Below, piece by piece: positions 1 to 64,000 of a DNA stretch of 64,000 nt. Position numbers and translations under genes: made by a program. The notes under the pieces were generated by a model. That model ran no database searches, was not told the origin of the DNA, and was given only the letters and a program-made list of their open reading frames with translations. The first letter of the stretch is position 1, and every line of letters begins with the position of its first letter. The DNA comes from Catellatospora methionotrophica (GTDB lineage Bacteria; Actinomycetota; Actinomycetes; Mycobacteriales; Micromonosporaceae), in contig NZ_JAAOTJ010000001.1 in the NCBI RefSeq assembly GCF_011297335.1, positions 124,001-188,000 on the forward strand, written 5' to 3'.

Positions 1-1
1 C

Positions 2-37
2 ATCACCCGCATCCAGGTGGACGCCGATGACCGCTGA
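2..37 (+). CDS. 3' end of an upstream gene (partial)
   Basis: Frame 2 from the window edge reads ITRIQVDADDR and stops at 35-37. It overlaps the start of the next gene by 11 bases, as adjacent genes in this operon also do. Too little is present to name a function. It indicates that the operon continues to the left of the window. Confidence 0.45.
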   Translation: MTRIQVDADDR

Positions 38-1226
38 ACCGCTGCCCGAGGCCCGACTGGACTGGCCCGGCGTCGTCGTGGTCGGCGGCGGCGTCACCGG
101 GCTGCTGACCGCGCTGGAACTGGACCGGCGGGGCATCGCCGCGCTGGTCCTCGACCAGGCCGCCGCCTGCTGCGCACAGAGCGGCCAGGCACACGGATGG
201 CTGCACCGCGGCGGCATCTTCCCCGACACCGGCACCGCCGATGTGGAACTGCTCGACCAGGGCGCGCGAGCCTGGGCGCGGCTGCTCGACCAGCACCCCG
301 ACCCGGCGGCGGTCGACTGCCGGGTGGGCGGCCTGCACCCGCGCACCCTCGACGCGGTCACCGCGGTGTGGCGGCACCTGCGGCTGCCGTACCAGCACGC
401 CACGCCCGGCGCCGCCTGCGCGTGGGCCCTGCACGCCCCCGAACGCGCCGTCGTGCCCCTGCGGGTGCTGCGTCCGCTCCTGGCGGGCACACGGGTGGCC
501 CTGCGCCGGGCCGAGGCGACAGGCATCACCGCGTACGGGAACACGGCCCGCTCCCTGACCGTCCGCGCCGGGCAGCGGCTGTTCCGGGTGAACGCCGACG
601 CGTTCGTCCTGGCCGCCGGTGCCGGGATCGCCGCACTGCTGCCCCGCGCCGCGCCCGCCGACCGGCTCGCCCACCGCCTGTCGTTCATGCTGGTGGCCCG
701 GTCGGCGGCCGCGCCGGCACACGCGCTGGCCATCCCGGAGCAGGAGGCCCTGGGCCTGTTCACCGTGCCGCGCACCGGCGGCGGGCACCGCTACAGCCTG
801 CTGTCGAACTTCATCAGCTACGCGCCCACCGCCGACCTGGGCCACAGCCGCGCCAACTGGCTGTCCGGCATCGCGCCCACGGTCCTTCGGTTCCTGCCAG
901 GGCTGTGGGAGTCGCCAGACACCCGCTGGGGGGTGTACGCGGCGGTCAAGGCGGAGCCGACCCGGCCCGTCGCGCTCGGCGCGCCCACCATGGCCCTACT
1001 GCCCACCGGTCACGCGAACGTGGCCGCGGGCGTGCCCGGCAAACTCGTGCTCGCCCCGCTACTGGCCCAGGCCCTGGCCGAGGCGGTGAGCGGACACGCC
1101 CGCCCGGCCCCCGCCACACCGGCCGCCGCACCGGACGCGCTGCCCGACCTCCCGTGGGGACCCGAGGAGTGGGAGATCACCGCCCTGGTACGCCGGTCGA
1201 CCCTGTTCGCCGGGGAGGCCCCGTGA
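27..1226 (+). CDS. FAD-dependent oxidoreductase (DAO/GlyOx type)
   Basis: A 399-residue flavoprotein of the glycine/D-amino-acid oxidase superfamily. The N-terminal dinucleotide-binding fold is clear: hydrophobic strand then GGGVTG at residues 20-25, followed by an acidic strand end (VLD). A second FAD-contact stretch (FVLAAGAGIAALLP) lies near residue 200. The family oxidises amines or amino acids using FAD; the substrate here is unknown. It is the first complete gene of an operon with three glycosyltransferases, an aminotransferase and a sugar-kinase-like protein, so oxidation of an amino or hydroxyl group on a sugar or aglycone is inferred. The ATG at 27 overlaps the end of the preceding gene, and the stop overlaps the next start (GTGA). 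Confidence 0.8.
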   Translation: MTAEPLPEARLDWPGVVVVGGGVTGLLTALELDRRGIAALVLDQAAACCAQSGQAHGWLHRGGIFPDTGTADVELLDQGARAWARLLDQHPDPAAVDCRVGGLHPRTLDAVTAVWRHLRLPYQHATPGAACAWALHAPERAVVPLRVLRPLLAGTRVALRRAEATGITAYGNTARSLTVRAGQRLFRVNADAFVLAAGAGIAALLPRAAPADRLAHRLSFMLVARSAAAPAHALAIPEQEALGLFTVPRTGGGHRYSLLSNFISYAPTADLGHSRANWLSGIAPTVLRFLPGLWESPDTRWGVYAAVKAEPTRPVALGAPTMALLPTGHANVAAGVPGKLVLAPLLAQALAEAVSGHARPAPATPAAAPDALPDLPWGPEEWEITALVRRSTLFAGEAP

Positions 1227-2299
1227 GACTGGCGATCGTCGCCGACGCCTGCCTGCCGACCGCCGACGACTGGTCGCGCAACCCCCGCACGCTGGCCGAG
1301 GGCCTCACCGGGCTCGGCCACGAGGTGACGCTGCTGGCCACCGCGTCCGGCACGCCGACCGCCGCCGACCACACCGGACGGCACGCCCGAGCACTGCTGT
1401 CGCCCTGCGGCGCCGACACCGGTCAGGCGCTGACACTGCTGCGGCCGGGCTGCGACACGGTGCTGTCCCTCGGCACCGCAGCGCCGACCGCCGCCGCTGT
1501 GCTGGCCGCGACCCTCGGCATCCCCCTGGCCGTGTTCCTGCCGCCCCGGCTGTTCGACGCCGACCCGCCGCCCGCCGGCTACGGGCGGCTGCTGTGCCGG
1601 CACCTGCCCGCCGCGATGCTGATCACCGAGAGCCGCCGCCAGCTGGCCACGGCCCGGCACCACGGCGCCGACCCGCACCGCGTCTTCGTCGTGCCGCCCG
1701 GCATCGACGTCGGCCCGCCGCCCGCGCCCGGCGGCCGCGGCGACGACGGACGGCTGCGCCTGCTGGTCGACGCCACCGGCACCGCCGCCCAGGAGCAGCG
1801 ATTCCTCGCCGACGTGCTGGCCACCCTGGCGGCGGGACGGCACCGCATCCACACGACCGTGCTCGGCGACGGCACGACCGGCCACCTCTGGGACGGGCGA
1901 CCCGACACCGCCGTACTCACGCCATCCGACACCGCCGCGCTGGCGGGCCTGTACCACGACGCCGACGTGATCCTCGTGCCCGGCGGCGGCGACCGCACGG
2001 TCGCGCTGCTGCGCGCGATGGCGGCAGGTCGCGCGCTGCTGGCCGCCGACAGCCCGGCCGTCCAGGACACCGTCGGCACCACCCGCAACGGCATGCTCGC
2101 CCGCGCCGGGGACCCGCACGAATGGGTCGACAAGCTCGACTACCTGCTCGACGGGCACGCCCTGCGCCTGCACCTGGGCCGCGGGGCACGCCTGCACGCC
2201 GAGACCCACCACAGCCTCGCGCAGACCCTGCGTGAGCTGGACACCCGCCTGGTGTCGCTCGCCGCCTCGTGGCGGTACCCGGAACCGGCAGGAAGCTGA
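1223..2299 (+). CDS. GT4-like glycosyltransferase
   Basis: A 358-residue protein with the GT-B layout of family 4 glycosyltransferases. The N-terminus (MRLAIVADACLP) and the glycine-rich TLAEGLTGLGHEVTLL match the acceptor domain. The C-terminal nucleotide-sugar domain carries AMAAGRALLAAD and NGMLARAGD. The usual first Glu of the EX7E motif appears to be Arg (LLRAMA), so catalysis may be altered. The reading frame is open far upstream, but GTG at 1223 overlaps the preceding stop as GTGA and matches the family N-terminus, so the longer version is rejected. No signal peptide; cytoplasmic. Confidence 0.8.
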   Translation: MRLAIVADACLPTADDWSRNPRTLAEGLTGLGHEVTLLATASGTPTAADHTGRHARALLSPCGADTGQALTLLRPGCDTVLSLGTAAPTAAAVLAATLGIPLAVFLPPRLFDADPPPAGYGRLLCRHLPAAMLITESRRQLATARHHGADPHRVFVVPPGIDVGPPPAPGGRGDDGRLRLLVDATGTAAQEQRFLADVLATLAAGRHRIHTTVLGDGTTGHLWDGRPDTAVLTPSDTAALAGLYHDADVILVPGGGDRTVALLRAMAAGRALLAADSPAVQDTVGTTRNGMLARAGDPHEWVDKLDYLLDGHALRLHLGRGARLHAETHHSLAQTLRELDTRLVSLAASWRYPEPAGS

Positions 2300-2306
2300 G
2301 GGAGAC

Positions 2307-3263
2307 GTGAACGACGCACAGAACGGCACCGTATGGGCCGACGGGGCCCTGCGGCCCTGGTCGGCGCTGGCGGTGCCGCTGATGTCCGACGCCGTGCTGC
2401 GTTCGGTGGCCGTCTTCGAGGGGATGCGCGCCGACCGCGCCGACGACGGCGGCATCCGGCTGCTGGCCGGTGCCGCCCACGCCCGGCGGCTGCTGGCCAG
2501 CGCCCGCGCGCTGCGGCTGCCCGTGGCGTACGGCACCGACGAGATCCTCGCCGCCGCGGCCGAGGTCGCCCGCGCCGAACTCGACGCGACCGGGGCCCGC
2601 ACCGCGTACGTGCGGCCCATGGCGCTGGGCGCCCGCCTGACAGCGCAGGCCGGCCCGTGCAGCCTCACCATCGCGGCGTTCGCGCAGGCCGACGACTCCC
2701 CCGGCACCGTGCGGGCGCAGCTCAGCGCGCTGCGCCGGCCGAGCCCGGACGCGCTGCCGCCGCAGCTCAAGGCCGTGGCCAACTACCAGCTGTCGCGGCT
2801 GGCCCGGCTGGCCGCGCAGGCCGCCGGATACGACGACGCGATCCTGCTCAACGCCCAGGGCCGCCTGGCCGAGGCGGCCGGAGCCGCCGTGCTCGTCGAG
2901 CACGGCGGCCGGGTCAGCACGCCCCCCGACTGGGAGGGCTGCCTGGCCTCGATCACCGTCGACGTCGTCGAGCGCATCGCCGCGCACGTGGGCGTGCCGT
3001 TTCGCCGCGAACCGGTCACCACGGCCGCGCTGGCCGCCGCGGACGGCATCGCCCTGGCCGGGACCCTGGCCGCCCTCACCGAGGTGACCCGCCTGGACGA
3101 CCTGACGGTCCCCCATGGACCGGCGCTGGCGACCCTGCGCCGGCACTACCTCGACGCGCTGGCCGGGGGGCCGCTCGCGCCGCTGCTGGAGTACGCGTCG
3201 TTCCCGCCGCCCGAACCGGACACCACCGCCGCCCAGACGAGGAGCACCACGGCACATGGCTGA
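2307..3263 (+). CDS. Class IV PLP aminotransferase (branched-chain aminotransferase-like)
   Basis: A 318-residue fold-type IV PLP enzyme, the family of branched-chain aminotransferase and aminodeoxychorismate lyase. The likely PLP lysine is K155 in PPQLKAVANYQ and the conserved Glu is E189 in GRLAEAAGAAV. The N-terminal DAVLRSVAVFEGMR matches the family substrate loop. GTG at 2307 follows GAGGGAGA at good distance; an in-frame ATG at 2232 lies inside the previous gene and is less likely. Within a sugar-modifying operon it may install an amino group or supply an amino-acid building block; this is inference. Confidence 0.8.
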   Translation: MNDAQNGTVWADGALRPWSALAVPLMSDAVLRSVAVFEGMRADRADDGGIRLLAGAAHARRLLASARALRLPVAYGTDEILAAAAEVARAELDATGARTAYVRPMALGARLTAQAGPCSLTIAAFAQADDSPGTVRAQLSALRRPSPDALPPQLKAVANYQLSRLARLAAQAAGYDDAILLNAQGRLAEAAGAAVLVEHGGRVSTPPDWEGCLASITVDVVERIAAHVGVPFRREPVTTAALAAADGIALAGTLAALTEVTRLDDLTVPHGPALATLRRHYLDALAGGPLAPLLEYASFPPPEPDTTAAQTRSTTAHG

Positions 3264-4140
3264 CCTGCTCGCAGCGACCCTGCACCAGTGGGGTGCCTTC
3301 GCCCGGCACCCCGTCGACCGGCTCGAATCCCGCTCCGGGGCCGGCGTGCACGCGGTGCTGACCGCCGACGGCGCCGAGGCGTACGTCAAACTCACCCCCG
3401 CCGACCGCGGCCCGCACGCGCTGGCCGCCGCCCGGCGCGAACTGCGCTTCTACCGGGAACTCGCGCCCGCTGTCGCGGTCGGCACACCGGGGCTGCTCGC
3501 CCACGCCGACACCGGTGACGCCGTCGCGCTGCTGCTGGCCGCGGCCGGCGTCGCGCGCGAACCCCGGTCGTGGACCGCCGCCGGCTGGGCGGGCCTGGGC
3601 CGCGACCTGGCCCGCCTGCACCGCACGCCCGCCCCGGACTGGCAGCGGCCCGACGACCTGCGCGACGCCATGGCCGCAGCCGACCTGAGCGCTGTCGAGG
3701 CCTTCTGGCGGCCGACCCTGCCCCGGCTGGCCGAACTCGTCGACCGGCGCGACGAGCTCCGCCGGCAGGCTGCGGCGCTGCCGCCCGCGTTCATCCACGG
3801 CGACTGCCACACCGGCAACATCACGCTGGTCGGCGACCGCCGCCACCTGCTCGACTGGCAGGTCTGCGGCACCGGCCGACCGGCCGCTGATCTGGCGTTC
3901 CTCAACGTGCGCGCCGCCCCCGGCGGGGTGAGCGCGCCGCCCGACCTGCTCGACGGCTACCTCGCCGAGCAGCCGCACGACCCGGCCGTCACCCGGCTGG
4001 CGGTGCTGGCCGAGGAGCTGTCCGTGTACGTGTTCCAGTGGCCGCCGTTCGCCGCGTACAACACCGCGGCGGGGGTCGAGCACGTCCGGCGGCGGGCCCG
4101 CGCCCTGCACGACCGGTGGTTCGACGGGACGGCGGCATGA
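3256..4140 (+). CDS. APH-family phosphotransferase
   Basis: A 294-residue kinase of the aminoglycoside phosphotransferase/choline kinase superfamily. HGDCHTGN at 181-188 is the catalytic Brenner motif and D200 in LLDWQ is the metal-binding Asp. The N-terminal lobe has a candidate ATP lysine in AYVKLTP. It overlaps the preceding gene by 8 bases and has GAGGAG about 11 bases upstream. In this context it could phosphorylate a sugar or aminosugar intermediate, or act as self-protection for a glycosidic product; neither role can be decided from sequence. Confidence 0.8.
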   Translation: MADLLAATLHQWGAFARHPVDRLESRSGAGVHAVLTADGAEAYVKLTPADRGPHALAAARRELRFYRELAPAVAVGTPGLLAHADTGDAVALLLAAAGVAREPRSWTAAGWAGLGRDLARLHRTPAPDWQRPDDLRDAMAAADLSAVEAFWRPTLPRLAELVDRRDELRRQAAALPPAFIHGDCHTGNITLVGDRRHLLDWQVCGTGRPAADLAFLNVRAAPGGVSAPPDLLDGYLAEQPHDPAVTRLAVLAEELSVYVFQWPPFAAYNTAAGVEHVRRRARALHDRWFDGTAA

Positions 4141-5297
4141 GACTGCTCTGCATGCCGTACCCCTCCGCCTCCGGCACCTGGGGCTGCACCATCTACATGC
4201 TCGCCGTCGCGCAGGCTGCCCGGCGGCGCGGGCACGAGGTCGTGTTCCACGCCTGCCCGCCCAGCTCCAGCCTGCTCACCGACAACGCGTTCCCGGTACG
4301 CGGCTTCGGCGGCGCGACCGGCACGGGCACGGTCGGCGCGATCGGCGACATCTACGACGTGTTCACCACCCTCGGCATGGACGACCCCGGCTACTGGCGG
4401 CACCTGCTCGACCTCGAACACGACGTGATCGCCGACGTGCGCCCCGACGCCATCCTCACCGACATGCGGCCCACCGCCCTCATCTCCGCCCGCCGCCACG
4501 GCGTGCCGTCCGTGGCCATGGCCTCGGTGGGCACCGACCCCCGGACACAGGCCAGGCCGTACGGGCACCCGCTGGACGACCTCGCCCGCGACAGCGCCCG
4601 GGTCCACGCCGGGCTGTCCGTCGACTCGTTCACCGAACTGCTGTTCTGGTCCGCCGACCGCAAGATCGCCAGCAGCTTCGAGCGGTTCGAACCGGAGCTG
4701 GCCGACGTGCCCGCGCTGCGCTACATCGGCTACCTCGACGGCACCAACCGGCGCGGACTCGACGGCCTGCCGCCCCGGCCGCAGCGGCTGGTTCTGGCAT
4801 ACCTGAGCACCGTCGGCTGGAACACCCAGACCATGGTCCGCTCCCTGGCCCGCAGCGCCGCACTGGCCGGCGTCGAGATCTGGTGCGTGACCAACGCCAA
4901 CGGCCGCATCCAGGACGTCGACCCGCGCCTGCGCCTTTTCGACTACCTGCCGCTGGACGAGCTGCTACCCGAGTGCCGCGGCCTGCTGTTCCACGGCGGG
5001 CAGGGCAGCGCGCTGGCGTCGCTGTTCCACGGCGTGCCCGCCATCGCCTGCCCCGGGCAGAACTTCGAGCGCCGCTACAACGCCGACCGCATCCAGGCCC
5101 TGGGCTGCGGCATCCACGCCGGTGTGCTGGACCTGCGGCCCCGCGCGCTGTCGGCGATGATCGCCAGGATCGTGGACGACCCCGGTTTCAGCGCCGCCGC
5201 GACCACCGCGCAGCGGGAGCTGCGCGCCCTGCCCGGTGCCGACGGCGCCGTCGACCACATCGAGTCCCTGGGGGCCGCCCGCCATGCCCGAGCATGA
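4137..5297 (+). CDS. GT1 (UGT/MGT-type) glycosyltransferase
   Basis: A 386-residue GT-B enzyme resembling macrolide- and antibiotic-type glycosyltransferases. The N-terminal half reads LLCMPYPSASGTWGCTIYMLAVAQAARRRGHEV. The C-terminal donor-binding part, about residues 283-325, holds FHGGQGSALASLFHGVPAIACP followed by RRYNADRI, the expected nucleotide-sugar signature. ATG at 4137 overlaps the preceding stop (ATGA), which supports translational coupling. It probably transfers a sugar to a small-molecule acceptor in the cytoplasm. Confidence 0.8.
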   Translation: MRLLCMPYPSASGTWGCTIYMLAVAQAARRRGHEVVFHACPPSSSLLTDNAFPVRGFGGATGTGTVGAIGDIYDVFTTLGMDDPGYWRHLLDLEHDVIADVRPDAILTDMRPTALISARRHGVPSVAMASVGTDPRTQARPYGHPLDDLARDSARVHAGLSVDSFTELLFWSADRKIASSFERFEPELADVPALRYIGYLDGTNRRGLDGLPPRPQRLVLAYLSTVGWNTQTMVRSLARSAALAGVEIWCVTNANGRIQDVDPRLRLFDYLPLDELLPECRGLLFHGGQGSALASLFHGVPAIACPGQNFERRYNADRIQALGCGIHAGVLDLRPRALSAMIARIVDDPGFSAAATTAQRELRALPGADGAVDHIESLGAARHARA

Positions 5298-6147
5298 CCT
5301 CGCCCTGTTCCTGGTCGTCAACGACGCGTACGCGCCTGGCGCCGCCGCGACCCTCGCCTCCGCCGCCGCCGGCTCGTCACGTCCCCTGCGGGCCTACGTC
5401 GTCGACATCGACCTGCGCGAGTCGAGCAAGCGCCGGCTGGAGGCCGCCGGGACGCCGGTCACCTGGCTGCGGCTCGACACCGCCCAGCGGGAACTGCTCG
5501 GCTCGTTCCACCGCCACGACCGCTACACCCACTGGGAGGTGTACACCCGGGTGCTCCTGCCGCTCCTGCTGCCGCCCGGCGTCGACCGGGTCGTCTCCCT
5601 CGACGCCGACACCGTCGTGCTCGGCGACCTCGCCGAACTTGCCGGCCACGACCTCGGCGGCGGCATCCTCGGCGCGGTCGACGACCGGTGGATCGCCGGC
5701 ATGTACGTACGCCGCCTGCTCGGCGCCGACCCGCGACGCCCGCTGCGCATCCCGCGCTACTTCAACGCCGGTGTCATGGTCGTCGACGTCGCCGCGTGGC
5801 GTCGCCACCAGGTCACCGAGCGCACCGTCGCGCTGCTGGGCGAGCACCGGCCGTTCGCCTACTACGAGCAGGACCCGCTGAACCTCCTGCTGGCCGGGCA
5901 GTGGCACGAGCTGCCCGAACCGTGGAACCGGCTGGCGCCCGCACCGCAGGTGACCCCCGCGCCCAGCTCGGCGGTCAACCGGCAGGGCGGCGTGGACCGC
6001 GGGCGGCTGCTCGACGGCGCCCGGATCGTGCACTTCATCGGAACCCGTAAACCGTGGCTGCCGGACACCGGCTACGAGCCGGAACTGCTCGCGGTGTTCG
6101 AACAGTTCGCCGACCGCACCGCACCCGCCCCGGGAACGGGCAGCTGA
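5284..6147 (+). CDS. GT8-family glycosyltransferase
   Basis: A 287-residue GT-A enzyme of family 8, related to lipopolysaccharide galactosyl- and glucosyltransferases and glycogenin. The metal-binding DXD is DAD at 107-109 in SLDADTVVLGDL. RYFNAGVMVVDV is the conserved FN-x-G block, and HFIGTRKPW near the C-terminus matches the HxxGxxKPW donor site. It overlaps the previous gene by 14 bases and ends the operon, convergent with the regulator at 6173. A GT8 enzyme next to GT4 and GT1 enzymes suggests a product with several different sugars. Confidence 0.85.
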   Translation: MPEHDLALFLVVNDAYAPGAAATLASAAAGSSRPLRAYVVDIDLRESSKRRLEAAGTPVTWLRLDTAQRELLGSFHRHDRYTHWEVYTRVLLPLLLPPGVDRVVSLDADTVVLGDLAELAGHDLGGGILGAVDDRWIAGMYVRRLLGADPRRPLRIPRYFNAGVMVVDVAAWRRHQVTERTVALLGEHRPFAYYEQDPLNLLLAGQWHELPEPWNRLAPAPQVTPAPSSAVNRQGGVDRGRLLDGARIVHFIGTRKPWLPDTGYEPELLAVFEQFADRTAPAPGTGS

Positions 6148-6172
6148 CCCGGCCGTCGGCGACGGCAACATG

Positions 6173-6979
6173 TCACGCCGGACCGGGCGGCCCCGCACCC
6201 GGCGGCCGCAGACCGGCAAGACTCAGCTCACCGCGCAGCAACGCGGTGTAGGCGTCGGTCAGCGCGCGGGTCGGCTCGACGCCGAACTCGGCGGCCAGCC
6301 GGGCGCGGGCGGTGCCGAACACGTCCATCGCCTCACCCTGCCTGCCGGTCAGGTAGAGCGCCGTCATCAGCAGAATCGTCAGCCGTTCCCGCAGCGGGTG
6401 CTCACGCTGCAGCGCCATGAGCCCGGGGATGGCCGCGTCGCACTCCCCGAGCCGCACCTTCAGTTCCAGGCGGTGTTCGAGGCAGCCGACGCGGCGTTCC
6501 AGCAGCTGCCTGCGTCGGCTCTCGGCATACGGTCCGGGCAGTCCGGCCAGCGGCTCCCCGGTCCAGCTGCGTTCCGCCTCGGCCAGCAGGTCCGCCGCGC
6601 CGGCCAGGTCGCCGGCCGACTCGGCGGCCGCGGCCAACTCGACCGCGCGGTCGAAGTCGGCGACGTCGGTGCGGGCCTCGCCGAGGCGCAGCCGGTAGCC
6701 GATGCGCAACGTCTCGATCACCGGAGCGTCCCGGCCGCCCTGGGCGGGTTGCAGCGTGCGGCGCAGCCGGTAGATGTACGGCGGGATCAGCTTCGTGCCG
6801 GTGAGCGGCTCGCGGCTTCCCCACACGTTCTGCAGGATCGTCGCCGGGGTGACGACGCGGTCCACGTTGAACAGCAGCGTGGCGAACACCGCCTGCTGGC
6901 GCACCGGTCCGAGGTCGAGCCAGTCCCCGCCGACCTCGGCGTGCACCGGACCCAGTGCCCGGAAACACACGCCCGTCAC
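6173..6979 (-). CDS. SARP-family transcriptional regulator
   Basis: A 268-residue AfsR/SARP-type activator. The N-terminal OmpR-like winged helix (FRALGPVHAEVGGDWLDLGPVRQQAVFATLLF) is followed by the bacterial transcriptional activation (BTAD) helical-repeat domain, about residues 110-255. These proteins usually switch on antibiotic clusters from direct-repeat promoters. It is a small SARP with no NTPase part. GTG at 6979 is used; GTG at 6970 is an alternative that matches the family N-terminus closely. It converges on the glycosyltransferase operon with only 25 bases between stops and is a candidate cluster-situated regulator. Confidence 0.85.
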   Translation of the reverse strand: MTGVCFRALGPVHAEVGGDWLDLGPVRQQAVFATLLFNVDRVVTPATILQNVWGSREPLTGTKLIPPYIYRLRRTLQPAQGGRDAPVIETLRIGYRLRLGEARTDVADFDRAVELAAAAESAGDLAGAADLLAEAERSWTGEPLAGLPGPYAESRRRQLLERRVGCLEHRLELKVRLGECDAAIPGLMALQREHPLRERLTILLMTALYLTGRQGEAMDVFGTARARLAAEFGVEPTRALTDAYTALLRGELSLAGLRPPGAGPPGPA

Positions 6980-7217
6980 CGCGTCGCCCCGCCCGCGTGA
7001 AGGTCTCCCATCAGTCCCCTACCCTGGCGTCGGGCGGCGGCTCCGACGAGCCGCCGCTGGATGACCGAGCCTTCGCGCATGGTCGGCCGCCACCGCGGCA
7101 CGACCTCCCCCAAACATCGAAGCTCCCCAATCTCATCGTACGACGCTCGACATACACGCCGTATACATTGGAGGATGCTGACGCGGACAGTCGGACGAAA
7201 GTCCCAGGTGGCGGCGG

Positions 7218-7388
7218 GTGCGCCTCCAGCCAGCCACCGTGCAGGCGGGCGTCCTCGACGCTGAACTGCTCACCGGCCTGCTGGAGATCAGCCGTCGGCC
7301 CCGGCCGGACCAGCCGGCGGAAGGTTCACAGCGCCGACCGCCGGCCGGTGGGGTGGCGGGGGCGGTCACCGGCAGACTCCACGGATGA
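7218..7388 (+). CDS. Possible small protein, 56 aa (unrecognised)
   Basis: In the roughly 500-base gap between 6979 and 7484, one frame reads VRLQPATVQAGVLDAELLTG and goes on with GLLEISRR before a Pro/Arg-rich tail. GTG at 7218 follows AGGTGG by about 6 bases. The helix-like LDAELLTGLLEI looks protein-like, but composition alone makes such short frames common in this DNA. It could be a remnant. The rest of the gap holds an AT-richer stretch at 7120-7175 and no convincing gene. Confidence 0.25.
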   Translation: MRLQPATVQAGVLDAELLTGLLEISRRPRPDQPAEGSQRRPPAGGVAGAVTGRLHG

Positions 7389-7483
7389 GGGGCCGCCACC
7401 GGTAAAGGACCCGGAAAGGTCACGCGGAGCCTACGCGGCGACAACACTTGTTGTCGCTCCGGCTGAAGCCCTAAGCTGAGGCC

Positions 7484-8254
7484 GTGATCGACAGTGACGT
7501 GCCGGAGCCTGTGCAGCAGGACCAGGTCGACGTCGCGCTCGCCGGTCTGCTGGCCGGCTGGACCGGACCGCCGACACCCGGTGGTCCGTCCAGCCGCGAA
7601 GCGGCACTGGCTCGGCTCGAGGTGCTGTTCAAGCTGCAGACGTCGGTCAACCGGCAGATCACGTCGGCCGCGACCGAAGCCGCCACCGCCGGCGCCAACT
7701 ACGCCCAGCTCGGCGCTGCCTGCAACATCACCCGGCAGGGAGCCCGAAGACGCTGGCCCGGACTCGTCTTCGCCAGAACCAACCCGACTGAACCCGAAGG
7801 AACCACGATGAACGCCGCGCTCGCCCGCACCTACACCGTCCTGCTCATCGAGGACGACGAAGCCGACGCCATGCTCATCGAGGAGGCGCTGCTGGACAAG
7901 GGCGGCGCCCGTGCCGTGAACCGGGCCCGCGACGGCGTCGAGGCGCTGGAGCACCTGCGATCCGCCGACAACACGCGACCGGACCTCATCGTGCTGGACC
8001 TGAACATGCCCCGCATGAACGGCCGCGAACTGCTCGCGGTCCTCAAGAACGACCCCGCGCTGTCGAGCATCCCGATCGTGGTGCTGACCACCTCCGCCGC
8101 CCCCGACGACGTCAACGGCGCCTACCGGGGGCACGCCAACGCCTACGTCACCAAGCCCGTCCAGCTCGACGACTTCATCCGGTCCGTGCAGAGCATCGAC
8201 CAGTTCTTCCTCGACACCGCCATCAACCCCAACGACAGCGGCGCCACGGCCTGA
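7484..8254 (+). CDS. Response regulator with N-terminal HTH-like extension
   Basis: A 256-residue frame. Residues 117-240 form a CheY-like receiver of the Rcp1 type (seen with bacteriophytochromes): acidic D124/D125, phospho-acceptor D172 in VLDLNMP, Thr in VVLTTSA, and K224 in YVTKP. Residues 1-108 are a separate region with a helix-turn-helix-like pattern (ANYAQLGAACNITRQGARRRW, about 71-91) of the small actinobacterial type. A second start, ATG at 7808, has GAAGGA about 7 bases upstream and would make the receiver alone (148 aa). Whether this is a true fusion, two products, or two genes lacking an intervening stop is open. No histidine kinase lies nearby. Confidence 0.75.
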   Translation: MIDSDVPEPVQQDQVDVALAGLLAGWTGPPTPGGPSSREAALARLEVLFKLQTSVNRQITSAATEAATAGANYAQLGAACNITRQGARRRWPGLVFARTNPTEPEGTTMNAALARTYTVLLIEDDEADAMLIEEALLDKGGARAVNRARDGVEALEHLRSADNTRPDLIVLDLNMPRMNGRELLAVLKNDPALSSIPIVVLTTSAAPDDVNGAYRGHANAYVTKPVQLDDFIRSVQSIDQFFLDTAINPNDSGATA

Positions 8255-8386
8255 CCTTCGCCCCTGCGGCGTGTTCGACAGGCCGAGCACCGTGACCGCC
8301 GCCATCAGCCGCCCGGCGAAACTACAGCACGTGACTGTAATCTCACATAACGTCACCACAGTTCAGGCGCGTTCGTTACCGAGTTC

Positions 8387-9499
8387 GTGACCGAACGAGT
8401 GCTGCTGACCGGCGCCACCGGGTTCGTCGGCTCCTTCCTGCTGAAGACCCTGCTCACTGCCACTGACGCAGACGTCGTCTGCCTCGTACGTGCCCCGGAC
8501 CCCGCCGCCGGGTGGCGGCGGCTCGGCGAAGGCCTCGCGTGGGACGCCGAACCGCTGCCGTCCCGCCGCATCACCATCGTGACCGGCGATCTGACCCGGG
8601 ACCGGATGGGACTGCACGCACCGACGTTCGACGCGCTGAGCCGGTCGGTGGACCTGGTGCTGCACGCCGCTGCCGACGCCAACCATGCTGCCGGCTTCGC
8701 CAGGCTCGAAGCCGCCAACGTCGCGGGCACCCGCGCGGCACTCCACCTCGCCGACGCGGCCGGTGCACGGTTCCACCTCCTGTCCAGTCTCGCGGTATTC
8801 GACGCGTGCGGGCGGACCGCGCCGGTCGACGAGGACACCGCCCTTGACCGGCTGCCCGTCCCCGAGGGCGGATACGGCCAGAGCAAACGCGCCGCCGAAC
8901 GTCTGACGGCACAAGCGTTCTCCGCGGGGCTGTCCGGAGCCATCCACCGCCTGGGGCGTATCAGCGGTGACGCCGACAGCGGACTATGCCAGCGAAACGA
9001 CGGACTCTGGATGCTGATCCGGGCCGGACTGCGCTTCGGCGCCCTTCCCGACGTCGACGTCCGGATCGACCTGACCCCGGTCGACTTCGCCGCCCGCGCC
9101 ATCGTGGCCCTGTCCCAGGCGGCGCCCGCCCGAACGCCGCACACGTTCCACCTGCACAACCCGCGCCCGGCGGACATGGCAGACGTCGCCCGAGCGGCAA
9201 GCCGCCTCGGCCGGACGGTGACGCTGGTGCCCGTGGAGCAGTGGCGGCAGATCCTGACGACCGCTGGGCGGCGCGAGGCCGCCGACCGGATGCTGATGCT
9301 GATCGCCCGGCTGGTCGACGACACGCTCGGCACCAGGATGCCCCCGGTGGACAGCACACGTACGCGAGACCGCCTGGGGGCTCTCGGACTGGTCTGCCCA
9401 CCCTTGGACGACGCGCTGCTCGACCGCTACTTCGCCTACTTCACCCGGACCGGCTTCCTGCCCGCCGACACGCCCGCGCTCAGTGGCACGGTGCGTTGA
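8387..9499 (+). CDS. NAD(P)-dependent thioester-reductase-like protein (extended SDR)
   Basis: A 370-residue extended short-chain dehydrogenase of the NAD_binding_4/thioester reductase type. GATGFVG at 9-15 binds NADP. Catalytic residues are Ser at 133-134 in LLSSLAVF, Y163 and K167 in GGYGQSKRAAE. The first complete domain of carboxylic acid reductases and of terminal reductase domains of synthetases looks like this, releasing acyl-carrier thioesters as aldehydes or alcohols. It starts with GTG at 8387 and is followed after two bases by the FkbH-like gene, with an acyl carrier protein downstream. A role in reducing a carrier-bound acyl group is therefore plausible inference. Confidence 0.75.
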   Translation: MTERVLLTGATGFVGSFLLKTLLTATDADVVCLVRAPDPAAGWRRLGEGLAWDAEPLPSRRITIVTGDLTRDRMGLHAPTFDALSRSVDLVLHAAADANHAAGFARLEAANVAGTRAALHLADAAGARFHLLSSLAVFDACGRTAPVDEDTALDRLPVPEGGYGQSKRAAERLTAQAFSAGLSGAIHRLGRISGDADSGLCQRNDGLWMLIRAGLRFGALPDVDVRIDLTPVDFAARAIVALSQAAPARTPHTFHLHNPRPADMADVARAASRLGRTVTLVPVEQWRQILTTAGRREAADRMLMLIARLVDDTLGTRMPPVDSTRTRDRLGALGLVCPPLDDALLDRYFAYFTRTGFLPADTPALSGTVR

Positions 9500-9501
9500 A
9501 G

Positions 9502-11334
9502 ATGCCGGACGCACCCGACCCCCGCGCAGGCTACGCCGCTTGGCGACAGGCCGCCGCAGCAGCGGCAGCCCCTGCCATGCCGCACAGACGTGACGTCCGC
9601 GTCGCCCTGCTGTCCACCGTCATGCTCGACCTCGTCGCCGAGCTGCTGCCGGTGGCCGCCCGCCCTCACCGCCTCGGCCTCACCCCGATCCTGGCACCCT
9701 TCGGACGGCTGGAGGCGGAGCTGCTCGACCCGGATCGACGGGCGCGCGTGGGCGACGCGGACTACACGGTCCTCGCCGGCACCTGGCACGACGTGCTCGA
9801 GGCGCCCGGCCGCCACAGCGCCGGAGAACTCGAGAACCGCGCCTTCGACCGCTGGTCGTCGCTGGTCCGGATGGTCCACGAACACACCACCGCCCGACCG
9901 GTCCTACTCGGGTTCGGCACACCGCCCGCAGACCCCTATGGGCAGCAGGCACTCGTCGACCCGGAGGCTCCGTCGGCGACGATCCGGCGGCTCAACGCCC
10001 GTCTCGCCGCCGCATGCGCCGACAACGCCCTGTTCGTCGACGTCGAGCGCCTCGCCTCCCGCTCGGGTCTGGACACCTGGGAGGACACCCGCTTCTGGCA
10101 CCAGATCCGCCAGCCGTTCGCCGCGGACGCGCTGCCCCAGCTGGCCGCGGCCATTGCCGACACCATCGCCGCCGACTGCGGACTCACCCGCCGTTGCGTG
10201 GTCGTCGACCTCGACAACACGCTGTGGCCCGGCGTGGTCGGGGACGACGGCATAGCGGCAGTCGCCCTCGACACCGGCGCCACCGGCGAAGCGCACGCCG
10301 CCCTGCAGCGCCACCTGCTCGCTCTGCGACAGCGGGGCATCGTCCTGGCGGTCGCCTCCAAGAACGACCACAAGCTCGCCGTACGGGCCCTCGACGAGGT
10401 CCCCGGGATGCTGCTGCGAGCGTCGGACTTCGCCTGGATCGAAGCCGGCTGGCAGCCCAAACCCGAACAGCTGCGCGCCATCGCCGACGGACTGCGCCTC
10501 GGGCTGGAAAGCATGGTCTTCGTCGACGACAACCCCGCCGAGCGGGCCGAAGTCGCCGCGGCACTGCCCGAAGTCCACGTGGTGAATCTGCCGCGCCACC
10601 CCTCCGGCTACGCCGCCGCGCTCGCCGCCACCCGGGGGCTCGCCGCCCACCGCGCTGGCACCGCCGGCACCACCCGTGCCACCTCCTACGCCGCCGTGGC
10701 CGCCGCCGACGCCCTGTCGCCGACGTTCGCGACACACGAGGCCTTTCTCGACAGCCTCCACATGCGCGCCTCCGTAGACCGGGTCAAGGTCGCGAGCCTC
10801 ACCCGCGCCGCTGAACTCGTGGTGAAGACCAACCAGTTCAACCTCACCACCCGCCGCCGTACCGCCGCGCAACTCCTCCCGCTGATCGACGACCCGGACT
10901 GGTACACCGCCACGCTCACCCTCACCGACCGTCTCGCCAGCCACGGCGTCGTCGGCCTGTTGCTCGCCCACGCCGACGCCGACACCGCGACCGTCGACAC
11001 ACTGCTGCTGAGCTGCCGCGTGATCGGCCGCACGGCGGAGACGACACTGCTCGCCTCGGCAGTGCGATGGGCCCGTCAGCGGGGATGCCGCGAACTACGT
11101 GGCCTCTACCAGCCGACCGCCCGCAACAGCGTCACCGCCGACGTCTACGACCGCCACGGCTTCACACCCACGCCCGACAGCGGCGACGGGATCCGAACCT
11201 ACCGCTTCGACCTGTCCCGTGGGCCCTTCCACGGGAGCCCGCACATCACCGAAAGGGACCACCATGACCGTCATGAACGCGACCAGTACCTACGAGCGGC
11301 TGTCCACGGTGTTCACGCGCGTCATGGGGGTTGA
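9502..11334 (+). CDS. FkbH-like HAD-superfamily protein
   Basis: A 610-residue FkbH-family protein. An N-terminal SGNH-like part (residues 30-230) precedes the HAD domain: DLDNT at 236-240 (motif I, DxDxT), VASKND at 284-289, and VFVDDNPAER at 339-348. A C-terminal GNAT-like part (KVASLTRAAELVVKTNQFNLTTRR) follows. Known members load a glyceryl unit from 1,3-bisphosphoglycerate onto an acyl carrier protein. The start follows the previous stop by two bases. The frame overlaps the acyl carrier gene by 71 bases, which is unusually long; residues after about 588 look like tail rather than family sequence. Confidence 0.85.
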   Translation: MPDAPDPRAGYAAWRQAAAAAAAPAMPHRRDVRVALLSTVMLDLVAELLPVAARPHRLGLTPILAPFGRLEAELLDPDRRARVGDADYTVLAGTWHDVLEAPGRHSAGELENRAFDRWSSLVRMVHEHTTARPVLLGFGTPPADPYGQQALVDPEAPSATIRRLNARLAAACADNALFVDVERLASRSGLDTWEDTRFWHQIRQPFAADALPQLAAAIADTIAADCGLTRRCVVVDLDNTLWPGVVGDDGIAAVALDTGATGEAHAALQRHLLALRQRGIVLAVASKNDHKLAVRALDEVPGMLLRASDFAWIEAGWQPKPEQLRAIADGLRLGLESMVFVDDNPAERAEVAAALPEVHVVNLPRHPSGYAAALAATRGLAAHRAGTAGTTRATSYAAVAAADALSPTFATHEAFLDSLHMRASVDRVKVASLTRAAELVVKTNQFNLTTRRRTAAQLLPLIDDPDWYTATLTLTDRLASHGVVGLLLAHADADTATVDTLLLSCRVIGRTAETTLLASAVRWARQRGCRELRGLYQPTARNSVTADVYDRHGFTPTPDSGDGIRTYRFDLSRGPFHGSPHITERDHHDRHERDQYLRAAVHGVHARHGG

Positions 11335-11515
11335 GCCGCCGCACGGGCCGGAGACCAGCCCGCAGGACGTCGAGGCCTGGGACTCACTCGGCCACATCAA
11401 ACTGTTCGCCGAGGCCGAATCCGAGTTCGACCGCCAGCTACCCGACGAGCTGATGATCCCCGGGCACAGCCTGCGGCAGCTGGCCGAGGCCGTCGACGCG
11501 GCCCCGCCGGCGTGA
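11264..11515 (+). CDS. Acyl carrier protein
   Basis: An 83-residue carrier protein. The phosphopantetheine attachment site is S41 in WDSLGHIKL, and DVEAWDSLGH plus the ELMIPGHSLRQLAEAV helix match acyl carriers partnered with FkbH-type enzymes. ATG at 11264 has AAAGGGA upstream. The last bases overlap the next start (GTGA). It probably carries the glyceryl-derived or related acyl unit made by the neighbouring FkbH-like protein. Confidence 0.85.
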   Translation: MTVMNATSTYERLSTVFTRVMGVEPPHGPETSPQDVEAWDSLGHIKLFAEAESEFDRQLPDELMIPGHSLRQLAEAVDAAPPA

Positions 11516-11925
11516 TCGTCCGCCTCGACCACGTCGGCTTCGCCAGCCCCAGCGCAGACGAGGGCACCGCACTCATGAAACGGCTGGGGCTGGTCCTGGC
11601 CGCGTCCGGGGCAGCCGACGACTACGGCGTCTCCTGCGACTTCTGGCAGGCCGGCGACGATCCGCAGGGCACCACGGTGGAGGTCGTCGCACCGACCCGG
11701 CCCGACGCCGCGATCACCCGGCGGGTCGCGATGTCCGGTTCATCGCTCTACCACCTGGCATTCGAGGTCGACTCCCTGGCTGAGGAACTGTCCAGACTGC
11801 GCCGGGCGGGTTTCCTGCCGATCGACCGCACCCCACGCTGCGGAGCCAAGGACGACATGCGCGTGGCCTTCGTCCTCGACCCGACGACCGACCTGCTGAT
11901 CGAACTGGTCCACTACGGCGGCTGA
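11512..11925 (+). CDS. VOC/glyoxalase-family protein
   Basis: A 137-residue vicinal oxygen chelate protein with two beta-alpha-beta-beta-beta units. LDHVGFASPS gives the first metal His, LYHLAFEV the second, and LIELV at the C-terminus the Glu, similar to methylmalonyl-CoA epimerase-like members. It starts with GTG overlapping the carrier-protein stop. VOC proteins next to FkbH and an acyl carrier could epimerise or dehydrate the carrier-bound unit; the reaction is not known. Confidence 0.75.
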   Translation: MIVRLDHVGFASPSADEGTALMKRLGLVLAASGAADDYGVSCDFWQAGDDPQGTTVEVVAPTRPDAAITRRVAMSGSSLYHLAFEVDSLAEELSRLRRAGFLPIDRTPRCGAKDDMRVAFVLDPTTDLLIELVHYGG

Positions 11926-12010
11926 GTCGTCCGGGGCCGGGTCACCGCAGACCACCACTCCAACTATCACGGAGCAGCCGTGACGTGACCGCGTCCCGGT
12001 GTGCGTCGGT

Positions 12011-12967
12011 TCAGCTCGACAGGGCCGAGGCGGGCCGCTGGGCGAACCACTCGATCTGCTCGCGCAGCGCCCGTGCCTCGGGCACGTCGGCGAACCGGGA
12101 GTCGCGCAGCGCGTCGGCGACCCGGGCCACTCCGGCCATCACCTCGGCGGTCCGCCGGGGCAGGTCCAGGCGCAGCACCGGGCCGAGGGTGTCGCGGGCC
12201 GCGGCCACGTCGCCGTCGCGCACCCGGACCAGCGCCAGCACGCACCGCGCGCCGGCCTCGTCGCCGAAGGACCGCTGCTCGGGTGGCGACGCCGCGTACA
12301 GGGCGATGGACCGGGTCGCCTCGTGCACCGCCCGTTCGCGCTGGTCGGGCAGGCACGCGTACGCGTCGGCGGCGTAGTGGTGGTGGCGGGCGGGCGCGAA
12401 CAGGAAGATCCCGCCGAGCGCGTCGAGGTCGTCGTGGGTGTGGTGCTCGCGCAGGTCGTCGGCGCGCACCAGGGCCAGCCGCGCGGCTTCGGCGTGCCCG
12501 AGCCTGGCCAGCGCCCGAGCCTGCGCGCAGGCCAGCCACGAGGCCACCGATCCGGTCTGCTCGGCGGCGATGCCCGAGCCGCAGTCGGCGAACGCCGCGG
12601 CCTCCTGCGGCCGTCCGCCGGAGTACGCCAGCAGGCTCTGCAGGCCGCGGCTCCACGCCCGCAGGCCGGGGTGGCCGATGTTGTCGGCGCACACGTACGC
12701 CATTCGGGCCAGCGACATCGCCTGGTGCTCGCGGTCGAGGTCGTGGTGGGCCTTGGCCAGCATCCCGGACACGAGCGCGGCCAGCAGGTACAGCTCGCGC
12801 ACGTGGTCGGGCTCCGGGTCGTTCTCCAGCCGGCTGAACACCCGTTCCTGGGCCTCCAGCAGCGGCCCGAACAGTTCGGTGACCGGGTCGCACAGGCACC
12901 GCCCGGCGAGCGCGGCCACCTCGTCGCGCAGCTGCTCGACGGTGATGTTCTCGGCAAGGATGGTCAT
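12011..12967 (-). CDS. TPR-like helical repeat protein
   Basis: A 318-residue, helix-rich soluble protein. Repeated Ala/Leu helical pairs such as ARALARLGHAEAARLALVRAD and the overall look match the C-terminal sensing part of actinobacterial XRE-type regulators, but no N-terminal helix-turn-helix is present. It lies 13 bases downstream of the peptide transporter gene on the same strand, so the two are probably co-transcribed. A role in peptide sensing or transporter control is a guess from context. Confidence 0.6.
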   Translation of the reverse strand: MTILAENITVEQLRDEVAALAGRCLCDPVTELFGPLLEAQERVFSRLENDPEPDHVRELYLLAALVSGMLAKAHHDLDREHQAMSLARMAYVCADNIGHPGLRAWSRGLQSLLAYSGGRPQEAAAFADCGSGIAAEQTGSVASWLACAQARALARLGHAEAARLALVRADDLREHHTHDDLDALGGIFLFAPARHHHYAADAYACLPDQRERAVHEATRSIALYAASPPEQRSFGDEAGARCVLALVRVRDGDVAAARDTLGPVLRLDLPRRTAEVMAGVARVADALRDSRFADVPEARALREQIEWFAQRPASALSS

Positions 12968-12980
12968 CGGTTGTCGCCTC

Positions 12981-14471
12981 TCAGTGCACGCCGGACATCA
13001 GCTGGCCGATCCGGCGCGCGCCGAACCAGAAGCAGACGCCGACGATGATGGCCAGCAGGCCCAGGCTGCCGTAGTACGCGGCGTCGGACAGTTTGCCGCT
13101 CAGCGGCGTCACCCACGTGTTGAGCGCGTTGCCGGCGGCGGTGGCCAGGAACCACAGGCCCATCACCTGGCTGGCGTAGCGCAGCGGGGCGAGTTTGGTG
13201 GTGACGGACAGGCCGACCGGGGACAGCAGCAGCTCGGCGCAGGTCTGGATGAGATACACCAGCACGATCCACCACGGCGAGATCAGCCCGCGCGCCGCGG
13301 CCGCCCCGGCGGCGCCCATGACCAGGAACGACAGGCCGATGCCGAGCAGCGCCAGGGAGAACTTGACCGGGGTCGCGGGCTGGCGGCGGTCCAGCTTGGT
13401 CCACATCCAGGCGAACACGGGTGCGAGCAGCAGGATCAGCACCGGGTTGACGGACTGGAACCAGGCGGTGGGGATCTCGAAGCTGCCGACGGTGCGGTCG
13501 ACCTTCTCGTTGGTGAACAGGTTGACCAGGCTGCCGGCCTGGTCGTAGATCATCCAGAACAGCGTCGCCCCGATGAAGATCCACACGTACGCGCTGACGC
13601 GGGAGCGCTCCTGGTGGGTCAGGGTCCGGTCGCGGAACATCATGATGAAGTACAGGGCGGGCACGACCAGCGCCAGGATCGTCAGCGCGTTCTTGACGTG
13701 GTCGGCCTTGAAGGTCCCCGCCGCGACGTCGACGGCCAGCAGGATCACGATCACGGCGAGCACGATCCCGGCGATCTTCAGGATCTTGTTGCGTTCGTGG
13801 GCCAGCAGCGGCTTGTGCGCCTTGAGGCCGACGCCTTCGAGCCGCCGGGAGCCCAGCACGTACTGGATGACCGCGATGGTCATGCCGACCGCGGCGATGC
13901 CGAACGCCACGTGCCAGTCGTTGCGGGCCGCGAAGATGCCGGTCAGCAGCGGGGCGAAGAACGCGCCGAGGTTGATGCCCAGGTAGAACAGGGTGAACCC
14001 GGCGTCGCGGCGGGACTCGTGCAGCTCGGGGTGCTTGTCGTACAGCTCGCCGACCATCGCGGAGATGTTGGGCTTGAGCAGGCCGGTGCCGAGCACGATG
14101 AGGACCAGGCCGAGGTAGAACATGGAGCGGGCGGAGAAGGCCAGGCTGTAGTGGCCCAGCGCGATGATGATGCCGCCCCACAGCACGCTGCGGCGGGTGC
14201 CCAGGATCCGGTCGGCGATCCAGCCGCCGGGCAGGGCCATGAAGTACACCATCGAGTTGTAGATCGCGTACAGCGACGCGGCGGCCACGTCGTCCATCCC
14301 GAAGCCGCCGTCGGTCAGCTCGGTGGCCAGGAACAGCGTGAGGATGGCCCGCATGCCGTAGAAGCTGAACCGCTCCCACATCTCGGTGAGGAACAGCACG
14401 ACCAGACCGCCGGGGTGGCCGAACCAGGTCTTGACCGGTTTTCCCGATGCCGGCACCGCCGTGGTGGCCAT
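12981..14471 (-). CDS. POT/PTR2-family peptide transporter
   Basis: A 496-residue membrane protein with about 14 predicted transmembrane segments, a proton-coupled oligopeptide transporter of the DtpT type. Signatures include FLTEMWERFSFYGMRAIL (the ExxER region), FTLFYLGINLGAFFAPLL, and CAELLLSPVGLSVTTKLAP. ATG at 14471 has a G-rich site (CCGGGGGT) upstream; the frame stays open to 14543, but that stretch has no family match. It is divergent from rbpA and followed by the TPR-protein gene. Confidence 0.9.
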   Translation of the reverse strand: MATTAVPASGKPVKTWFGHPGGLVVLFLTEMWERFSFYGMRAILTLFLATELTDGGFGMDDVAAASLYAIYNSMVYFMALPGGWIADRILGTRRSVLWGGIIIALGHYSLAFSARSMFYLGLVLIVLGTGLLKPNISAMVGELYDKHPELHESRRDAGFTLFYLGINLGAFFAPLLTGIFAARNDWHVAFGIAAVGMTIAVIQYVLGSRRLEGVGLKAHKPLLAHERNKILKIAGIVLAVIVILLAVDVAAGTFKADHVKNALTILALVVPALYFIMMFRDRTLTHQERSRVSAYVWIFIGATLFWMIYDQAGSLVNLFTNEKVDRTVGSFEIPTAWFQSVNPVLILLLAPVFAWMWTKLDRRQPATPVKFSLALLGIGLSFLVMGAAGAAAARGLISPWWIVLVYLIQTCAELLLSPVGLSVTTKLAPLRYASQVMGLWFLATAAGNALNTWVTPLSGKLSDAAYYGSLGLLAIIVGVCFWFGARRIGQLMSGVH

Positions 14472-14592
14472 CGCGTTACCCCCGGATGTGATGTACCCCG
14501 CAAAACAGGTCCAACCGGACAATATCGCGGCTCTCCGGTACACATGAGGCGCTCTGCGGAATAGGGTGCGACAGCGGCATGGGTCACGACGG

Positions 14593-14618
14593 GGAATCGT
14601 CGTGGCGTCCAGGTCGTT
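14593..14618 (+). promoter_or_regulatory. Candidate sigma-R promoter of rbpA
   Basis: GGAAT at 14593-14597, exactly 18 bases, then GTT at 14616-14618, about 38 bases before the rbpA ATG. This matches the actinobacterial sigma-R (SigH) consensus GGAAT-N18/19-GTT. rbpA is a known thiol-stress target of sigma-R in Streptomyces. No transcription start evidence is available here. Confidence 0.6.
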
Positions 14619-14655
14619 GCATCACGCGGAAGACTTACGACTGTGAGGAGCTGAC

Positions 14656-14994
14656 ATGGGCGATCGGATGTTGCGGGGAAGCCGACTGGGGGCCGTGAGC
14701 TACGAGTCCGAGCGCAACACCGAACTCGCGCCGCGTCAGATGCGCGAGTTCCTGTGCGCTCAGGGCCACCGTTTCGAGGTGCCCTTCGCGGTCGAGGCCG
14801 AGGTGCCCGGCACCTGGGAGTGCAAGTTCGACGGGAGTGTGGCACGGCTGGTCGACGGTACCGAGCCGGAGCAGAAGAAGGTCAAGCCGCCGCGTACGCA
14901 CTGGGACATGCTCCTGGAGCGGCGCTCGATGGCCGAGCTCGACGAGATCCTCAACGAGCGGCTGGCCGACGTGCGCACCCGCCGCGGCCGCTGA
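14656..14994 (+). CDS. rbpA: RNA polymerase-binding protein RbpA
   Basis: A 112-residue protein matching RbpA along its length. The N-terminal MLRGSRLGAVSYESERNTELAPRQ, the core with CAQGHRFEVPFAVEAEVPGTWEC (two Cys), the LVDG linker and the C-terminal THWDMLLERRSMAELDEILNERL sigma-interacting helix are all present. RbpA binds RNA polymerase with principal sigma factors and stabilises the open complex. GAGGAG lies 6 bases before the ATG. It is convergent with fxsA, with a strong hairpin between them. Confidence 0.97.
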   Translation: MGDRMLRGSRLGAVSYESERNTELAPRQMREFLCAQGHRFEVPFAVEAEVPGTWECKFDGSVARLVDGTEPEQKKVKPPRTHWDMLLERRSMAELDEILNERLADVRTRRGR

Positions 14995-15004
14995 TCGACA
15001 CACC

Positions 15005-15040
15005 GAAGGCGCCCACCCCGAACTCGGGGTGGGCGCCTTC
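15005..15040. terminator. Bidirectional terminator between rbpA and fxsA
   Basis: A perfect 17-base-pair inverted repeat with a 2-base centre (arms 15005-15021 and 15024-15040), 10 bases after the rbpA stop and 7 bases after the fxsA stop. It can end transcription in both directions. Confidence 0.85.
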
Positions 15041-15046
15041 GCGCTG

Positions 15047-15565
15047 TCAGTCGACGATCTCGCCCTCGATGACCTCGGTCGGCGTGCTGGCCGGCCCGGT
15101 CGGGCCCGAGCCGGGCGGCTGTGACTGCTGGGGCTGGTGGTGCGGGGTGCTGACGCGGACCTTGCGCGGCCCGAACACGTTGTTGGCGGCCGAGGCCGGG
15201 ATGCGCTTCTCGGTCGCGGCACGCACCCGCCCGCGAGCGAGCGTGCGCACCGGCGGGACAAGCAGCAGCAGCCCGACGGCCGCGGTCAACAGTCCGGGGA
15301 TGATCAGCAGCAGCGCCGCGATCAGCCCGACGACCCCGTCGAGGGCCTGGTCACCGCGGGGCTGACCGGCCTGGCGCGCGTCGCGCAGCCGCCGCCACGC
15401 CGACAGGCCCTCCTTGCGCAGCAGCACCGCGCCGAGCAGCATCAGGACCACGGCCAGCAGCAGGGTCAGGCCGACGCCGAGCAGCCTGCTGACGCCCCAG
15501 AACACGGCGAACTCCACCACGCCCAGGCACAGCACGGCCAGCGGCACCCACCGCAGCTTGCGCAT
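15047..15565 (-). CDS. fxsA: FxsA-family membrane protein
   Basis: A 172-residue FxsA-type protein with hydrophobic segments at about 4-25, 28-47 and 74-105, including GVVGLIAALLLIIPGLLTAAVGLLLLVPPVR, the family hallmark. A Pro/Gln-rich cytosolic tail follows. ATG at 15565 has GGAGGTGA upstream. In E. coli FxsA suppresses phage F exclusion; in actinobacteria its place next to lnt/ppm is conserved but its role is unclear. Confidence 0.85.
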   Translation of the reverse strand: MRKLRWVPLAVLCLGVVEFAVFWGVSRLLGVGLTLLLAVVLMLLGAVLLRKEGLSAWRRLRDARQAGQPRGDQALDGVVGLIAALLLIIPGLLTAAVGLLLLVPPVRTLARGRVRAATEKRIPASAANNVFGPRKVRVSTPHHQPQQSQPPGSGPTGPASTPTEVIEGEIVD

Positions 15566-15599
15566 CCGGTCACCTCCAGCCGGTCGAGCCGGCCCGGGT

Positions 15600-16385
15600 T
15601 CACGGCCAGCGATCACTCGGCTTGAACATACGCCGCACGCGCTCGCGACGGGACTGCGCACCCCACACCGTGACCTTCCACAGCGCCTCCTTGATGATCG
15701 AGCCGCTCATCTTGGACACGCCGTGCTCGCGCTCGGCGAACGTGATCGGCACCTCCACGATCCGGAAGCCGTTGCGGTGCGTACGGTAGGTCAGCTCGAC
15801 CTGGAAGCTGTAGCCGCGCGAGGTCACCGTCTCGACGTCGATCTTGCGCAGGACGGGCAGCCGGTAGGCGCGGTAGCCGCCGGTGGCGTCCTTGACGCCC
15901 ATGCCCATCACCACACGGGTGTAGAAGTTCGCGCCGCGCGACAGGATCAGCCGCCGCACCGGCCAGTTGATGACCTTGCCGCCGCGCACCCAGCGCGAGC
16001 CGATGACCGCGTCCGCGCCGCGCAGCGCGTCCAGCAGCCGGGGCAGCTCCTCGGGGGCGTGCGAGCCGTCGGCGTCCATCTCGACGACGGCGTCGTAACC
16101 GTGCTCGTGGGCCCAGTCGAACCCGGCGATGTACGCCGCGCCCAGGCCCTGCTTGCCGGGCCGGTGCAGGACCTTGACGTGGTCGTCGGCGGCCGCCATC
16201 TCGTCGGCGATCGCGCCGGTGCCGTCCGGGCTGTTGTCGTCGGCGATCAGGATGTCGACGTCGGGCGTCGCCTGGCGCACCCGGGGCACGATCAGGCGGA
16301 CGTTCTCCGACTCGTTGTACGTCGGGATGATCACCAGGACCCGGCCCACGCCGGGATACCCGATCTCCGTCTCGTCGCCGCTCAC
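15600..16385 (-). CDS. ppm: Polyprenol monophosphomannose synthase
   Basis: A 261-residue GT2 enzyme that moves mannose from GDP-mannose to polyprenyl phosphate, the donor for lipoglycans and protein O-mannosylation. [39 protein letters not shown] (metal-binding DAD) and IGSRWVRGG match Ppm1/DPM1. GTG at 16385 is chosen because GGAGG lies 5 bases upstream; the open frame reaches back into lnt. It follows lnt by 14 bases; in mycobacteria the two activities are fused or adjacent. Confidence 0.92.
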
Positions 16386-16399
16386 CGGGACCTCCACGT

Positions 16400-18058
16400 C
16401 TATGCCGATGCTGCCTGTCCAGTGTCCTCCACCGGCGCGGGCCGGCGCCTGCGCGCCACGCCCGCCGCGACCAGCAGCGCGAGCGCCGCCAGCGTCAGCA
16501 GGTACTCCGGCCACGGCCCGAGGCTCGTCGCCGGCGTGGTGCCGGAGCCGAGGTGCAGGTCGCGCACGAGTACCGCGTCGGTGTTGAAACCAGATGCATC
16601 ATGCACATTTCCGTCGGAAGTTACAAATCCGGACACACCGACAGTCGAGGCCATCAGGCTGTCGCGGCCGTGCTCGACGGCCCGCAGCCGCACCATGGCC
16701 ATCTGCTGCATCGCCTCGGACTCGTCGAACGTGGCGTTGTTCGTCTGCACCGCGAGCAGCTGCGCCCCTGCTCGCACGGTGTCGCGCACGACGTCGTCGT
16801 AGGCGACCTCGAAGCAGATCACGTCGCCGACCTTCGCCGGGCCCAGGGTCAGCACACCGGGCGCGGTGCCCGCGACGAAGTCGGTGCGCAGCAGCTTGGC
16901 CTGGTTCGTGATCGCCTGCGCGAGCGGCTCGACGATCGGGCGCAGCGGCAGGTACTCGGCGAACGGCACCGGGTGCTGCTTGAGGTACATCTGCTCGGGC
17001 CGCGTGCCGGGCGCGAGGTCGGCGGGCCAGACGATGCCCGCGTTGCGGGACTGGCCCTGCTCCGGGCCGGACAGCACCGCGCCGACCAGGATCGGCGCGT
17101 TGATGGCGCGGGCGGCGGTGTTGATCGCGTCGGCGGCGCCCGGGTTGCGCAGCGGGTCTATGTCGGAGGCGTTCTCGGGCCATACGACCAGGTCGGGCTG
17201 CTTAACCTGCCCGGCCCGCACCTTGTCGGCCAGGGCCATGGTCGCGGCGACGTGGTTGTTGAGCACGGCCTGGCGCTGGGCGTTGAAGTCCAGGCCCAGG
17301 CGCGGCACGTTGCCCTGCACGACGGCGACCGTCACGGCGCGCCCGTCCGGGGTCGTCGTGGGCAGCACCAGTCCCACCAGCACCACCGCGAGCGCTCCGC
17401 CGGTCGCGGCCGCGGCGCGAGTCCAGGCCCGTGCGCCGACGGCCTGCCCGAGGGCGTACGCCAGCAGCCCGCCCGCCGCCGCGACGGCGAAGGTGACCAG
17501 GGGCGCGCCGCCGTACCCGGCCAGGGCCAGGGTCGGGGCGTCGGCCTGGCTGAACGCGAGCCTCCCCCACGGGAACCCGCCGAACGGGGCCCGGTCGCGC
17601 AGCGCCTCCTGCGCCACCCACAGCAGTGCGATCCCGGCCGGCCACACCCACGGCCTGTGCCGCGCGAACGGGCTGAGCCACGCCAGGGCCATGCCGAGCA
17701 GCCCCAGGTAGGTGGCCTGGAACAGGGTGAGCAGGATCCACGGGGCGTAGCCGACGTGCAGGTTCGTCCACGCCAGCAGCGGACCGAAGAACACCGCCCC
17801 GGTGACCAGGCCGAGGCCGAACCCGGCCCGCAACCTGCGCCCGCGTACCGCCACGGCCATCAGCGCGACGCCGATCGGGGCGGTCCACCACAGGCCGTAC
17901 AGCGGGAACGCGACGAGCAGCGCCAGCCCGGCGACGACCGCCAGGCCCAGCGCGACGGGCAGCCGCAGCGGGGTGTCCGCGCCGGTCGGCATACCGCCGG
18001 GCGTCTTGTCCGGTCCGCTGTCGCCGTCCGCCGGAGCGAGGGTCTGCACAGTCACCAC
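16400..18058 (-). CDS. lnt: Apolipoprotein N-acyltransferase
   Basis: A 552-residue inner-membrane enzyme that N-acylates the lipid-modified Cys of lipoproteins. Several N-terminal membrane helices (about residues 30-230) precede a nitrilase-like domain with the Glu-Lys-Cys triad: Glu in VVWPENAS, Lys in [10 protein letters not shown], Cys in [12 protein letters not shown] final helix ([17 protein letters not shown]) anchors the C-terminus. The start is GTG at 18058, or 18055 or 18049, all in the same short stretch. It is the first gene of the lnt-ppm pair. Confidence 0.9.
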
Positions 18059-18263
18059 GTCACCAATCTCTCGCCGCCGCGCGCGCTCACACGCACCCAC
18101 GCCAAGATCGGCGGCCAGGTGCCGCTGCAAGGCTACACAGCCCTGCCCGCAGCCCCTCGGCACCGTCGCGCCCACCCTGTGGGCTGCAGTTTCGGGGATA
18201 CCGCACGCATCAGCGGAACCGAAGGCGCAGCCTGCTCGAACTGCGGCGGTCCGGGATAAAGGC

Positions 18264-18293
18264 CGGGGCGCGGCCGGTGATGGCCGCGCCCCG
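18264..18293. terminator. Hairpin downstream of the lysine cluster
   Basis: A perfect 12-base-pair GC-rich inverted repeat (18264-18275 and 18282-18293) with a 6-base loop. It lies about 240 bases past the last gene of the minus-strand lysine operon. Confidence 0.5.
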
Positions 18294-18333
18294 CACTCCC
18301 AACTTCAACGCCGCCAGCCCTCGACCTTCGGGC

Positions 18334-18368
18334 CGATCGGCGTCCGGTGCCTGAACCGGTGCCGATCG
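18334..18368 (+). terminator. Hairpin followed by TTTT
   Basis: CGATCGGC (18334-18341) pairs with GCCGATCG (18361-18368), with further partial pairing (CCGGT/ACCGGT) between them. TTTT follows directly, as in an intrinsic terminator reading rightward. There is no obvious plus-strand gene just upstream. Confidence 0.35.
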
Positions 18369-18536
18369 TTTTCTACTGATCGGTGCTGGCGCCTGCCGTG
18401 CCAGGCCGCCTGATCGGCGACGCCCGCCGGACGGCGGCAGGCACGGTGAAGGACCTCACGACGGTACCGGCGCGGCCTCGCACGGTCAATTTCACGATGT
18501 GGTCACCGAGGGTGACGAACGCCGCATTCGGGTGAG

Positions 18537-19871
18537 TCAGCCCAGCTCAGCGGCGAGCAGCGCCGCCGCGGCGTCGGGATGTTCCACCGAGAGGAGTCCC
18601 GCCGCCGCCAGAATGTAGGACACGTCGACGACCGTTCGGGCGGCTCGTGGCAGGGCCCAGCCGCCCGCGGTGTCGCCGAGGCCCGCGCCGAGTACGGCCT
18701 GCGCGACCTGGGGCGGGCTGTGCCGCAGCACGCCGCCGGAGCCGATCGCGGTCCGCACCGCGCGCAGGTCACGCCCGCCCCGGCGCGGCCCACCGGCCAC
18801 GACGGCCTCGCCGCGGGCGTGGCGGCGCAGCGCCACCGTGACCGCCAGTTCGGCCAGCCGCTGGTCGACGGCCCGTTCGGTGCCGTCGTCGGCCACGTAG
18901 CCGGGATGCTCCGCGCGGGCGGCGGCCGCCTGTTCCAGGGCCTGCGCCTCGTCCGGTGAGATGATCTTCTCCAGGGCCGCGGCGGCCACGACTCCGGGCG
19001 CGGACCAGCGCATGCCGAGATCGCCCTCGACCGTACGGGCCGCCCACAGCACCCCGGCGACCTCGTCGCGGACCCCGGCCAGCTGCTCGGCATCGGGGGT
19101 CAGCACCGAGTACACGTCCGTGGTCGCCCCGCCGACGTCGACGACGAGCAGGTCCTCGGCCGTACGCGAGGCCAGCAGCTCGACCCCGGACAGGACCGCG
19201 TCGGGGGTCGCCGCGCGCACCAGCGAGGCGAACCGCGGCCCGCGCGACAGCCGCTTGCCGCCGATGACGTGCTGCAGGAACACCTGCCGGATCGCCGCGC
19301 GGGCCGGGCCGGGGTCGAGCACCCCGATCGCGGGCAGCACGTTGTCGACCGCCACGACCGGCACACCCGCCCCCGACAGCAGCGCGGCGAGCTGCTCGCG
19401 GCAGTCGGCGTTGCCCGCCAGCACCGTCGGCACCCGCCAGCGGGCGCTCGCCAGCCGGGTCGCGTTGTGGGTGATCGTCTCGGCGTCGCCGCCGTCGGTG
19501 CCGCCGACCAGCAGCACCACGTCGGGGCGGGCGGCGCGCAGCTCGGCGAGCCCCGCGCGGTCGAGGCGGCCCGCGGCGACGTGCACGACCCGCGACCCGG
19601 CCGACAGCCCGACCCGGTGCCCGGCCTGCGCCGTCACCAGGCGCTCGTAACCGACGACGGCCAGCCGCAGCCCGCCACCGGCCGATGAGCACACCAGCAG
19701 CCCGTCCGGGGCCCGGCCCGTGGCGGCCACCGCCGCGTCGAGGCCGTGCAGGACGTCGGTGCCGACGGTCGTACGGTGCGAACCGGTCGCGACGAGTTCA
19801 CCGCTGCCCGTGTCGACCAGGGCCGCCTTGGTGAACGTCGACCCGACGTCGACACAGCACAGCAGGCTCAC
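18537..19871 (-). CDS. MutL/GlmL-family ASKHA ATPase (aminomutase reactivation type)
   Basis: A 444-residue protein of the glutamate-mutase MutL family with the actin-like ATPase signature CVDVGSTFTKAALVD at the N-terminus and VVDVGGATTDVYSV in the second lobe. MutL-type proteins accompany B12-dependent carbon-skeleton and amino mutases; related KamB/KamC proteins reactivate lysine 5,6-aminomutase. Only the MutL-like partner is seen here; no MutS-like gene is nearby. GTG at 19871 overlaps the stop of kal as GTGA; the longer open frame runs antisense through kal and is rejected. Last gene of the lysine operon. Confidence 0.8.
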   Translation of the reverse strand: MSLLCCVDVGSTFTKAALVDTGSGELVATGSHRTTVGTDVLHGLDAAVAATGRAPDGLLVCSSAGGGLRLAVVGYERLVTAQAGHRVGLSAGSRVVHVAAGRLDRAGLAELRAARPDVVLLVGGTDGGDAETITHNATRLASARWRVPTVLAGNADCREQLAALLSGAGVPVVAVDNVLPAIGVLDPGPARAAIRQVFLQHVIGGKRLSRGPRFASLVRAATPDAVLSGVELLASRTAEDLLVVDVGGATTDVYSVLTPDAEQLAGVRDEVAGVLWAARTVEGDLGMRWSAPGVVAAAALEKIISPDEAQALEQAAAARAEHPGYVADDGTERAVDQRLAELAVTVALRRHARGEAVVAGGPRRGGRDLRAVRTAIGSGGVLRHSPPQVAQAVLGAGLGDTAGGWALPRAARTVVDVSYILAAAGLLSVEHPDAAAALLAAELG

Positions 19872-20248
19872 TGGGGCGGGACCACCACGGTGCCGGTCGC
19901 CGTCACCGCGGTCACCGGCGGGTCCAGGACCTCGGCCGCCGACTCCGACCGGTCCGGGCGGCCCCGGCACACCACGCGCGCCTCGAAGTCGATCGTGCGG
20001 CTGCGGGTGCCCATCCGGGCCACCGTCGCCACGATCTCCAGCACGTCCCCGGCCCGCATCGGGGCCTTGAACTGCACGTCGGAGTACGAGGCGAACAGGC
20101 CCTCGTCGCCGTCGAGCCGGATGCACACCTCGGTCGCGACGTCACCGAACGCCGCCAGGGCGTACGCCCCGTCGACGAGGTTGCCCGCGTAGTGCGCGTG
20201 GCCGTACGGCACGTACTTCCGGTGGGTAACGGTAAATCCGACGCTCAT
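19868..20248 (-). CDS. kal: 3-aminobutyryl-CoA ammonia-lyase
   Basis: A 126-residue single hotdog-fold protein. HAHYAGNLVDGAYALAAFGD followed by VATEVCIRLDGDEGLFASYS and VQFKAPMRAGDVLE match Kal of lysine-fermenting clostridia, which removes ammonia from 3-aminobutyryl-CoA to give crotonyl-CoA. Its length fits Kal, and its place directly after kamE supports the call. It is coupled to the MutL-like gene by a GTGA overlap. Confidence 0.85.
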   Translation of the reverse strand: MSVGFTVTHRKYVPYGHAHYAGNLVDGAYALAAFGDVATEVCIRLDGDEGLFASYSDVQFKAPMRAGDVLEIVATVARMGTRSRTIDFEARVVCRGRPDRSESAAEVLDPPVTAVTATGTVVVPPQ

Positions 20249-20318
20249 GCCCGCTCCTCGCTTCGCTCGTCACCGGCATGAGTCTTCACGTGCCCCATGA
20301 TCCGCTCGCTGCGCTCGC
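20249..20318. repeat. Short AGCGAGCG-type intergenic repeats between kamE and kal
   Basis: On the minus strand this 70-base gap reads GAGCGAGCGCAGCGAGCGG and later GACGAGCGAAGCGAGGAGCG. These near-palindromic AGCGAGCG/CGAAGCGAG units are scattered between actinomycete genes. The second unit also supplies the GAGGAG site for kal. The gap is the loosest spacing in an otherwise overlapping operon. Confidence 0.5.
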
Positions 20319-21080
20319 TCATGCCGCCACTGCCTTCTTCCGGTCGGCCTTCTCGGTGATCAGCGCGTGCACCAGGTAGCTGGCGACCTCGCGCGGGGTG
20401 GTGCCGCGGCCGAAGATCCGGTCCACGCCGAGCTCGCCGGTCATCAGCTCGTCGAAGCGCGGGCCGCCGACGATCAGCAGCGGCCGCTTGTCGGCGGGCA
20501 GCGCCTCCCGGAACGCCGCCGACATCTCCCGCGTGTTGTGCAGGTGCGCGTCGCGCTGGGTGACGACCTGCGAGACGAGCACCGCGTCGGCCTTCTCCGC
20601 CTTCGCGGCCGCGACCAGTTCCGGCACGGTGATCTGCGCGCCGAGGTTGACGACCTTCAGCTCGCGGTAGTACTCCAGGCCCTTCTCGCCGGCGATGCCC
20701 TTGAGGTTGAGGATCGCGTCGATGCCGACGGTGTGCGCGTCGGTGCCGATGCACGCCCCGACCACCGACAGCTTGCGGCGCATCTTCTGCTTGACGACCG
20801 TGTTGACCTCCTTGGCGGTCAGCAGCGGGAAGTCACGCTCGACGACCACGACCTTGTCGAGCTCGACCAGGTGCCGGACGCTGCCGTAGATCACGAAGAA
20901 GGTGAAGCCGTCGCCCATCTGCTTGGCGTGCACCAGCATCGCCGGTTCCAGGCCCATCTTCGCCGCGAGCTGCAGCGCGGCCCCTTCGGCCTTCTTGTCG
21001 TGCGGCAGCGGCAGCGTGAAGCTGACCTGGGTCATGCCGTCGCCGGTGGTGTCGCCGTACGGGCGGATGACGGTCTTCAC
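20319..21080 (-). CDS. kamE: Lysine 5,6-aminomutase beta subunit
   Basis: A 253-residue cobalamin-binding subunit. The base-off B12 motif DxHxxG is DAHTVG at 114-119 with the cobalt-ligand His at 116. K127 in LNLKGIAG lies exactly 11 residues later, matching the spacing of His133 and the PLP lysine Lys144 of the clostridial enzyme. With KamD, adenosylcobalamin and PLP it moves the terminal amino group of beta-lysine to give 3,5-diaminohexanoate. GTG at 21080 overlaps the kamD stop (GTGA). Confidence 0.95.
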   Translation of the reverse strand: MKTVIRPYGDTTGDGMTQVSFTLPLPHDKKAEGAALQLAAKMGLEPAMLVHAKQMGDGFTFFVIYGSVRHLVELDKVVVVERDFPLLTAKEVNTVVKQKMRRKLSVVGACIGTDAHTVGIDAILNLKGIAGEKGLEYYRELKVVNLGAQITVPELVAAAKAEKADAVLVSQVVTQRDAHLHNTREMSAAFREALPADKRPLLIVGGPRFDELMTGELGVDRIFGRGTTPREVASYLVHALITEKADRKKAVAA

Positions 21081-22663
21081 TGCTGCTCCTTGCCGGGGGT
21101 CTCCAGGATCTCGGTGGCCGGGTTGTAGTAGCCGTCGTCGTGCGCGGCGACGCCGTCCAGGCCCTTGCCCCGGTTCGCGGGCCGTTTCATGATCCCGAAC
21201 GTGCCGTCCGCGATCGCGTTGAGGAGCGTGTCGCCCTCGATCTTTTCGAGCAGGCTGATCGCCTCGTCGAGGACCTGGTGGGCGCGGCGCTGGATGAAGC
21301 CGTCCGGGGCGGGCACGAAGTCCTCGTGCAGGTTGCCCGCCGCGCCGAGCACGTAGCGAACGTTCTGCAGGGCGATGTCGCGGTCGGACAGCCACGGCGT
21401 GACCACGGCCTCGGTCATCATGCCGACCAGCAGGATGCTCTGCCCGGTCAGCGCCCCGACCAGGTTGAAGAACCCGTCGAGCAGGTTGCCGCGGAACACG
21501 TCGCCGGTCATGTGCTTGGTGGGCGGCATCCACTTCAGCGGCGCGTCCGGGAACAGCTCCCGGGCCAGCAGCGCGTGGGCCAGTTCCAGGCGGAACGACT
21601 CCGGCAGCTCCGGGTTGATCTCGAACGCGTGCCCGAGCCCGAGCTGCCAGTCGGCGAGCCCCGCCTCGTGCGCGAAGTACTCGTTGAGCAGCTGCGACAC
21701 GGTCACCGTGTGCGCGGCCTCGACGGCGTCGGCAGTGGTGAGGTAGTTGTCCTCACCGGTGTTGATGATGATCCCGGCGCGGGCGTGGATCTGGCGGGAG
21801 AACCGCTGGTCCACGAACGTGCGGATCGGGTTGATGTCGCGGAACAGGATGCCGTACATCGAGTCGTTGAGCATCATGTCCAGCCGCTGCAGCCCGGCCA
21901 GCGTCGCGATCTCGGGCATGCACAGGCCGGACGCGTAGTTGGTCAGCCGCACGTAGCGGCCGAGCTCCCTGCTCGACTCGTCCAGGGCGGCCCGCATCAG
22001 GCGGAAGTTCTCCTGGGTGGCGTACGTGCCCGCGAAACCCTCCCGGGTCGCGCCCTCGGGCACGTAGTCGAGCAGCGACTGCCCGGTGGAGCGGATCACC
22101 GCGATGACGTCCGCGCCCGCGCGGGCCGCCGCCTGCGCCTGCGGGATGTCCTCGTAGATGTCGCCGGTCGCCACGATCAGGTAGATCCACGGCCGCTGTT
22201 TCGGGTCACCGTACCGCTTGATCATCTTGTCGCGGTCGGCCCGGTTGCGGTCGATCTGCTTGATGCCCGCGGCGACCTGACGGCGCGACGCCTTCTTCGC
22301 GGCGGTGACGGCCCTACCGGAGGGCAGGTCGAACCGCACCGAACCGGCGGCAGCCTTCTGCGCCAGCAGGGTCAGCTGCTCCCCCGTCGGCTCCAGGCCG
22401 TGCTCGGCCAGGGCGTGGAACACCGGCAGCGCCACGCCGTGGCCCAGCCCGACGTCGTTACGTACCGCGTCGACCAGGCGGTTCACCCACGGGATGCCGT
22501 CGGGGTCGGCGCCGGTCACCCCGGCCAGCCGCAGCACGGCCCGCTCCACCGACACGGTGGTGTGCGACTGCGCCATCTCCACCACGGGCCGCCCGGCCTT
22601 CGCCGCCAGCGCCCGTGCCCGGTGCACCAGCGCCGGATCGAGGCCAAGTTTATTGCTGCTCAT
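21077..22663 (-). CDS. kamD: Lysine 5,6-aminomutase alpha subunit
   Basis: A 528-residue catalytic TIM-barrel subunit of D-lysine/beta-lysine 5,6-aminomutase. Family stretches include IKQIDRNRADRDKMIKRYGD, WIYLIVATGDIYEDIPQAQ, VRLTNYASGLCMPEIA and KWMPPTKHMTGDVFRGN. The length fits clostridial KamD (about 516). ATG at 22663 is used; it overlaps the upstream amidohydrolase gene by 14 bases, so the genes are translationally coupled. The usual order kamD-kamE is kept. Confidence 0.95.
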   Translation of the reverse strand: MSSNKLGLDPALVHRARALAAKAGRPVVEMAQSHTTVSVERAVLRLAGVTGADPDGIPWVNRLVDAVRNDVGLGHGVALPVFHALAEHGLEPTGEQLTLLAQKAAAGSVRFDLPSGRAVTAAKKASRRQVAAGIKQIDRNRADRDKMIKRYGDPKQRPWIYLIVATGDIYEDIPQAQAAARAGADVIAVIRSTGQSLLDYVPEGATREGFAGTYATQENFRLMRAALDESSRELGRYVRLTNYASGLCMPEIATLAGLQRLDMMLNDSMYGILFRDINPIRTFVDQRFSRQIHARAGIIINTGEDNYLTTADAVEAAHTVTVSQLLNEYFAHEAGLADWQLGLGHAFEINPELPESFRLELAHALLARELFPDAPLKWMPPTKHMTGDVFRGNLLDGFFNLVGALTGQSILLVGMMTEAVVTPWLSDRDIALQNVRYVLGAAGNLHEDFVPAPDGFIQRRAHQVLDEAISLLEKIEGDTLLNAIADGTFGIMKRPANRGKGLDGVAAHDDGYYNPATEILETPGKEQQ

Positions 22664-24194
22664 AGATCGTTTCTCCACGCAGTACGGTACGGACACAGAC
22701 CGGCAGCTCGTCGTGCTGCTCAAGACTGGGCAGGGTGCCGGACAGGCCGGCCGGGGTACGCCACACCGCGAACGTCGCCGGGGAGCCCGGCACGAGCACG
22801 CCCTCGGCGTCTTCGTGCACGGCGCGCCAGCCGCCACGGGTGTGCGCCGCGAACGCCGACTTCGCGCTCATCCGCTGATGGGTGTTGAAGTGCTGCATCG
22901 CGGCCCGGACACTGCCCCACGGGTCCAGCGGCGTCACCGGGCTGTCCGACCCGAACGCCAGCGCCACGCCCGTGTTGTGCATCTGCCCCATCGGGTTCGA
23001 CGCCAGGCTGCGCGCCACCCCGAGCCGCTGGGCGTACATCTGGTGCTCGCCGCCCCACAGCCGGTCGAACGCGGGCTGCATCGAGGCGACGATGCCGTAG
23101 TCCACGAACGCCGCGATCAGCCGCTTGTCCATGATCTCGGCGTGCTCGACCCGGTGCCGGGCGTCGCGCAGCGCGTCGGTGCCCAGCACCTGGTCCGCCA
23201 GCTCGAATCCGGCGACCACCGTCGAGATCGCCGCGTCGCCGATGGCGTGGAAGCCGCCCTGCATGCCGTGGCGGTGGCAGTCGAGCAGGTGATCGCGCAC
23301 CTGCTCGGCGGTCACGTAGCCGTGGCCGCAGCCGCGCTCGCCGTCGAGGTAGTCCTCGCCCAGGTGCGCGGTCCGCGAGCCCAGCGCGCCGTCGGCGTAC
23401 AGGTCGCCGCCCGCGCCGACCGCGCCGAGTTCGCGGGCCTTGGCCGCGCCCATCAGCTCGCCCCAGAACCCGTAGATCTCGGGCAGGCCCTGCCCGGACA
23501 GGCGCAGCAGCTCGGTGAAGTCGTCCTCGCTGGACGTGCCGGGCCCGCCGCACTCGTGCACGGCCGCGATGCCCAGGCTCGCCGCGTGGCGCAGCATCCG
23601 CATCTGCGCGTCGCGCCGCTGCACGATCGTGATCTGCCCGAACGCGGCCGCACGGACCACGTGGTGGGCGTCGCGCCGCACCCAGCCCGACGCGTCATAG
23701 CCGGGCGCGTCGGCGGACAGGGCCAGCAGGTCCGAGGAGACCAGCGCCGAGTGGATCGACGCCTGGGACAGGTACACGCTGCGCCCGCCCGCCGCCCGGT
23801 CCAGCTCACCCGCCGTCGGCGGGGTCTGCGCCGCACCCCAGGTGCTCTCGTCGAAGCCGTGCCCGAGCACGACCGCCTCCGGTCCCAGCCCGGACGCGAA
23901 CTCGGCGACGGCCTTGAGCAGCTCGGTAGCGCTGCGCACCGCCGACAGGTCCAATCCGGCCAGGGCCAGGCCGGTGTCGGTGGCGTGCACGTGCGCGTCG
24001 ACGAACGCCGGGGTGACCAGGGCCCCGCCCAGGTCCACGCGCAGGTCGGCGGTCGGGGCGTCGGCGAGCGGCCCGAGCCAGACGATGTGCTGGCCACGGG
24101 TGAGCAGCGCGGTGGCGCCGGGGTCGGCGGGGCTGCGGACGACGGCGTTGTGCCAGAGCGTCGTACGCTCGGCCGGCAAGGCGGAGATCTGCAT
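22650..24194 (-). CDS. Amidohydrolase family 3 (YtcJ-like) protein
   Basis: A 514-residue metal-dependent hydrolase of the amidohydrolase-3/N-acyl-D-amino-acid deacylase type. VTPAFVDAHVHATD gives the HxH ligands; further candidate ligands are in GGFHAIGDAAIST and ARHRVEHAEIMD, and the catalytic Asp in ALAFGSDSPVTPLDP. The family hydrolyses amides, carbamates and related bonds. It sits between kdd and kamD, 4 bases after kdd and overlapping kamD, where lysine fermenters often carry kce. It has no resemblance to the kce (BKACE) family; its pathway role is unknown. Confidence 0.8.
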   Translation of the reverse strand: MQISALPAERTTLWHNAVVRSPADPGATALLTRGQHIVWLGPLADAPTADLRVDLGGALVTPAFVDAHVHATDTGLALAGLDLSAVRSATELLKAVAEFASGLGPEAVVLGHGFDESTWGAAQTPPTAGELDRAAGGRSVYLSQASIHSALVSSDLLALSADAPGYDASGWVRRDAHHVVRAAAFGQITIVQRRDAQMRMLRHAASLGIAAVHECGGPGTSSEDDFTELLRLSGQGLPEIYGFWGELMGAAKARELGAVGAGGDLYADGALGSRTAHLGEDYLDGERGCGHGYVTAEQVRDHLLDCHRHGMQGGFHAIGDAAISTVVAGFELADQVLGTDALRDARHRVEHAEIMDKRLIAAFVDYGIVASMQPAFDRLWGGEHQMYAQRLGVARSLASNPMGQMHNTGVALAFGSDSPVTPLDPWGSVRAAMQHFNTHQRMSAKSAFAAHTRGGWRAVHEDAEGVLVPGSPATFAVWRTPAGLSGTLPSLEQHDELPVCVRTVLRGETIYEQQ

Positions 24195-24198
24195 TACG

Positions 24199-25263
24199 TC
24201 AGTCTGCCGTGCCGGACGTGGCCCGCGAGGCCTCGTGGTGCAGACGGGACTCGAACAGCCCTCGCACCGCCGGGACCTGGCGCAGCAGATCCAGCGCGTA
24301 CGCCGCGTGGCCGGGCACGTAACCGTTGCCCACCAGCATCGTCACGTCCGCCGCCAGGCCCTCGGCACCCAGGGCCGCCGCCGCGAAGCTGGTCGCCATC
24401 GAGAAGAAGATCACGGTGCCGCCGTCGGCGGTCGACAGGATCGCCCCGTGCTCGCAGCCGGGCACGTCGACGCAGACCACGGTCACGTCCGCGGCCCGCC
24501 CGCCCAGCGCCGCGCTCACCGCGTCCGCGAGCGCCACCGGGTTGCGGGCGTCGGCGAGCGCGACGGCGTCGGCCAGGCCCGCTGCCTGTAGCGTCGCGCG
24601 CTCGCGCTCGATCGGCACCACGCCGACCGTGCGGCTCGCCCCGGCGGCCTTCGCGGCGGCCAGGGACAGCGAGCCGCTCTTGCCCGCGCCGCCGATCACG
24701 GCGACGGTCGGGTTGTCGTACTTGGCGACCACGCGCGCGGTCAGTGCGGGCGCTCCGCACACGTCCATGACCGCGAGGGCCAGCTCCGGGTCCAGGTCGG
24801 CGGGCAGCACCGCGGCGATGGAGCGGGCGAACAGGATCGCGTGGCCCTCGCAGGGGACCTGCTCGCCGCCGCCGTCCCAGCGCTTGAGGCCGTCGGTGAT
24901 CGACAGCGGGGTCAGCGTGAGCGAGACCAGGGTGGCGACCTTGTCGCCGACCTTGAGGCCGAGCGGGGAGTCCGGGCCGACCGCCTCCACGGTGCCGATC
25001 AGCATGCCACCCGAGCCGGTGACGGGGTTCTGCATCTTGCCGCGCGCCCCGATGATCTCCAGGACCTCGGCCCGGACAGCCGCCCCGTCGCCATTGTGCT
25101 TGGTGGCCAACTGGCGGAAGCTGGCCGCGTCGAGGTTGAGCCGCTCGATGGCGATACGCACCTCGTCTGCCCCGATTTCCGACGCATTGTCCAGGCGAAG
25201 TGCCGCCTGGGGCAATACCCCGCGCGGTTCCAGGACCCGGTGCAGGCCGATCGGTGACGTCAT
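24199..25263 (-). CDS. kdd: L-erythro-3,5-diaminohexanoate dehydrogenase
   Basis: A 354-residue NAD(P)-dependent dehydrogenase matching Kdd. It has a Rossmann site at about 186-200 (VAVIGGAGKSGSLSL), the N-terminal SPIGLHRVLEPRGVLPQ, and the middle NPVTGSGGMLIGTV. It oxidatively deaminates 3,5-diaminohexanoate to 3-keto-5-aminohexanoate. ATG at 25263 has GGAGAA 7 bases upstream. It leads the minus-strand operon kdd-amidohydrolase-kamD-kamE-kal-mutL, divergent from kamA. Confidence 0.93.
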   Translation of the reverse strand: MTSPIGLHRVLEPRGVLPQAALRLDNASEIGADEVRIAIERLNLDAASFRQLATKHNGDGAAVRAEVLEIIGARGKMQNPVTGSGGMLIGTVEAVGPDSPLGLKVGDKVATLVSLTLTPLSITDGLKRWDGGGEQVPCEGHAILFARSIAAVLPADLDPELALAVMDVCGAPALTARVVAKYDNPTVAVIGGAGKSGSLSLAAAKAAGASRTVGVVPIERERATLQAAGLADAVALADARNPVALADAVSAALGGRAADVTVVCVDVPGCEHGAILSTADGGTVIFFSMATSFAAAALGAEGLAADVTMLVGNGYVPGHAAYALDLLRQVPAVRGLFESRLHHEASRATSGTAD

Positions 25264-25415
25264 TGTCCGGTTCTCCTAAAAAGTGAAGTGCACCCGCGAG
25301 ATCAAAACCAAAATTGCGGTTAGATTTGAACTGTGCGGGAAATTCTACGGCAGACTAGTTGGTACGCCGAAGAACTTCCAGTATGGTCAACGGGACCGCA
25401 AAGGAGAGGCCACCG
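25264..25415. promoter_or_regulatory. Divergent promoter region kdd/kamA
   Basis: 152 bases between the two start sites, clearly AT-richer than the surroundings (for example 25275-25345). It should hold promoters for both arms of the lysine cluster. No palindromic operator was clear by eye, and no cobalamin riboswitch signature was recognised. Confidence 0.6.
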
Positions 25416-26780
25416 ATGAACGCTGGGCAACCCTACGAGTACCGCCGCGTAGAGCTGATCGAACCGGACTGGACCCGGTTCCCGGGCTGGCGCGACGTGA
25501 CCCTCGCGCAGTGGGAGTCCGCGCAGTGGCAGCGCGTCAACTGCATCAAGAACATCAAGCAGCTGCGCGCCGTGCTCGGTGACACCGTCGACGAGCGCTT
25601 CTACGCCGACCTCGAGGCCGACCAGAAGGCCCTGGCCACGATGTCGATGCTGGTCCCCCCGCAGATGATCAACACGATGGCGCGGGAGGAGCTGACCACC
25701 GAGGCGTTCTACGCCGACCCGGTGCGGCGCTACATGATCCCGGTCGCCTCCGACCGGCTCACCGAGTGGGCCAGCCACCCGCACGCCAGCCGCGACAGCC
25801 TGCACGAGCACGACATGTGGGTCGCCGAGGGGCTGACCCACCGCTACCCCACCAAGGTGCTCGCCGAGCTGCTGTCCACCTGCCCGCAGTACTGCGGCCA
25901 CTGCACCCGCATGGACCTGGTCGGCAACTCCACCCCGGCGGTCGAGAAGCTCAAGCTGACCCTCAAGCCCGTCGACCGCTACGACGCGCACATCGCCTAC
26001 CTCAAGGCCCACCCGGGCGTGCGCGACGTCGTCGTGTCCGGCGGCGACGTGGCCAACGTGCCGTGGAAGAACCTCGAGTCGTATCTGATGCGGCTGCTGG
26101 AGATCGACACCATCCGCGACATCCGGCTGGCCACCAAGGCGCTGATGGGCCTGCCCCAGCACTGGCTGCAGCCCGAGGTCGTCGAGGGCCTGGAGCGGGT
26201 CGCCCGCACCGCCCGCCGGCGCGGCGTGAACCTGGCCATCCACACCCACGTCAACCACGCCAACTCGATCACCCCGTCCGTGGCCAGGGCCGCGAAGACG
26301 GCGCTCGAGGTCGGCGTACGCGACGTGCGCAACCAGGGCGTGCTCATGCGCGGCGTCAACGCGACCTCGCCGGACCTGCTCGACCTGTGCTTCGCGCTGC
26401 AGGGCGAGGCGAACATCCTGCCGTACTACTTCTACATGTGCGACATGATCCCCAACGCCGAGCACTGGCGGGTGTCGGTCGGCGCGGCCCAGCAGCTGCA
26501 GCACGACATCATGGGCTACCTGCCCGGCTACGCCACCCCGCGCATCGTCTGCGACGTGCCGTTCGTCGGCAAGCGCTGGGTGCACATGGTCACCGAGTAC
26601 GACCGCGAGAACGGCATCTCGTACTGGACCAAGAACTACCGCACCTCGATCGAGGCCGACCAGAACGTCGACGTGCTGTCGCAGCGCTACGCGTACTACG
26701 ACCCGATCGACACCCTGCCCGAGTCGGGCCAGAAGTGGTGGCGCAAGCAGCTCGAAGAGCAGCTCACCGCCCAGGCCTGA
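25416..26780 (+). CDS. kamA: Lysine 2,3-aminomutase (divergent KamA)
   Basis: A 454-residue radical SAM, PLP-dependent aminomutase that turns L-lysine into beta-lysine. The [4Fe-4S] motif is C156-x3-C160-x2-C163 (CPQYCGHC), followed by SGGD at 208-211. The two lysine-binding Asp residues of the clostridial enzyme are matched by D343 (YMCDM) and D380 (VCDVP). The PLP region differs: where clostridial KamA has DAPGGGGK, this protein has D380-VPFVG-K386, one residue shorter. ATG at 25416 has AAGGAGAGG upstream. It provides the first step for the divergent kamDE-kdd operon. Confidence 0.9.
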   Translation: MNAGQPYEYRRVELIEPDWTRFPGWRDVTLAQWESAQWQRVNCIKNIKQLRAVLGDTVDERFYADLEADQKALATMSMLVPPQMINTMAREELTTEAFYADPVRRYMIPVASDRLTEWASHPHASRDSLHEHDMWVAEGLTHRYPTKVLAELLSTCPQYCGHCTRMDLVGNSTPAVEKLKLTLKPVDRYDAHIAYLKAHPGVRDVVVSGGDVANVPWKNLESYLMRLLEIDTIRDIRLATKALMGLPQHWLQPEVVEGLERVARTARRRGVNLAIHTHVNHANSITPSVARAAKTALEVGVRDVRNQGVLMRGVNATSPDLLDLCFALQGEANILPYYFYMCDMIPNAEHWRVSVGAAQQLQHDIMGYLPGYATPRIVCDVPFVGKRWVHMVTEYDRENGISYWTKNYRTSIEADQNVDVLSQRYAYYDPIDTLPESGQKWWRKQLEEQLTAQA

Positions 26781-26790
26781 CCCACGACGC

Positions 26791-26833
26791 CGGTCCTGCC
26801 TCCCGCTGTTCACGCAGCCGGGAGGCAGGACCG
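26791..26833. terminator. Terminator after kamA
   Basis: A 15-base-pair perfect inverted repeat (26791-26805 and 26819-26833) between the convergent kamA and methyltransferase genes. It can act in both directions. Confidence 0.8.
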
Positions 26834-26835
26834 TC

Positions 26836-27696
26836 TCAGTCCGGGACCGTGCCCGCGACCACCCACACCGTCAGCGCGACCAGGAAGTCCTCGCGCGCGT
26901 CCGCCTCGTGCACGGTGTCCAGCCACCGGTCGACCATCGCGGTGGTGTCGCCGTCCTCCTCCCCCACGATGTGCAGCAGCAGGTCGCGCTCGAAGTACGG
27001 CACCACGTGCTGCGCCTCGGCCGGGTCGGTGAAGCACATCGTCATCGGATGGCACTCCAGCTCGTACACCCCGACCCGGCGCAGCCGGTTGCGCAGCGTA
27101 CGGCCCATCGACGGGTTGCACATGACGCTGTGGTGCCGCAGCCGCCACAGCATCGGCGCGAGCACCTCGGCGGGCATCCCGTCGAAGACCAGCGAGTCCC
27201 AGTCGGTGTCGACCAGGCAGATCCGCCCCTGCGGCCGGGTCACCCGGACCAGCTCCCCGATCACGGTCTCCGCCTGCGGCAGGTGCTGCAGCGTACGCTC
27301 GCACCGCACCGCGTCGAAGACCCCGGCCGGGTAGTCCAGCCGCGCCAGGTCCCCGGTGCGGAAGCGGACGGTCCCGGCGTCGGGGTGGGTCTGGTGCCAG
27401 CGCTCGTATCGCTGTGCGGCCAGCGCCAGCATGCTGCGCGAGTTGTCGATCCCGTCGACCCGGCCGTCGACGCCGACCAGCAGCGCCAGCGAGCACGCCT
27501 CCTCCCCCAGGCCGCACCCGCCGTCGAGCACGTGATGGCCTGGTTTGATCTGCAGCGTCTCGCAGGCCCGTGCCCTGATCCCGGTGATCGCCTCGTGGGC
27601 CGCGGCCCGGTCGAGGTACGCGACCAGCCGCGCCTGCATCTGCGGCGGGCTCTGGTCGACCCGCGCGTAGTGCGGCGTGAGCGGCGCGTCCGTCAT
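26836..27696 (-). CDS. Class I SAM-dependent methyltransferase
   Basis: A 286-residue methyltransferase with the Rossmann-type SAM site VLDGGCGLGEEACSLAL at about 56-72, an acidic residue ending strand 2 (VDGIDNSRSM), and motif LQHLPQAETVIGELVRVTRPQGR typical of UbiE-like small-molecule methyltransferases. No substrate can be named. It starts with ATG at 27696 and stands alone, convergent with kamA. Confidence 0.8.
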   Translation of the reverse strand: MTDAPLTPHYARVDQSPPQMQARLVAYLDRAAAHEAITGIRARACETLQIKPGHHVLDGGCGLGEEACSLALLVGVDGRVDGIDNSRSMLALAAQRYERWHQTHPDAGTVRFRTGDLARLDYPAGVFDAVRCERTLQHLPQAETVIGELVRVTRPQGRICLVDTDWDSLVFDGMPAEVLAPMLWRLRHHSVMCNPSMGRTLRNRLRRVGVYELECHPMTMCFTDPAEAQHVVPYFERDLLLHIVGEEDGDTTAMVDRWLDTVHEADAREDFLVALTVWVVAGTVPD

Positions 27697-27874
27697 ACCT
27701 CAATTCTGTGAGTCCCACGACCTCCACAGGCGAAACCATGCAGATCACGTCAGTCGCCCGGTGCCAGGCGCGGTTCAGGCCGCCAGGTTCGGGACGCGAC
27801 GGCCGAAAGCGTCCGTTCGGCGCTGATCACCGCTAAGTTGTCCTCAGGAACACGAGCGGGGAGGATCGTCGCCC

Positions 27875-28438
27875 ATGCGAGAGATCGTGCTGGTCCGGCA
27901 CGGGCAGACCGAGTGGAGCGCCAACGGGCGGCACACCTCCTTCACCGACCTGCCGCTGACCGCCGAGGGTGAACGCCAGGCCGCGCAGCTGGCCGGACGC
28001 CTGGCCGGGCGGGCGTTCGCCGCGGTGCTGTGCAGTCCCTTGCAGCGGGCCAGGCGCACTGCCGCGCTGGCCGGGCTGGAGATCACCGCCACCGACGACG
28101 ACCTGCTGGAATGGAACTACGGCGCCTACGAGGGCCGGACCACCGTGGAGATCCGCCAGGAGCGTCCCGAGTGGACCGTGTGGCAGTCCGGCTGTCCCGG
28201 CGGCGAGACCGCCGCCCAGGTCGGCGCCCGCTGCGACCGCGTCCTGGAACGGGCCCGCACGATGCTGGCCAGCGGCGACGTCGCGCTCGTCGGGCACGGC
28301 CACCTGCTGCGCGTGCTCACCGCCCGCTGGCTGGGCCTGCCCCCGCAGGACGGCGCGCTGTTCCGCCTGGAGACGGCCACCGTCAACGTGCTCGGCTACG
28401 AGCGCGAGACCCCCGTGCTGCTGCGCTGGAACAGCTGA
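27875..28438 (+). CDS. Histidine phosphatase-family protein
   Basis: A 187-residue phosphoglycerate-mutase-like phosphatase. RHGQTEW at 8-14 holds the phospho-His, CSPLQRARRTAAL the arginine block, and VALVGHGHLLRVL the second His. WNYGAYEGRTTVEIR holds the acid/base Glu. The sequence suits a cofactor-independent phosphatase acting on sugar phosphates or related compounds. GGGGAGG lies upstream of the ATG. Confidence 0.85.
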   Translation: MREIVLVRHGQTEWSANGRHTSFTDLPLTAEGERQAAQLAGRLAGRAFAAVLCSPLQRARRTAALAGLEITATDDDLLEWNYGAYEGRTTVEIRQERPEWTVWQSGCPGGETAAQVGARCDRVLERARTMLASGDVALVGHGHLLRVLTARWLGLPPQDGALFRLETATVNVLGYERETPVLLRWNS

Positions 28439-28455
28439 GGTCCGCCCGCCGCGGA

Positions 28456-28482
28456 TGTCGAGAACGCGGCGTCGGCTCCGTC
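28456..28482 (+). promoter_or_regulatory. Candidate ECF42 promoter (VOC gene)
   Basis: TGTCGA at 28456-28461, exactly 17 bases, then CGTC at 28479-28482. The same pair with the same spacing lies before the DGPF gene at 29001. TGTCGA/CGTC-type elements are reported for ECF42 sigma factors, and an ECF42 gene lies 1 kb downstream. The start codon of the VOC gene is about 60 bases further on. Confidence 0.65.
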
Positions 28483-28541
28483 CCCCGGGTATACATACCG
28501 GTGGCCGTGCCCGGCCACGTGACGGACAGGGAGAGACCACC

Positions 28542-28982
28542 ATGGCGATTCAGCGCATGGACAACGTCGGCATCGTCGTCGAGGACCTGGCGGCGACGGT
28601 CGCGTTCTTCACCGAACTCGGCATGGAGCTGGAGGGCGAGGCGCAGATCGAGGGCCCCTGGGCCGACCAGTCGGTCGGGCTCGCCGGCATCCGCTGCGAC
28701 ATCGCGATGATGCGCGTCCCGGGCGGCCCCGGCAGGCTGGAACTGGCCAGGTACCACACCCCGGCCGCGATCCCGGCCGACCCGCAGAGCCCGCCACCCA
28801 ACACCCTCGGCCTGCACCGGGTGATGTTCGCCGTCGACGACATCGCCGACGTCATCGCCCGGCTGCGCCCGCACGGCGCGGAGCTGCTCGGCGAGGTGGC
28901 CCGGTTCCAGGACAGCTACCTGCTCTGCTACCTGCGCGGCCCCGGCGGGATCATCGTCGCGCTGGCCCAGGAGATCGGCTGA
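28542..28982 (+). CDS. VOC-family protein
   Basis: A 146-residue vicinal oxygen chelate protein. MAIQRMDNVGIVVEDLAATVAFF begins the first unit and TLGLHRVMFAVDDIADVIARL the second; GIIVALAQEIG ends the last strand. The usual first metal His is Asn (DNVG), so metal binding may differ. GGGAGAGA precedes the ATG. It is preceded by a candidate ECF42 promoter and followed by the DGPF/ECF42 pair, so it is probably part of that regulon. Confidence 0.8.
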   Translation: MAIQRMDNVGIVVEDLAATVAFFTELGMELEGEAQIEGPWADQSVGLAGIRCDIAMMRVPGGPGRLELARYHTPAAIPADPQSPPPNTLGLHRVMFAVDDIADVIARLRPHGAELLGEVARFQDSYLLCYLRGPGGIIVALAQEIG

Positions 28983-29000
28983 CGATTTCTTCGGCGGGGA

Positions 29001-29027
29001 TGTCGAGAACCGGCTTCCCGCTCCGTC
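29001..29027 (+). promoter_or_regulatory. Candidate ECF42 promoter (DGPF-sigma operon)
   Basis: TGTCGA at 29001-29006, 17 bases, CGTC at 29024-29027, 47 bases before the DGPF start. GATGTCGAGAAC and CTCCGTCCC are shared with the element at 28456, while the spacer differs. This supports a promoter rather than a simple duplication and implies autoregulation. Confidence 0.7.
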
Positions 29028-29073
29028 CCCGGTGCACACGGCCGACCCGGGCCGTACCCGTAAGGAGAAGATG

Positions 29074-29484
29074 ATGGCCAAATACCTGCTGCTCAAGCAC
29101 TACCGTGGCGGCCCGGAGCGCGCGGTGGACTACGCGACGATGGACCAGTGGACGCCCGAGGAGGTCGACGCGCACATGGCCTTCATGCGCGCCTTCGCGG
29201 CCCGGTTGCAGGAGTCGGGCGAGTTCGTCGACACCCAGGCGCTCGCGCCCGGCGGGACGTTCGTACGCCACGACGGCGAGGGGCGGCCGCCGGTGACCGA
29301 CGGGCCGTTCGCCGAGACCAAGGACCTGATCGCCGGGTGGTACGTCATCGACGTCGACTCGTGGGAGCGCGCGGTGCAGCTGGCCGGGGAGCTGTCGGCG
29401 GCACCGGGACCCGGCGGCGAGCCGTGCTGCGAGTGGCTGGAGGTCCGGCCGTTCGTGGGCTGCCTGCCCACGGCGACCGAGTGA
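29074..29484 (+). CDS. YCII-related DGPF-domain protein
   Basis: A 136-residue YCII/DGPF-family protein with the name-giving motif in PPVTDGPFAETKDLIAGW. The start pairs ATG at 29074 with GGAG six bases upstream; ATG at 29071 is too close to that site. Genes for such proteins sit almost always next to ECF42 sigma factors; their function is unknown. It overlaps the sigma gene by 4 bases (GTGA). Confidence 0.88.
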   Translation: MAKYLLLKHYRGGPERAVDYATMDQWTPEEVDAHMAFMRAFAARLQESGEFVDTQALAPGGTFVRHDGEGRPPVTDGPFAETKDLIAGWYVIDVDSWERAVQLAGELSAAPGPGGEPCCEWLEVRPFVGCLPTATE

Positions 29485-30680
29485 ACGAGCCGCTGCTGCG
29501 GGACCTCGTGCCCGCGGTGATCGGTGTCCTCGTCCGGCGCGGAGCAGATTTCGCGTCGGCCGAGGACGCCGTCCAGGAAGCCCTGGTCGAGGCCGTCCGC
29601 GGGTGGCCGGACGGGCCGCCGCAGGACCCCAAGGGCTGGCTGGTCACGGTCGCCTGGCGCAAGTTCCTCGACGACGCCCGCGCCGAGGCGTCCCGGCGGC
29701 GGCGCGAGGAGCGCGTCGAGTCCGAGCCGCCGCCCGGTCCGGTCGAGGCGGCCGACGACACGCTCCAGCTGTACTTCCTGTGCGCGCACCCGTCGCTGAC
29801 CCCGGCGTCGGCCGTCGCGCTGACCCTGCGCGCGGTCGGCGGCCTGACCACCCGCCAGATCGCGCAGGCCTACCTGGTGCCGGAGGCGACCATGGCCCAG
29901 CGGATCAGCCGGGCCAAGCGGACCGTCTCGGGCGTCCGGTTCCACCAGCCCGGTGACCTCGCCACCGTGCTACGGGTGCTCTACCTGGTCTTCAACGAGG
30001 GCTACTCCGGCGACGTCGACCTCGCCGCCGAGGCGATCCGGCTGACCCGGCAGCTGGCGGCCAGGACCAGCGACGAGGAGGCGGCGGGCCTGCTCGCGCT
30101 CATGCTGCTGCACCACGCGCGCCGCCCGGCACGGACCCGGCCCGACGGCAGCCTCGTGCCGCTGGCCGAGCAGGACCGCCGCCTATGGGACACCCGCCTG
30201 ATCGCCGAGGGTGTCGACGTGCTCCAGACGGCCCTGGCCCTCGACCGGCTGGGCGAGTTCCAGGCCCAGGCCGCCATCGCCGCGCTGCACGCCGACGCGC
30301 AGGCCGCCGAGGAGACCGACTGGGTGCAGATCGTCGAGTGGTACGACGAGCTGCTGCTGCTCACCGACAACCCGGTCGCCCGCCTCAACCGGGCGGTAGC
30401 GGTCGGTGAGGCCGACGGTCCACGGGCCGGGCTGGCCGCCCTGGCCGAGCTCGACCCCGCGCTGCCCCGGCACACCGCCGCCGCCGCGTACCTGCACGAG
30501 CGGGACGGCAACCCGAGGGTCGCGGCACGGCTCTACGCCGAAGCCGCCTTGGCTGCCCCCAACATCCCCGAGCGGGACCACCTCACACGGCAGGCCGCCC
30601 GGCTCAACGCGCAGTCGCGCGGCCGCCACGGGGCGCGGGCGGCAGGTGCTAGCCCGCGCCAGGGCCGGCCGGAACTATAA
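29481..30680 (+). CDS. ECF42-group RNA polymerase sigma factor with C-terminal TPR-like domain
   Basis: A 399-residue sigma factor. Region 2 begins at about residue 20 (FASAEDAVQEALVEAV, GWLVTVAWRKFLDDAR). Region 4 is at about 110-155 (LTTRQIAQAYLVPEATMAQRISRAKRT). A long helical extension follows (LNRAVAVGEADGPRAGLAAL, YLHERDGNPRVAARLYAEAALAA). This layout defines ECF42, which has no anti-sigma factor and is thought to be controlled by the extension. It is coupled to the DGPF gene. Confidence 0.92.
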   Translation: MNEPLLRDLVPAVIGVLVRRGADFASAEDAVQEALVEAVRGWPDGPPQDPKGWLVTVAWRKFLDDARAEASRRRREERVESEPPPGPVEAADDTLQLYFLCAHPSLTPASAVALTLRAVGGLTTRQIAQAYLVPEATMAQRISRAKRTVSGVRFHQPGDLATVLRVLYLVFNEGYSGDVDLAAEAIRLTRQLAARTSDEEAAGLLALMLLHHARRPARTRPDGSLVPLAEQDRRLWDTRLIAEGVDVLQTALALDRLGEFQAQAAIAALHADAQAAEETDWVQIVEWYDELLLLTDNPVARLNRAVAVGEADGPRAGLAALAELDPALPRHTAAAAYLHERDGNPRVAARLYAEAALAAPNIPERDHLTRQAARLNAQSRGRHGARAAGASPRQGRPEL

Positions 30681-30724
30681 CGAATGTAAATCGATGAATG
30701 AAGATTGGTTGCAACACCGCTTCT

Positions 30725-30748
30725 CAACATCGAAACTTTCCAACATCG
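30725..30748. promoter_or_regulatory. Operator-like repeats upstream of the phosphoesterase
   Basis: CAACATCG occurs twice as a direct repeat (30725-30732 and 30741-30748) with AAACTTTC between. GAAACTTTC resembles LacI-type operators of secreted hydrolases in actinomycetes. It lies about 60-80 bases before the start at 30807 in an AT-richer gap. Binding is unproven. Confidence 0.3.
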
Positions 30749-30806
30749 GTGCCATCCCGTCGGCATCGCGCCCCGTGGGGGGCTACCGATCGTTGGAGGG
30801 GCCAGG

Positions 30807-32582
30807 ATGAGGGTCGGCAACGTGGCACGTGTTCTCGCTTTGACCGCGTCGTCGCTCACGCTCCTGGCGACGGCGTCATACGCACAGGCGCCGCAGGCGC
30901 GAGCGCAGGCGCAGGCCGCCGAGAACTTCACCCTGGTGATGCTGCCCGACACCCAGTACGCCTCCGAGTACTGGCCCGAGGTGTTCCGGTCGCAGATGCA
31001 GTGGGTGGACACCCAGCAGGCCGCGCGGAACATCGAGTACGTCCTGCACGTCGGCGACGTGGTCGACAACTCCGACCAGCTCGCCCAGTGGAACAACAGC
31101 AAGAGCGCGATGGGCCTGCCCACCGACGACGTCCCCTACATCATCGCGCCGGGCAACCACGACCTCGACCCGGGCACCGCCTCGACCACCCGCACCACGA
31201 CGCGGTACAACACCCACTACCCGCGCTCCACCTTCACCGGGCTGCCGTCGTTCGGCGGGACCTACCCTGCCGCGAAGAACGACAACACCTACCACACCTT
31301 CACCGCGGGCGGAGCGGACTGGCTGGTGCTGGCGCTCAAGTACGCACCGAGCGCCGCCGAGATCGCCTGGGCGAACCAGGTGGTGGCAGCCCACCCGGGC
31401 CACAACGCCATTCTGGTCACGCACGCCTACCAGAACGGCAACACGAAGGACACCAACGGCACTCGGCTGTGGAACGAGCTGGTCAGCAGGCACGCCAACT
31501 TCCGGTTCACCTTCTCCGGTCACTACCACAACGCCGGCAGGATCACCCAGCAGGGCATCCATGGCAACACGGTCCACCAGATCCAAGCCGACTACCAGAA
31601 CAACAGCTCCCGCGACCCCAACAGCTACCTGCGGGTCCTCACGTACAACCCGACCGCCGACAGCCTGGACGTCAAGACCTATTCGCCGTTCCTCAACCGC
31701 TACATGACCGACGCGACCAACCAGTTCGTCCTGAACAACATCAATCCGGTCCGCCCGCGCCGCGGTGAGCTCCTCACCGGCCGCCAGCTGGATTTCAACA
31801 ACGATCGCCGCACCGACATCTTCACCACCGGCGATGGTTGGCTGTACTCCAGCGCAGCCCAGACCAGCTGGATCGACCTCGCCGCGTCCACCGTCGGGCT
31901 CGCCGACGTGCGTTTCGGCGACTTCAACGGCGACGGCCGCACCGACGTCTTCCGGGCCACCGGCGCCACCTGGCAGTACTCCAGCGCAGGCCAGACCAGC
32001 TGGATCGACCTCGCCGCGTCCACCGTCGGACTCGACGACCTGCGCCTGGGCGACTTCAACGGCGACGGCCGCACCGACGTCTTCAACGTCTCCGGCACCC
32101 AATGGCGCTACTCCGACGCGGGCCAGAGCAGCTGGATCAACCTGCTCAACTCGGTGGTCCCCCTCGCCGACCTGCGCTTCGGCGACTTCAACGGCGACGG
32201 CCGCACCGACGCCTTCCGGGCCACCGGCGCCACCTGGCAGTACTCCAGCGCAGGCCAGACCAGCTGGATCGACCTCGCCGCATCGACCGTCGGACTCGAC
32301 GACCTGCGCCTGGGCGACTTCAACGGCGACGGCCGCACCGACGTCTTCAACGTCTCCGGCACCCAATGGCGCTACTGCGACGCGGGCCAGAGCGGCTGGA
32401 TCAACCTGCTCAACTCGACGGTCCCCCTCGCCGACCTGCGCCTGGGCGACTTCAACGGCGACGGCCGCACCGACGTCTTCAACGTCTCCGGCACCCAATG
32501 GCGCTACTCCGACGCGGGCCAGAGCAGCTGGATCAACCTGCTCAACTCGACGGTCCCCCTCGCGAACCTGCGATTCGGCTGA
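30807..32582 (+). CDS. Secreted metallophosphoesterase with FG-GAP/VCBS-type repeats
   Basis: A 591-residue exported protein. A signal peptide (MRVGNVARVLALTASSLTLLATASYAQA) is followed by a calcineurin-like phosphoesterase domain: MLPDTQY, HVGDVVDN, PGNHD, VTHAYQNG and SGHYHN supply the two-metal ligands. From about residue 330 onward come repeats with the calcium-binding pattern DFNGDGRTD. ATG at 30807 has GGAGGGGCCAGG upstream. It probably acts outside the cell on phosphate esters; the repeats form a beta-propeller-like or calcium-binding part. Confidence 0.88.
   Translation: MRVGNVARVLALTASSLTLLATASYAQAPQARAQAQAAENFTLVMLPDTQYASEYWPEVFRSQMQWVDTQQAARNIEYVLHVGDVVDNSDQLAQWNNSKSAMGLPTDDVPYIIAPGNHDLDPGTASTTRTTTRYNTHYPRSTFTGLPSFGGTYPAAKNDNTYHTFTAGGADWLVLALKYAPSAAEIAWANQVVAAHPGHNAILVTHAYQNGNTKDTNGTRLWNELVSRHANFRFTFSGHYHNAGRITQQGIHGNTVHQIQADYQNNSSRDPNSYLRVLTYNPTADSLDVKTYSPFLNRYMTDATNQFVLNNINPVRPRRGELLTGRQLDFNNDRRTDIFTTGDGWLYSSAAQTSWIDLAASTVGLADVRFGDFNGDGRTDVFRATGATWQYSSAGQTSWIDLAASTVGLDDLRLGDFNGDGRTDVFNVSGTQWRYSDAGQSSWINLLNSVVPLADLRFGDFNGDGRTDAFRATGATWQYSSAGQTSWIDLAASTVGLDDLRLGDFNGDGRTDVFNVSGTQWRYCDAGQSGWINLLNSTVPLADLRLGDFNGDGRTDVFNVSGTQWRYSDAGQSSWINLLNSTVPLANLRFG
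31905..32582 (+). repeat. 132-base tandem repeats encoding 44-residue FG-GAP units
   Basis: Units start at 31905, 32037, 32169, 32301 and 32433, with a partial one at 32565. Two alternating versions (FRATGATWQYSSAGQTSW and FNVSGTQWRYSDAGQSSW) are nearly identical at DNA level between copies. This suggests recent duplication or gene conversion within the gene. Confidence 0.9.
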
Positions 32583-32590
32583 GTTTGAGG

Positions 32591-32626
32591 AAGTCCGCAT
32601 CGGCCGCGTACGGCCGATGCGGACTT
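32591..32626. terminator. Bidirectional terminator after phosphoesterase
   Basis: A perfect 16-base-pair inverted repeat with CGTA loop (32591-32606 and 32611-32626). It overlaps the TAA of the convergent AhpD-like gene by two bases. Confidence 0.85.
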
Positions 32627-33131
32627 AGGCCCGCAGTGCTTCGTCAGGGACGGCGCCGACGGCCGACAGCACACCGCTGAAGAACCGGCGGATGCACACG
32701 GCGAGCACGATCTGCAGCACGTCGGCGTCGGACAGGCCGAACTCCCGCAGCACGGCGGCGTCCTCGCTGGTGACCGCCGTCGGGTCGGCGGCGACCCGGT
32801 CGGCGAAGTCCATGATCGCGACGTCGACCGGGTCGAGGCCCGCGCGGTGGTGGTCGGCGACGATGGCGCGCAACTGCGGCTCGTCGTAGAAGCGGTCGCG
32901 CAGCACCTTGGTGTGGGCGAGGGTGCAGTAGTCCGAGCCCAGCCGCCGGGCCGCGGCGAGCGTGACCAGCTCGTACCGGCGCAGGTCCATGCCGTCGCGC
33001 ACGCTGCCCGCCAGGTGCTCCCAGCCCGCGTACGCCTCGGGGCGCAGCGCGAACACCCGCAGGTAGTTGGGGACGGGGCCGGTCTCGGCGGCGTACAGGG
33101 GCGACTCGGCGGGGGTGTCGAGAAAGGTCAT
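32625..33131 (-). CDS. Carboxymuconolactone decarboxylase/AhpD-like protein
   Basis: A 168-residue all-helical protein of the CMD/AhpD family. The active-site segment is SDYCTLAHTKVL with C69 and H73; the second Cys of a CxxC pair is absent (SDYC), so thiol peroxidase-type reduction would need another partner. Family members act as hydroperoxide reductases or decarboxylases. It starts with ATG at 33131 and lies just downstream of the TetR gene on the same strand. Confidence 0.8.
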   Translation of the reverse strand: MTFLDTPAESPLYAAETGPVPNYLRVFALRPEAYAGWEHLAGSVRDGMDLRRYELVTLAAARRLGSDYCTLAHTKVLRDRFYDEPQLRAIVADHHRAGLDPVDVAIMDFADRVAADPTAVTSEDAAVLREFGLSDADVLQIVLAVCIRRFFSGVLSAVGAVPDEALRA

Positions 33132-33185
33132 GGCGCAGAGGCTAGACGCGCTCGCGTTCCGGCACCGGCCGGTGTCCGCGATCCG

Positions 33186-33803
33186 TCAGGCGGCGGGGCG
33201 CGCGTCGGCCGGGACCTGGAGCAGGCCAAGGCTGTTCTGCCAGAGCGTGCCGAGCTGGGCCGGGTCGTTGAGCAGCTTGGCCAGCAGCACCCGGCCCTCG
33301 ATCTGGGCCACGATGGAACGCGCCGCCTCGCGGGTGTCCACGGCCGGGCCCGTCTGACCGGCGGCCTTGGCCTCGGCGACGACCTTCTCGATCATGTCGA
33401 TCTGCGTCTCGAAGATCTCCTGCAGGCGGTCGCGGATCTCCGGGACCTGGCTGCTCAGCTCGGAGGCCAGGTTGCCGAACATGCAGCCGACGACCATGCC
33501 CTCCTGGCGCAGCGCCGCGCGCTGGAACTCCTCGGTGGCCTCGAACAGGTCGGCGAGCCGCCGCAGCGGCTCGCGCCCGCTGCCGAGCAGTTCGCTCCAC
33601 TGCTGCCGCTGGGCGGCCCAGTGCTCGTCGATGACGGTGAGCGCGAGCGCCTGCTTGGAGGCGAAGAAGTGGTAGAAGCTGCCCTTCGGCACACCGGCCG
33701 CCGTACAGATCTCGGCGACGCCGAGCGCGGAGTAGCCCCGCTGCTCGATCAGCGCCTTGGCCGCTTCGAGGATCTTGTTCCGCGCGTCACTCTTCCTGCC
33801 CAT
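33186..33803 (-). CDS. TetR/AcrR-family repressor
   Basis: A 205-residue regulator. The N-terminal HTH (RNKILEAAKALIEQRGYSALGVAEICTAAGVPKGSFYHFFASKQAL, about 8-53) is typical. The C-terminal ligand domain ends with ARSIVAQIEGRVLLAKLLNDP, a pattern of regulators paired with dehydrogenases. It is divergent from the SDR gene, with a perfect inverted repeat in the shared gap, so it probably represses both itself and that gene. Confidence 0.9.
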   Translation of the reverse strand: MGRKSDARNKILEAAKALIEQRGYSALGVAEICTAAGVPKGSFYHFFASKQALALTVIDEHWAAQRQQWSELLGSGREPLRRLADLFEATEEFQRAALRQEGMVVGCMFGNLASELSSQVPEIRDRLQEIFETQIDMIEKVVAEAKAAGQTGPAVDTREAARSIVAQIEGRVLLAKLLNDPAQLGTLWQNSLGLLQVPADARPAA

Positions 33804-33837
33804 GCCGTTGACGATACACGACCAGTCATCTACCTTT

Positions 33838-33858
33838 TACTAGACCGGTCGTCTAGTA
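33838..33858. promoter_or_regulatory. TetR-type operator
   Basis: TACTAGAC, 5 bases (CGGTC), GTCTAGTA: a perfect 8-base inverted repeat between the divergent TetR and SDR genes. A related half (GACCAGTCATCTA) lies just to the left at about 33820-33832, which suggests two binding boxes. Confidence 0.7.
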
Positions 33859-33895
33859 ACGCGGCGGCTGGCACTACCAGCAAAGGAAACGCATC

Positions 33896-34612
33896 ATGAG
33901 CTTCGAAAACGGACGTAAGGTCGCAGTGATCACCGGCGCTTCGCAGGGCATCGGCGCGGGCCTGGTGCAGGCATACCGCAAGCTGGGTTACGGCGTCGTG
34001 GCGACCTCCCGCACGATCGCCGCCTCCACCGACCCGGACATCGTGACCGTGCAGGGCGACATCGCCCACGCCGACACCGCGGAGCGAGTCACCCGGGCCG
34101 CGCTGGAGCGTTTCGGCCGGATCGACACACTGGTCAACAACGCCGGCATCTTCCTGGCCAAGCCGTTCACCGACTACACCGTCGACGACTTCGCCGCGGT
34201 CACCGCGATCAACCTGGCCGGGTTCTTCCACCTGACCCAGCGGGTACTGCCGCACATGCTGGAGGTCGGCGGCGGCCACATCGTCAGCATCACCACCAGC
34301 CTGGTCGACCAGGCCGACAAGAACGTGCCGTCGGTGCTCGCCTCGCTGACCAAGGGCGGGCTCAACTCGGCCACCAAGTCGCTGGCCATCGAGTACGCGA
34401 CGCGCGGCGTGCGGGTCAACGCCGTCGCCCCCGGCATCATCAAGACGCCGATGCACGCGGCCGAGACCCACGAGACGTACGCGGGTCTGCACCCCGTCGG
34501 CCGGATGGGTGAGACCAGCGACATCGTCGACGCGGTGGTCTTCCTGGAGTCGGCGCCGTTCGTTACCGGCGAGATCCTGCACGTCGACGGCGGCCAGAAC
34601 GCCGGTCACTGA
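33896..34612 (+). CDS. Short-chain dehydrogenase-like protein with altered active site
   Basis: A 238-residue classical SDR fold. TGASQGIG at 13-20 binds the cofactor, NNAG at 81-84 is present, and the substrate-side Ser/Thr block is SITTS at 131-135. The catalytic YxxxK is replaced: K153 is kept but the Tyr position (149) is Ala (ASLTK). The C-terminus has the normal PxxVTGEILHVDGG block. An AAGGAAA site precedes the ATG. Likely TetR-regulated and co-transcribed with the tautomerase. The missing Tyr makes an ordinary reductase reaction uncertain. Confidence 0.85.
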   Translation: MSFENGRKVAVITGASQGIGAGLVQAYRKLGYGVVATSRTIAASTDPDIVTVQGDIAHADTAERVTRAALERFGRIDTLVNNAGIFLAKPFTDYTVDDFAAVTAINLAGFFHLTQRVLPHMLEVGGGHIVSITTSLVDQADKNVPSVLASLTKGGLNSATKSLAIEYATRGVRVNAVAPGIIKTPMHAAETHETYAGLHPVGRMGETSDIVDAVVFLESAPFVTGEILHVDGGQNAGH

Positions 34613-34641
34613 GCCCGCTCACCCACCGGAGAGGAACGGCC

Positions 34642-34881
34642 ATGCCCATCGTCAACATCCAGATCACCCGCGAGGGCACCACGCCCGGCGCGACGGCGGC
34701 CACCGCCGCGGAGAAGTCGGCCCTCATCGAGGGCGTCAGCAAGCTGCTGCTCGACGTGCTGAACAAACCACTGGACTCCACATTCGTCGTCATCGACGAG
34801 GTCGAGTTGGAGAACTGGGGCCGGGGCGGCCTGGCCGTCCCGCAGTACCGCGAGCAGCAGAGCGCGGGCGGCTCCGAGTAG
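34642..34881 (+). CDS. 4-oxalocrotonate tautomerase-family protein
   Basis: A 79-residue tautomerase-superfamily protein. The catalytic Pro follows the initiator Met (MPIVNIQITREG), and VVIDEVELENWGRGG matches the family C-terminal half. GGAGAGG lies upstream of the ATG. It follows the SDR gene by 29 bases and probably shares its TetR-controlled promoter. The substrate is unknown. Confidence 0.88.
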   Translation: MPIVNIQITREGTTPGATAATAAEKSALIEGVSKLLLDVLNKPLDSTFVVIDEVELENWGRGGLAVPQYREQQSAGGSE

Positions 34882-34890
34882 TACGACGGG

Positions 34891-34937
34891 CAGGGGCGTG
34901 CGGTTTCCGGTGGCGTACCGGGAACCGCACGCCCCTG
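34891..34937. terminator. Terminator after tautomerase gene
   Basis: A 21-base-pair inverted repeat with one G-T mismatch and a 5-base loop (arms 34891-34911 and 34917-34937), 10 bases after the stop. Confidence 0.85.
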
Positions 34938-35031
34938 TCGGCCCGAACGCTAACGGCTTCTTAACACCACATCGGACAGAATCCCGACGGACGGCCGTGA
35001 GCGCGGTCGTATCGAGCGATACGGTGGTGAC

Positions 35032-35649
35032 ATGGCCGAACCGGTGACCGGCACGACGACGGACCTGCACCTCGGCATGCTCGCCTGGGCCTCCGACGAG
35101 GCGGCCCGGCGGCTGCGGTATCCGTTCCTAGCGGGCGTGGCCGGGATCGGCGGCGCTGCGATCTTCGCCGCGGTGGGCTGGACGATCGTCGCCGTGGTGC
35201 AGCGCTCCGACCAGGACCTGGTGCTGCGGTACTGGCTGTGGCACGTGGCCGCGGCAGGTCTGCTCGCGGCCGGGCTGGGCACGCTGGCGGTGCAGCTGTT
35301 CCACCAGTCCGGCGGCGGCTCGGGCGCCGAACGGGCCTGGCTGCTGGCGGCGCAGGCGGTCGCCGTGCTCGCCCCGCCGCCCGGCCTGCTGCTGATGGTC
35401 GCCAGGCCGCTGCTGTTTCAGGGCTACGCCGTGAACGACCGCTGGGGCGTGCCGGTGCTGCTCGCCGGTGGCGTGGTGCTGGCGGGCGCGGTCACCGCCG
35501 GGGTGCGCCACGTACGGCGGGTTCCGGCGCGGCAGCGGCCCGCGGTGGTCTGGTTCGCCACCGGTGTGGCCGCCGTGCTGGCCGGGCTGGCCGCCATCGG
35601 GCTCACCGCGCTGTTCCTGCCCGCGCCGCTGCCCTGCTGCTCCTGGTAG
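35032..35649 (+). CDS. Membrane protein of unknown function
   Basis: A 205-residue protein with about five hydrophobic segments: roughly 31-55, 67-88, 100-122, 140-160 and 172-196. The N-terminal 30 residues are hydrophilic (SDEAARRLRYPF) and likely cytosolic. No known family was recognised. It converges on the Lrp-type gene with only 2 bases between stops. Confidence 0.65.
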   Translation: MAEPVTGTTTDLHLGMLAWASDEAARRLRYPFLAGVAGIGGAAIFAAVGWTIVAVVQRSDQDLVLRYWLWHVAAAGLLAAGLGTLAVQLFHQSGGGSGAERAWLLAAQAVAVLAPPPGLLLMVARPLLFQGYAVNDRWGVPVLLAGGVVLAGAVTAGVRHVRRVPARQRPAVVWFATGVAAVLAGLAAIGLTALFLPAPLPCCSW

Positions 35650-35651
35650 GG

Positions 35652-36113
35652 CTACTCCGCCAGGTGGATGCGGGGCGCGCGCTGCTCGAACGGGGTGGAC
35701 AGCACCACGGTCGTGCGGGTGGTGACGTTCGCCGACGTACGGATCTCCTGCAGCAGGCGCTCCAGGTCGACCGGTGACGCGACGCGTACCAGCAGGATGT
35801 AGAAGTCCTCGCCCGCGACCGAGAAGCACGACTCGATCTCGGACAGGTGGGCCAGGCGGTCGGGGGCGTCGTCGGGCTGCGCCGGGTCGAACGGGCGGAT
35901 CGCCACGAACGCGGTCAGCGGCAGGCCGATCGCGTTGTAGTCGACCCGCGCGCCGTACCCGGTGATGACGCCGCGCTGCTCCAGCCTGCGTACCCGCTGG
36001 TGGACGGCGGACACGGACAGCCCGACCTTCTCGGCCAGGTCCGTGTACGACATGCGCCCGTCGGCGGTCAGGGCCGAAACGATGGCCTGGTCGGTCTCTT
36101 CCACGGCGCTCAA
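35652..36113 (-). CDS. Lrp/AsnC-family regulator
   Basis: A 153-residue feast/famine regulator. The HTH is at about 8-60 (DQAIVSALTADGRMSYTDLAEKVGLSVSAVHQRVRRLEQRGVI) and the RAM effector domain follows (YILLVRVASPVDLERLLQEIRTSANVTTRTTVVL). It ends with a normal C-terminus. The stop of the upstream dehydrogenase gene is next to its start, so the two may be co-transcribed. Confidence 0.92.
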   Translation of the reverse strand: MSAVEETDQAIVSALTADGRMSYTDLAEKVGLSVSAVHQRVRRLEQRGVITGYGARVDYNAIGLPLTAFVAIRPFDPAQPDDAPDRLAHLSEIESCFSVAGEDFYILLVRVASPVDLERLLQEIRTSANVTTRTTVVLSTPFEQRAPRIHLAE

Positions 36114-36114
36114 A

Positions 36115-37167
36115 CTACACCGCCCCGCCGTGCGGGCGCACCAGCACTTTCAGCGCCTTCCGATCGTTCATCGCGGCATATCCGCCCGGCACGCCGTCCA
36201 GCCCGACGGTCGCGTCGAAGACCGGCGACGGGTCCAGCGTCCCGGCCAGCACATCGGCCAGCAACTCCGGAATGTAGGCCCGCGCCGGGGCGACCCCGCC
36301 GCGCAGCGCCACGTTGCGGCCGAACATGTCGCCGATGTCGACGCCCGCCGAGCCGCCGTGCGGCACCCCGACGAAGCCGACCGCTCCCCCGTCGCGGGCC
36401 ACGCCGATCGCGGTGCGCATCGACTGCTCGGTGCCGACGGCCTCGATGACCGCGTGCGCGCCCTGGCCGCCGGTCAGTTCCCGCACCACGGCGATCGCCT
36501 CGTCGCCCCGCTCGGGCACCACGTCGGTCGCGCCGAATCGCCTGGCCAAGGCCGTACGGGCGTCGTGGCGGCCCAGCGCGATGATGCGCTCGGCGCCGAG
36601 CCGGTGCGCGGCGAGCACCCCGCACAGCCCGACCGCGCCGTCGCCGACCACCGCGACGGTGCCGCCCCGGCGCACCCCGGCGGCGAGCGCGGCGTGGTGC
36701 CCGGTCGACATCACATCGGACAAGGCGAGGATCTTGACCAGTTCGGCGTCGCCGAGCCCGGACGGCAGCTTGACCAGCGTGCCGTCGGCGTACGGCACCC
36801 GCACCGCCTCGCCCTGGCCGCCGTCGGAGCCGGGCTGGCCCCAGAAGCCGCCGACGGGGCACGAGGTGTGCAGGCCTTCGCGGCAGAACTCGCAGACGCC
36901 GTCGGACCAGACGAACGGGGCCACCACCGTGTCGCCGGGTTTGACACCGGTGACGTCGGCTCCGGTGGACTCGACCACGCCCAGGAACTCGTGGCCGATG
37001 CGCTGGCCGGGCTCGCGGGCGGCGACGCCCTGGTAGGCCCACAGGTCGCTGCCGCAGATGCAGGCGTGCGTCACCCGGACCACGGCGTCGGCCGGGTGCA
37101 CCAGGACCGGGTCGGGGACGTCCTCGACCCGTACGTCGTGCGGGCCGTAGATCACCGTTGCGTGCAT
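36115..37167 (-). CDS. Zinc-dependent alcohol dehydrogenase
   Basis: A 350-residue MDR-type dehydrogenase. Catalytic zinc ligands are C38 (ICGSDLWAY) and H59-E60 (GHEFLG). The structural-zinc lobe has Cys at 92, 95 and 103 (VCEFCREGLHTSC), with one usual Cys replaced. The NAD(P) site is VVGDGAVGLCG near residue 176. ATG at 37167 fits the family N-terminus (MHATVIYGPHDVRVEDVP). Its physiological alcohol is not known. Confidence 0.88.
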   Translation of the reverse strand: MHATVIYGPHDVRVEDVPDPVLVHPADAVVRVTHACICGSDLWAYQGVAAREPGQRIGHEFLGVVESTGADVTGVKPGDTVVAPFVWSDGVCEFCREGLHTSCPVGGFWGQPGSDGGQGEAVRVPYADGTLVKLPSGLGDAELVKILALSDVMSTGHHAALAAGVRRGGTVAVVGDGAVGLCGVLAAHRLGAERIIALGRHDARTALARRFGATDVVPERGDEAIAVVRELTGGQGAHAVIEAVGTEQSMRTAIGVARDGGAVGFVGVPHGGSAGVDIGDMFGRNVALRGGVAPARAYIPELLADVLAGTLDPSPVFDATVGLDGVPGGYAAMNDRKALKVLVRPHGGAV

Positions 37168-37230
37168 GTGATCATCGTAGTCGCGGCGCTCCGCCGTGGT
37201 CGGCGGGATGCCCGCCAACCCGCGCGGGGC

Positions 37231-37593
37231 TCAGTGGCGCTCGCGGAGCAGGCAGAACTCGTTGCCCTCGGGATCGGCGTACACGGTGAGGTGCTCCTGC
37301 TCGCGGACCAGCACCGCCCCGGCGGCGACGATCGCGGCCCGCTCGTCGTCGTCGGCGACGATGTCGAGGTGGATGCGCCCGACCGGGAGCAGGTCGCGCG
37401 CCTGCGCGAGCCACACGTCGGGCTCGGTGCCCGACGGGTCGTGCAGCAGCACCGACTCGTGCTCGTCCAGGCTGCGCCCGGCGAGCTTCACCGCGTCCTC
37501 CTCGTGCACCGGCAGGCCGGTGACCAGGCTCCAGAAGGGCGCCATCAGGTACGGGTCACGGCAGTGGATGACGACGGAGGAGATGTACGGCAT
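37231..37593 (-). CDS. Glyoxalase/VOC-family protein
   Basis: A 120-residue VOC protein like small actinobacterial glyoxalase/bleomycin-resistance-fold proteins. ISSVVIHCRDPYLMAPFWS begins the fold, IHLDIVADDDERAA is the second unit and VYADPEGNEFCLL the end strand with the Glu. ATG at 37593 is preferred; GTG at 37602 is an alternative. No substrate can be assigned. Confidence 0.82.
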   Translation of the reverse strand: MPYISSVVIHCRDPYLMAPFWSLVTGLPVHEEDAVKLAGRSLDEHESVLLHDPSGTEPDVWLAQARDLLPVGRIHLDIVADDDERAAIVAAGAVLVREQEHLTVYADPEGNEFCLLRERH

Positions 37594-37738
37594 GGCGGAC
37601 ACCCTAGCCGGGTAGTCGGTTCGCGCCGACCGGATAACCGACCGGTCTTGACATCACGGCCTCGCGGCCGCTTACCGTGTGTAGCCGCCACCGGTCCGGT
37701 ACCGGTCCCGCGAGGCGGCAATTCTCTCGGAGGTCCAC

Positions 37739-38800
37739 ATGCGCGTGACGATCGCCGACGTCGCCCGGCTGGCCGGGGTGAGCAAGGCGACGGTGTCGCG
37801 CGTGCTCAACGGCCGCCCCGACGTCGACCGGGCCACCCAGGCCCGCATCGAGGAGATCATGGCCGAGACCGGGTACGTGCCCAGTTCCCGCGCCGTCGAC
37901 CTGGCTCGCGGGCGCACCCGTACGTTAGGGGTGCTCGCCCCGACGCTGCACACGCCGTGGATGCCGGAGCTGCTGCAGGGCGTCGCCGACGTGGTGGAGC
38001 CGTCCGGTTACGGGCTGCTGCTGCACTCGGCGGCGGGCGGCGCACCAGCGCTGGAGCGCTTCGCGGCCAACGTACGCGGCCACGCGGTCGACGGCGTGCT
38101 CGCGGTGGACCCCGGCGTGGCCCTGGAACACCTGCGTGACCTGCACCGCGACGGCCTGCCGGTGGTGGTCGTGGACACCGGCGGCTCCCCTGCGCCGCTG
38201 CCGTCGGTGGGCGCGGACTACACCGACGGCGGCCGCCGCGCGGCGGAGCTGATGCTGGCCGCGGGCCGACTGCGGCTGGCCATGATCACGGGACCCGAGG
38301 GGGATCCGGCCGGGGCGGCCTGCGCCGAGGGTTTCGCCGACCGGCTCACCGGCACGGGCGCGGTGCTGCGGGCCAGCCACGTGACCGAGGCCGACGGCAC
38401 CGAGCAGGGCGGCTACGACGCCGTGCAGCGGCTGATGCGGGCCCGGTTGTTCTTCGACGGCCTGTTCGCCCACGGTGACCCGATGGCGGCCGGTGCGCTG
38501 CGGGCCCTGCAGGAGGCGGGGCGGCAGGTGCCCGGTGAGGTCGCCGTGGTCGGCTTCGGCGACGTACCGCCCGCCGCGTACACGCTGCCGCCGCTGACCA
38601 CGGTGCGGGTGCCATGGTCGGACATGGGTGCGGCCGCGGCGCGGGCGCTCATCGGCCGCCTGCGCGGCGAGCCGGTCGCCGAGGAACCCATGGTGTTCGA
38701 GACGTCCCTGGTCAGCCGGGGTAGCACCCCGCCGGTGGGTCGCGTGCCCGGTCAGCGCAACCGGCGGGCGGCCCGGACTGCGGAGCTGCCCGCCTTCTGA
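37739..38800 (+). CDS. LacI-family transcriptional regulator
   Basis: A 353-residue repressor. The HTH and hinge are at 1-60 (TIADVARLAGVSKATVSRVLNGRPDVDRATQARI), followed by a periplasmic-binding-like sugar-sensing domain that ends EVAVVGFGDVPPAAYTLPPLTTVRVPWSDMG. GGAGG precedes the ATG. CCGGTACCGG, a 10-base palindrome at 37696-37705, lies 34 bases upstream and may be its own operator. No sugar genes adjoin it. Confidence 0.9.
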   Translation: MRVTIADVARLAGVSKATVSRVLNGRPDVDRATQARIEEIMAETGYVPSSRAVDLARGRTRTLGVLAPTLHTPWMPELLQGVADVVEPSGYGLLLHSAAGGAPALERFAANVRGHAVDGVLAVDPGVALEHLRDLHRDGLPVVVVDTGGSPAPLPSVGADYTDGGRRAAELMLAAGRLRLAMITGPEGDPAGAACAEGFADRLTGTGAVLRASHVTEADGTEQGGYDAVQRLMRARLFFDGLFAHGDPMAAGALRALQEAGRQVPGEVAVVGFGDVPPAAYTLPPLTTVRVPWSDMGAAAARALIGRLRGEPVAEEPMVFETSLVSRGSTPPVGRVPGQRNRRAARTAELPAF

Positions 38801-38802
38801 GT

Positions 38803-38820
38803 CCCGGAACCGGTACCGGG
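38803..38820. terminator. Hairpin between lacI-type and ATP-grasp genes
   Basis: A near-palindrome CCCGGAACCGGTACCGGG between convergent genes, 3 bases after the LacI-type stop. It could fold as a terminator or act as an operator, since it contains ACCGGT as does the promoter of the LacI-type gene. Confidence 0.45.
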
Positions 38821-38838
38821 GCTGTGACCTGCTGTGAT

Positions 38839-39702
38839 TCAGGTCAGCCGGTCGAGCACGGTGGACGGATCGACACCGGTCGGCAGATCGCTGACCTGAC
38901 CGTCACCGAGCTCGACCACCCGCCACGTGCCGTCGTCACGTAGCGCGACATCGGTGGTGACGAACGGGTGCCCGAACGCGGTCACCAGCGGGGCGATCGC
39001 GGTCAGGTCGGGCTCGCTGAACAGTTCCGGGGTGTCCGGGTGCGGACCGGCCAGCACCGGTTCGCCGTGCACCCACCAGACGCGGGCCTCCACGGTGTGT
39101 CCGTCGCGCTGGGCGAAACGCTCGAAGCGGCGTACCACGATCCCGCCCTGCAGTGACTCCTCCTGCAGCTCGACCATGCGGGACACGACCCGGTGCGCGT
39201 GCGCGACGTCGGCGAGGTCGGGGATGTAGCAGGCCTCGTCCCACTCGTGCTTGCGCGACTTGACGTAGTCCTTGACCACGGCCGGTCCGCCGCCCAGCGG
39301 CGCGACCAGCGCGGCGACCTGATCGGCGGTCGGCGGCTCGCCCGGCTGCCACGGCGTCCACACGCTGCCGGGGGTCACCTGCGTCAGGGTCGCGTACCAG
39401 CCGGGCAGCTCGTGCGCGGCCCGGTAGGCGGCCGGAGCCACGCGCAGGCTCACTCCGCGAGCGCCTAGCGCGTCGGCCAGCTCGGCGTAGCGGCCGGCCG
39501 GGATCATCCAGCCCCGGTACCAGACCTCGCCCAGGTCGCGGGATATCCGCCGGACCGCGGTGGCGAGGTCGCCGGACAGCAGCGCGTCGTGGTCGAGCAG
39601 GGCGGTGACGCCACCGGCGTCGCGCACGGCCCGCGCCTGGGCGGCGAAGTGGGGATCGGTCCGGGTGGCGGCGAGCGGGTCGGCGCAGAACAGCACGGTC
39701 AC
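38839..39702 (-). CDS. ATP-grasp domain protein
   Basis: A 287-residue protein of the ATP-grasp superfamily (DUF4343-like). AVVKDYVKSRKHEWDEACYIPD holds the ATP-binding lysines, and VVELGDGQVSDLP near the end holds the metal-binding acidic residues. EARVWWVHGEPVLAGPH matches the central fold. Family enzymes form carbon-nitrogen or ester bonds using ATP; the substrate is unknown. It stands alone. Confidence 0.75.
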   Translation of the reverse strand: MTVLFCADPLAATRTDPHFAAQARAVRDAGGVTALLDHDALLSGDLATAVRRISRDLGEVWYRGWMIPAGRYAELADALGARGVSLRVAPAAYRAAHELPGWYATLTQVTPGSVWTPWQPGEPPTADQVAALVAPLGGGPAVVKDYVKSRKHEWDEACYIPDLADVAHAHRVVSRMVELQEESLQGGIVVRRFERFAQRDGHTVEARVWWVHGEPVLAGPHPDTPELFSEPDLTAIAPLVTAFGHPFVTTDVALRDDGTWRVVELGDGQVSDLPTGVDPSTVLDRLT

Positions 39703-39758
39703 GACGGGCGAGCCTAGCCGACGCGCGCCCGCGACGGCGCACGGTTTCCGGCACCGGA

Positions 39759-39794
39759 GCGGGCCCCGGACATCGACCGACGTCCGGGGCCCGC
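39759..39794 (-). terminator. Terminator of the HAF-repeat array
   Basis: A perfect 13-base-pair GC-rich stem (39759-39771 and 39782-39794) with a 10-base loop, located 14 bases beyond the stop of the last minus-strand HAF gene. Confidence 0.8.
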
Positions 39795-39808
39795 GTGGAG
39801 CTGTACGG

Positions 39809-40831
39809 TCAGGGCTTCCAGAGCACCGCGCGGTAGGTGCCGTCGGCGACGTACGCCGTGCCGACGATCTGGCTGCTGTTGTTGATCCTCATCGCGTGGG
39901 CCTGCGCGCCGGGCACGAGACTCGGCAGTCCGTGCACCTCACCGGTCTCCGACCAGAAGACGGCGCGGCTGATGTTGGTGTTGCCGGTGGAGGCGATGCC
40001 GACCGCGTCACCGTCGGCGTTGATGCCCACCGGATTGATCCGGTCGGCGCCGGCGGGGATCTGCAGCGGCCGCGTGGTGCCGTCGGCCTTCCACACGTAC
40101 CCGATCTCCTGCGGCCAGGTGGCCGAGATGGTCACGTCGCCCTGCGCGTTGATGCCGCCGTCCCACGCACCGCCCTCGCCGACGAGGGTCACGGTGCCGT
40201 TCGCCCACCGCGCGGCCTGGTCCTGGTTCTGGCCCACGATCACGCCGTCGTTGTTCATCTGCGTGGGCAGGAACCTGCGGTACAGGGGATCTCCCGGGGG
40301 GACGTTCGTGTTCTCCACCAGGGTCGTGACGCCGTTCTCCCAGCGGAAGCCGCGGTTGCCCAGTTCCTGGTCGAAGAAGTAGCCGACCACGACACCCGCG
40401 TCGTTGACGTCGACACCGACGCTGCGTGCGGGACCGACCGCGACCATGCCGAGACCGGGCTTCCACAGGAAGGCCTGGGTGGTCACGTTGTCGGCGAGAG
40501 TGCTCGAACCGACGATCCAGCCGTTGTTGTTGATCCCGCTGGCGCCCGTCCGCTGGCCGCCGAGCGTGCCGAGGTCGGACAGCACGCCGTTCTTCCAGCG
40601 GAAGGCGCGGGCGACCTGGCCCGGCCCGTTGGCGGTGCTGCTGCTCCCGACCACCACGCCGTGCTCGTTGAGGTCCGCCGCGCCGCTGTGCGTGGTGCCG
40701 GGCAGCAGGCCCAGGTCGATGATCTGCGGCCCGGCCGCGGCGGCCGGCGCGGAGGCCACCAGCGGTGCGGTGACGGCCGCGATGGCCGCGGACACGCCGA
40801 TGGACAGGACTTGACGACGATCTGCCTTCAA
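39809..40831 (-). CDS. Secreted HAF-repeat protein (copy 1)
   Basis: A 340-residue exported protein with a signal-like N-terminus (VLSIGVSAAIAAVTAPLVASAPAAAA) and a chain of HAF-type units such as HAF/ARAFRWKNGVLSDLGTLGG and GINNNGWIVGSSTL. The function of HAF proteins is unknown; they are thought to form beta-propeller-like extracellular folds. TTG at 40831 is chosen because its leader (GAGAGCGAGAGCCTG) aligns with leaders before the GTG starts of the other copies. It is the most divergent copy and lacks the CCSQA block near the N-terminus. Confidence 0.75.
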   Translation of the reverse strand: MKADRRQVLSIGVSAAIAAVTAPLVASAPAAAAGPQIIDLGLLPGTTHSGAADLNEHGVVVGSSSTANGPGQVARAFRWKNGVLSDLGTLGGQRTGASGINNNGWIVGSSTLADNVTTQAFLWKPGLGMVAVGPARSVGVDVNDAGVVVGYFFDQELGNRGFRWENGVTTLVENTNVPPGDPLYRRFLPTQMNNDGVIVGQNQDQAARWANGTVTLVGEGGAWDGGINAQGDVTISATWPQEIGYVWKADGTTRPLQIPAGADRINPVGINADGDAVGIASTGNTNISRAVFWSETGEVHGLPSLVPGAQAHAMRINNSSQIVGTAYVADGTYRAVLWKP

Positions 40832-40910
40832 CAGGCTCTCGCTCTCTGAGAGGAACACGCCCCCCGTGGGGCCTGATCCCCGCAGTCTCCTCCGATCTGT
40901 TGACGGCGCA

Positions 40911-40924
40911 ATCGGATTGCCGAC
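40911..40924. promoter_or_regulatory. Upstream palindrome of HAF copy 1
   Basis: ATCGGATTGCCGAC, three changes from the perfect palindrome GTCGGCATGCCGAC seen before copy 2. It lies 80-93 bases upstream of the start, the same distance as in copies 2 and 4. Confidence 0.5.
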
Positions 40925-40979
40925 CGGTGCCACCATCCATTGCCGACAGGCGGCTCGCCCGTTCGGCCGATGACACGGG

Positions 40980-41012
40980 CCGGGTGCCCGGATGCGAGAT
41001 CCGGGCACCCGG
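40980..41012 (-). terminator. Terminator after HAF copy 2
   Basis: A perfect 14-base-pair stem with a 5-base loop (40980-40993 and 40999-41012), 7 bases past the stop of the gene at 41020. Confidence 0.8.
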
Positions 41013-41019
41013 TGGGACC

Positions 41020-42027
41020 TCAGCTGGTCCAGAGCACCGCGACGTAGTCGCCGCCGGTCGCGGTGAGGTTGGCCTGGCCGACGGTCTGGCCGCGCCGGTT
41101 CATGCCGTACGCCGTCGACTGTCCGCCGGGCACCAGGCCGGGCAGCAGGCGGGGTGTGCCGAACTCCGACCAGTACACGGCTCGCACGTTGCCGGACGCG
41201 GTGGTCCGGGTGCCCACCGTGTGGCGGCTCTCGTTGATCCCGTTCGTGGCGGCGAACCGCGCCCCGGCGGGCATGGTCAGGTGCAGCACCGTGCCGTCGG
41301 CCCGCCACACGAACGCGCCCTGGGTGCCGTCCCAGTACGTGCCGGTCACGTCACCGTTGTCGTTGATCGCGCTGGCGTGGCCGCTCAGCCCGGAGGCGAC
41401 CGTCTGCCCGTTCTTCCACCAGGCCGGATCGCCGGAGTACTCGGCGGTCAGCGACCCGCCGATCTTGCCGTTCCCGTTGACGCCCACCGGGTCGAACCCT
41501 TCGCCGGTCGGCGTGACGATCTTCGCCATGACCCCGTTCGCCCAGCGGAAGCCGTGCAGCTGCCCGTCGGCGACGTACCGGCCGACCACCACACCGCTGT
41601 CGTTGATCCCGGTGGCGATGCTGGTCTCCCCGAGCGAACCCAGGTCGGTCATGCCGTGGCCGGGCCGCCAGAGGAACGCGTGCGCGAGGCCGCCCCCGCC
41701 GGCCAGCTCGCTGTAGCCGACGATCCAGCCGTTGTTGTTGATCGCGGTCGCCACCGCGCGGGGACCGCCCAGCGTGCCGAGGTCGGTCAGCACGCCGTTC
41801 TGCCAGCGGAACGGCCGCTCGGGCGGGTTCTCTCCCGTGCCGACCATGCTCTGGCCGACCACGACACCCTGGTCGTTGACGGCGAACGCCTGGCTGCAGC
41901 AGCCGCCGGGCAGGTTGCCCAGCACGACGACCTGGGGACCGGCCGCCAGGGCCGGGGCGGCTTGCGACGATGTCGCCAGGACGACGGCGATCACCGATAC
42001 GGACAGTATCCGGCGGACTGTTCTCAC
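41020..42027 (-). CDS. Secreted HAF-repeat protein (copy 2)
   Basis: A 335-residue exported protein. A signal peptide (MRTVRRILSVSVIAVVLATSSQAAPALAA) leads into repeats of about 45 residues with the HAF pattern (PFRWQNGVLTDLGTLGG, HAFLWRPGHGMTDLGSLG, HGFRWANGV, GAFVWRADG, YWSEFGTPRLLPGL). CCSQAF near the N-terminus is shared with copies 3 (CCSEAM) and 4. GTG at 42027 follows AGGAAGTGAGCG. The ligand and the role are unknown. Confidence 0.85.
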   Translation of the reverse strand: MRTVRRILSVSVIAVVLATSSQAAPALAAGPQVVVLGNLPGGCCSQAFAVNDQGVVVGQSMVGTGENPPERPFRWQNGVLTDLGTLGGPRAVATAINNNGWIVGYSELAGGGGLAHAFLWRPGHGMTDLGSLGETSIATGINDSGVVVGRYVADGQLHGFRWANGVMAKIVTPTGEGFDPVGVNGNGKIGGSLTAEYSGDPAWWKNGQTVASGLSGHASAINDNGDVTGTYWDGTQGAFVWRADGTVLHLTMPAGARFAATNGINESRHTVGTRTTASGNVRAVYWSEFGTPRLLPGLVPGGQSTAYGMNRRGQTVGQANLTATGGDYVAVLWTS

Positions 42028-42042
42028 GGGCGCTCACTTCCT

Positions 42043-42081
42043 CGTGGAGGTTCACGCCGAGTGACGGCGTGAACCTCCACG
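42043..42081 (-). promoter_or_regulatory. Leader hairpin of HAF copy 2
   Basis: A perfect 17-base-pair stem with a 5-base loop, ending 15 bases before the GTG start and directly before the ribosome binding site. Copies 3 and 4 have shorter CGCCGT-type hairpins at the same place. It may regulate message stability or translation. Confidence 0.6.
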
Positions 42082-42106
42082 GTCCCCCGCCGGGGCCGGT
42101 CGCGCA

Positions 42107-42120
42107 GTCGGCATGCCGAC
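42107..42120. promoter_or_regulatory. Upstream palindrome of HAF copy 2
   Basis: GTCGGCATGCCGAC, a perfect 14-base palindrome 80-93 bases before the start. The flank GACTGCGC on the minus strand and GCGGGGGAC further on are shared with copy 4. It is a candidate operator or activator site. Confidence 0.6.
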
Positions 42121-42163
42121 CGGCCGCTCCTATGCGGACCTGTCGCCGTGAGGTCGCGCCCTG

Positions 42164-43168
42164 TCAGCGGGTCCACATGACCGCGACGTAGTCGTAGGCC
42201 GACCCGGTGCGGTACGCCATACCGACCGTCTGGCCGAGGCGGTTCACATCCTGCGCGCCGGACCAGCCGCCCGCCCACAGGCCCGGCAGCAGGCGCGGCG
42301 TACCGAACTCCGACCAGTACACGGCGCGCGTCGACCCGTCGACGGCGCTGCGCGAGCCGACCGTGTGCCTGCTCTCGTTGATCCCCGTCGTCAGGGCCTG
42401 TTCCCCACCGGCGGGCATGCTCAGGTGCAGCACCGTGCCGTCGGCCCGCCACACGAACGCGCCCTGCCGGGAGTCCCCGTACGTGCCGGACACGTCACCG
42501 TTGTCGTTGATCGCGGTGGCGTTGCCGATCAGCCCGGAGGCCACGACCTGGCCGTTCTTCCAGGTCGCCGGATCGCCGGGCGGGGTCGTGCCGAGGGTGC
42601 CGCCCAGCTTGCCGTACTTGTTGATCCCGGCGGGCATGAAACGCGCGCCGTCCGGGCCTGTGATCGTGGTCGTCACCCCGGCCGCCCAGCGGAAGCCGTG
42701 GAAGTCGCCGTCGAGCAGGTAGTGGCCCACGATCACGCCGCTGTCGCTGATCCCGGTGGCGAGGCTGGCGGACCCCGGCAGGCCCAGGTCGGTCATGCCG
42801 ATGCCGGGCCGCCACAGGAACGCGTGCGTGACGAGGTCGCCCGGGGTCAGCTCGCTGTAGCCGACGATCCAGCCGTTGTCGTTGATCGCGGTGGCGAACG
42901 ACCGGTCGCCGCCCAGCGTGCCGAGGTCGGTCATCACGCCGCCCTTCCACCGGAAGGCGTGGTGGGTGTTGCGCGCGACGTCGATCATGGCGTAGCCCGT
43001 CACGACGCCGTCGTCGTTGATCGCCATGGCCTCGCTGCAGCAGCTGCCGCCCAGGGTGCCCAGGGTGACGATGTGCGGCCCCGCGGCGGCGGCCGCGACG
43101 GCGGGCAGCGACACCGCCAGCACCAGCGCGGTGACCGATCCGGACAGTACGCGACGAACGGTTCTCAC
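42164..43168 (-). CDS. Secreted HAF-repeat protein (copy 3)
   Basis: A 334-residue exported protein with a signal peptide (VRTVRRVLSGSVTALVLAVSLPAVAAAAA) and the same HAF layout: HAFRWKGGVMTDLGTLGG, HAFLWRPGIGMTDLGLPG, HGFRWAAGV, GAFVWRADGTVLHL, then GINESRHTVGS and YWSEFGTPRLLPGL. It is closest to copy 2. GTG at 43168 follows GGAAGCGAGCGC. Its short 103-base leader has the hairpin but no upstream palindrome, so it may be co-transcribed with copy 4. Confidence 0.85.
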   Translation of the reverse strand: MRTVRRVLSGSVTALVLAVSLPAVAAAAAGPHIVTLGTLGGSCCSEAMAINDDGVVTGYAMIDVARNTHHAFRWKGGVMTDLGTLGGDRSFATAINDNGWIVGYSELTPGDLVTHAFLWRPGIGMTDLGLPGSASLATGISDSGVIVGHYLLDGDFHGFRWAAGVTTTITGPDGARFMPAGINKYGKLGGTLGTTPPGDPATWKNGQVVASGLIGNATAINDNGDVSGTYGDSRQGAFVWRADGTVLHLSMPAGGEQALTTGINESRHTVGSRSAVDGSTRAVYWSEFGTPRLLPGLWAGGWSGAQDVNRLGQTVGMAYRTGSAYDYVAVMWTR

Positions 43169-43233
43169 TGGCGCGCTCGCTTCCTGGCGAAGGGCGGGAG
43201 TCCACGCCGTGTCACGGCGCGGGTGGGAACGGT

Positions 43234-43265
43234 CCGGGCCGGACGCGCGCACGCGCCCGGCCCGG
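43234..43265 (-). terminator. Hairpin between HAF copies 4 and 3
   Basis: CCGGGCCGG pairs with CCGGCCCGG across a GC-rich centre, 6 bases past the stop of copy 4. If it terminates only partly, copy 3 would be read from the copy 4 promoter. Confidence 0.5.
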
Positions 43266-43271
43266 CCGCGT

Positions 43272-44267
43272 TCAGTTCGTCCAGAGCACGGCGTGGTACT
43301 CGCCGCCGGTGGCGGTGAGGTTGGCCTGCCCCACGGTCTGGCCGAGCCGGTTCACGCCCCACGCCATCGACTGCCCGCCCGCCACCAGGCCCGGCAGCAG
43401 GTTCGGCGTGCCGAACTCCGACCAGTACACGCCCCGGTAGTTGCCCGCGGCGGTGGCCCGCCAGCCGACGGTGTGCCGGCTCTCGTTGATGCCGGTGGTG
43501 GCGGCGTCGACGGTGTTCGGCGGCGGCGTCAGCGCGAGCAGCGTGCCGTTGGCCCGCCACACGCCCACCGAGGCCGGGTACTGCGCGGAGTCGTAGGACA
43601 CGTCACCGCTGTCGTTGACCGCGGTGCCGTCGCCGACCAGGCCGGACAGCACCGTGAGGCCGTTCTTCCAGGTCGCGGGCTGGCTGACGTGCGTACCGGA
43701 GATCTTGCCGTTCTTGTTGACCCCGCTCGCCTTGAAGCCCGTGCCGTCGGGGGTGTTCAGGTCACTGAGCACCCCGTTGACCCAGCGGAAGCCGCGCAGT
43801 TCGCCGGCCAGCACGTACTGCCCGACGACCATGCCCGCGTCGTTGACGCCGGTGGCGAAGCTCTCGCCGCCGAGCGAACCGAGGTCGATCATGCCGAGAC
43901 CGGGCCGCCACAGGAACGGACGCATCGCGCCGCTGGACAGCGTGCTGCCACCGACGATCCACCCGTTGTTGTTGACCGCCGCGGCGCCGGAACGGGTTCC
44001 GCCCAGGGTGCCGAGGTCGATCATGACCCCGTCCTTCCAGCGGAACGCGTGCTCGGGCGGGTTCTCGCCGGCGCCCACCTGGCTGCTGCCGACGACGACC
44101 CCGTGATCGTTGATCGCGAAGGCCTGGCTGCAGCAGGTGCCGGTGAGGGTGCCCAGGTCGACGGCGTGCAGCCCGCCGGAGGCCGAGGCCGGGGCGGCGC
44201 TGAACGTCACCGACAGCGCGATGGCGGCGGCGACCGATGCGGACAGCATCCGTCTCACAGTTTTCAC
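43272..44267 (-). CDS. Secreted HAF-repeat protein (copy 4)
   Basis: A 331-residue exported protein with signal peptide MKTVRRMLSASVAAAIALSV followed by TFSAAPASAS. HAF units include HAFRWKDGVMIDLGTLGG, RPFLWRPGLGMIDLGSLGG and RGFRWVNGVLSDL; the end shares GINESRHTVGW and YWSEFGTPNLLPGL with copies 2 and 3. GTG at 44267 follows GAAAGCGAGCGCC. It is the first gene of the array and is divergent in sequence at about half of the positions from copy 3, so the duplications are not all recent. Confidence 0.85.
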   Translation of the reverse strand: MKTVRRMLSASVAAAIALSVTFSAAPASASGGLHAVDLGTLTGTCCSQAFAINDHGVVVGSSQVGAGENPPEHAFRWKDGVMIDLGTLGGTRSGAAAVNNNGWIVGGSTLSSGAMRPFLWRPGLGMIDLGSLGGESFATGVNDAGMVVGQYVLAGELRGFRWVNGVLSDLNTPDGTGFKASGVNKNGKISGTHVSQPATWKNGLTVLSGLVGDGTAVNDSGDVSYDSAQYPASVGVWRANGTLLALTPPPNTVDAATTGINESRHTVGWRATAAGNYRGVYWSEFGTPNLLPGLVAGGQSMAWGVNRLGQTVGQANLTATGGEYHAVLWTN

Positions 44268-44352
44268 AGGCGCTCGCTTTCGTTGGAGGACCGGGAATCA
44301 CGCCGCGTGACGGCGCGGACTCCACAGTCCCCCGCGGAAGGCCTCACGCGCA

Positions 44353-44366
44353 GTCAGCATGCCGAC
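44353..44366. promoter_or_regulatory. Upstream palindrome of HAF copy 4
   Basis: GTCAGCATGCCGAC, one change from the perfect palindrome of copy 2, 86-99 bases before the start. It is followed on the minus strand by GACTGCGCG and GCGGGGGACTGTGGAG, as before copy 2. Confidence 0.55.
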
Positions 44367-44400
44367 CACGGGAGTCCATTGCAGACCTGTGAACGAAATG

Positions 44401-45807
44401 TTAAGAAGCCAGCCTGTGCATCCAGGACTCGACGTCGGAGGCGGTGCGCGGCAGCCCGTCGGACAGCATCCGGTAGCCGGTCTCGGTGATCAGCAGGTCC
44501 TCCTCGATCCGGAAGCCCATACCGCGCAGCTCGGCCGGGATCAGCCCGTCGTCGGGCTGGAAGTAGATGCCCGGCTCCACGGTGAGCACGTGCCCCGGCG
44601 TCAGCGTCCCGTCGAGGTAGCGGTCGGACCGCGCGGCGGCGCAGTCGTGCACGTCCAGGCCGAGCATGTGCCCCGACCCGCACAGGGTCCAGCGGCGGTA
44701 CAGTCCGCTGTCCTCGTCGAGGGCCTGCTCCGCCGAGACGGGCAGGATGCCGAGGTCGGCCAGCCCGTACGCGTAGACGCGCATCGCGGCGCGGTGGAAG
44801 TCGCGGTACGCCGCCCCGGGCACCAGCGCGGCGAGCGAGGCGTCGTTGGCCTTGCGGCACAGCTCGTACAGGTCGCGCTGCAGCGGGGTGAAGTGACCGG
44901 AGATCGGCAGCACGCGGGTGATGTCGGCGGTGTAGAGCGAGCGCGTCTCCACCCCGGCGTCGAGCAGCAGCAGGTCGCCGTCGCGGACCGGGCCGTCGTT
45001 GTCGATCCAGTGCAGGGTCGCGGCGTGTGCCCCGGCGGCGACGATCGAGTGGTAGCCGACCTCGTTGCCCTCCAGCCGGGCACGCTGCCAGAACACGCCC
45101 TCCAGCAGCCGTTCCGAGGTCGCCTTCGCCTGCGGCAGGGCGCGTACGACGTCCTCGAAGCCGCGGGTGGTGATCGCGACGGCCTCTTCGAGCTGGGTGA
45201 TCTCCCACGCGTCCTTGACCAGGCGCAGTTCGGCCAGCACGGCCTTGAGCTCGGCGTCGCCGTCGGCGGGCGCGACCGCGGCGTCGACCTCGGCGTCCAG
45301 GCCGCGCAGCACGAGCGTGGGGGTGTCCGGCTTGAGGGCTGCGGCCAACTCGCCGCGGTGGCGGGTGGTCAGCCCGAGCGCGCGGGTGCTCTCGCCGAGC
45401 GTCGGGCGGCGGCCCGCCCACAGCTCGCCGTAGCGGCGGTCGCGGAAGAACTCGCCGTTGTCGCGGGCTGAACGGGGTCGCAGGTACAGGGTGCTGTCGC
45501 CGTCGGGCTCGACGACGATGACGCCGTCGCTGGACTGGTCGCCGGTCAGCCACACGTACGCCGAGTGCGCCCGGAAGCGGTAGTCCTGGTCGTTGGAGCG
45601 CGCCTGGAAGGTGCCTGCCGGGACGACGACGCGGTGCCCGGGGAACGCCTGGTGCAGCCGGGCCCGCCGGGCCGGGGTCCAGGCGGCCACCTCGGCCGTG
45701 GGCAGGTCGTGGTGCTCCGAATCGAGCCAGCCCGTACGCATGAACTCGTCCAACGCCGCCGACACGGGCAGGTCGTGGCTACCGGTGTGGAATCGCTGCT
45801 CCGCCAT
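44401..45807 (-). CDS. pepP: Aminopeptidase P-family metallopeptidase
   Basis: A 468-residue Xaa-Pro aminopeptidase (M24B). The N-terminal creatinase-like domain (residues 1-170) contains FRAHSAYVWLTGD. In the pita-bread domain the two-metal site is made by Asp in LLLDAGVETRSLYTADITR, His in GSGHMLGLDVHD, Glu in TVEPGIYF and Glu in RIEEDLLIT. ATG at 45807 fits the family N-terminus; the longer frame lacks support. The enzyme removes N-terminal residues preceding proline in cytoplasmic peptides. It is divergent from the M23 gene. Confidence 0.92.
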   Translation of the reverse strand: MAEQRFHTGSHDLPVSAALDEFMRTGWLDSEHHDLPTAEVAAWTPARRARLHQAFPGHRVVVPAGTFQARSNDQDYRFRAHSAYVWLTGDQSSDGVIVVEPDGDSTLYLRPRSARDNGEFFRDRRYGELWAGRRPTLGESTRALGLTTRHRGELAAALKPDTPTLVLRGLDAEVDAAVAPADGDAELKAVLAELRLVKDAWEITQLEEAVAITTRGFEDVVRALPQAKATSERLLEGVFWQRARLEGNEVGYHSIVAAGAHAATLHWIDNDGPVRDGDLLLLDAGVETRSLYTADITRVLPISGHFTPLQRDLYELCRKANDASLAALVPGAAYRDFHRAAMRVYAYGLADLGILPVSAEQALDEDSGLYRRWTLCGSGHMLGLDVHDCAAARSDRYLDGTLTPGHVLTVEPGIYFQPDDGLIPAELRGMGFRIEEDLLITETGYRMLSDGLPRTASDVESWMHRLAS

Positions 45808-45827
45808 GCCGAGGACAGTACCGTATC

Positions 45828-45855
45828 GCGATCGGGTCCTTACACCCCCGATCGC
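45828..45855. promoter_or_regulatory. Inverted repeat between pepP and the M23 gene
   Basis: GCGATCGGG, 10 bases, CCCGATCGC: a perfect 9-base inverted repeat in the divergent gap. A second inverted repeat, GCGCA-ATATA-TGCGC at 45886-45900, lies nearer the M23 start. Both are operator-like; neither is assigned to a regulator. Confidence 0.4.
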
Positions 45856-45951
45856 GCGCGACAGCGGCCGATCGTCGGATTGTACGCGCAATATATGCGC
45901 CCCCATCTATGGTGCGGCGGCAATTCCGCCCTCCTGATGGGAGTCCCCCCT

Positions 45952-47235
45952 TTGACCAGCAGAGTCAAGCGCACCCTGTCCGCCCTGTTCGTCGCGTTGC
46001 TGGCCGTGCTCGCGGTCGGCGCGGGCCCCGCCCGCGCGGCCGGGCCGATGCCGTACTTCCAGCTGCCCTTCCCCTGCGGTGAGACCTGGCGGCTGGCCAC
46101 CTACTCCGGCCACGGCGCCTACGCCATCGACATGACCTTCACCGGCGGCGGCAGCAACAACCGCCCGATCCTCGCGGCGGCGGGCGGTGTCGTGGCCGAG
46201 ACCGGTTTCGGCAGCCGCAGCGGCAACTACGCGATCATCGACCACGGCGGCGGCTGGTTCACCCACTACTACCACATGATCTCGGCCCCGTCGGTGGGCC
46301 GCGGCCAGGGCGTCGGCCAGGGCCAGGAGATCGGCCGGGTCGGCAGCACCGGCAACTCGACCGGCCCGCACCTGCACTACGAGGTGTGGCGCGACGGTGG
46401 CCGGACCCAGGCGTACTTCAACGGGGTCGCATCGGGCATCACCTCGGAGGGCAGCCCCGCCCGCAACGTCACCAGCGCCAACTGCGGCGGTTCCTCCGGC
46501 CGGCACGACCATGTCTCCGACTTCAGCGGCGACGGCGCAGCCGACGTGCTCGGCGTCGACGCCGCAGGCCTGCTCTGGTACTACCCGAACAACGGCCTCG
46601 CCCTGTCCCCACGGGTCCAGATCGGCAACGGCTGGGCCACCTTCAAGCACGTCATGGCAGCCGACTTCAGCGGCGACGGCGCGGCCGACGTCCTCGGCGT
46701 CGACGCCGCAGGCCTGCTCTGGTACTACCCCAACAACGGCCTCGCCCTGTCCCCACGGGTCCAGATCGGCAACGGCTGGGCCACCTTCAAGCACGTCATG
46801 GCAGCCGACTTCAGCGGCGACGGCGCAGCCGACGTCCTCGGCGTCGACGCAGCGGGCCTGCTCTGGTACTACCCGAACAACGGCCTCGCCCTGTCCGCGC
46901 GGGTCCAGATCGGCAACGGCTGGGCACCGTTCACGCACGTGGTCGCGGCGGACTTCAGCGGCGACGGCGCAGCCGACGTCCTCGGCGTCGACGCCGCAGG
47001 CCTGCTCTGGTACTACCCCAACAACGGCCTCGCCCTGTCCGCGCGGGTCCAGATCGGCAACGGCTGGGCACCGTTCACGCATGTCAACGCGGTCGACTTC
47101 AGCGGCGACGGCAGCGCGGACGTGCTCGGCGTCGACGCCGCCGGGCTGCTCTGGTACTACCCGAACAACGGCCTCGCCCTGTCCGCGCGGGTCCAGATCG
47201 GCAACGGCTGGGCACCGTTCAAGCACGTGATGTGA
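45952..47235 (+). CDS. Secreted M23-type peptidase with C-terminal FG-GAP-like repeats
   Basis: A 427-residue exported protein. The signal peptide (SRVKRTLSALFVALLAVLAV, ending at GPARAAG) precedes a LytM/M23 domain at about 30-170: HGAYAIDMTF gives the His and Asp zinc ligands and GPHLHYEVW the HxH motif. Five nearly identical 48-residue units follow. TTG at 45952 is favoured because GGGAG lies 8 bases before it; ATG at 45937 is in frame but has no such site. M23 enzymes cut peptidoglycan cross-bridges, so cell-wall turnover or attack on other bacteria is possible. Confidence 0.85.
   Translation: MTSRVKRTLSALFVALLAVLAVGAGPARAAGPMPYFQLPFPCGETWRLATYSGHGAYAIDMTFTGGGSNNRPILAAAGGVVAETGFGSRSGNYAIIDHGGGWFTHYYHMISAPSVGRGQGVGQGQEIGRVGSTGNSTGPHLHYEVWRDGGRTQAYFNGVASGITSEGSPARNVTSANCGGSSGRHDHVSDFSGDGAADVLGVDAAGLLWYYPNNGLALSPRVQIGNGWATFKHVMAADFSGDGAADVLGVDAAGLLWYYPNNGLALSPRVQIGNGWATFKHVMAADFSGDGAADVLGVDAAGLLWYYPNNGLALSARVQIGNGWAPFTHVVAADFSGDGAADVLGVDAAGLLWYYPNNGLALSARVQIGNGWAPFTHVNAVDFSGDGSADVLGVDAAGLLWYYPNNGLALSARVQIGNGWAPFKHVM
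46519..47232 (+). repeat. Five 144-base tandem repeats in the M23 gene
   Basis: Units begin at 46519, 46663, 46807, 46951 and 47095; each encodes DFSGDGAADVLGVDAAGLLW followed by YYPNNGLALS and a short variable end. The DNA is almost identical between units, more than protein selection alone would need, which suggests recent expansion. DxSxDGxxD is a calcium-binding FG-GAP loop. Confidence 0.92.
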
Positions 47236-47243
47236 GCCCCGAG

Positions 47244-47272
47244 GTGCGGGGCGCCCGCCAGGCGCCCCGCAC
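47244..47272. terminator. Bidirectional terminator between M23 and ABC permease genes
   Basis: A perfect 12-base-pair stem with a 5-base loop (47244-47255 and 47261-47272) between convergent stops at 47235 and 47278. Confidence 0.85.
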
Positions 47273-47277
47273 GACGG

Positions 47278-48174
47278 TCAGCTCTTGACCGAGCCCGCCA
47301 TCAGGCCGCCGATGAACCAGCGGCCCAGCAGGACGTACACCAGCAGCGTCGGCAGCGACGTGATCAGCGCACCGGCCATCGCCGCCGCGTAGTCCGGCGA
47401 CTGCGCCCCGGCCAGCGCGTTGAGCGCGATGGTGATCGGCCCGTTGCGGTTGTTCGACAGGAAGATCGCGAACAGGTAGTCGTTCCAGGACGAGGTGAAC
47501 TGCCAGATGACGGTCACCACGAAGCCCGGGATCGACACCGGCAGGATCAGCGACCGGAACGTGCGCAGCAGCCCCGCCCCGTCCATCTGCGCCGCCTCGA
47601 TCAGCTCCTCCGGGATGATCGTCGCGTAGTAGTTGCGGAAGATCAGGGTGCAGATCGGGATGCCGTACACGGTGTGCACGAAGATCAGCGTCGGGATGCC
47701 GGGCGCGATGCCCAGCCAGAGCACCACCTCGCGCAGCGGGATCATGACCGCCTGGTACGGGATGAACATGCCGAACAGGATCAGCGTGAACACCACGTCC
47801 GCGCCCGGGAAACGCCAGCGCGACAGCACGAACCCGTTCGCCGCGCCGATCAGCGACGAGATCAGCGCGACCGGGATCGCCAGCTCGAACGTGCGCCCGA
47901 AGGACGGGCCCAGCGCGGACCACGCCTTCGCCCAGGACGCGAACGTCCACGTCTCCGGCAGGTTCCACTGCCCGTTGACGCCGATCTCGCGGCCCGACTT
48001 GAAGCTCGTCACGACCAGCACGTACAGCGGCATCAGCACGATGAGCACGAACAGCACCAGCAGCCCGTAGCGCAGGGTGCGGGCCACCGGCCTGGGCCGG
48101 CCCTGGCGCGGCGCGGGCGCCCCGCGCGGGGGCGCGGTGGCGGCGGGCGCGGCGGCGACGGTCTCGGTGCTCAT
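47278..48174 (-). CDS. Carbohydrate ABC transporter permease (MalG type)
   Basis: A 298-residue inner-membrane permease with six segments, the first at about 37-57. The cytoplasmic EAA loop that contacts the ATPase is EELIEAAQMDGAGLLRTFRSLILPVSIPG. The Pro/Ala-rich N-terminus is cytosolic. ATG at 48174 overlaps the stop of the partner permease (ATGA). With the other permease and the lipoprotein it forms a CUT1 sugar importer; no ATPase gene is in the set, so a shared MsiK-type ATPase is inferred. Confidence 0.92.
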   Translation of the reverse strand: MSTETVAAAPAATAPPRGAPAPRQGRPRPVARTLRYGLLVLFVLIVLMPLYVLVVTSFKSGREIGVNGQWNLPETWTFASWAKAWSALGPSFGRTFELAIPVALISSLIGAANGFVLSRWRFPGADVVFTLILFGMFIPYQAVMIPLREVVLWLGIAPGIPTLIFVHTVYGIPICTLIFRNYYATIIPEELIEAAQMDGAGLLRTFRSLILPVSIPGFVVTVIWQFTSSWNDYLFAIFLSNNRNGPITIALNALAGAQSPDYAAAMAGALITSLPTLLVYVLLGRWFIGGLMAGSVKS

Positions 48175-49067
48175 GAGCGCTTCTCCGAGCGGTTGACGTG
48201 GATCAGGTACGGCACGACCACCACGGCGACGATCAGCAGCAGGAACACCGAGATAGCGGCGGCCTTGGCGTAGTCGCGGGTGAGCAGGGTCTGCCAGACG
48301 TACACGGCCGGGACCTCGGTCAGCCACTGCGCCCCGGACACCGACATGATCAGGTCGAACATCTTCATGGACATGTGCCCGGTGATGATGAGCGCCGACA
48401 GGATGGTCGGGGTCAGCTGCGGGAACAGCACCTGCCGGTACAGCTGGAAGGTGGTGGCCCCGTCCACGACGGCGGCCTCGCGCAGTTCCTCGGGGATGCC
48501 CCGGAACCCGGCCAGGAACAGCGCCATCACGTATCCGGACAGCTGCCAGATCGCGGGTACCGCCATCGCGGCCATGCCCCAGTCGGGGTCGGTCCACCAG
48601 GGGCTCTCCAGGAAGCTCAGCCCCAGCCCGTGGAAGATCGCGTTGATGCCGCCTGCGCTGTCACCCTGGCCGGTGTTCATCAGCCAGCGCCACACCACGC
48701 CGGAGGCGACGAACGACACCGCCATCGGGAACAGGTAGATCGTGCGCCAGAAGCCCTCGGCCTTGGCGCGGCGCTCCAGCAGCAGGGCCCAGATCAGGCC
48801 GAGCACGATGGTGCCGACCATGAAGACCAGCGTGAAGACGACGAGGTTCTTCAGTGAGTGTACGAACCGGTCGTTGATGTCGCTGGTGAACAGTTTGGTG
48901 TAGTTGTCGAGCCCGACGTAGCCCTTGGCGGGCCGGGCGTTGTGGCGGTCCTGCAGGGACAGGTTGACCGTCCAGCCGATCAGGCCGTACACGAACACGG
49001 CCAGCAGGATCAGCGACGGTGAGATGAGCAGCAGCCCGGGTATCCAGGTCCGCCTCCGGTGGCGCAA
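48171..49067 (-). CDS. Carbohydrate ABC transporter permease (MalF type)
   Basis: A 298-residue permease. The EAA loop is EELREAAVVDGATTFQLYRQVLFPQLTPT. TTG at 49067 is chosen because GAGGAGG lies 5 bases upstream; the in-frame GTG at 49094 falls inside an intercistronic hairpin and has no good site. Six membrane segments begin with WIPGLLLISPSLILLAVFVYGLIGW. It is paired with the MalG-type gene by overlap. Confidence 0.9.
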   Translation of the reverse strand: MRHRRRTWIPGLLLISPSLILLAVFVYGLIGWTVNLSLQDRHNARPAKGYVGLDNYTKLFTSDINDRFVHSLKNLVVFTLVFMVGTIVLGLIWALLLERRAKAEGFWRTIYLFPMAVSFVASGVVWRWLMNTGQGDSAGGINAIFHGLGLSFLESPWWTDPDWGMAAMAVPAIWQLSGYVMALFLAGFRGIPEELREAAVVDGATTFQLYRQVLFPQLTPTILSALIITGHMSMKMFDLIMSVSGAQWLTEVPAVYVWQTLLTRDYAKAAAISVFLLLIVAVVVVPYLIHVNRSEKRS

Positions 49068-49086
49068 CGCGACCTCCTCGGTAAGG

Positions 49087-49119
49087 AAGGGCACCTTCCA
49101 GGTGCGGAAGGCGCCCTTC
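49087..49119 (-). promoter_or_regulatory. Intercistronic hairpin between binding-protein and permease genes
   Basis: A 14-base-pair stem with one mismatch and a 6-base loop (49087-49100 and 49106-49119), 17 bases after the binding-protein stop. Such structures commonly stabilise or partly end the message, so that the binding protein is made in excess over the permeases. Confidence 0.7.
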
Positions 49120-49136
49120 GTTGCCTTGCGGCGAAC

Positions 49137-50402
49137 TTACTTCTTCGGACCGAACTCCGCGGCGGCCGACGCCAGCGCCTTCTGCAGCGCGGCGACATCA
49201 CCGTCGCTGGAGAACTTGCCCTGCGCCGAGCCGACCGCACCCTGCCAGGTCTGCGCGCACGCGGAACCGTGCGGGCAGCTGGGCACCTGGGTCGCGGTCT
49301 TCCAGTCGGCCATCGCGGCCTGCTGGTACGCCGGGAAGCCGTCGGTGCCCACGTCGGTGCGGGCCGGGATCGAGCCCTTCTTCTGGTTGAACGCGGCCTG
49401 GCCGGTCGCGCTGCCCACCGTCTTCAGCCAGCACTTGGTGCCGTCGGCGTTCTTCGCGCCCTTGGGCAGCACGAACGAGTCGGCCAGCCACTGGAACGTG
49501 TTGCCGTTGCCCGGGAACACCGACCAGCCGTAGTCCTTGAAGCCCTTGGCGTCGAGGTCGGCCGCCTCCCAGTCACCCATCAGCTGGTACGCCGCCTTGC
49601 CGTCCATCAGCAGCTTCTCGGCGTCGGTCCAGTCGAAGGTGTCCCGATCCTTGTTCGTGTACGTCAGCAGCCGCTTGTACGTGGTGATGGCGTCGGTGAT
49701 GTCCGCGCCGGTCCACGAGGTGGTGCCGTTCCACAGGCCGTTGAACTTCTCCGGGCCGAGCTTGGAGATCAGCAGCGCCTCGAACAGCATCTGCTGGGTC
49801 CAGTCCTTGCCCAGGGCCAACGGCGCGGCCACGCCCGAGGCCTTGAGCTTGTCCAGGTCGGCGAAGAAGCCGTCCAGCGTGGTGGCGTCCTTGGTGATGC
49901 CGGCCTTGGCCAGCACGGTCTTGTTGCTCCACAGCACGTTGGCGCGGTGGATGTTGGCCGGCACCGAGTAGATCTTGCCGTCGACCGTCAGGTTGTCGAT
50001 GAGACCCTTGGGGAAGGCGTTGGTCAGACCCCATTCGGTGTACTGGGCCGACAGGTCCTCGAGCTGGTCGTCGTTGATGTAGTCGGACAACTCCGCGCCC
50101 GCGTGGGCCTGGAACGTGTCCGGCGGGTCGTTCTGCTGCAGCCGCGAGGCCAGCACCTGCTTGGCGTTGCTGCCCGCGCCGCCCGCGACCGCGCCGTTGA
50201 GGAACTCGAAACCGGCGCAGTCGGTCTTGAAGACGCCGACCAGGCCGTCGAGACCGGCCTTCTCACCACCGTCGGCCCACCAGGTGAAGACCTCGACCTT
50301 CTTGCTGCCTTCGCCGGGCTCTTCGCTGCTGCTGCAGGCCACGGTCGCGAACATCGTTCCGAAAGCGACGGCCACGGCTGCCACTCGCCTGGAAAGACGC
50401 AT
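49137..50402 (-). CDS. Sugar ABC transporter substrate-binding lipoprotein
   Basis: A 421-residue extracellular binding protein. The lipobox is ATVAC with C23, after MRLSRRVAAVAVAFGTMF. The family-1 extracellular fold shows VEVFTWWADGGEKAGLDGLVGVF, and IYSVPANIHRANVLWSNK in the middle. ATG at 50402 has GGAGGAAGT before it. It is the first gene of the importer operon. Oligosaccharide binding is likely; the nearby xylose genes are suggestive but not proof. Confidence 0.9.
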   Translation of the reverse strand: MRLSRRVAAVAVAFGTMFATVACSSSEEPGEGSKKVEVFTWWADGGEKAGLDGLVGVFKTDCAGFEFLNGAVAGGAGSNAKQVLASRLQQNDPPDTFQAHAGAELSDYINDDQLEDLSAQYTEWGLTNAFPKGLIDNLTVDGKIYSVPANIHRANVLWSNKTVLAKAGITKDATTLDGFFADLDKLKASGVAAPLALGKDWTQQMLFEALLISKLGPEKFNGLWNGTTSWTGADITDAITTYKRLLTYTNKDRDTFDWTDAEKLLMDGKAAYQLMGDWEAADLDAKGFKDYGWSVFPGNGNTFQWLADSFVLPKGAKNADGTKCWLKTVGSATGQAAFNQKKGSIPARTDVGTDGFPAYQQAAMADWKTATQVPSCPHGSACAQTWQGAVGSAQGKFSSDGDVAALQKALASAAAEFGPKK

Positions 50403-50422
50403 ACTTCCTCCATCTGATTCTT

Positions 50423-50434
50423 GACATCGTTGTC
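50423..50434. promoter_or_regulatory. Operator-like palindrome before the binding-protein gene
   Basis: GACATCGTTGTC (GACAACGATGTC on the coding strand), an imperfect palindrome like LacI-type sugar operators, 21 bases before the start. A TTGACA -35-like hexamer lies at 50473-50478 on the minus strand. The rest of the 234-base gap shows no gene. Confidence 0.4.
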
Positions 50435-50636
50435 TCACGCGCCTGCCCAGACTTCTCCGCCCGTTGCGGGCCTGTCAACGCCGGTTACCGTTTTGTTGCC
50501 GGACCCAACAGATTCGAGATCAGGTCCTCGCCCATAGTCACCGAGCGGACACCGACGGCAGATCCGGCGCAGCCGTGACCGCCGGCGCCCCCACACAGGC
50601 GATGACCAATGCCTGAAGAATAGTTACGATGTATCA

Positions 50637-50936
50637 ATGTCTCTTCGCAAACATTTTGCAGCAGCGGCACTGGTGCTGGGAGCGCCCCTGGCCGCGGTCG
50701 CCGTCGCGCAACCGGCGCAGGCCGTGTCCATCGTCGAGTGCGAGTCGCACGCGAGCTGGTACGACTGCGACATCCAGCCCGGCTACCAGGTGTCCGCCTG
50801 GTACGTCGACGGTGTGCAGGTCGGCTGGCCCAGCGGCCCGTGCACCCCCGGCCCGACGCGCCACACGGTGCGGGCCGACTGGTACACCTCCACCAACAGC
50901 GGAACCGCCCGGGCCACCTTCGTCTGCCGCGCCTGA
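50637..50936 (+). CDS. Small secreted protein, four cysteines
   Basis: A 99-residue protein with a signal peptide (MSLRKHFAAAALVLGAPLAA, ending VAVAQPAQA). The mature part of about 70 residues has four Cys (VECES, YDCDI, GPCTP, FVCRA), able to form two disulfides, and many aromatic residues. No family was recognised. There is no clear ribosome binding site before the ATG, but an AT-rich promoter-like stretch (TAGTTACGATG) is present. Confidence 0.65.
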   Translation: MSLRKHFAAAALVLGAPLAAVAVAQPAQAVSIVECESHASWYDCDIQPGYQVSAWYVDGVQVGWPSGPCTPGPTRHTVRADWYTSTNSGTARATFVCRA

Positions 50937-50977
50937 TCCGTTCGGCGTCCGTCCCCCACCCTGGTATGGTCTCGCCG

Positions 50978-51145
50978 ATGTCCGACGGTTCCTACTTCGC
51001 CAGCACCCGGGTCCCGGCCTCTCGGCGCCGGGACCCCATGCTCCTGGCCACCGCCGAACCCGGGACCGAGCTGGACCGGTTCCTGTCGGCACTGCGGCGC
51101 GGCGTCCGTTGCGAAGAGCGGATGGGCGGCCAGGCACCCCGCTGA
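50978..51145 (+). CDS. Possible small protein, 55 aa
   Basis: A short frame beginning MSDGSYFASTRVPASRRRDP and containing TELDRFLSALRRGVRCEERM. A TATGGT hexamer lies about 12 bases before the ATG, which would fit a leaderless or short-leader message. No family is recognised; it may not be real. The rest of the 372-base gap to 51309 shows no other gene. Confidence 0.3.
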   Translation: MSDGSYFASTRVPASRRRDPMLLATAEPGTELDRFLSALRRGVRCEERMGGQAPR

Positions 51146-51308
51146 CCCTGCCGATGCGCCCCGAACCGGACACCGGCGACTAGCCGGGCCTGACGCCGCG
51201 TCAGCGGCGACCGCGCGGCGGGGCTCTGGTGAGGCTGCTTCCGAGCGACACAGGGGCAGGCTCGCCGACCTGGTCTCGGCGCGGTCACGGCGGGCATAGC
51301 CTGTAGAC

Positions 51309-51884
51309 ATGGGTGCAATCACGATTCTGCGGCCGCTGGCATTGGGCATGGCCACGGGCATGCGCTCGCAGCTCGGCTTGGCCGCGCTCGCGGTCGCGAT
51401 GAGCCGGGGCGGACGCAAAAAGGGCAAGAAGAGCCGCGGATTCTCCTCGATGGTGCAGAGCCAGGTGCTGTCGAGCCCGCTCGTCCGCAAGAGCCTGGTC
51501 GCCACGGCCGCGACCGAACTGGTGGCCGACAAGCTGCCCAGCACCCCCAGCCGCCTGAACAAGGGCCCGCTGCTGGCCCGGCTGGCCCTCGGCGGCCTGG
51601 CGGGCGGGCTGCTCGGCTGGTCGGACGGGCGCGGTATCGGGCGGGCAGCGGCAGGGGCGGCGCTCGGCGCGACCGGCGCCGGCCTGGGCGCGTACGGCGG
51701 CTACCACGTGCGGGCCGCGCTCGACGGGCGCACCCAGGTCGCCGACCGCTACTGGGCGCTGGCCGAGGACGTCACCGCCGTCGGGCTGGCCGCGTTCGCG
51801 GTGGCGGTCACCGACGACACGGACGACGCGGCCGCCGTCGAGCAGCGCGAGGCGCACGAACCGGCGTTCGCGTTCGCCGGCTGA
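51309..51884 (+). CDS. DUF4126-like membrane protein
   Basis: A 191-residue protein. The N-terminus (LRPLALGMATGMRSQLGLAALA) and the glycine-rich helices LLARLALGGLAGGLLGW and AAAGAALGATGAGLGAYGGY match DUF4126 membrane proteins. An unusual basic stretch (RGGRKKGKKSRG) lies at about 33-44. The function of the family is unknown. It is convergent with the ROK gene. Confidence 0.75.
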   Translation: MGAITILRPLALGMATGMRSQLGLAALAVAMSRGGRKKGKKSRGFSSMVQSQVLSSPLVRKSLVATAATELVADKLPSTPSRLNKGPLLARLALGGLAGGLLGWSDGRGIGRAAAGAALGATGAGLGAYGGYHVRAALDGRTQVADRYWALAEDVTAVGLAAFAVAVTDDTDDAAAVEQREAHEPAFAFAG

Positions 51885-51909
51885 ACGCCACCCCGGGCGA
51901 CCCGCGCGG

Positions 51910-53121
51910 CTACTCGGCCGCGGTACGGGTGGCGAGGAACCGGGCCGGGTCGTCGAGGATGGCCTGGGTGACCGCGCGCGCCGCGCCGACCAGGGCGGCG
52001 TCGGCGCCCAGCGCGGAGGCACGCACCTTCACCGGGGACCAGCGCGCGGTGATCACGCGCCGGGTCAGCTCCCGCTCGATGGCCGGACGCAGCCAGTCGA
52101 TCAGTTCGGCGTAGTGGCCGCCGAGCACCACGGTGGCGATGTCGAGCAGGTTCACGGCCCCGGACAGCGCCACGCCCAGGGCGGTGCCGGCCTGTTCGAG
52201 AGCGTCCAGCACCGGCGCGTGGCCCCGGGCGGCCCCGGCGGCCAGGTCGGCGAGCACCGTCGCGCCCGCGGGCAGGCCCGCCGCGGCGCGGATCGCCTCT
52301 TCACCGGCGTACTGCTCCAGGCAGCCCCGGGAGCCGCAGTGGCAGTCGGGACCCTGCGGGTCGATGGTGACGTGGCCGATCTCTCCTGCCCAGCCGCGCG
52401 ACCCGCCGAACAGCTCCCCGTCGAGCACGATGCCGCCGCCGATGCCGATCTCGCCGGACACGTAGAGGAAGCTGCGCAGCCCCGTGGCGTGCCGCTCCCC
52501 CAGCGCGGCGAGGGTGGCCTCGTTGGCGACGTCCAGCGGCAGGCCGCGCAGTCCGCCCAGATCCTCCGGCCGGGGCAGCGCGACCTGCTGCCAGCCTAGG
52601 TTCGGGGCGATCCGGATCGTGTCACCCTCGACCAGTCCCGGCACGGCGATCACGCCCCCGGCCGGGGTGAGCCCCCGCGCCGCGACGGCGGCCACGGCCT
52701 GATCGGCCAGCTCGCCGAGGGCCTGCCAGGTCTGCGCAGGGCTGTGCTCACGCTGGTCGAGGTGGCGCACCTGACGATGGCGTACGGCACCGGTCAGGTC
52801 GACGGCGCAGACTGCCAGGTAGTCGACGTTGACCTCCATGCCGAGCCCGGCCGGGCCGGTGCCCGCGGGCACGATGCCGGTGCCGGGACGGCCGACACCG
52901 GAGCGCGACACGGGTTCGAGTTCGGCGACCAGCCCCCCGGCGATCAGTTCGTCGACGATGGTGGAGACGGTGGCCCGGGTCAGCCCGCTGGCCGCCGCGA
53001 TCTCGGCCCGGGAGGGGGGCCGGTTCGCGGCGGTGACATGGCGCAGGACCAGCGCGAGGTTGTGGTCGCGCAGGCTGCGCTGGCGCACCGGATCGTCTCG
53101 GCGCGGCGGGCGGGGCGGCAT
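51910..53121 (-). CDS. xylR: ROK-family xylose repressor
   Basis: A 403-residue ROK repressor. The HTH is at about 37-66 ([27 protein letters not shown]). The sugar-kinase-like domain shows [19 protein letters not shown] and the zinc motif [14 protein letters not shown]. It is divergent from xylA with an inverted repeat between them, so control of xylose use is very likely, with xylose as inducer. Confidence 0.9.
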
Positions 53122-53147
53122 GGTCTTGACAATGCCACACCCTATAA

Positions 53148-53162
53148 GTTCAATGGCTGAAC
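53148..53162. promoter_or_regulatory. Xylose (ROK) operator
   Basis: GTTCAATGGCTGAAC, a perfect 5-base inverted repeat around a 5-base centre, in the xylR/xylA gap. TTGACA at 53126-53131 could be a -35 element for xylA, with the operator covering the -10 region. Confidence 0.6.
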
Positions 53163-53185
53163 AAACAAGATTTCAGGGAGATGAC

Positions 53186-54370
53186 ATGACGCAGCCGACG
53201 CCGGCCGACAAGTTCACGTTCGGCCTCTGGACCGTGGGATGGCAGGGCCGTGACCCGTTCGGCGACGCCACCCGCGAGGCGATCGACCCGGTCGAGTCCG
53301 TGCACCGCCTCGCCGACCTCGGCGCGTACGGTGTCACGTTCCACGACGACGACCTGATCCCGTTCGGCTCCGACGACAGCGAGCGCGAAGCCATCATCAA
53401 GCGCTTCCAGGCCGCGCTCGCCGAGACCGGCCTGGTCGTGCCGATGGCCACCACCAACCTGTTCACCCACCCGATCTTCAAGGACGGCGGCTTCACCAGC
53501 AACGACCGCGCCGTGCGCCGGTACGCGCTGCGCAAGGTCATGCGCAACATGGACCTGGCCGCCGAGCTGGGCGCGCAGACGTACGTGCTGTGGGGCGGCC
53601 GCGAGGGCACCGAGTACGACGGCTCCAAGGACGTGCGCACCGCACTGGAGCGCTACCGCGAGGGCCTGGACATGCTCGCCCAGTACAGCATCGACCGGGG
53701 CTACGGGCTGAAGTTCGCGCTGGAGCCCAAGCCCAACGAGCCCCGCGGCGACATCCTGCTGCCGACGATCGGCCACGCGATCGCGTTCATCGACAGCCTG
53801 GAGCACCGCGACATGGTCGGCCTCAACCCCGAGGTCGGGCACGAGCAGATGGCGGGCCTGAACTTCCTGCACGGCATCGCCCAGGCGCTGTGGCACGGCA
53901 AGCTGTTCCACATCGACCTCAACGGCCAGCGCGGCATCAAGTACGACCAGGACCTGGTGTTCGGCCACGGCGACATCGTCAACGCGTTCTTCCTGGTCGA
54001 CCTGCTCGAGTTCGGTGCGGCCGACGGCGGCCGGGCGTACACCGGCCCGCGCCACTTCGACTACAAGCCCTCGCGCACCGAGGACCTCGACGGCGTCTGG
54101 GCGTCGGCGGCCGCCAACATGCGCACGTACCTGCTGCTCAAGGAGCGCGCCGCGGCATTCCGGGCCGACCCGCGCGTCGCCGAGGCCCGCGCCGCCGCCC
54201 GCTACGACGAGCTGGCCGTGCCGACCCTCGGCGCGGGCGAGACCTTCGACGACCTGCTCGCCGACCGCGCCTCCTACGAGGACTTCGACGTCGACGCCCA
54301 GGCCGCCAAGGGCGGCGCCTTCGTCCAGCTCAACCAGCTCGCCCTGGAACACCTCCTCGGCGTCCGCTGA
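53186..54370 (+). CDS. xylA: Xylose isomerase
   Basis: A 394-residue class I xylose isomerase, converting D-xylose to D-xylulose. Active-site residues sit where expected for the Streptomyces enzyme less one: H53 and D56 (FHDDDL), E180 and K182 ([11 protein letters not shown]), E216 and H219 (NPEVGHEQ), D244 (HIDLNGQ). Length is typical. ATG at 53186 has CAGGGAG upstream. No xylulokinase gene adjoins it in this window. Confidence 0.96.
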
Positions 54371-54424
54371 CCCGCCCCGGGCCGCCGCCCCCGCAGCTCG
54401 GCGCGGCTGCGGCCCGGCCATGAG

Positions 54425-54479
54425 CGCCGTTTCGGGGCAGAACCTCGGGTGCCACCGCAGGTTCTGCCCCGAAACGGCG
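54425..54479. repeat. Long palindromic repeat, copy A
   Basis: A perfect 21-base-pair inverted repeat (54425-54445 and 54459-54479) around a 13-base centre. The arm begins CGCCGTTTCGGGGCAGAAC. The same arms return at 56777-56837. It lies 55 bases after xylA and may also act as its terminator. Confidence 0.9.
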
Positions 54480-54550
54480 ATCCCCGTCCGACGTTCCGAT
54501 CTTGAGCGGATATGTAGAGAGACTGTAATCAATGCCGCGAGTATTCCGGC

Positions 54551-55735
54551 ATGACACGTTTCAGGATGAGAGGCGTGCTCGCGTCACTGGCGAGCCTCGT
54601 TCTCCTCGTGGTGATCGGCGGAGCGGCCCCCGCGACAGCGGCGGTGGCGACCCCGGTGCCCATCTCCACGACCCCATTCGCGATCAGGGCCAACTACGCC
54701 GCGTATGGCACTGCGGCCGGCAGGCTGGACGCGCTGCTACCCAACGTCACGGTCTCCGCCGTCATGGACGACGCGAACTACGACCGGCGGGGTCTGTGCA
54801 ACACGGACTCGATACCGAAACTCGTCGGGCCGTTGACCGGGTTCTGCTTCAACGACGCCGACACCACGGACTGCCACACGTTCCCGCAGGGTCTGACCAC
54901 GACCCGGGACGCCACGGGCGGCGAGTACGACGGGCGGCAGCTCATCGTGACGAGCTGGTACCAGAAGAGCGAGTGCGGTGGGGACTACGACACCACCCGG
55001 ACCAAGGTGATCCTCGCGGACTGGGACGGCGACCACCCGAACAAGTACCGCAAGCTGATGCTGGTCCAGCCGTACATCGACACCGCGGGCAATCCGAACT
55101 TCCGCCCGTACCTACTGCACGCCTCCGGCATCTCCTGGTACGGCGACTACCTGTACGTGAGCAACGGCAGCACCGGCCTGGAGATCTTCGACATGCGCAA
55201 GATCTGGCGCGTGGACGACACCGGCAGCGGCATCGGACGTCAGTCCGACGGCAGCTACGAGTCGGCGGGCTACAAGTACGTCCTACCCTCGGTCGGCACC
55301 GTACGCAACGCGGGCAGCTCTCCGCTGCAGTGGTCGACGCTGGGTCTGGACAGGGCACAGCTCTCACTGGTCACGACGGAGTGGATCGAGACCTCCGGCA
55401 CCCGCCACGCCGTGCGCTACCCGCTGGACGCCGCCACCAAGGCGTTCAAGGCCGGCAGCGACGGGCTGGTCCACGCCACCCAGGCCCTCAACTACACCTA
55501 CGTCCACGTCCAGGGCGCGGTGTCGCACAACGGCCGCTGGTGGTTCGGGGCCAGCTCACCGGTGGGCATGTACTACTGGGAGCCGGGCACCTCGGCCCGC
55601 ATGTTCGCCTGGGAGGGCTGGACCGAAGGACTCTCCTACTGGGAGGACTCCGCGAACCCGGATCTGCTCTGGACGGTGACGGAACAGCTCGACAAGCGGG
55701 TTGTCGTCGCCGTCGAGCAGTCCCGATACTCCTGA
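54551..55735 (+). CDS. Secreted protein of unknown function
   Basis: A 394-residue exported protein. Signal peptide: MRGVLASLASLVLLVVIGGA then AAPATAA. The mature part has Cys pairs (GLCNTDS, GFCFNDADTTDCHTF, SECGGDYD), beta-rich segments with LYVSNGSTGLEIFDMRKIW and YTYVHVQGAVSHNGRWWFGASSP, suggestive of a propeller-like extracellular fold. No catalytic motif is recognised. ATG at 54551 or 54566 could start it. It lies within the segment flanked by the two palindromic repeats. Confidence 0.75.
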   Translation: MTRFRMRGVLASLASLVLLVVIGGAAPATAAVATPVPISTTPFAIRANYAAYGTAAGRLDALLPNVTVSAVMDDANYDRRGLCNTDSIPKLVGPLTGFCFNDADTTDCHTFPQGLTTTRDATGGEYDGRQLIVTSWYQKSECGGDYDTTRTKVILADWDGDHPNKYRKLMLVQPYIDTAGNPNFRPYLLHASGISWYGDYLYVSNGSTGLEIFDMRKIWRVDDTGSGIGRQSDGSYESAGYKYVLPSVGTVRNAGSSPLQWSTLGLDRAQLSLVTTEWIETSGTRHAVRYPLDAATKAFKAGSDGLVHATQALNYTYVHVQGAVSHNGRWWFGASSPVGMYYWEPGTSARMFAWEGWTEGLSYWEDSANPDLLWTVTEQLDKRVVVAVEQSRYS

Positions 55736-55942
55736 GGCCGTGGTCACGACGTGAACGCGCTCGGCCGCCTGGCTTGCCGATCACCACGCCAGGCGGCCGA
55801 GGACCTCGCGGCCGGCACCGGGCGCGTCGCGAACGATGATCGCGAATCCGACTCATGAATGGCCGTCTGGACCTTGAGGACGGCCCGATCCGGCGCGACG
55901 ATGGTGGCCGCAAGGTCAAGATGTCAAAGGAGTCGGCGTCCG

Positions 55943-56749
55943 GTGAGCAACCTTTCCAGCCCTCGCATTGCCCGCACCAGCCGGATCGTCACGCCCGCCC
56001 GCAGCGTCGGCTCGCGGGTCGGTGCCGCGATCACGACCGCTGCGCTGCTGCTCGGCGGCAGCGCCTGCGCGTCGAAGAAGGCGGCCGACGACCCGACGTT
56101 CGAGACCAAGCTCGAACCATCGGCCACCCTGAGCGCTCCGGCATCGACACCGCCGAGCGCCACGGCTTCGGCCCGACCGGCCACGTCCACCGCACCGGCG
56201 ACCGGACCCGCGATCACCCGCCTGTCCGTGACCGGCATCCGCTGCGACGAGTTCACCGACGCCGGCGGCTGGATCGGCTACGTGGACGTCACGTGGGCCC
56301 TCACGCGAGGCGACAACGTGCAGCTCTACGGGCCGAAGTCGAACGACTTCCTCGGCGGGTACGACGCCGCCAGCACCTCCGCCACCTTCCAGATGGTCTG
56401 CGAGCCGAACACGTCCTTCCTGATCCGGGCCGTCCCGCAGAAGGGCAGCACCGCAGGCTCCCGGCGGACCTACACCGGCAAGTGGCCGAACTCGCCGCGT
56501 ACGACGAAACTGACGGTGACCCGAGGAAGCTGTGTCATCGGACTCGGCGACTTCACGGTCAACTGGACCACCCAGGGCGCGGACGGCGTGCGCATCGAGG
56601 TCAACGGCAACTCGTTCCCCGCCGGTGCCAGCGGCAGCAAGACGCTGACGAATCAAACCTGCGGCGCCGGCAAGGCCTACCCGGTACGCGTCGTCGCCTA
56701 CCGGGGCACCAGCGCAGGCGGCTATCGCGAGACGACCCTGACCTGGTGA
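55943..56749 (+). CDS. Putative lipoprotein
   Basis: A 268-residue exported protein. GTG at 55943 follows AAAGGAG by 10 bases. After a basic start, AAITTAALLLGGSAC forms a lipobox-like signal with the lipid Cys near residue 42. A Ser/Thr/Ala/Pro linker (about 50-95) leads to two similar beta domains, each opening with a Cys (VTGIRCDEFT, VTRGSCVIG) and containing a tryptophan strand (VDVTWALT, FTVNWTTQG). They look like tandem Ig-like domains. Ligand unknown. Confidence 0.7.
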   Translation: MSNLSSPRIARTSRIVTPARSVGSRVGAAITTAALLLGGSACASKKAADDPTFETKLEPSATLSAPASTPPSATASARPATSTAPATGPAITRLSVTGIRCDEFTDAGGWIGYVDVTWALTRGDNVQLYGPKSNDFLGGYDAASTSATFQMVCEPNTSFLIRAVPQKGSTAGSRRTYTGKWPNSPRTTKLTVTRGSCVIGLGDFTVNWTTQGADGVRIEVNGNSFPAGASGSKTLTNQTCGAGKAYPVRVVAYRGTSAGGYRETTLTW

Positions 56750-56776
56750 TCCACTAGCACCGACAATCCGGGCCAT

Positions 56777-56837
56777 GATCGCCGTTTCGGGGCAGAACCT
56801 CGGCCGCTGCCACAGGTTCTGCCCCGAAACGGCGATC
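56777..56837. repeat. Long palindromic repeat, copy B
   Basis: A perfect 24-base-pair inverted repeat (56777-56800 and 56814-56837) around a 13-base centre. Its inner 21 base pairs are identical to copy A; the loop differs except for the first bases. It lies 27 bases after the lipoprotein stop. Confidence 0.9.
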
Positions 56838-56902
56838 TTCCGTGACAGGGGCCACGTAAAACGGGCGCGCACGCGACGAGCAGGCCGGTTAACCTGCCCA
56901 GG

Positions 56903-58144
56903 GTGCGCTCCCGGATGATCAACCTGCTGCCTGAGCACCCCGCGACCCGTGCCCTGGTCTTCAGCAGTCTCGCCGGGTCGACGGCACGCGGGCTGTTCAT
57001 CACGATCAGCGTCATCTTCTTCACCCGGTCGGTGGGCCTGTCCGCCGGGCAGGTCGGGCTCGGTCTGACCGTCGCGGCCGTCGCGGGGCTGCTGGCGGGA
57101 GTGCCCGCCGGGCACCTGGCCGACCGGGTCGGCCCGCGCCGGGTCGCCGTCACATTCGGCGTCGCGCGGGCCGCGCTCATGCTGGGCTACCTGGCCGTTC
57201 ACGGCTTCGCCGGGTTCGTCCTGGTAGCCGCCGGGGTCCAGGTGCTCGAGTCGGGCATGGGCGCCGCGAACGGGGCCCTCATCGCCGGATCGGTCCCGGC
57301 TGAGGAGCGCGTGCGCACCCGGGCCATGCTGCGCTCGGTCATCAACGTCGGCTGGGGCTTCGGAGCACTGATCGCGGGCATCGCTCTGAAGTACGACACC
57401 CGGCCCGCCTATGTCGCGATCCTCGTGGCCTGCGCCGCCCTGGCTTTGCTCTCGTCCACCCTGGTCCTGCGGGTTCCTCCGGTCGCGCCGCAGCCCCGGC
57501 GGGCGTCCGGACCCGCCCTGATCGTGCTGCGGGACCGCCCCTACCTGACACTCGCAGCGCTCAACGGGGTGCTGTGCGTGCACTACGGCATGCTCAACGT
57601 GGCGGTGCCGCTGTGGGTGGTCGAACGCACCAACGCACCAGCCTGGATCGTCGCCATGCTCGGCCTGCTCAACGCCACCGTCGTCGTGCTGTTCCAGATC
57701 CGCGCCAGCCGGGGCACCGCCACCGCCGAGGGGGCCGCGCTCGCCCAGCGCACCTCCGGGCTGCTGCTGCTCGGCGCGTGCGTGCTCTACAGCCTCGCCG
57801 CCGGGCGGTCCGCATGGATGGCCGCCGTCGTGCTGGTCGCCGCGGCGCTGGTGCACGTGCTCGGCGAGCTGCGCCAGGCCGCCGGCTCGTGGGGCATCTC
57901 GTTCGACCTCGCACCCGAGCACTCGCAAGGCCAGTACCAGGGCATGTACGGCACGGGCTTCGCGCTGGCCGGGGTCGTCGCACCGGCGCTGCTCGCCACG
58001 GTCGTCGTGGGTTGGGGCTGGCCCGGCTGGCTACTGTTCGGTCTGGTCTTCGCGGCCACCGGCGCGGCGGTCCCGGCGGCCGTCCGCTGGGCTCGACGCA
58101 CCCGTCCGCAGGTCACCGCCCCGCAAGCCGCCCTGGTCCCTTAG
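56903..58144 (+). CDS. MFS transporter
   Basis: A 413-residue major facilitator with about 12 membrane segments. The loop 2-3 signature is GHLADRVGPRRVAV. Other family marks are GSTARGLFITISVIFFTRSVGLS at the first helix and SFDLAPEHSQGQYQGMYGTGFA between late helices, as in drug efflux-type proteins of actinomycetes. GTG at 56903 is the likely start, with a weak site. The next gene, a methyltransferase, begins 12 bases after it. Substrate unknown. Confidence 0.85.
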   Translation: MRSRMINLLPEHPATRALVFSSLAGSTARGLFITISVIFFTRSVGLSAGQVGLGLTVAAVAGLLAGVPAGHLADRVGPRRVAVTFGVARAALMLGYLAVHGFAGFVLVAAGVQVLESGMGAANGALIAGSVPAEERVRTRAMLRSVINVGWGFGALIAGIALKYDTRPAYVAILVACAALALLSSTLVLRVPPVAPQPRRASGPALIVLRDRPYLTLAALNGVLCVHYGMLNVAVPLWVVERTNAPAWIVAMLGLLNATVVVLFQIRASRGTATAEGAALAQRTSGLLLLGACVLYSLAAGRSAWMAAVVLVAAALVHVLGELRQAAGSWGISFDLAPEHSQGQYQGMYGTGFALAGVVAPALLATVVVGWGWPGWLLFGLVFAATGAAVPAAVRWARRTRPQVTAPQAALVP

Positions 58145-58156
58145 GAGCAAAGTTCG

Positions 58157-58807
58157 ATGACAGCACCGCCCCCTGACTGGCTTGCCGACATCCGGGCCTC
58201 GTACGACACGGTCGCCGACAGCTACGCCGACCAGACCCGCGGCTCGGTCGCCGCCGAGCCGTACCTGCGCGCGGGCCTGAACCTGTTCGCCGACCTGGTC
58301 CGCGCGAGCGGCCCCGGGCCGGTGGTCGACGTCGGTTGCGGCCCGGGCCACATCGCGGCGCATCTGCACGGGCTGGGACTCGACGTGTTCGGGATCGACC
58401 TGTCCCCCGCGATGATCGCGATCGCCCGACGCGAGTACCCCGAGCTGCGGTTCGACGTCGGCTCGATGACCGACCTCGACCTCGCCGATGCTTCTGCCGC
58501 GGGGCTGCTCGCCTTCTGGTCGCTGATCCACATCCCCGGCGACGCGGTCCCCGGGGTGCTGGGCCAGTTCCGGCGGGTGCTGCGGCCCGGAGCGCCGCTG
58601 CTGGTCGGTTTCCACGTGGGCGATACGTCGAAGGTCAAGACGCAGGGCTACGGCGGCCGTCCGATGAAGGTCCACGTCCACCACCGTCGCCCGGAGTCCG
58701 TCGCGGCCTGGCTGCGCGACGCGGGATTCATCGTGACCGCCGAACTGCTGGTGAAACTCGACCAGGGCACGCCCGGCGCGATGCTCTACGCGCACCGCGC
58801 GCCATAG
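58157..58807 (+). CDS. SAM-dependent methyltransferase
   Basis: A 216-residue class I methyltransferase. SAM motif I is VVDVGCGPGHIAAHL at about 56-70, followed by VFGIDLSPAMIAIAR and MTDLDLADASAAGLLAFWSLIHIP. AGGAGCAAAG precedes the ATG. Probably co-transcribed with the MFS gene. The pairing suggests modification and export of a small molecule, but this is inference. Confidence 0.85.
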   Translation: MTAPPPDWLADIRASYDTVADSYADQTRGSVAAEPYLRAGLNLFADLVRASGPGPVVDVGCGPGHIAAHLHGLGLDVFGIDLSPAMIAIARREYPELRFDVGSMTDLDLADASAAGLLAFWSLIHIPGDAVPGVLGQFRRVLRPGAPLLVGFHVGDTSKVKTQGYGGRPMKVHVHHRRPESVAAWLRDAGFIVTAELLVKLDQGTPGAMLYAHRAP

Positions 58808-58873
58808 GGTCGGCGGCTTCGCCGCCTCGCCGATCACGGCCCCGGCCGAGCATGAGCGGGTTCAGCCTGCCGG

Positions 58874-58915
58874 ACGGCGGTGCGCGGACCGGACGCCGGT
58901 CCCGCGCACCGCCGT
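58874..58915. terminator. Terminator between methyltransferase and MFS genes
   Basis: An imperfect stem of about 19 base pairs with one bulged base (58874-58892 and 58896-58915) between convergent genes. A smaller GGCGGC/GCCGCC hairpin lies at about 58813-58827. Confidence 0.7.
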
Positions 58916-58956
58916 GTCAGAACGCGGTGGCCAGCGTGCCGCGCTGCTCGGCTGGG

Positions 58957-60204
58957 TCACAGGCGGCGCATGCGCGGGATCGGGGAGGTGATCAGCCAGA
59001 GCACGCCCGCCAGCGAGCCGATGGTGGCGATCCACAGGGTCTCGCGTACGCCCAGGGCGGTGCCCAGCGCACCGCCGATGACCGCGCCGATCGGGCGGAT
59101 GCCGTAGTTGATGGTGCGGTGCGCGCCGGTCACGCGAGCGCGCAGCTCGTCGGGGATGACGCTGGCCTGCAGCGAACCGCCGGCGGTGTCGAGCACCATG
59201 ACGCCGAAGCCGGACAGGAACTCGGCGCAGAACACCATCGTCAGGATCAGCCAGTGCGGCCCGTGGGCGAGCGGGATGAGGATCAGCGGGGCCGGGAACA
59301 TCAGGTAGCCGAAGACGTACATGGGCCCGACGCCGAAGCGGTCGGCGAGCCTGCGCGCGACGGCCGCGCCGAGCAGCGCGCCGACCGCCGCCAGCCCCAG
59401 TCCCAGGCCGAGTACGTCGGGGGTGATGTGCAGGGCGGTGGTGACGTACAGGACGACCAGCGCGCCGTACATGTAGTTGAACAGGTTGATGGTGGTGCTG
59501 GCACTCACCGCGGCCCGCATCACCGGGTGGCGGGCGATGAACGACAGGCCTTCGCGCAGCCCGAGGCCGCGCCGCGGGACCGGCGTCGGTTCGGTGACCT
59601 CGACCCGGGCGATCATCACCGCGGAGAACAGGAACGACACCGCGTCGAGCAGCAGCGCGAACGGCGCGCCGACCAGGCGCACCAGCAGGCCGCCCGCACT
59701 GGCCCCGGCCACCGACGAGAAGGCCCGTGAGCCGTTGAGCAGCGCGTTCGCGGGTAGGAAGTCCTCGCGCGACACCAGTGACACGAACAGGGTGGTGCGG
59801 CACACCTCGAACAGCACGCTGAACGTGCCGACGGTGAACGCGACCAGGTAGAGCTGGGTCATCGTGAGCGCGTCGAGCAGGTACAGCACCGGCACGGCCA
59901 GCAGCGCCACGGCGCGGCCGACGTCGGCGACGACCATGATGGTGCGCTTGTACGGCCGGCGGTCGGCCCAGCCGCCGAACAGCAGCGAGAACAGCAGGTT
60001 CGGGGCGAGCGCGGCGGCGGTCAGGTAGCCCATCTCGGCCGGGCCGGCCTGGGCGACGAGCACCGCGAACAGCGGCAGCGCCAGTTCGGTGATCTGGTCG
60101 CCGATCAGCGAGACGCTCTGCCCGGTCCAGTACCGGCGGAACGGGGTCTGCCGCAGCAGCGGGGGCAGCCAGCGGCGGGTTTCGGGGGCGGCGGTGGCGG
60201 TCAT
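58957..60204 (-). CDS. MFS transporter (enterobactin-exporter-like)
   Basis: A 415-residue major facilitator of the MFS_3 type with about 12 segments. The N-terminus reads PFRRYWTGQSVSLIGDQITELALPLFAVL, loop 2-3 is GGWADRRPYKRTIMV and the second half has IPDELRARVTGAHRTINYGIRPIGAV. It lies 21 bases downstream of an ArsR-type regulator on the same strand, the usual pair for a drug-type exporter. Confidence 0.88.
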   Translation of the reverse strand: MTATAAPETRRWLPPLLRQTPFRRYWTGQSVSLIGDQITELALPLFAVLVAQAGPAEMGYLTAAALAPNLLFSLLFGGWADRRPYKRTIMVVADVGRAVALLAVPVLYLLDALTMTQLYLVAFTVGTFSVLFEVCRTTLFVSLVSREDFLPANALLNGSRAFSSVAGASAGGLLVRLVGAPFALLLDAVSFLFSAVMIARVEVTEPTPVPRRGLGLREGLSFIARHPVMRAAVSASTTINLFNYMYGALVVLYVTTALHITPDVLGLGLGLAAVGALLGAAVARRLADRFGVGPMYVFGYLMFPAPLILIPLAHGPHWLILTMVFCAEFLSGFGVMVLDTAGGSLQASVIPDELRARVTGAHRTINYGIRPIGAVIGGALGTALGVRETLWIATIGSLAGVLWLITSPIPRMRRL

Positions 60205-60225
60205 GGGGGTGTGCGCCTCCGGGCG

Positions 60226-60798
60226 TCAGGGCTGGTCGATGGTGGTGACGTAGTAGCCGAGGTGGACCGGCCGCGCGCCGGGCGGGCGCTGGGACGGATC
60301 GGTCCGGCGGTCGCGGTAGGCGTCGAACAGGTCGTCGATGCGGCGGGACAGCTCGCCCAGCTCCTCGGCGGTGAGATAGGCCAGGTCGTCGCCGGGGCCG
60401 GTGACGGCACGCCACTGCGGCGGGTCGGCGTCGCGGCGGGCCAGCCACCGCAGGGCGCGCTCGTACAGCCGGTGGATGAGCACGCCGTCGAGCTGGTCGA
60501 CGGCGGCGCGGGTCTCGGCGTCGTCGGACTCGCGGCCCCACCGGGTCGACAGCGCGGTGGCCCGCCAGGGCTTCTCCCGGGCGTCGGCGCCCTCGGCGCG
60601 CTCGACGAGGCCGTACTTGGCGAGCTGGCGCAGGTGGAAGGAGCAGTTGGGCACGCTCTCCCCCAGCCGGTCGGCGGCCTGCGTGGCGGTCAGCGGGCCC
60701 TCGCGGCGCAGCAGGCCGACCAGCGACATGCGTAGCGGATGGGCGTACGCGCGCAGGGCGACGGGGTCGGTGAGGTCCACGGTGGGACGGTCGGTCAT
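60226..60798 (-). CDS. ArsR-type winged-helix regulator
   Basis: A 190-residue regulator. The winged helix at about 10-75 reads DPVALRAYAHPLRMSLVGLLRREGPLTATQAADRLGES, then VPNCSFHLRQLAKYGLVERA. The C-terminal half is helical with no recognised ligand domain and no metal-binding Cys cluster. It starts with ATG at 60798 and probably controls itself and the downstream MFS gene. Confidence 0.88.
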   Translation of the reverse strand: MTDRPTVDLTDPVALRAYAHPLRMSLVGLLRREGPLTATQAADRLGESVPNCSFHLRQLAKYGLVERAEGADAREKPWRATALSTRWGRESDDAETRAAVDQLDGVLIHRLYERALRWLARRDADPPQWRAVTGPGDDLAYLTAEELGELSRRIDDLFDAYRDRRTDPSQRPPGARPVHLGYYVTTIDQP

Positions 60799-61062
60799 AT
60801 CCTAAAGATAGCTTTAGAAAGACTTCTCTACAATCTTGCGTCGTCACTCCCCCGCAGTCGCCTACCGGACACATCGCTCGCCGATCGACTCAAGTCGATC
60901 ACCTGATGCCGAGACAGCGCCCCTTACAACGCCTGTCAACAGCGGTCACGAAACTTCTGTCATCGACGTATGGATATGCGAATCACTTCCAAAGTTCTCC
61001 CACCTTCTATATATATAGCTCTCAGTGGCTACCGCCACGTTCCACTGAGTCGGGGAGGACTC
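60799..61062. promoter_or_regulatory. Divergent leader region of the M4 protease gene
   Basis: 264 bases with clear AT-rich parts. It includes TATATATATA at about 61009-61017, a perfect 8-base inverted repeat CTCAGTGG/CCACTGAG (61021-61028, 61042-61049) and the GGGGAGG site at 61052-61058. No gene is seen in it. Confidence 0.5.
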
Positions 61063-63660
61063 GTGAAAAGAACCCTCGCTACCGGCAGCGTCGCCCTACT
61101 CGTGGGCGCCATGCTGTCGGTGTCGGCAACGTCCGGCAACGCGGCACCCGCGCCCTCGGCACCGGTCGGCGTCGCGGCCGCCGAACGCGCGCTCGCCGAG
61201 CACCCGTCGGACGTGCGCGCCGCCAGCGGCGACGCGTACCGCATCGACCGCACCATCAGCGACAGCAGCGGCACCCACGTGCGCTACGACCGCACCTTCC
61301 ACGGCCTGCGGGTCTACGGCGGCGACTTCGTCGTGCACACCGCCGCCAACGGCGTCTACAAGGGATCGTCGGTGGGCCTCGCGGCCCCGCTGACCCTGTC
61401 CACCACGCCGCAGATCACCGCCGCCAAGGCCGCCCAGGCCGCCCGCGCCCGGTTCTCCGGCACCGTCGCCACGGTCGGCTCCCCCGAGCTGTTCGTGGAT
61501 GCCAGCAGCGGCAAGGGCAAGCTGGCCTGGGAGACCGTCGTCACCGGCATGGGGACCGACAAGCAGACGCCGTCCGAGCTGCACGTCATCACCGACGCGG
61601 CGACGGGGGCGTTCCTGGGTTCGTTCGATGAGATCAAGATGGTCACCGGCACCGGCAACGGCATCTACACCGGTAACGTCAGCATCGACACGACCCTGTC
61701 GGGCTCGACGTACCAGATGATCGACCCGGTGCGCGGCAACGGCCGCACCTGCGACATGAACAACGGCTCCTCGACCTGCACCACGTTCACCGACGCGGAC
61801 AACGCGTGGGGTGACGGCACCAACGCCAACCGGCAGTCCGCCGGTGTCGACGCGCACTTCGGCGCGGCGGCGACGTTCGACTACTTCAAGAACGTGCACG
61901 GCCGCAACGGCATCTTCGGCAACGGTGCGGGTGTGCCCAGCCGCGTCCACTACGGCAACGCGTACGTCAACGCGTTCTGGGACGGCGCGCAGATGACCTA
62001 CGGCGACGGTTCGGGCAACAGCCGCCCGCTCGTGTCGCTGGACGTCGCGGGCCACGAGATGAGCCACGGCGTCACCGAGGCCCTGGCGGGCCTGGTCTAC
62101 TCGGGCGAGTCCGGCGGCCTGAACGAGGCCACCTCGGACATCTTCGGCAACATGGTCGAGTTCTACGCGGCCGCGCCGTCCGACCCGGGTGACTACCAGG
62201 TCGGCGAGAAGATCAACATCAACGGCAACGGGACCCCGCTGCGCTACATGTACAACCCGACCCTGGACGGCGCGTCGCACGGCTGCTGGTCGACCAGCAC
62301 CAACAGCGTCGACGTGCACTACAGCTCAGGCCCGGGCAACCACTTCTTCTTCAACCTCGCCGAGGGCACCGGCGCCACCGCGTACGGCACCAGCCCGCTC
62401 TGCGGCTCGGCTCCGGCGATGACCGGCATCGGCCGCGCCAAGGCCGAGAAGATCTGGTACCGCGCGCTGGACGTGTACTTCACCTCCAGCACCCGCTACG
62501 TCAACACCTCCACCCCGGCCAACACCTCGCGGGCGTACACCCTGTCGGCCGCGACCGACCTGCACGGCCTCTGCTCGGCCGAGTACAAGGCCGTCCAGGC
62601 CGCCTGGACCGCCGTCAACGTGGCCGGCAGCGACGCCGCCTGCCCCGCCGGCAACGACTTCTCGCTGGCGGCCGCGCCCGCGGCGGGCTCGGTCAACCCC
62701 GGCAGCTCGATCAGCAGCACGATCACCTCGACGCTGACCAACGGCAGCGCGCAGACGGTCAACCTGACCGCGAGCGGCCTGCCCAGCGGCGCGACGGCGA
62801 CGTTCAGCCCGACGTCGATCAACTCGGCCGGCGGCACCTCGTCGCTGACCATCGCCACCACCGGCTCGACGACCCCCGGCACGTACGCGGTGGTCATCAC
62901 CGGCACCGGCGCCAGCTCGACCCGGACCACGACGTTCGCGCTGACCGTCAACGGCCCGCCCGGCTGCTCCGGCACCAACCCCACCGACGTGGCGATCGCG
63001 GACAACACCACCGTCGAGTCCTCGATCACCATCTCCGGCTGTGCCGGGAACGCGGGCGCGGCCAGCACGGTCGCGGTCAACATCCTGCACACCTACATCG
63101 GTGATCTGGTCGTCAGCCTGGTCGCGCCGGACGGCAGCGCGTACGTGCTGCACAACCGGGCCGGTGGCAGCGCCGACAACATCAGCCAGACGTACACGGT
63201 GAACCTGTCCACCGAAGCCGCCAACGGCACCTGGAAGCTGCGGGTCCAGGACGCGGCGTCCGGTGACGTCGGCACCATCGACACGTGGACGCTGAACCTG
63301 GTCGGCACCCCCACGCCGACCTGCTCCGGCACCAACGGCACCGACGTGACCATCCCGGACAACACCACCGTCAACAGCGCGATCACGATCGCGGGCTGCT
63401 CGGGCAACGCGTCGTCGACCTCGACGGTCGCGGTGGCCATCGTGCACACCTACATCGGCGACCTGGTCGTGACCCTGGTCGCGCCGGACGGCAGCACCTA
63501 CGTCCTGCACAACCGGGCCGGCGGCAGCACCGACAACATCAACCAGACGTACACCGTCAACCTGTCGTCCGAGGTCCGCAACGGCACCTGGAACCTGCGG
63601 GTCCAGGACGCCGCCTCGGCCGACACCGGCTACATCAACAGCTGGACCCTGACCCTCTAG
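61063..63660 (+). CDS. Secreted M4 (thermolysin-family) metalloprotease
   Basis: An 865-residue pre-pro-protease. The signal peptide (VKRTLATGSVALLVGAMLSV) is followed by an FTP-type propeptide to about residue 200. The catalytic domain has HEMSH (H331, E332, H335) and the third zinc ligand Glu in GGLNEATSDIFGN. After about residue 535 comes a beta-sandwich stretch, then two tandem P/homoB-type domains (each with HTYIGDLVVxLVAPDGSxYVLHNRAGGS). GTG at 61063 follows GGGGAGG. It digests extracellular protein; the P domains are probably released or bind substrate. Confidence 0.94.
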   Translation: MKRTLATGSVALLVGAMLSVSATSGNAAPAPSAPVGVAAAERALAEHPSDVRAASGDAYRIDRTISDSSGTHVRYDRTFHGLRVYGGDFVVHTAANGVYKGSSVGLAAPLTLSTTPQITAAKAAQAARARFSGTVATVGSPELFVDASSGKGKLAWETVVTGMGTDKQTPSELHVITDAATGAFLGSFDEIKMVTGTGNGIYTGNVSIDTTLSGSTYQMIDPVRGNGRTCDMNNGSSTCTTFTDADNAWGDGTNANRQSAGVDAHFGAAATFDYFKNVHGRNGIFGNGAGVPSRVHYGNAYVNAFWDGAQMTYGDGSGNSRPLVSLDVAGHEMSHGVTEALAGLVYSGESGGLNEATSDIFGNMVEFYAAAPSDPGDYQVGEKININGNGTPLRYMYNPTLDGASHGCWSTSTNSVDVHYSSGPGNHFFFNLAEGTGATAYGTSPLCGSAPAMTGIGRAKAEKIWYRALDVYFTSSTRYVNTSTPANTSRAYTLSAATDLHGLCSAEYKAVQAAWTAVNVAGSDAACPAGNDFSLAAAPAAGSVNPGSSISSTITSTLTNGSAQTVNLTASGLPSGATATFSPTSINSAGGTSSLTIATTGSTTPGTYAVVITGTGASSTRTTTFALTVNGPPGCSGTNPTDVAIADNTTVESSITISGCAGNAGAASTVAVNILHTYIGDLVVSLVAPDGSAYVLHNRAGGSADNISQTYTVNLSTEAANGTWKLRVQDAASGDVGTIDTWTLNLVGTPTPTCSGTNGTDVTIPDNTTVNSAITIAGCSGNASSTSTVAVAIVHTYIGDLVVTLVAPDGSTYVLHNRAGGSTDNINQTYTVNLSSEVRNGTWNLRVQDAASADTGYINSWTLTL

Positions 63661-63677
63661 GTCTCCGGCAGCGCGAC

Positions 63678-63710
63678 GCGAGGGCCCCGGCGACACGCCG
63701 GGGCCCTCGC
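63678..63710. terminator. Terminator between M4 protease and galU
   Basis: A 15-base-pair perfect GC-rich stem with a 3-base loop, 18 bases after the protease stop and 7 bases after the galU stop. It can act in both directions. Confidence 0.85.
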
Positions 63711-63716
63711 CCACGT

Positions 63717-64000
63717 TCAGACGCCCGCGTCGGGCCGTCCCGCCGCGTCCAGGTTCTTGGCCAGGTCGCGCAGCAGCGGGCCGTACTCCGGGTGCGCCAG
63801 CGCCGTGGCCATCTGCGCGACCAGGTAGTCCGCCGGGTTGCCGGTGTCGTACCAGCGGCCCGAGATGACCTGCCCGTACACGGCCCGGGTCGCGGCGTAC
63901 GCGTTGATCGCGTCGGTCAGGTAGATCTCGCCGGAGCGCCGGTCGTACCAGCGCTGGGTCTGCTCGCGAAGCTCGTCGACGATGCCCGGGGTGATCACGT
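63717..64000 (-). CDS. galU: UTP-glucose-1-phosphate uridylyltransferase, C-terminal part (cut by window edge)
   Basis: The last 94 or so residues of a GalU-type enzyme: VITPGIVDELREQTQRW, GEIYLTDAINAY, VISGRWYDTGNPADYLVAQMATAL. The GEIxLTDAI and G-x-x-YDxGxPxxYL blocks are characteristic. The frame is open to the window edge, so the start lies beyond 64000; GTG at 63998 is internal. The enzyme makes UDP-glucose. Confidence 0.88.
   Translation of the reverse strand, partial: VITPGIVDELREQTQRWYDRRSGEIYLTDAINAYAATRAVYGQVISGRWYDTGNPADYLVAQMATALAHPEYGPLLRDLAKNLDAAGRPDAGV

Follow-up and report, generated by a model that had tools for sequence, protein, structure and literature searches.

The lysine aminomutase route is best known from gut anaerobes. 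The fermentation of lysine by clostridia depends on kamA, kamDE, kdd, kce and kal, and a variant with Kat is described for Candidatus Cloacamonas acidaminovorans (PMC3149608). In another report, kamA is more abundant under CO2 in Bacillus (PMC2654142). As to actinomycetes, no count of the 5,6-aminomutase was found in the available portion of PMC2667541, and no description of an actinomycete version of the route was found among the titles and abstract openings listed in searches of the open-access literature.

A cluster of such genes is located between positions 18537 and 26780 of the window, the whole stretch of 64,000 nucleotides of DNA from Catellatospora methionotrophica, a soil actinomycete of the family Micromonosporaceae, analysed herein. 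The original prediction, made from these letters, was a clostridial-type pathway that lacks kce and in which an amidohydrolase might replace the missing step. From the profile searches, alignments and genome comparisons below, it is highly probable that the organism has a complete lysine-degradation pathway, with all of its enzymes but one encoded at this locus, the kce gene being unlinked and the amidohydrolase being a bystander.

Gene organization of the kam cluster

The five genes named in the original prediction were all identified, four of them (Kal, KamE, KamD and Kdd) by profile search above the NCBIfam equivalog cut-offs and KamA by matches below cut-off and by alignment. On the minus strand, kdd (24199-25263) is predicted to encode L-erythro-3,5-diaminohexanoate dehydrogenase (NF052381, 264.6 bits; cut-off 200), kamD (21077-22663; NF052384, 699.5 bits, cut-off 600; PF09043, 820 bits) and kamE (20319-21080; NF052385, 345.3 bits, cut-off 280; OAM_dimer and B12-binding domains) the alpha and beta subunits of lysine 5,6-aminomutase, and kal (19868-20248) 3-aminobutyryl-CoA ammonia-lyase (NF052388, 190 bits; cut-off 160). 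The longest open reading frame of kamD extends to 22837, and the profile scores of kamE were computed on 20319-21101, seven codons longer than the gene given here. KamE carries DAHTVG, which we take to be a cobalamin motif of the DxHxxG type. An open reading frame of only 25 codons (20245-20322, minus strand) sits between kamE and kal with an ATGA overlap at each end; scans for its copies gave one partial match, in one relative.

The kamA gene (25416-26780, plus strand) is taken to start at the ATG at 25416, downstream of GGAGAGG, within a longest open reading frame that begins at 25359, and encodes a divergent radical SAM protein similar to lysine 2,3-aminomutase. Its best family was TIGR00238 (165 bits; cut-off 199), TIGR03820 gave 163 bits (cut-off 525), and it stayed below every NCBIfam KamA-type cut-off tried. 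Among PDB sequences, the only relative was lysine 2,3-aminomutase 2a5h, to which it aligned over residues 40-406 with 146 bits. Across 160 rows, the CxxxCxxC motif and the counterparts of R134, D293, D330 and K337 of 2a5h, presumably the cluster, lysine-binding and PLP residues, did not vary, with the Lys placed one residue off K337 in the alignment. Because its score is far under the cut-off, lysine is a putative substrate of KamA, assigned by homology.

The minus-strand gene at 18537-19871 (predicted start), left unnamed in the original prediction, encodes a protein of the MutL/GlmL type (PF13941, 454.7 bits; TIGR01319, 246 bits, cut-off 204; NF040745, 337 bits, below its cut-off of 475), which may reactivate the B12-dependent mutase KamDE or act as its chaperone. 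A cobalamin adenosyltransferase (PF01923) is also present in the genome. The interior gene at 22650-24194 (minus strand) encodes, as had been proposed, an amidohydrolase (Amidohydro_3, PF07969, 237.7 bits). Beyond the cluster are lnt for apolipoprotein N-acyltransferase (16400-18175, minus; PF20154, 98 bits), a glycosyltransferase 2 gene (15600-16514, minus; PF00535, 110 bits) that we call ppm from its context, fxsA (15047-15661, minus; PF04186, 92 bits) and rbpA (14656-14994, plus; PF13397, 148 bits).

The genes had been described as tightly coupled. The minus-strand series runs from kdd through the amidohydrolase gene, kamD, kamE and kal to the glmL-type gene; kamA is transcribed divergently and thus does not form one operon with them. 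Third-position G+C is 0.93-0.98 in all seven frames of the cluster and the order kamA, kdd, kamD, kamE, kal is kept in 40/40 family loci read, together excluding a chance arrangement. The glmL/mutL-type gene is present in 37 of these 40 clusters and lnt lies within reach in 33. The locus counts (40 family and 80 named loci) omit matches covering less than 30% of the query, and one cut-off kamA (locus L118), missing from the count, was visible in other locus readings.

The probable kce gene on contig 8 and the interior amidohydrolase

As originally predicted, kce and CoA-transferase genes are absent from the locus: no BKACE gene (PF05853) was found within the window and no PF01144 CoA-transferase in the genome. 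A lack of kce in the organism as a whole is not supported. The search of the genome for PF05853 gave a single match, located on contig 8, in agreement with the option, also raised at that time, that kce is elsewhere. The closest solved relative of its product is Kce 2y7d (E 5.9e-65), followed by 3no5 (E 7.1e-42); at the position that we take to bind the substrate ammonium it has Glu as in 2y7d, while 3no5 has Ser, and it shares with 2y7d the presumed Zn ligands, Arg and Asp. Glu14, His46, His48, Arg226, Glu230 and Asp231 were invariant in 56 rows, among which some genes are counted twice because two loci include them. The score on the Kce model NF052387, 273.7 bits, is under the cut-off of 382, and the substrate specificity is thus a putative one, assigned by similarity. 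The gene is unlinked to the cluster in C. methionotrophica and was seen in the fetched flanks of 0/80 named loci.

The presence of this gene follows that of kdd. In a draw of 150 genomes of the family, a Kce orthologue (at least 65% identity) was found in 141/141 genomes with Kdd and 2/9 without it, and in a draw of 296 genomes of the class, in 62/65 and 2/231, respectively, both counts being made without regard to phylogeny. Within a single genus (g34), four genomes (G034, G060, G079, G114) have both genes and three (G093, G105, G121) have neither. The exceptions in the class draw are three genomes with Kdd and no Kce (G277, 80% complete; G394, 68%; G499, 100%) and two with Kce and no Kdd (G409, 100% complete; G483, 81%). 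Cluster-type KamA is missing from four Kdd-positive genomes (G268, G366, G513, G528), and 7 of the 68 KamA-positive genomes are without Kdd, indicating some other use of KamA in those seven. In 17 family genomes (15 of genus g12, one each of g14 and g15), kce is located 1.6-1.7 kb from the kdd match, and in three loci of this type that were read it adjoins kamA on the same strand.

The amidohydrolase has the DxHxH motif, and H68, H70, H316, H351 and D417 are invariant across 142 rows. The proposal of a different cleavage step, in which this enzyme would take the place of Kce and hydrolyse 5-amino-3-oxohexanoate or the corresponding lactam, draws on the position of its gene between kdd and kamD in 37/40 family loci, the detection of this gene in 68/80 named loci, and the observation that it was not seen together with kce in any family cluster, being located elsewhere in all 17 genomes with kce near kdd. 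The same proposal is hard to reconcile with its distribution, since 141 of the 146 family genomes with the amidohydrolase have a Kce orthologue as well and the remaining five (G030, G033, G093, G105, G121) are also without Kdd, while 10 of the 80 named loci have kdd and kamD without the amidohydrolase (one of them, L195, stops at a contig edge). Across the order it is found in 105/121 genomes, including 14 of family f8 without matches to Kdd, Kce or KamA, and in the loci read it stands beside lnt-ppm-rbpA with or without kam genes, adjoining lnt in their absence in 14/20 order loci and in 6/6 loci of g12, g14 and g15. A substitute for Kce that is kept where kdd and kce are lost, and that sits outside the cluster in other genomes, is very improbable and was rejected. 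From this distribution and gene context, the amidohydrolase is most likely an old neighbour of lnt-ppm-rbpA that is here flanked by kam genes, and not a pathway enzyme.

The contig-8 protein could instead be a 3-oxoadipate:acetyl-CoA acetyltransferase of beta-ketoadipate breakdown, in line with its match to NF053568 (218 bits; cut-off 350), the PcaF-like thiolase nearby (L002:11623-12798; TIGR02430, 467 bits, cut-off 597) and the lack of a PF01144 match in the genome. This assignment is unlikely, because the protein scores higher on the Kce model than on NF053568, both under cut-off, and its gene co-occurs with Kdd and lies beside kamA in relatives. Only L132, from the same genus, has the close thiolase among nine further kce loci of the family (L126-L134), and L130 has one of 41% identity; for this reason the thiolase near the contig-8 gene was also dropped as a pathway partner. 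Biosynthesis had been named as a further alternative; the cluster would then provide a natural product with beta-lysine, 3,5-diaminohexanoate or a 3-aminobutyryl unit. This reading fits two relatives: in one (G499, locus L238) kamA-kdd-kamD-kamE lies beside an AMP-binding protein, kal is missing from the locus and the genome lacks Kce, and in the other (G360, locus L247) kamA adjoins AMP-binding proteins and a polyketide synthase. For C. methionotrophica such a role is very doubtful, given Kdd in 141/150 family genomes, a cluster retained in every family locus read, mostly with lnt nearby, and a kal gene that together with the distant kce leads to crotonyl-CoA.

Predicted route of lysine degradation

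The analysis observed directly which genes are present, which residues are conserved, how the genes are ordered and with which others they co-occur; the reactions are predicted from the named families. In the favoured pathway of degradation, KamA would convert L-lysine to beta-lysine, KamDE with B12 and PLP would convert beta-lysine to 3,5-diaminohexanoate, with the GlmL-type protein presumably servicing the mutase, and Kdd would oxidise the product to 5-amino-3-oxohexanoate. Kce would cleave the latter with acetyl-CoA, forming acetoacetate, which would be activated by an acetoacetyl-CoA synthetase (contig 55; TIGR01217, 787 bits, cut-off 521) rather than by a CoA-transferase, and Kal would remove ammonia to give crotonyl-CoA, which may enter beta-oxidation to yield acetyl-CoA. 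With this fate of crotonyl-CoA, the route is probably oxidative rather than fermentative, ending in crotonyl-CoA and acetyl-CoA. The genome-wide search for PF01144, which covers one CoA-transferase family and was positive in 6/14 control genomes, gave no match, and we accordingly do not propose that the pathway ends in fermentation. As one alternative lysine route, lysine 6-aminotransferase was searched for, and none was found above cut-off in the genome (best 130 of 521 bits).

The original surprise at finding this route in a likely aerobe was fair, and yet the route is not peculiar to this organism, for Kdd is present in 65 of the 296 class-draw genomes, which is the notable finding here. 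We consider it conceivable, though somewhat short of an even chance, that this radical-SAM and B12-dependent route, known from strict anaerobes, is used widely among aerobic actinomycetes to degrade lysine oxidatively and that Micromonosporaceae rely on it as their main lysine route. If active in air, it would bring radical-SAM and B12 chemistry into the ordinary nitrogen and carbon metabolism of soil actinomycetes. What looked like a hole in the pathway becomes an assignment that can be tested, that of a single contig-8 gene, and the case illustrates that a gene cluster can miss an essential step encoded elsewhere while a bystander sits inside. The exceptions to co-occurrence suggest that these enzymes may be employed again in natural-product clusters.

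Comparison with known systems

With clostridial lysine fermentation the C. methionotrophica system shares the five enzyme genes, a BKACE of the Kce type and the same predicted order of steps, but is different in that kce is unlinked, KamA is divergent and a GlmL-type gene ends the cluster. It also has acetoacetyl-CoA synthetase with no PF01144 CoA-transferase found, and crotonyl-CoA is presumably oxidised here while it is reduced to butyrate in clostridia. The Kat variant of Candidatus Cloacamonas acidaminovorans has the Kdd and Kce steps in common with this system, in which Kal is present. At the level of single proteins, the contig-8 BKACE has the Glu, Zn ligands, Arg and Asp of Kce 2y7d (family PF05853) with 273.7 of the 382 bits, and KamA keeps CxxxCxxC, R134, D293 and D330 of 2a5h with only 146 bits in alignment and scores below the NCBIfam KamA-type cut-offs.

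Location and identity of kce

The genome of Catellatospora methionotrophica (8.39 Mb in 56 contigs, 99.94% complete, including the window at C1:124001-188000) was searched with PF05853, the BKACE family that contains the 3-keto-5-aminohexanoate cleavage enzyme Kce, and a single match was obtained on contig 8 (C8:116235-117044). The corresponding gene (C8:116226-117059, minus strand) lies outside the window, and the pathway thus does not lack kce as originally predicted; the alternative allowed there, a kce elsewhere in the genome, is the one borne out. Among solved structures, the product was most similar to Kce 2y7d (222 bits), followed by 3no5 (147 bits). In alignment to 2y7d, six residues of Kce (Glu, His, His, Arg, Glu and Asp) were all retained, the first Glu position being Ser in 3no5. 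These residues were invariant across 56 aligned rows, some of which represent the same gene present in two loci. The best NCBIfam model was also Kce, at 273.7 bits under a cut-off of 382. We infer the specificities of both Kce and KamA. In L002:7247-9060, a putative asparaginase-like gene, which no NCBIfam model matched, starts 29 bases after kce; it also stands beside kce in eight of nine other family kce loci (L126-L134).

The dehydrogenase Kdd was detected in 141 of the 150 Micromonosporaceae genomes drawn, and a BKACE protein of at least 65% identity in 143, namely all 141 with Kdd plus the fragmented G094 and G113. Among the seven remaining Kdd-negative genomes of this draw, no BKACE match was found in G059 (82% complete), G063 (77% complete), G093, G105 and G121, a match of only 38% in G033, and a marginal one in G030. 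In the class-wide draw of 296 genomes, with the C. methionotrophica gene as query and E up to 1e-40 as the threshold for orthologues, Kdd was present in 65, Kce in 64 and both in 62 (Fisher p 1.6e-57, phylogeny ignored), the exceptions being G277, G394 and G499 (Kdd without Kce) and G409 and G483 (Kce without Kdd). Among the matches listed, Kce orthologues showed at least 53% identity and other BKACE proteins at most 38%. KamA of the C. methionotrophica type was found in 68 of the 296 genomes, 61 with and seven without Kdd; four genomes carried Kdd without it.

Since kce lies near kdd (1.6-1.7 kb from the kdd match) in only 17 of the 141 Kdd-positive family genomes (15 of genus g12, one each of g14 and g15) and in the fetched flanks of none of 80 named loci (up to 10 kb, some contigs ending sooner), an unlinked kce is the rule. 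In all three loci read with kce near kdd, kce adjoins kamA on the same strand. A compact kce-kal-kdd run of 48-52% identity was observed in G528 (L239:8072-10315), a genome without KamA of this type. The apparent hole in the pathway is accounted for by kce elsewhere in the genome.

The gene cluster and its amidohydrolase

The predicted presence of kamA, kamD, kamE, kdd and kal in the window was upheld, KamD, KamE, Kdd and Kal scoring above NCBIfam equivalog cut-offs and KamA above none; Pfam results were consistent with this naming. By starts and frames, kdd, the amidohydrolase gene, kamD, kamE, kal and glmL (18537-19871, MutL/GlmL by Pfam and not among the genes originally named) follow in this order on the minus strand downward from 25263. 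The kamA gene is divergent, from about 25416, and so does not share an operon with them. Downstream of glmL are lnt, a glycosyltransferase gene, fxsA and rbpA. The glmL gene accompanies 37 of 40 family clusters and occurs in 42 of the 80 named loci. None of the clusters read from Kribbella and Nocardioides contained it, so that a link with KamDE does not apply generally. A SERSER-type micro-ORF of 25 codons (20245-20322) lies between kamE and kal with start/stop overlaps, and partly resembles a sequence between kamD and kamE in L185 (near 14187); it may be a small repeat preserving translational coupling. An Lrp/AsnC-type regulator gene (35652-36113), of which an 81-82% identical relative adjoins kamA in L115-L117, possibly encodes a lysine-responsive regulator.

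The amidohydrolase (Amidohydro_3) indeed lies inside the cluster, between kdd and kamD, in the window and in 37 of 40 family loci; the exceptions are the three loci in which kce adjoins kamA. Its proposed part in a different cleavage step is not supported by its distribution. Wherever kce lies close to kdd (17 genomes), the amidohydrolase gene is on a different contig or at a distance of at least 86 kb (47-52% identity; two fragments in G141), and it is followed by lnt and rbpA in all six such loci read. Among 20 order-wide loci, 14 showed it beside lnt without kam genes, one with kamA only and five with kam genes. Matches to it occurred in 146 of the 150 family genomes and, order-wide, in 105 of 121, among them 14 genomes of family f8 with no Kdd, Kce or KamA match. 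G093, G105 and G121 have neither kdd nor kce anywhere in the genome; their loci, without kamD, kamE, kal and glmL, still carry kamA and the amidohydrolase gene. Because it is present without Kdd, Kce or KamA and kept after loss of kdd and kce, the amidohydrolase is retained for a reason of its own.

Possible route of acetoacetate activation, and distribution of the pathway

The predicted absence of CoA-transferase genes agrees with the lack of any match in this genome to PF01144, the sole family searched, which matched six of 14 control genomes. An acetoacetyl-CoA synthetase (C55:239199-241130) scored over its cut-off; acetoacetate would then be activated by this enzyme with no CoA-transferase needed. 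A cobalamin adenosyltransferase was found, and lysine 6-aminotransferase, the sole other lysine route searched, gave no match over cut-off. Catellatospora is aerobic.

The 100% complete G499 carries Kdd without Kce, and its cluster, as judged from gene content, would fit biosynthetic reuse. Its kamA-kdd-kamD-kamE run (L238:3533-11306) occupies a single strand, includes neither kce nor kal, and is followed by AMP-binding and luciferase-like monooxygenase genes; natural-product use of diaminohexanoate or its keto derivative is possible. KamA of the C. methionotrophica type was also observed flanked by AMP-binding proteins and a polyketide synthase (L247:4176-18656). In L115, L116, L117 and L235, kamA stands by the amidohydrolase gene and lnt, kdd and the rest not being found there; L242-L248 are likewise KamA-only. 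The form of the lysine aminomutase pathway seen in actinomycetes, of which no description was found in the literature searched, is broadly distributed.
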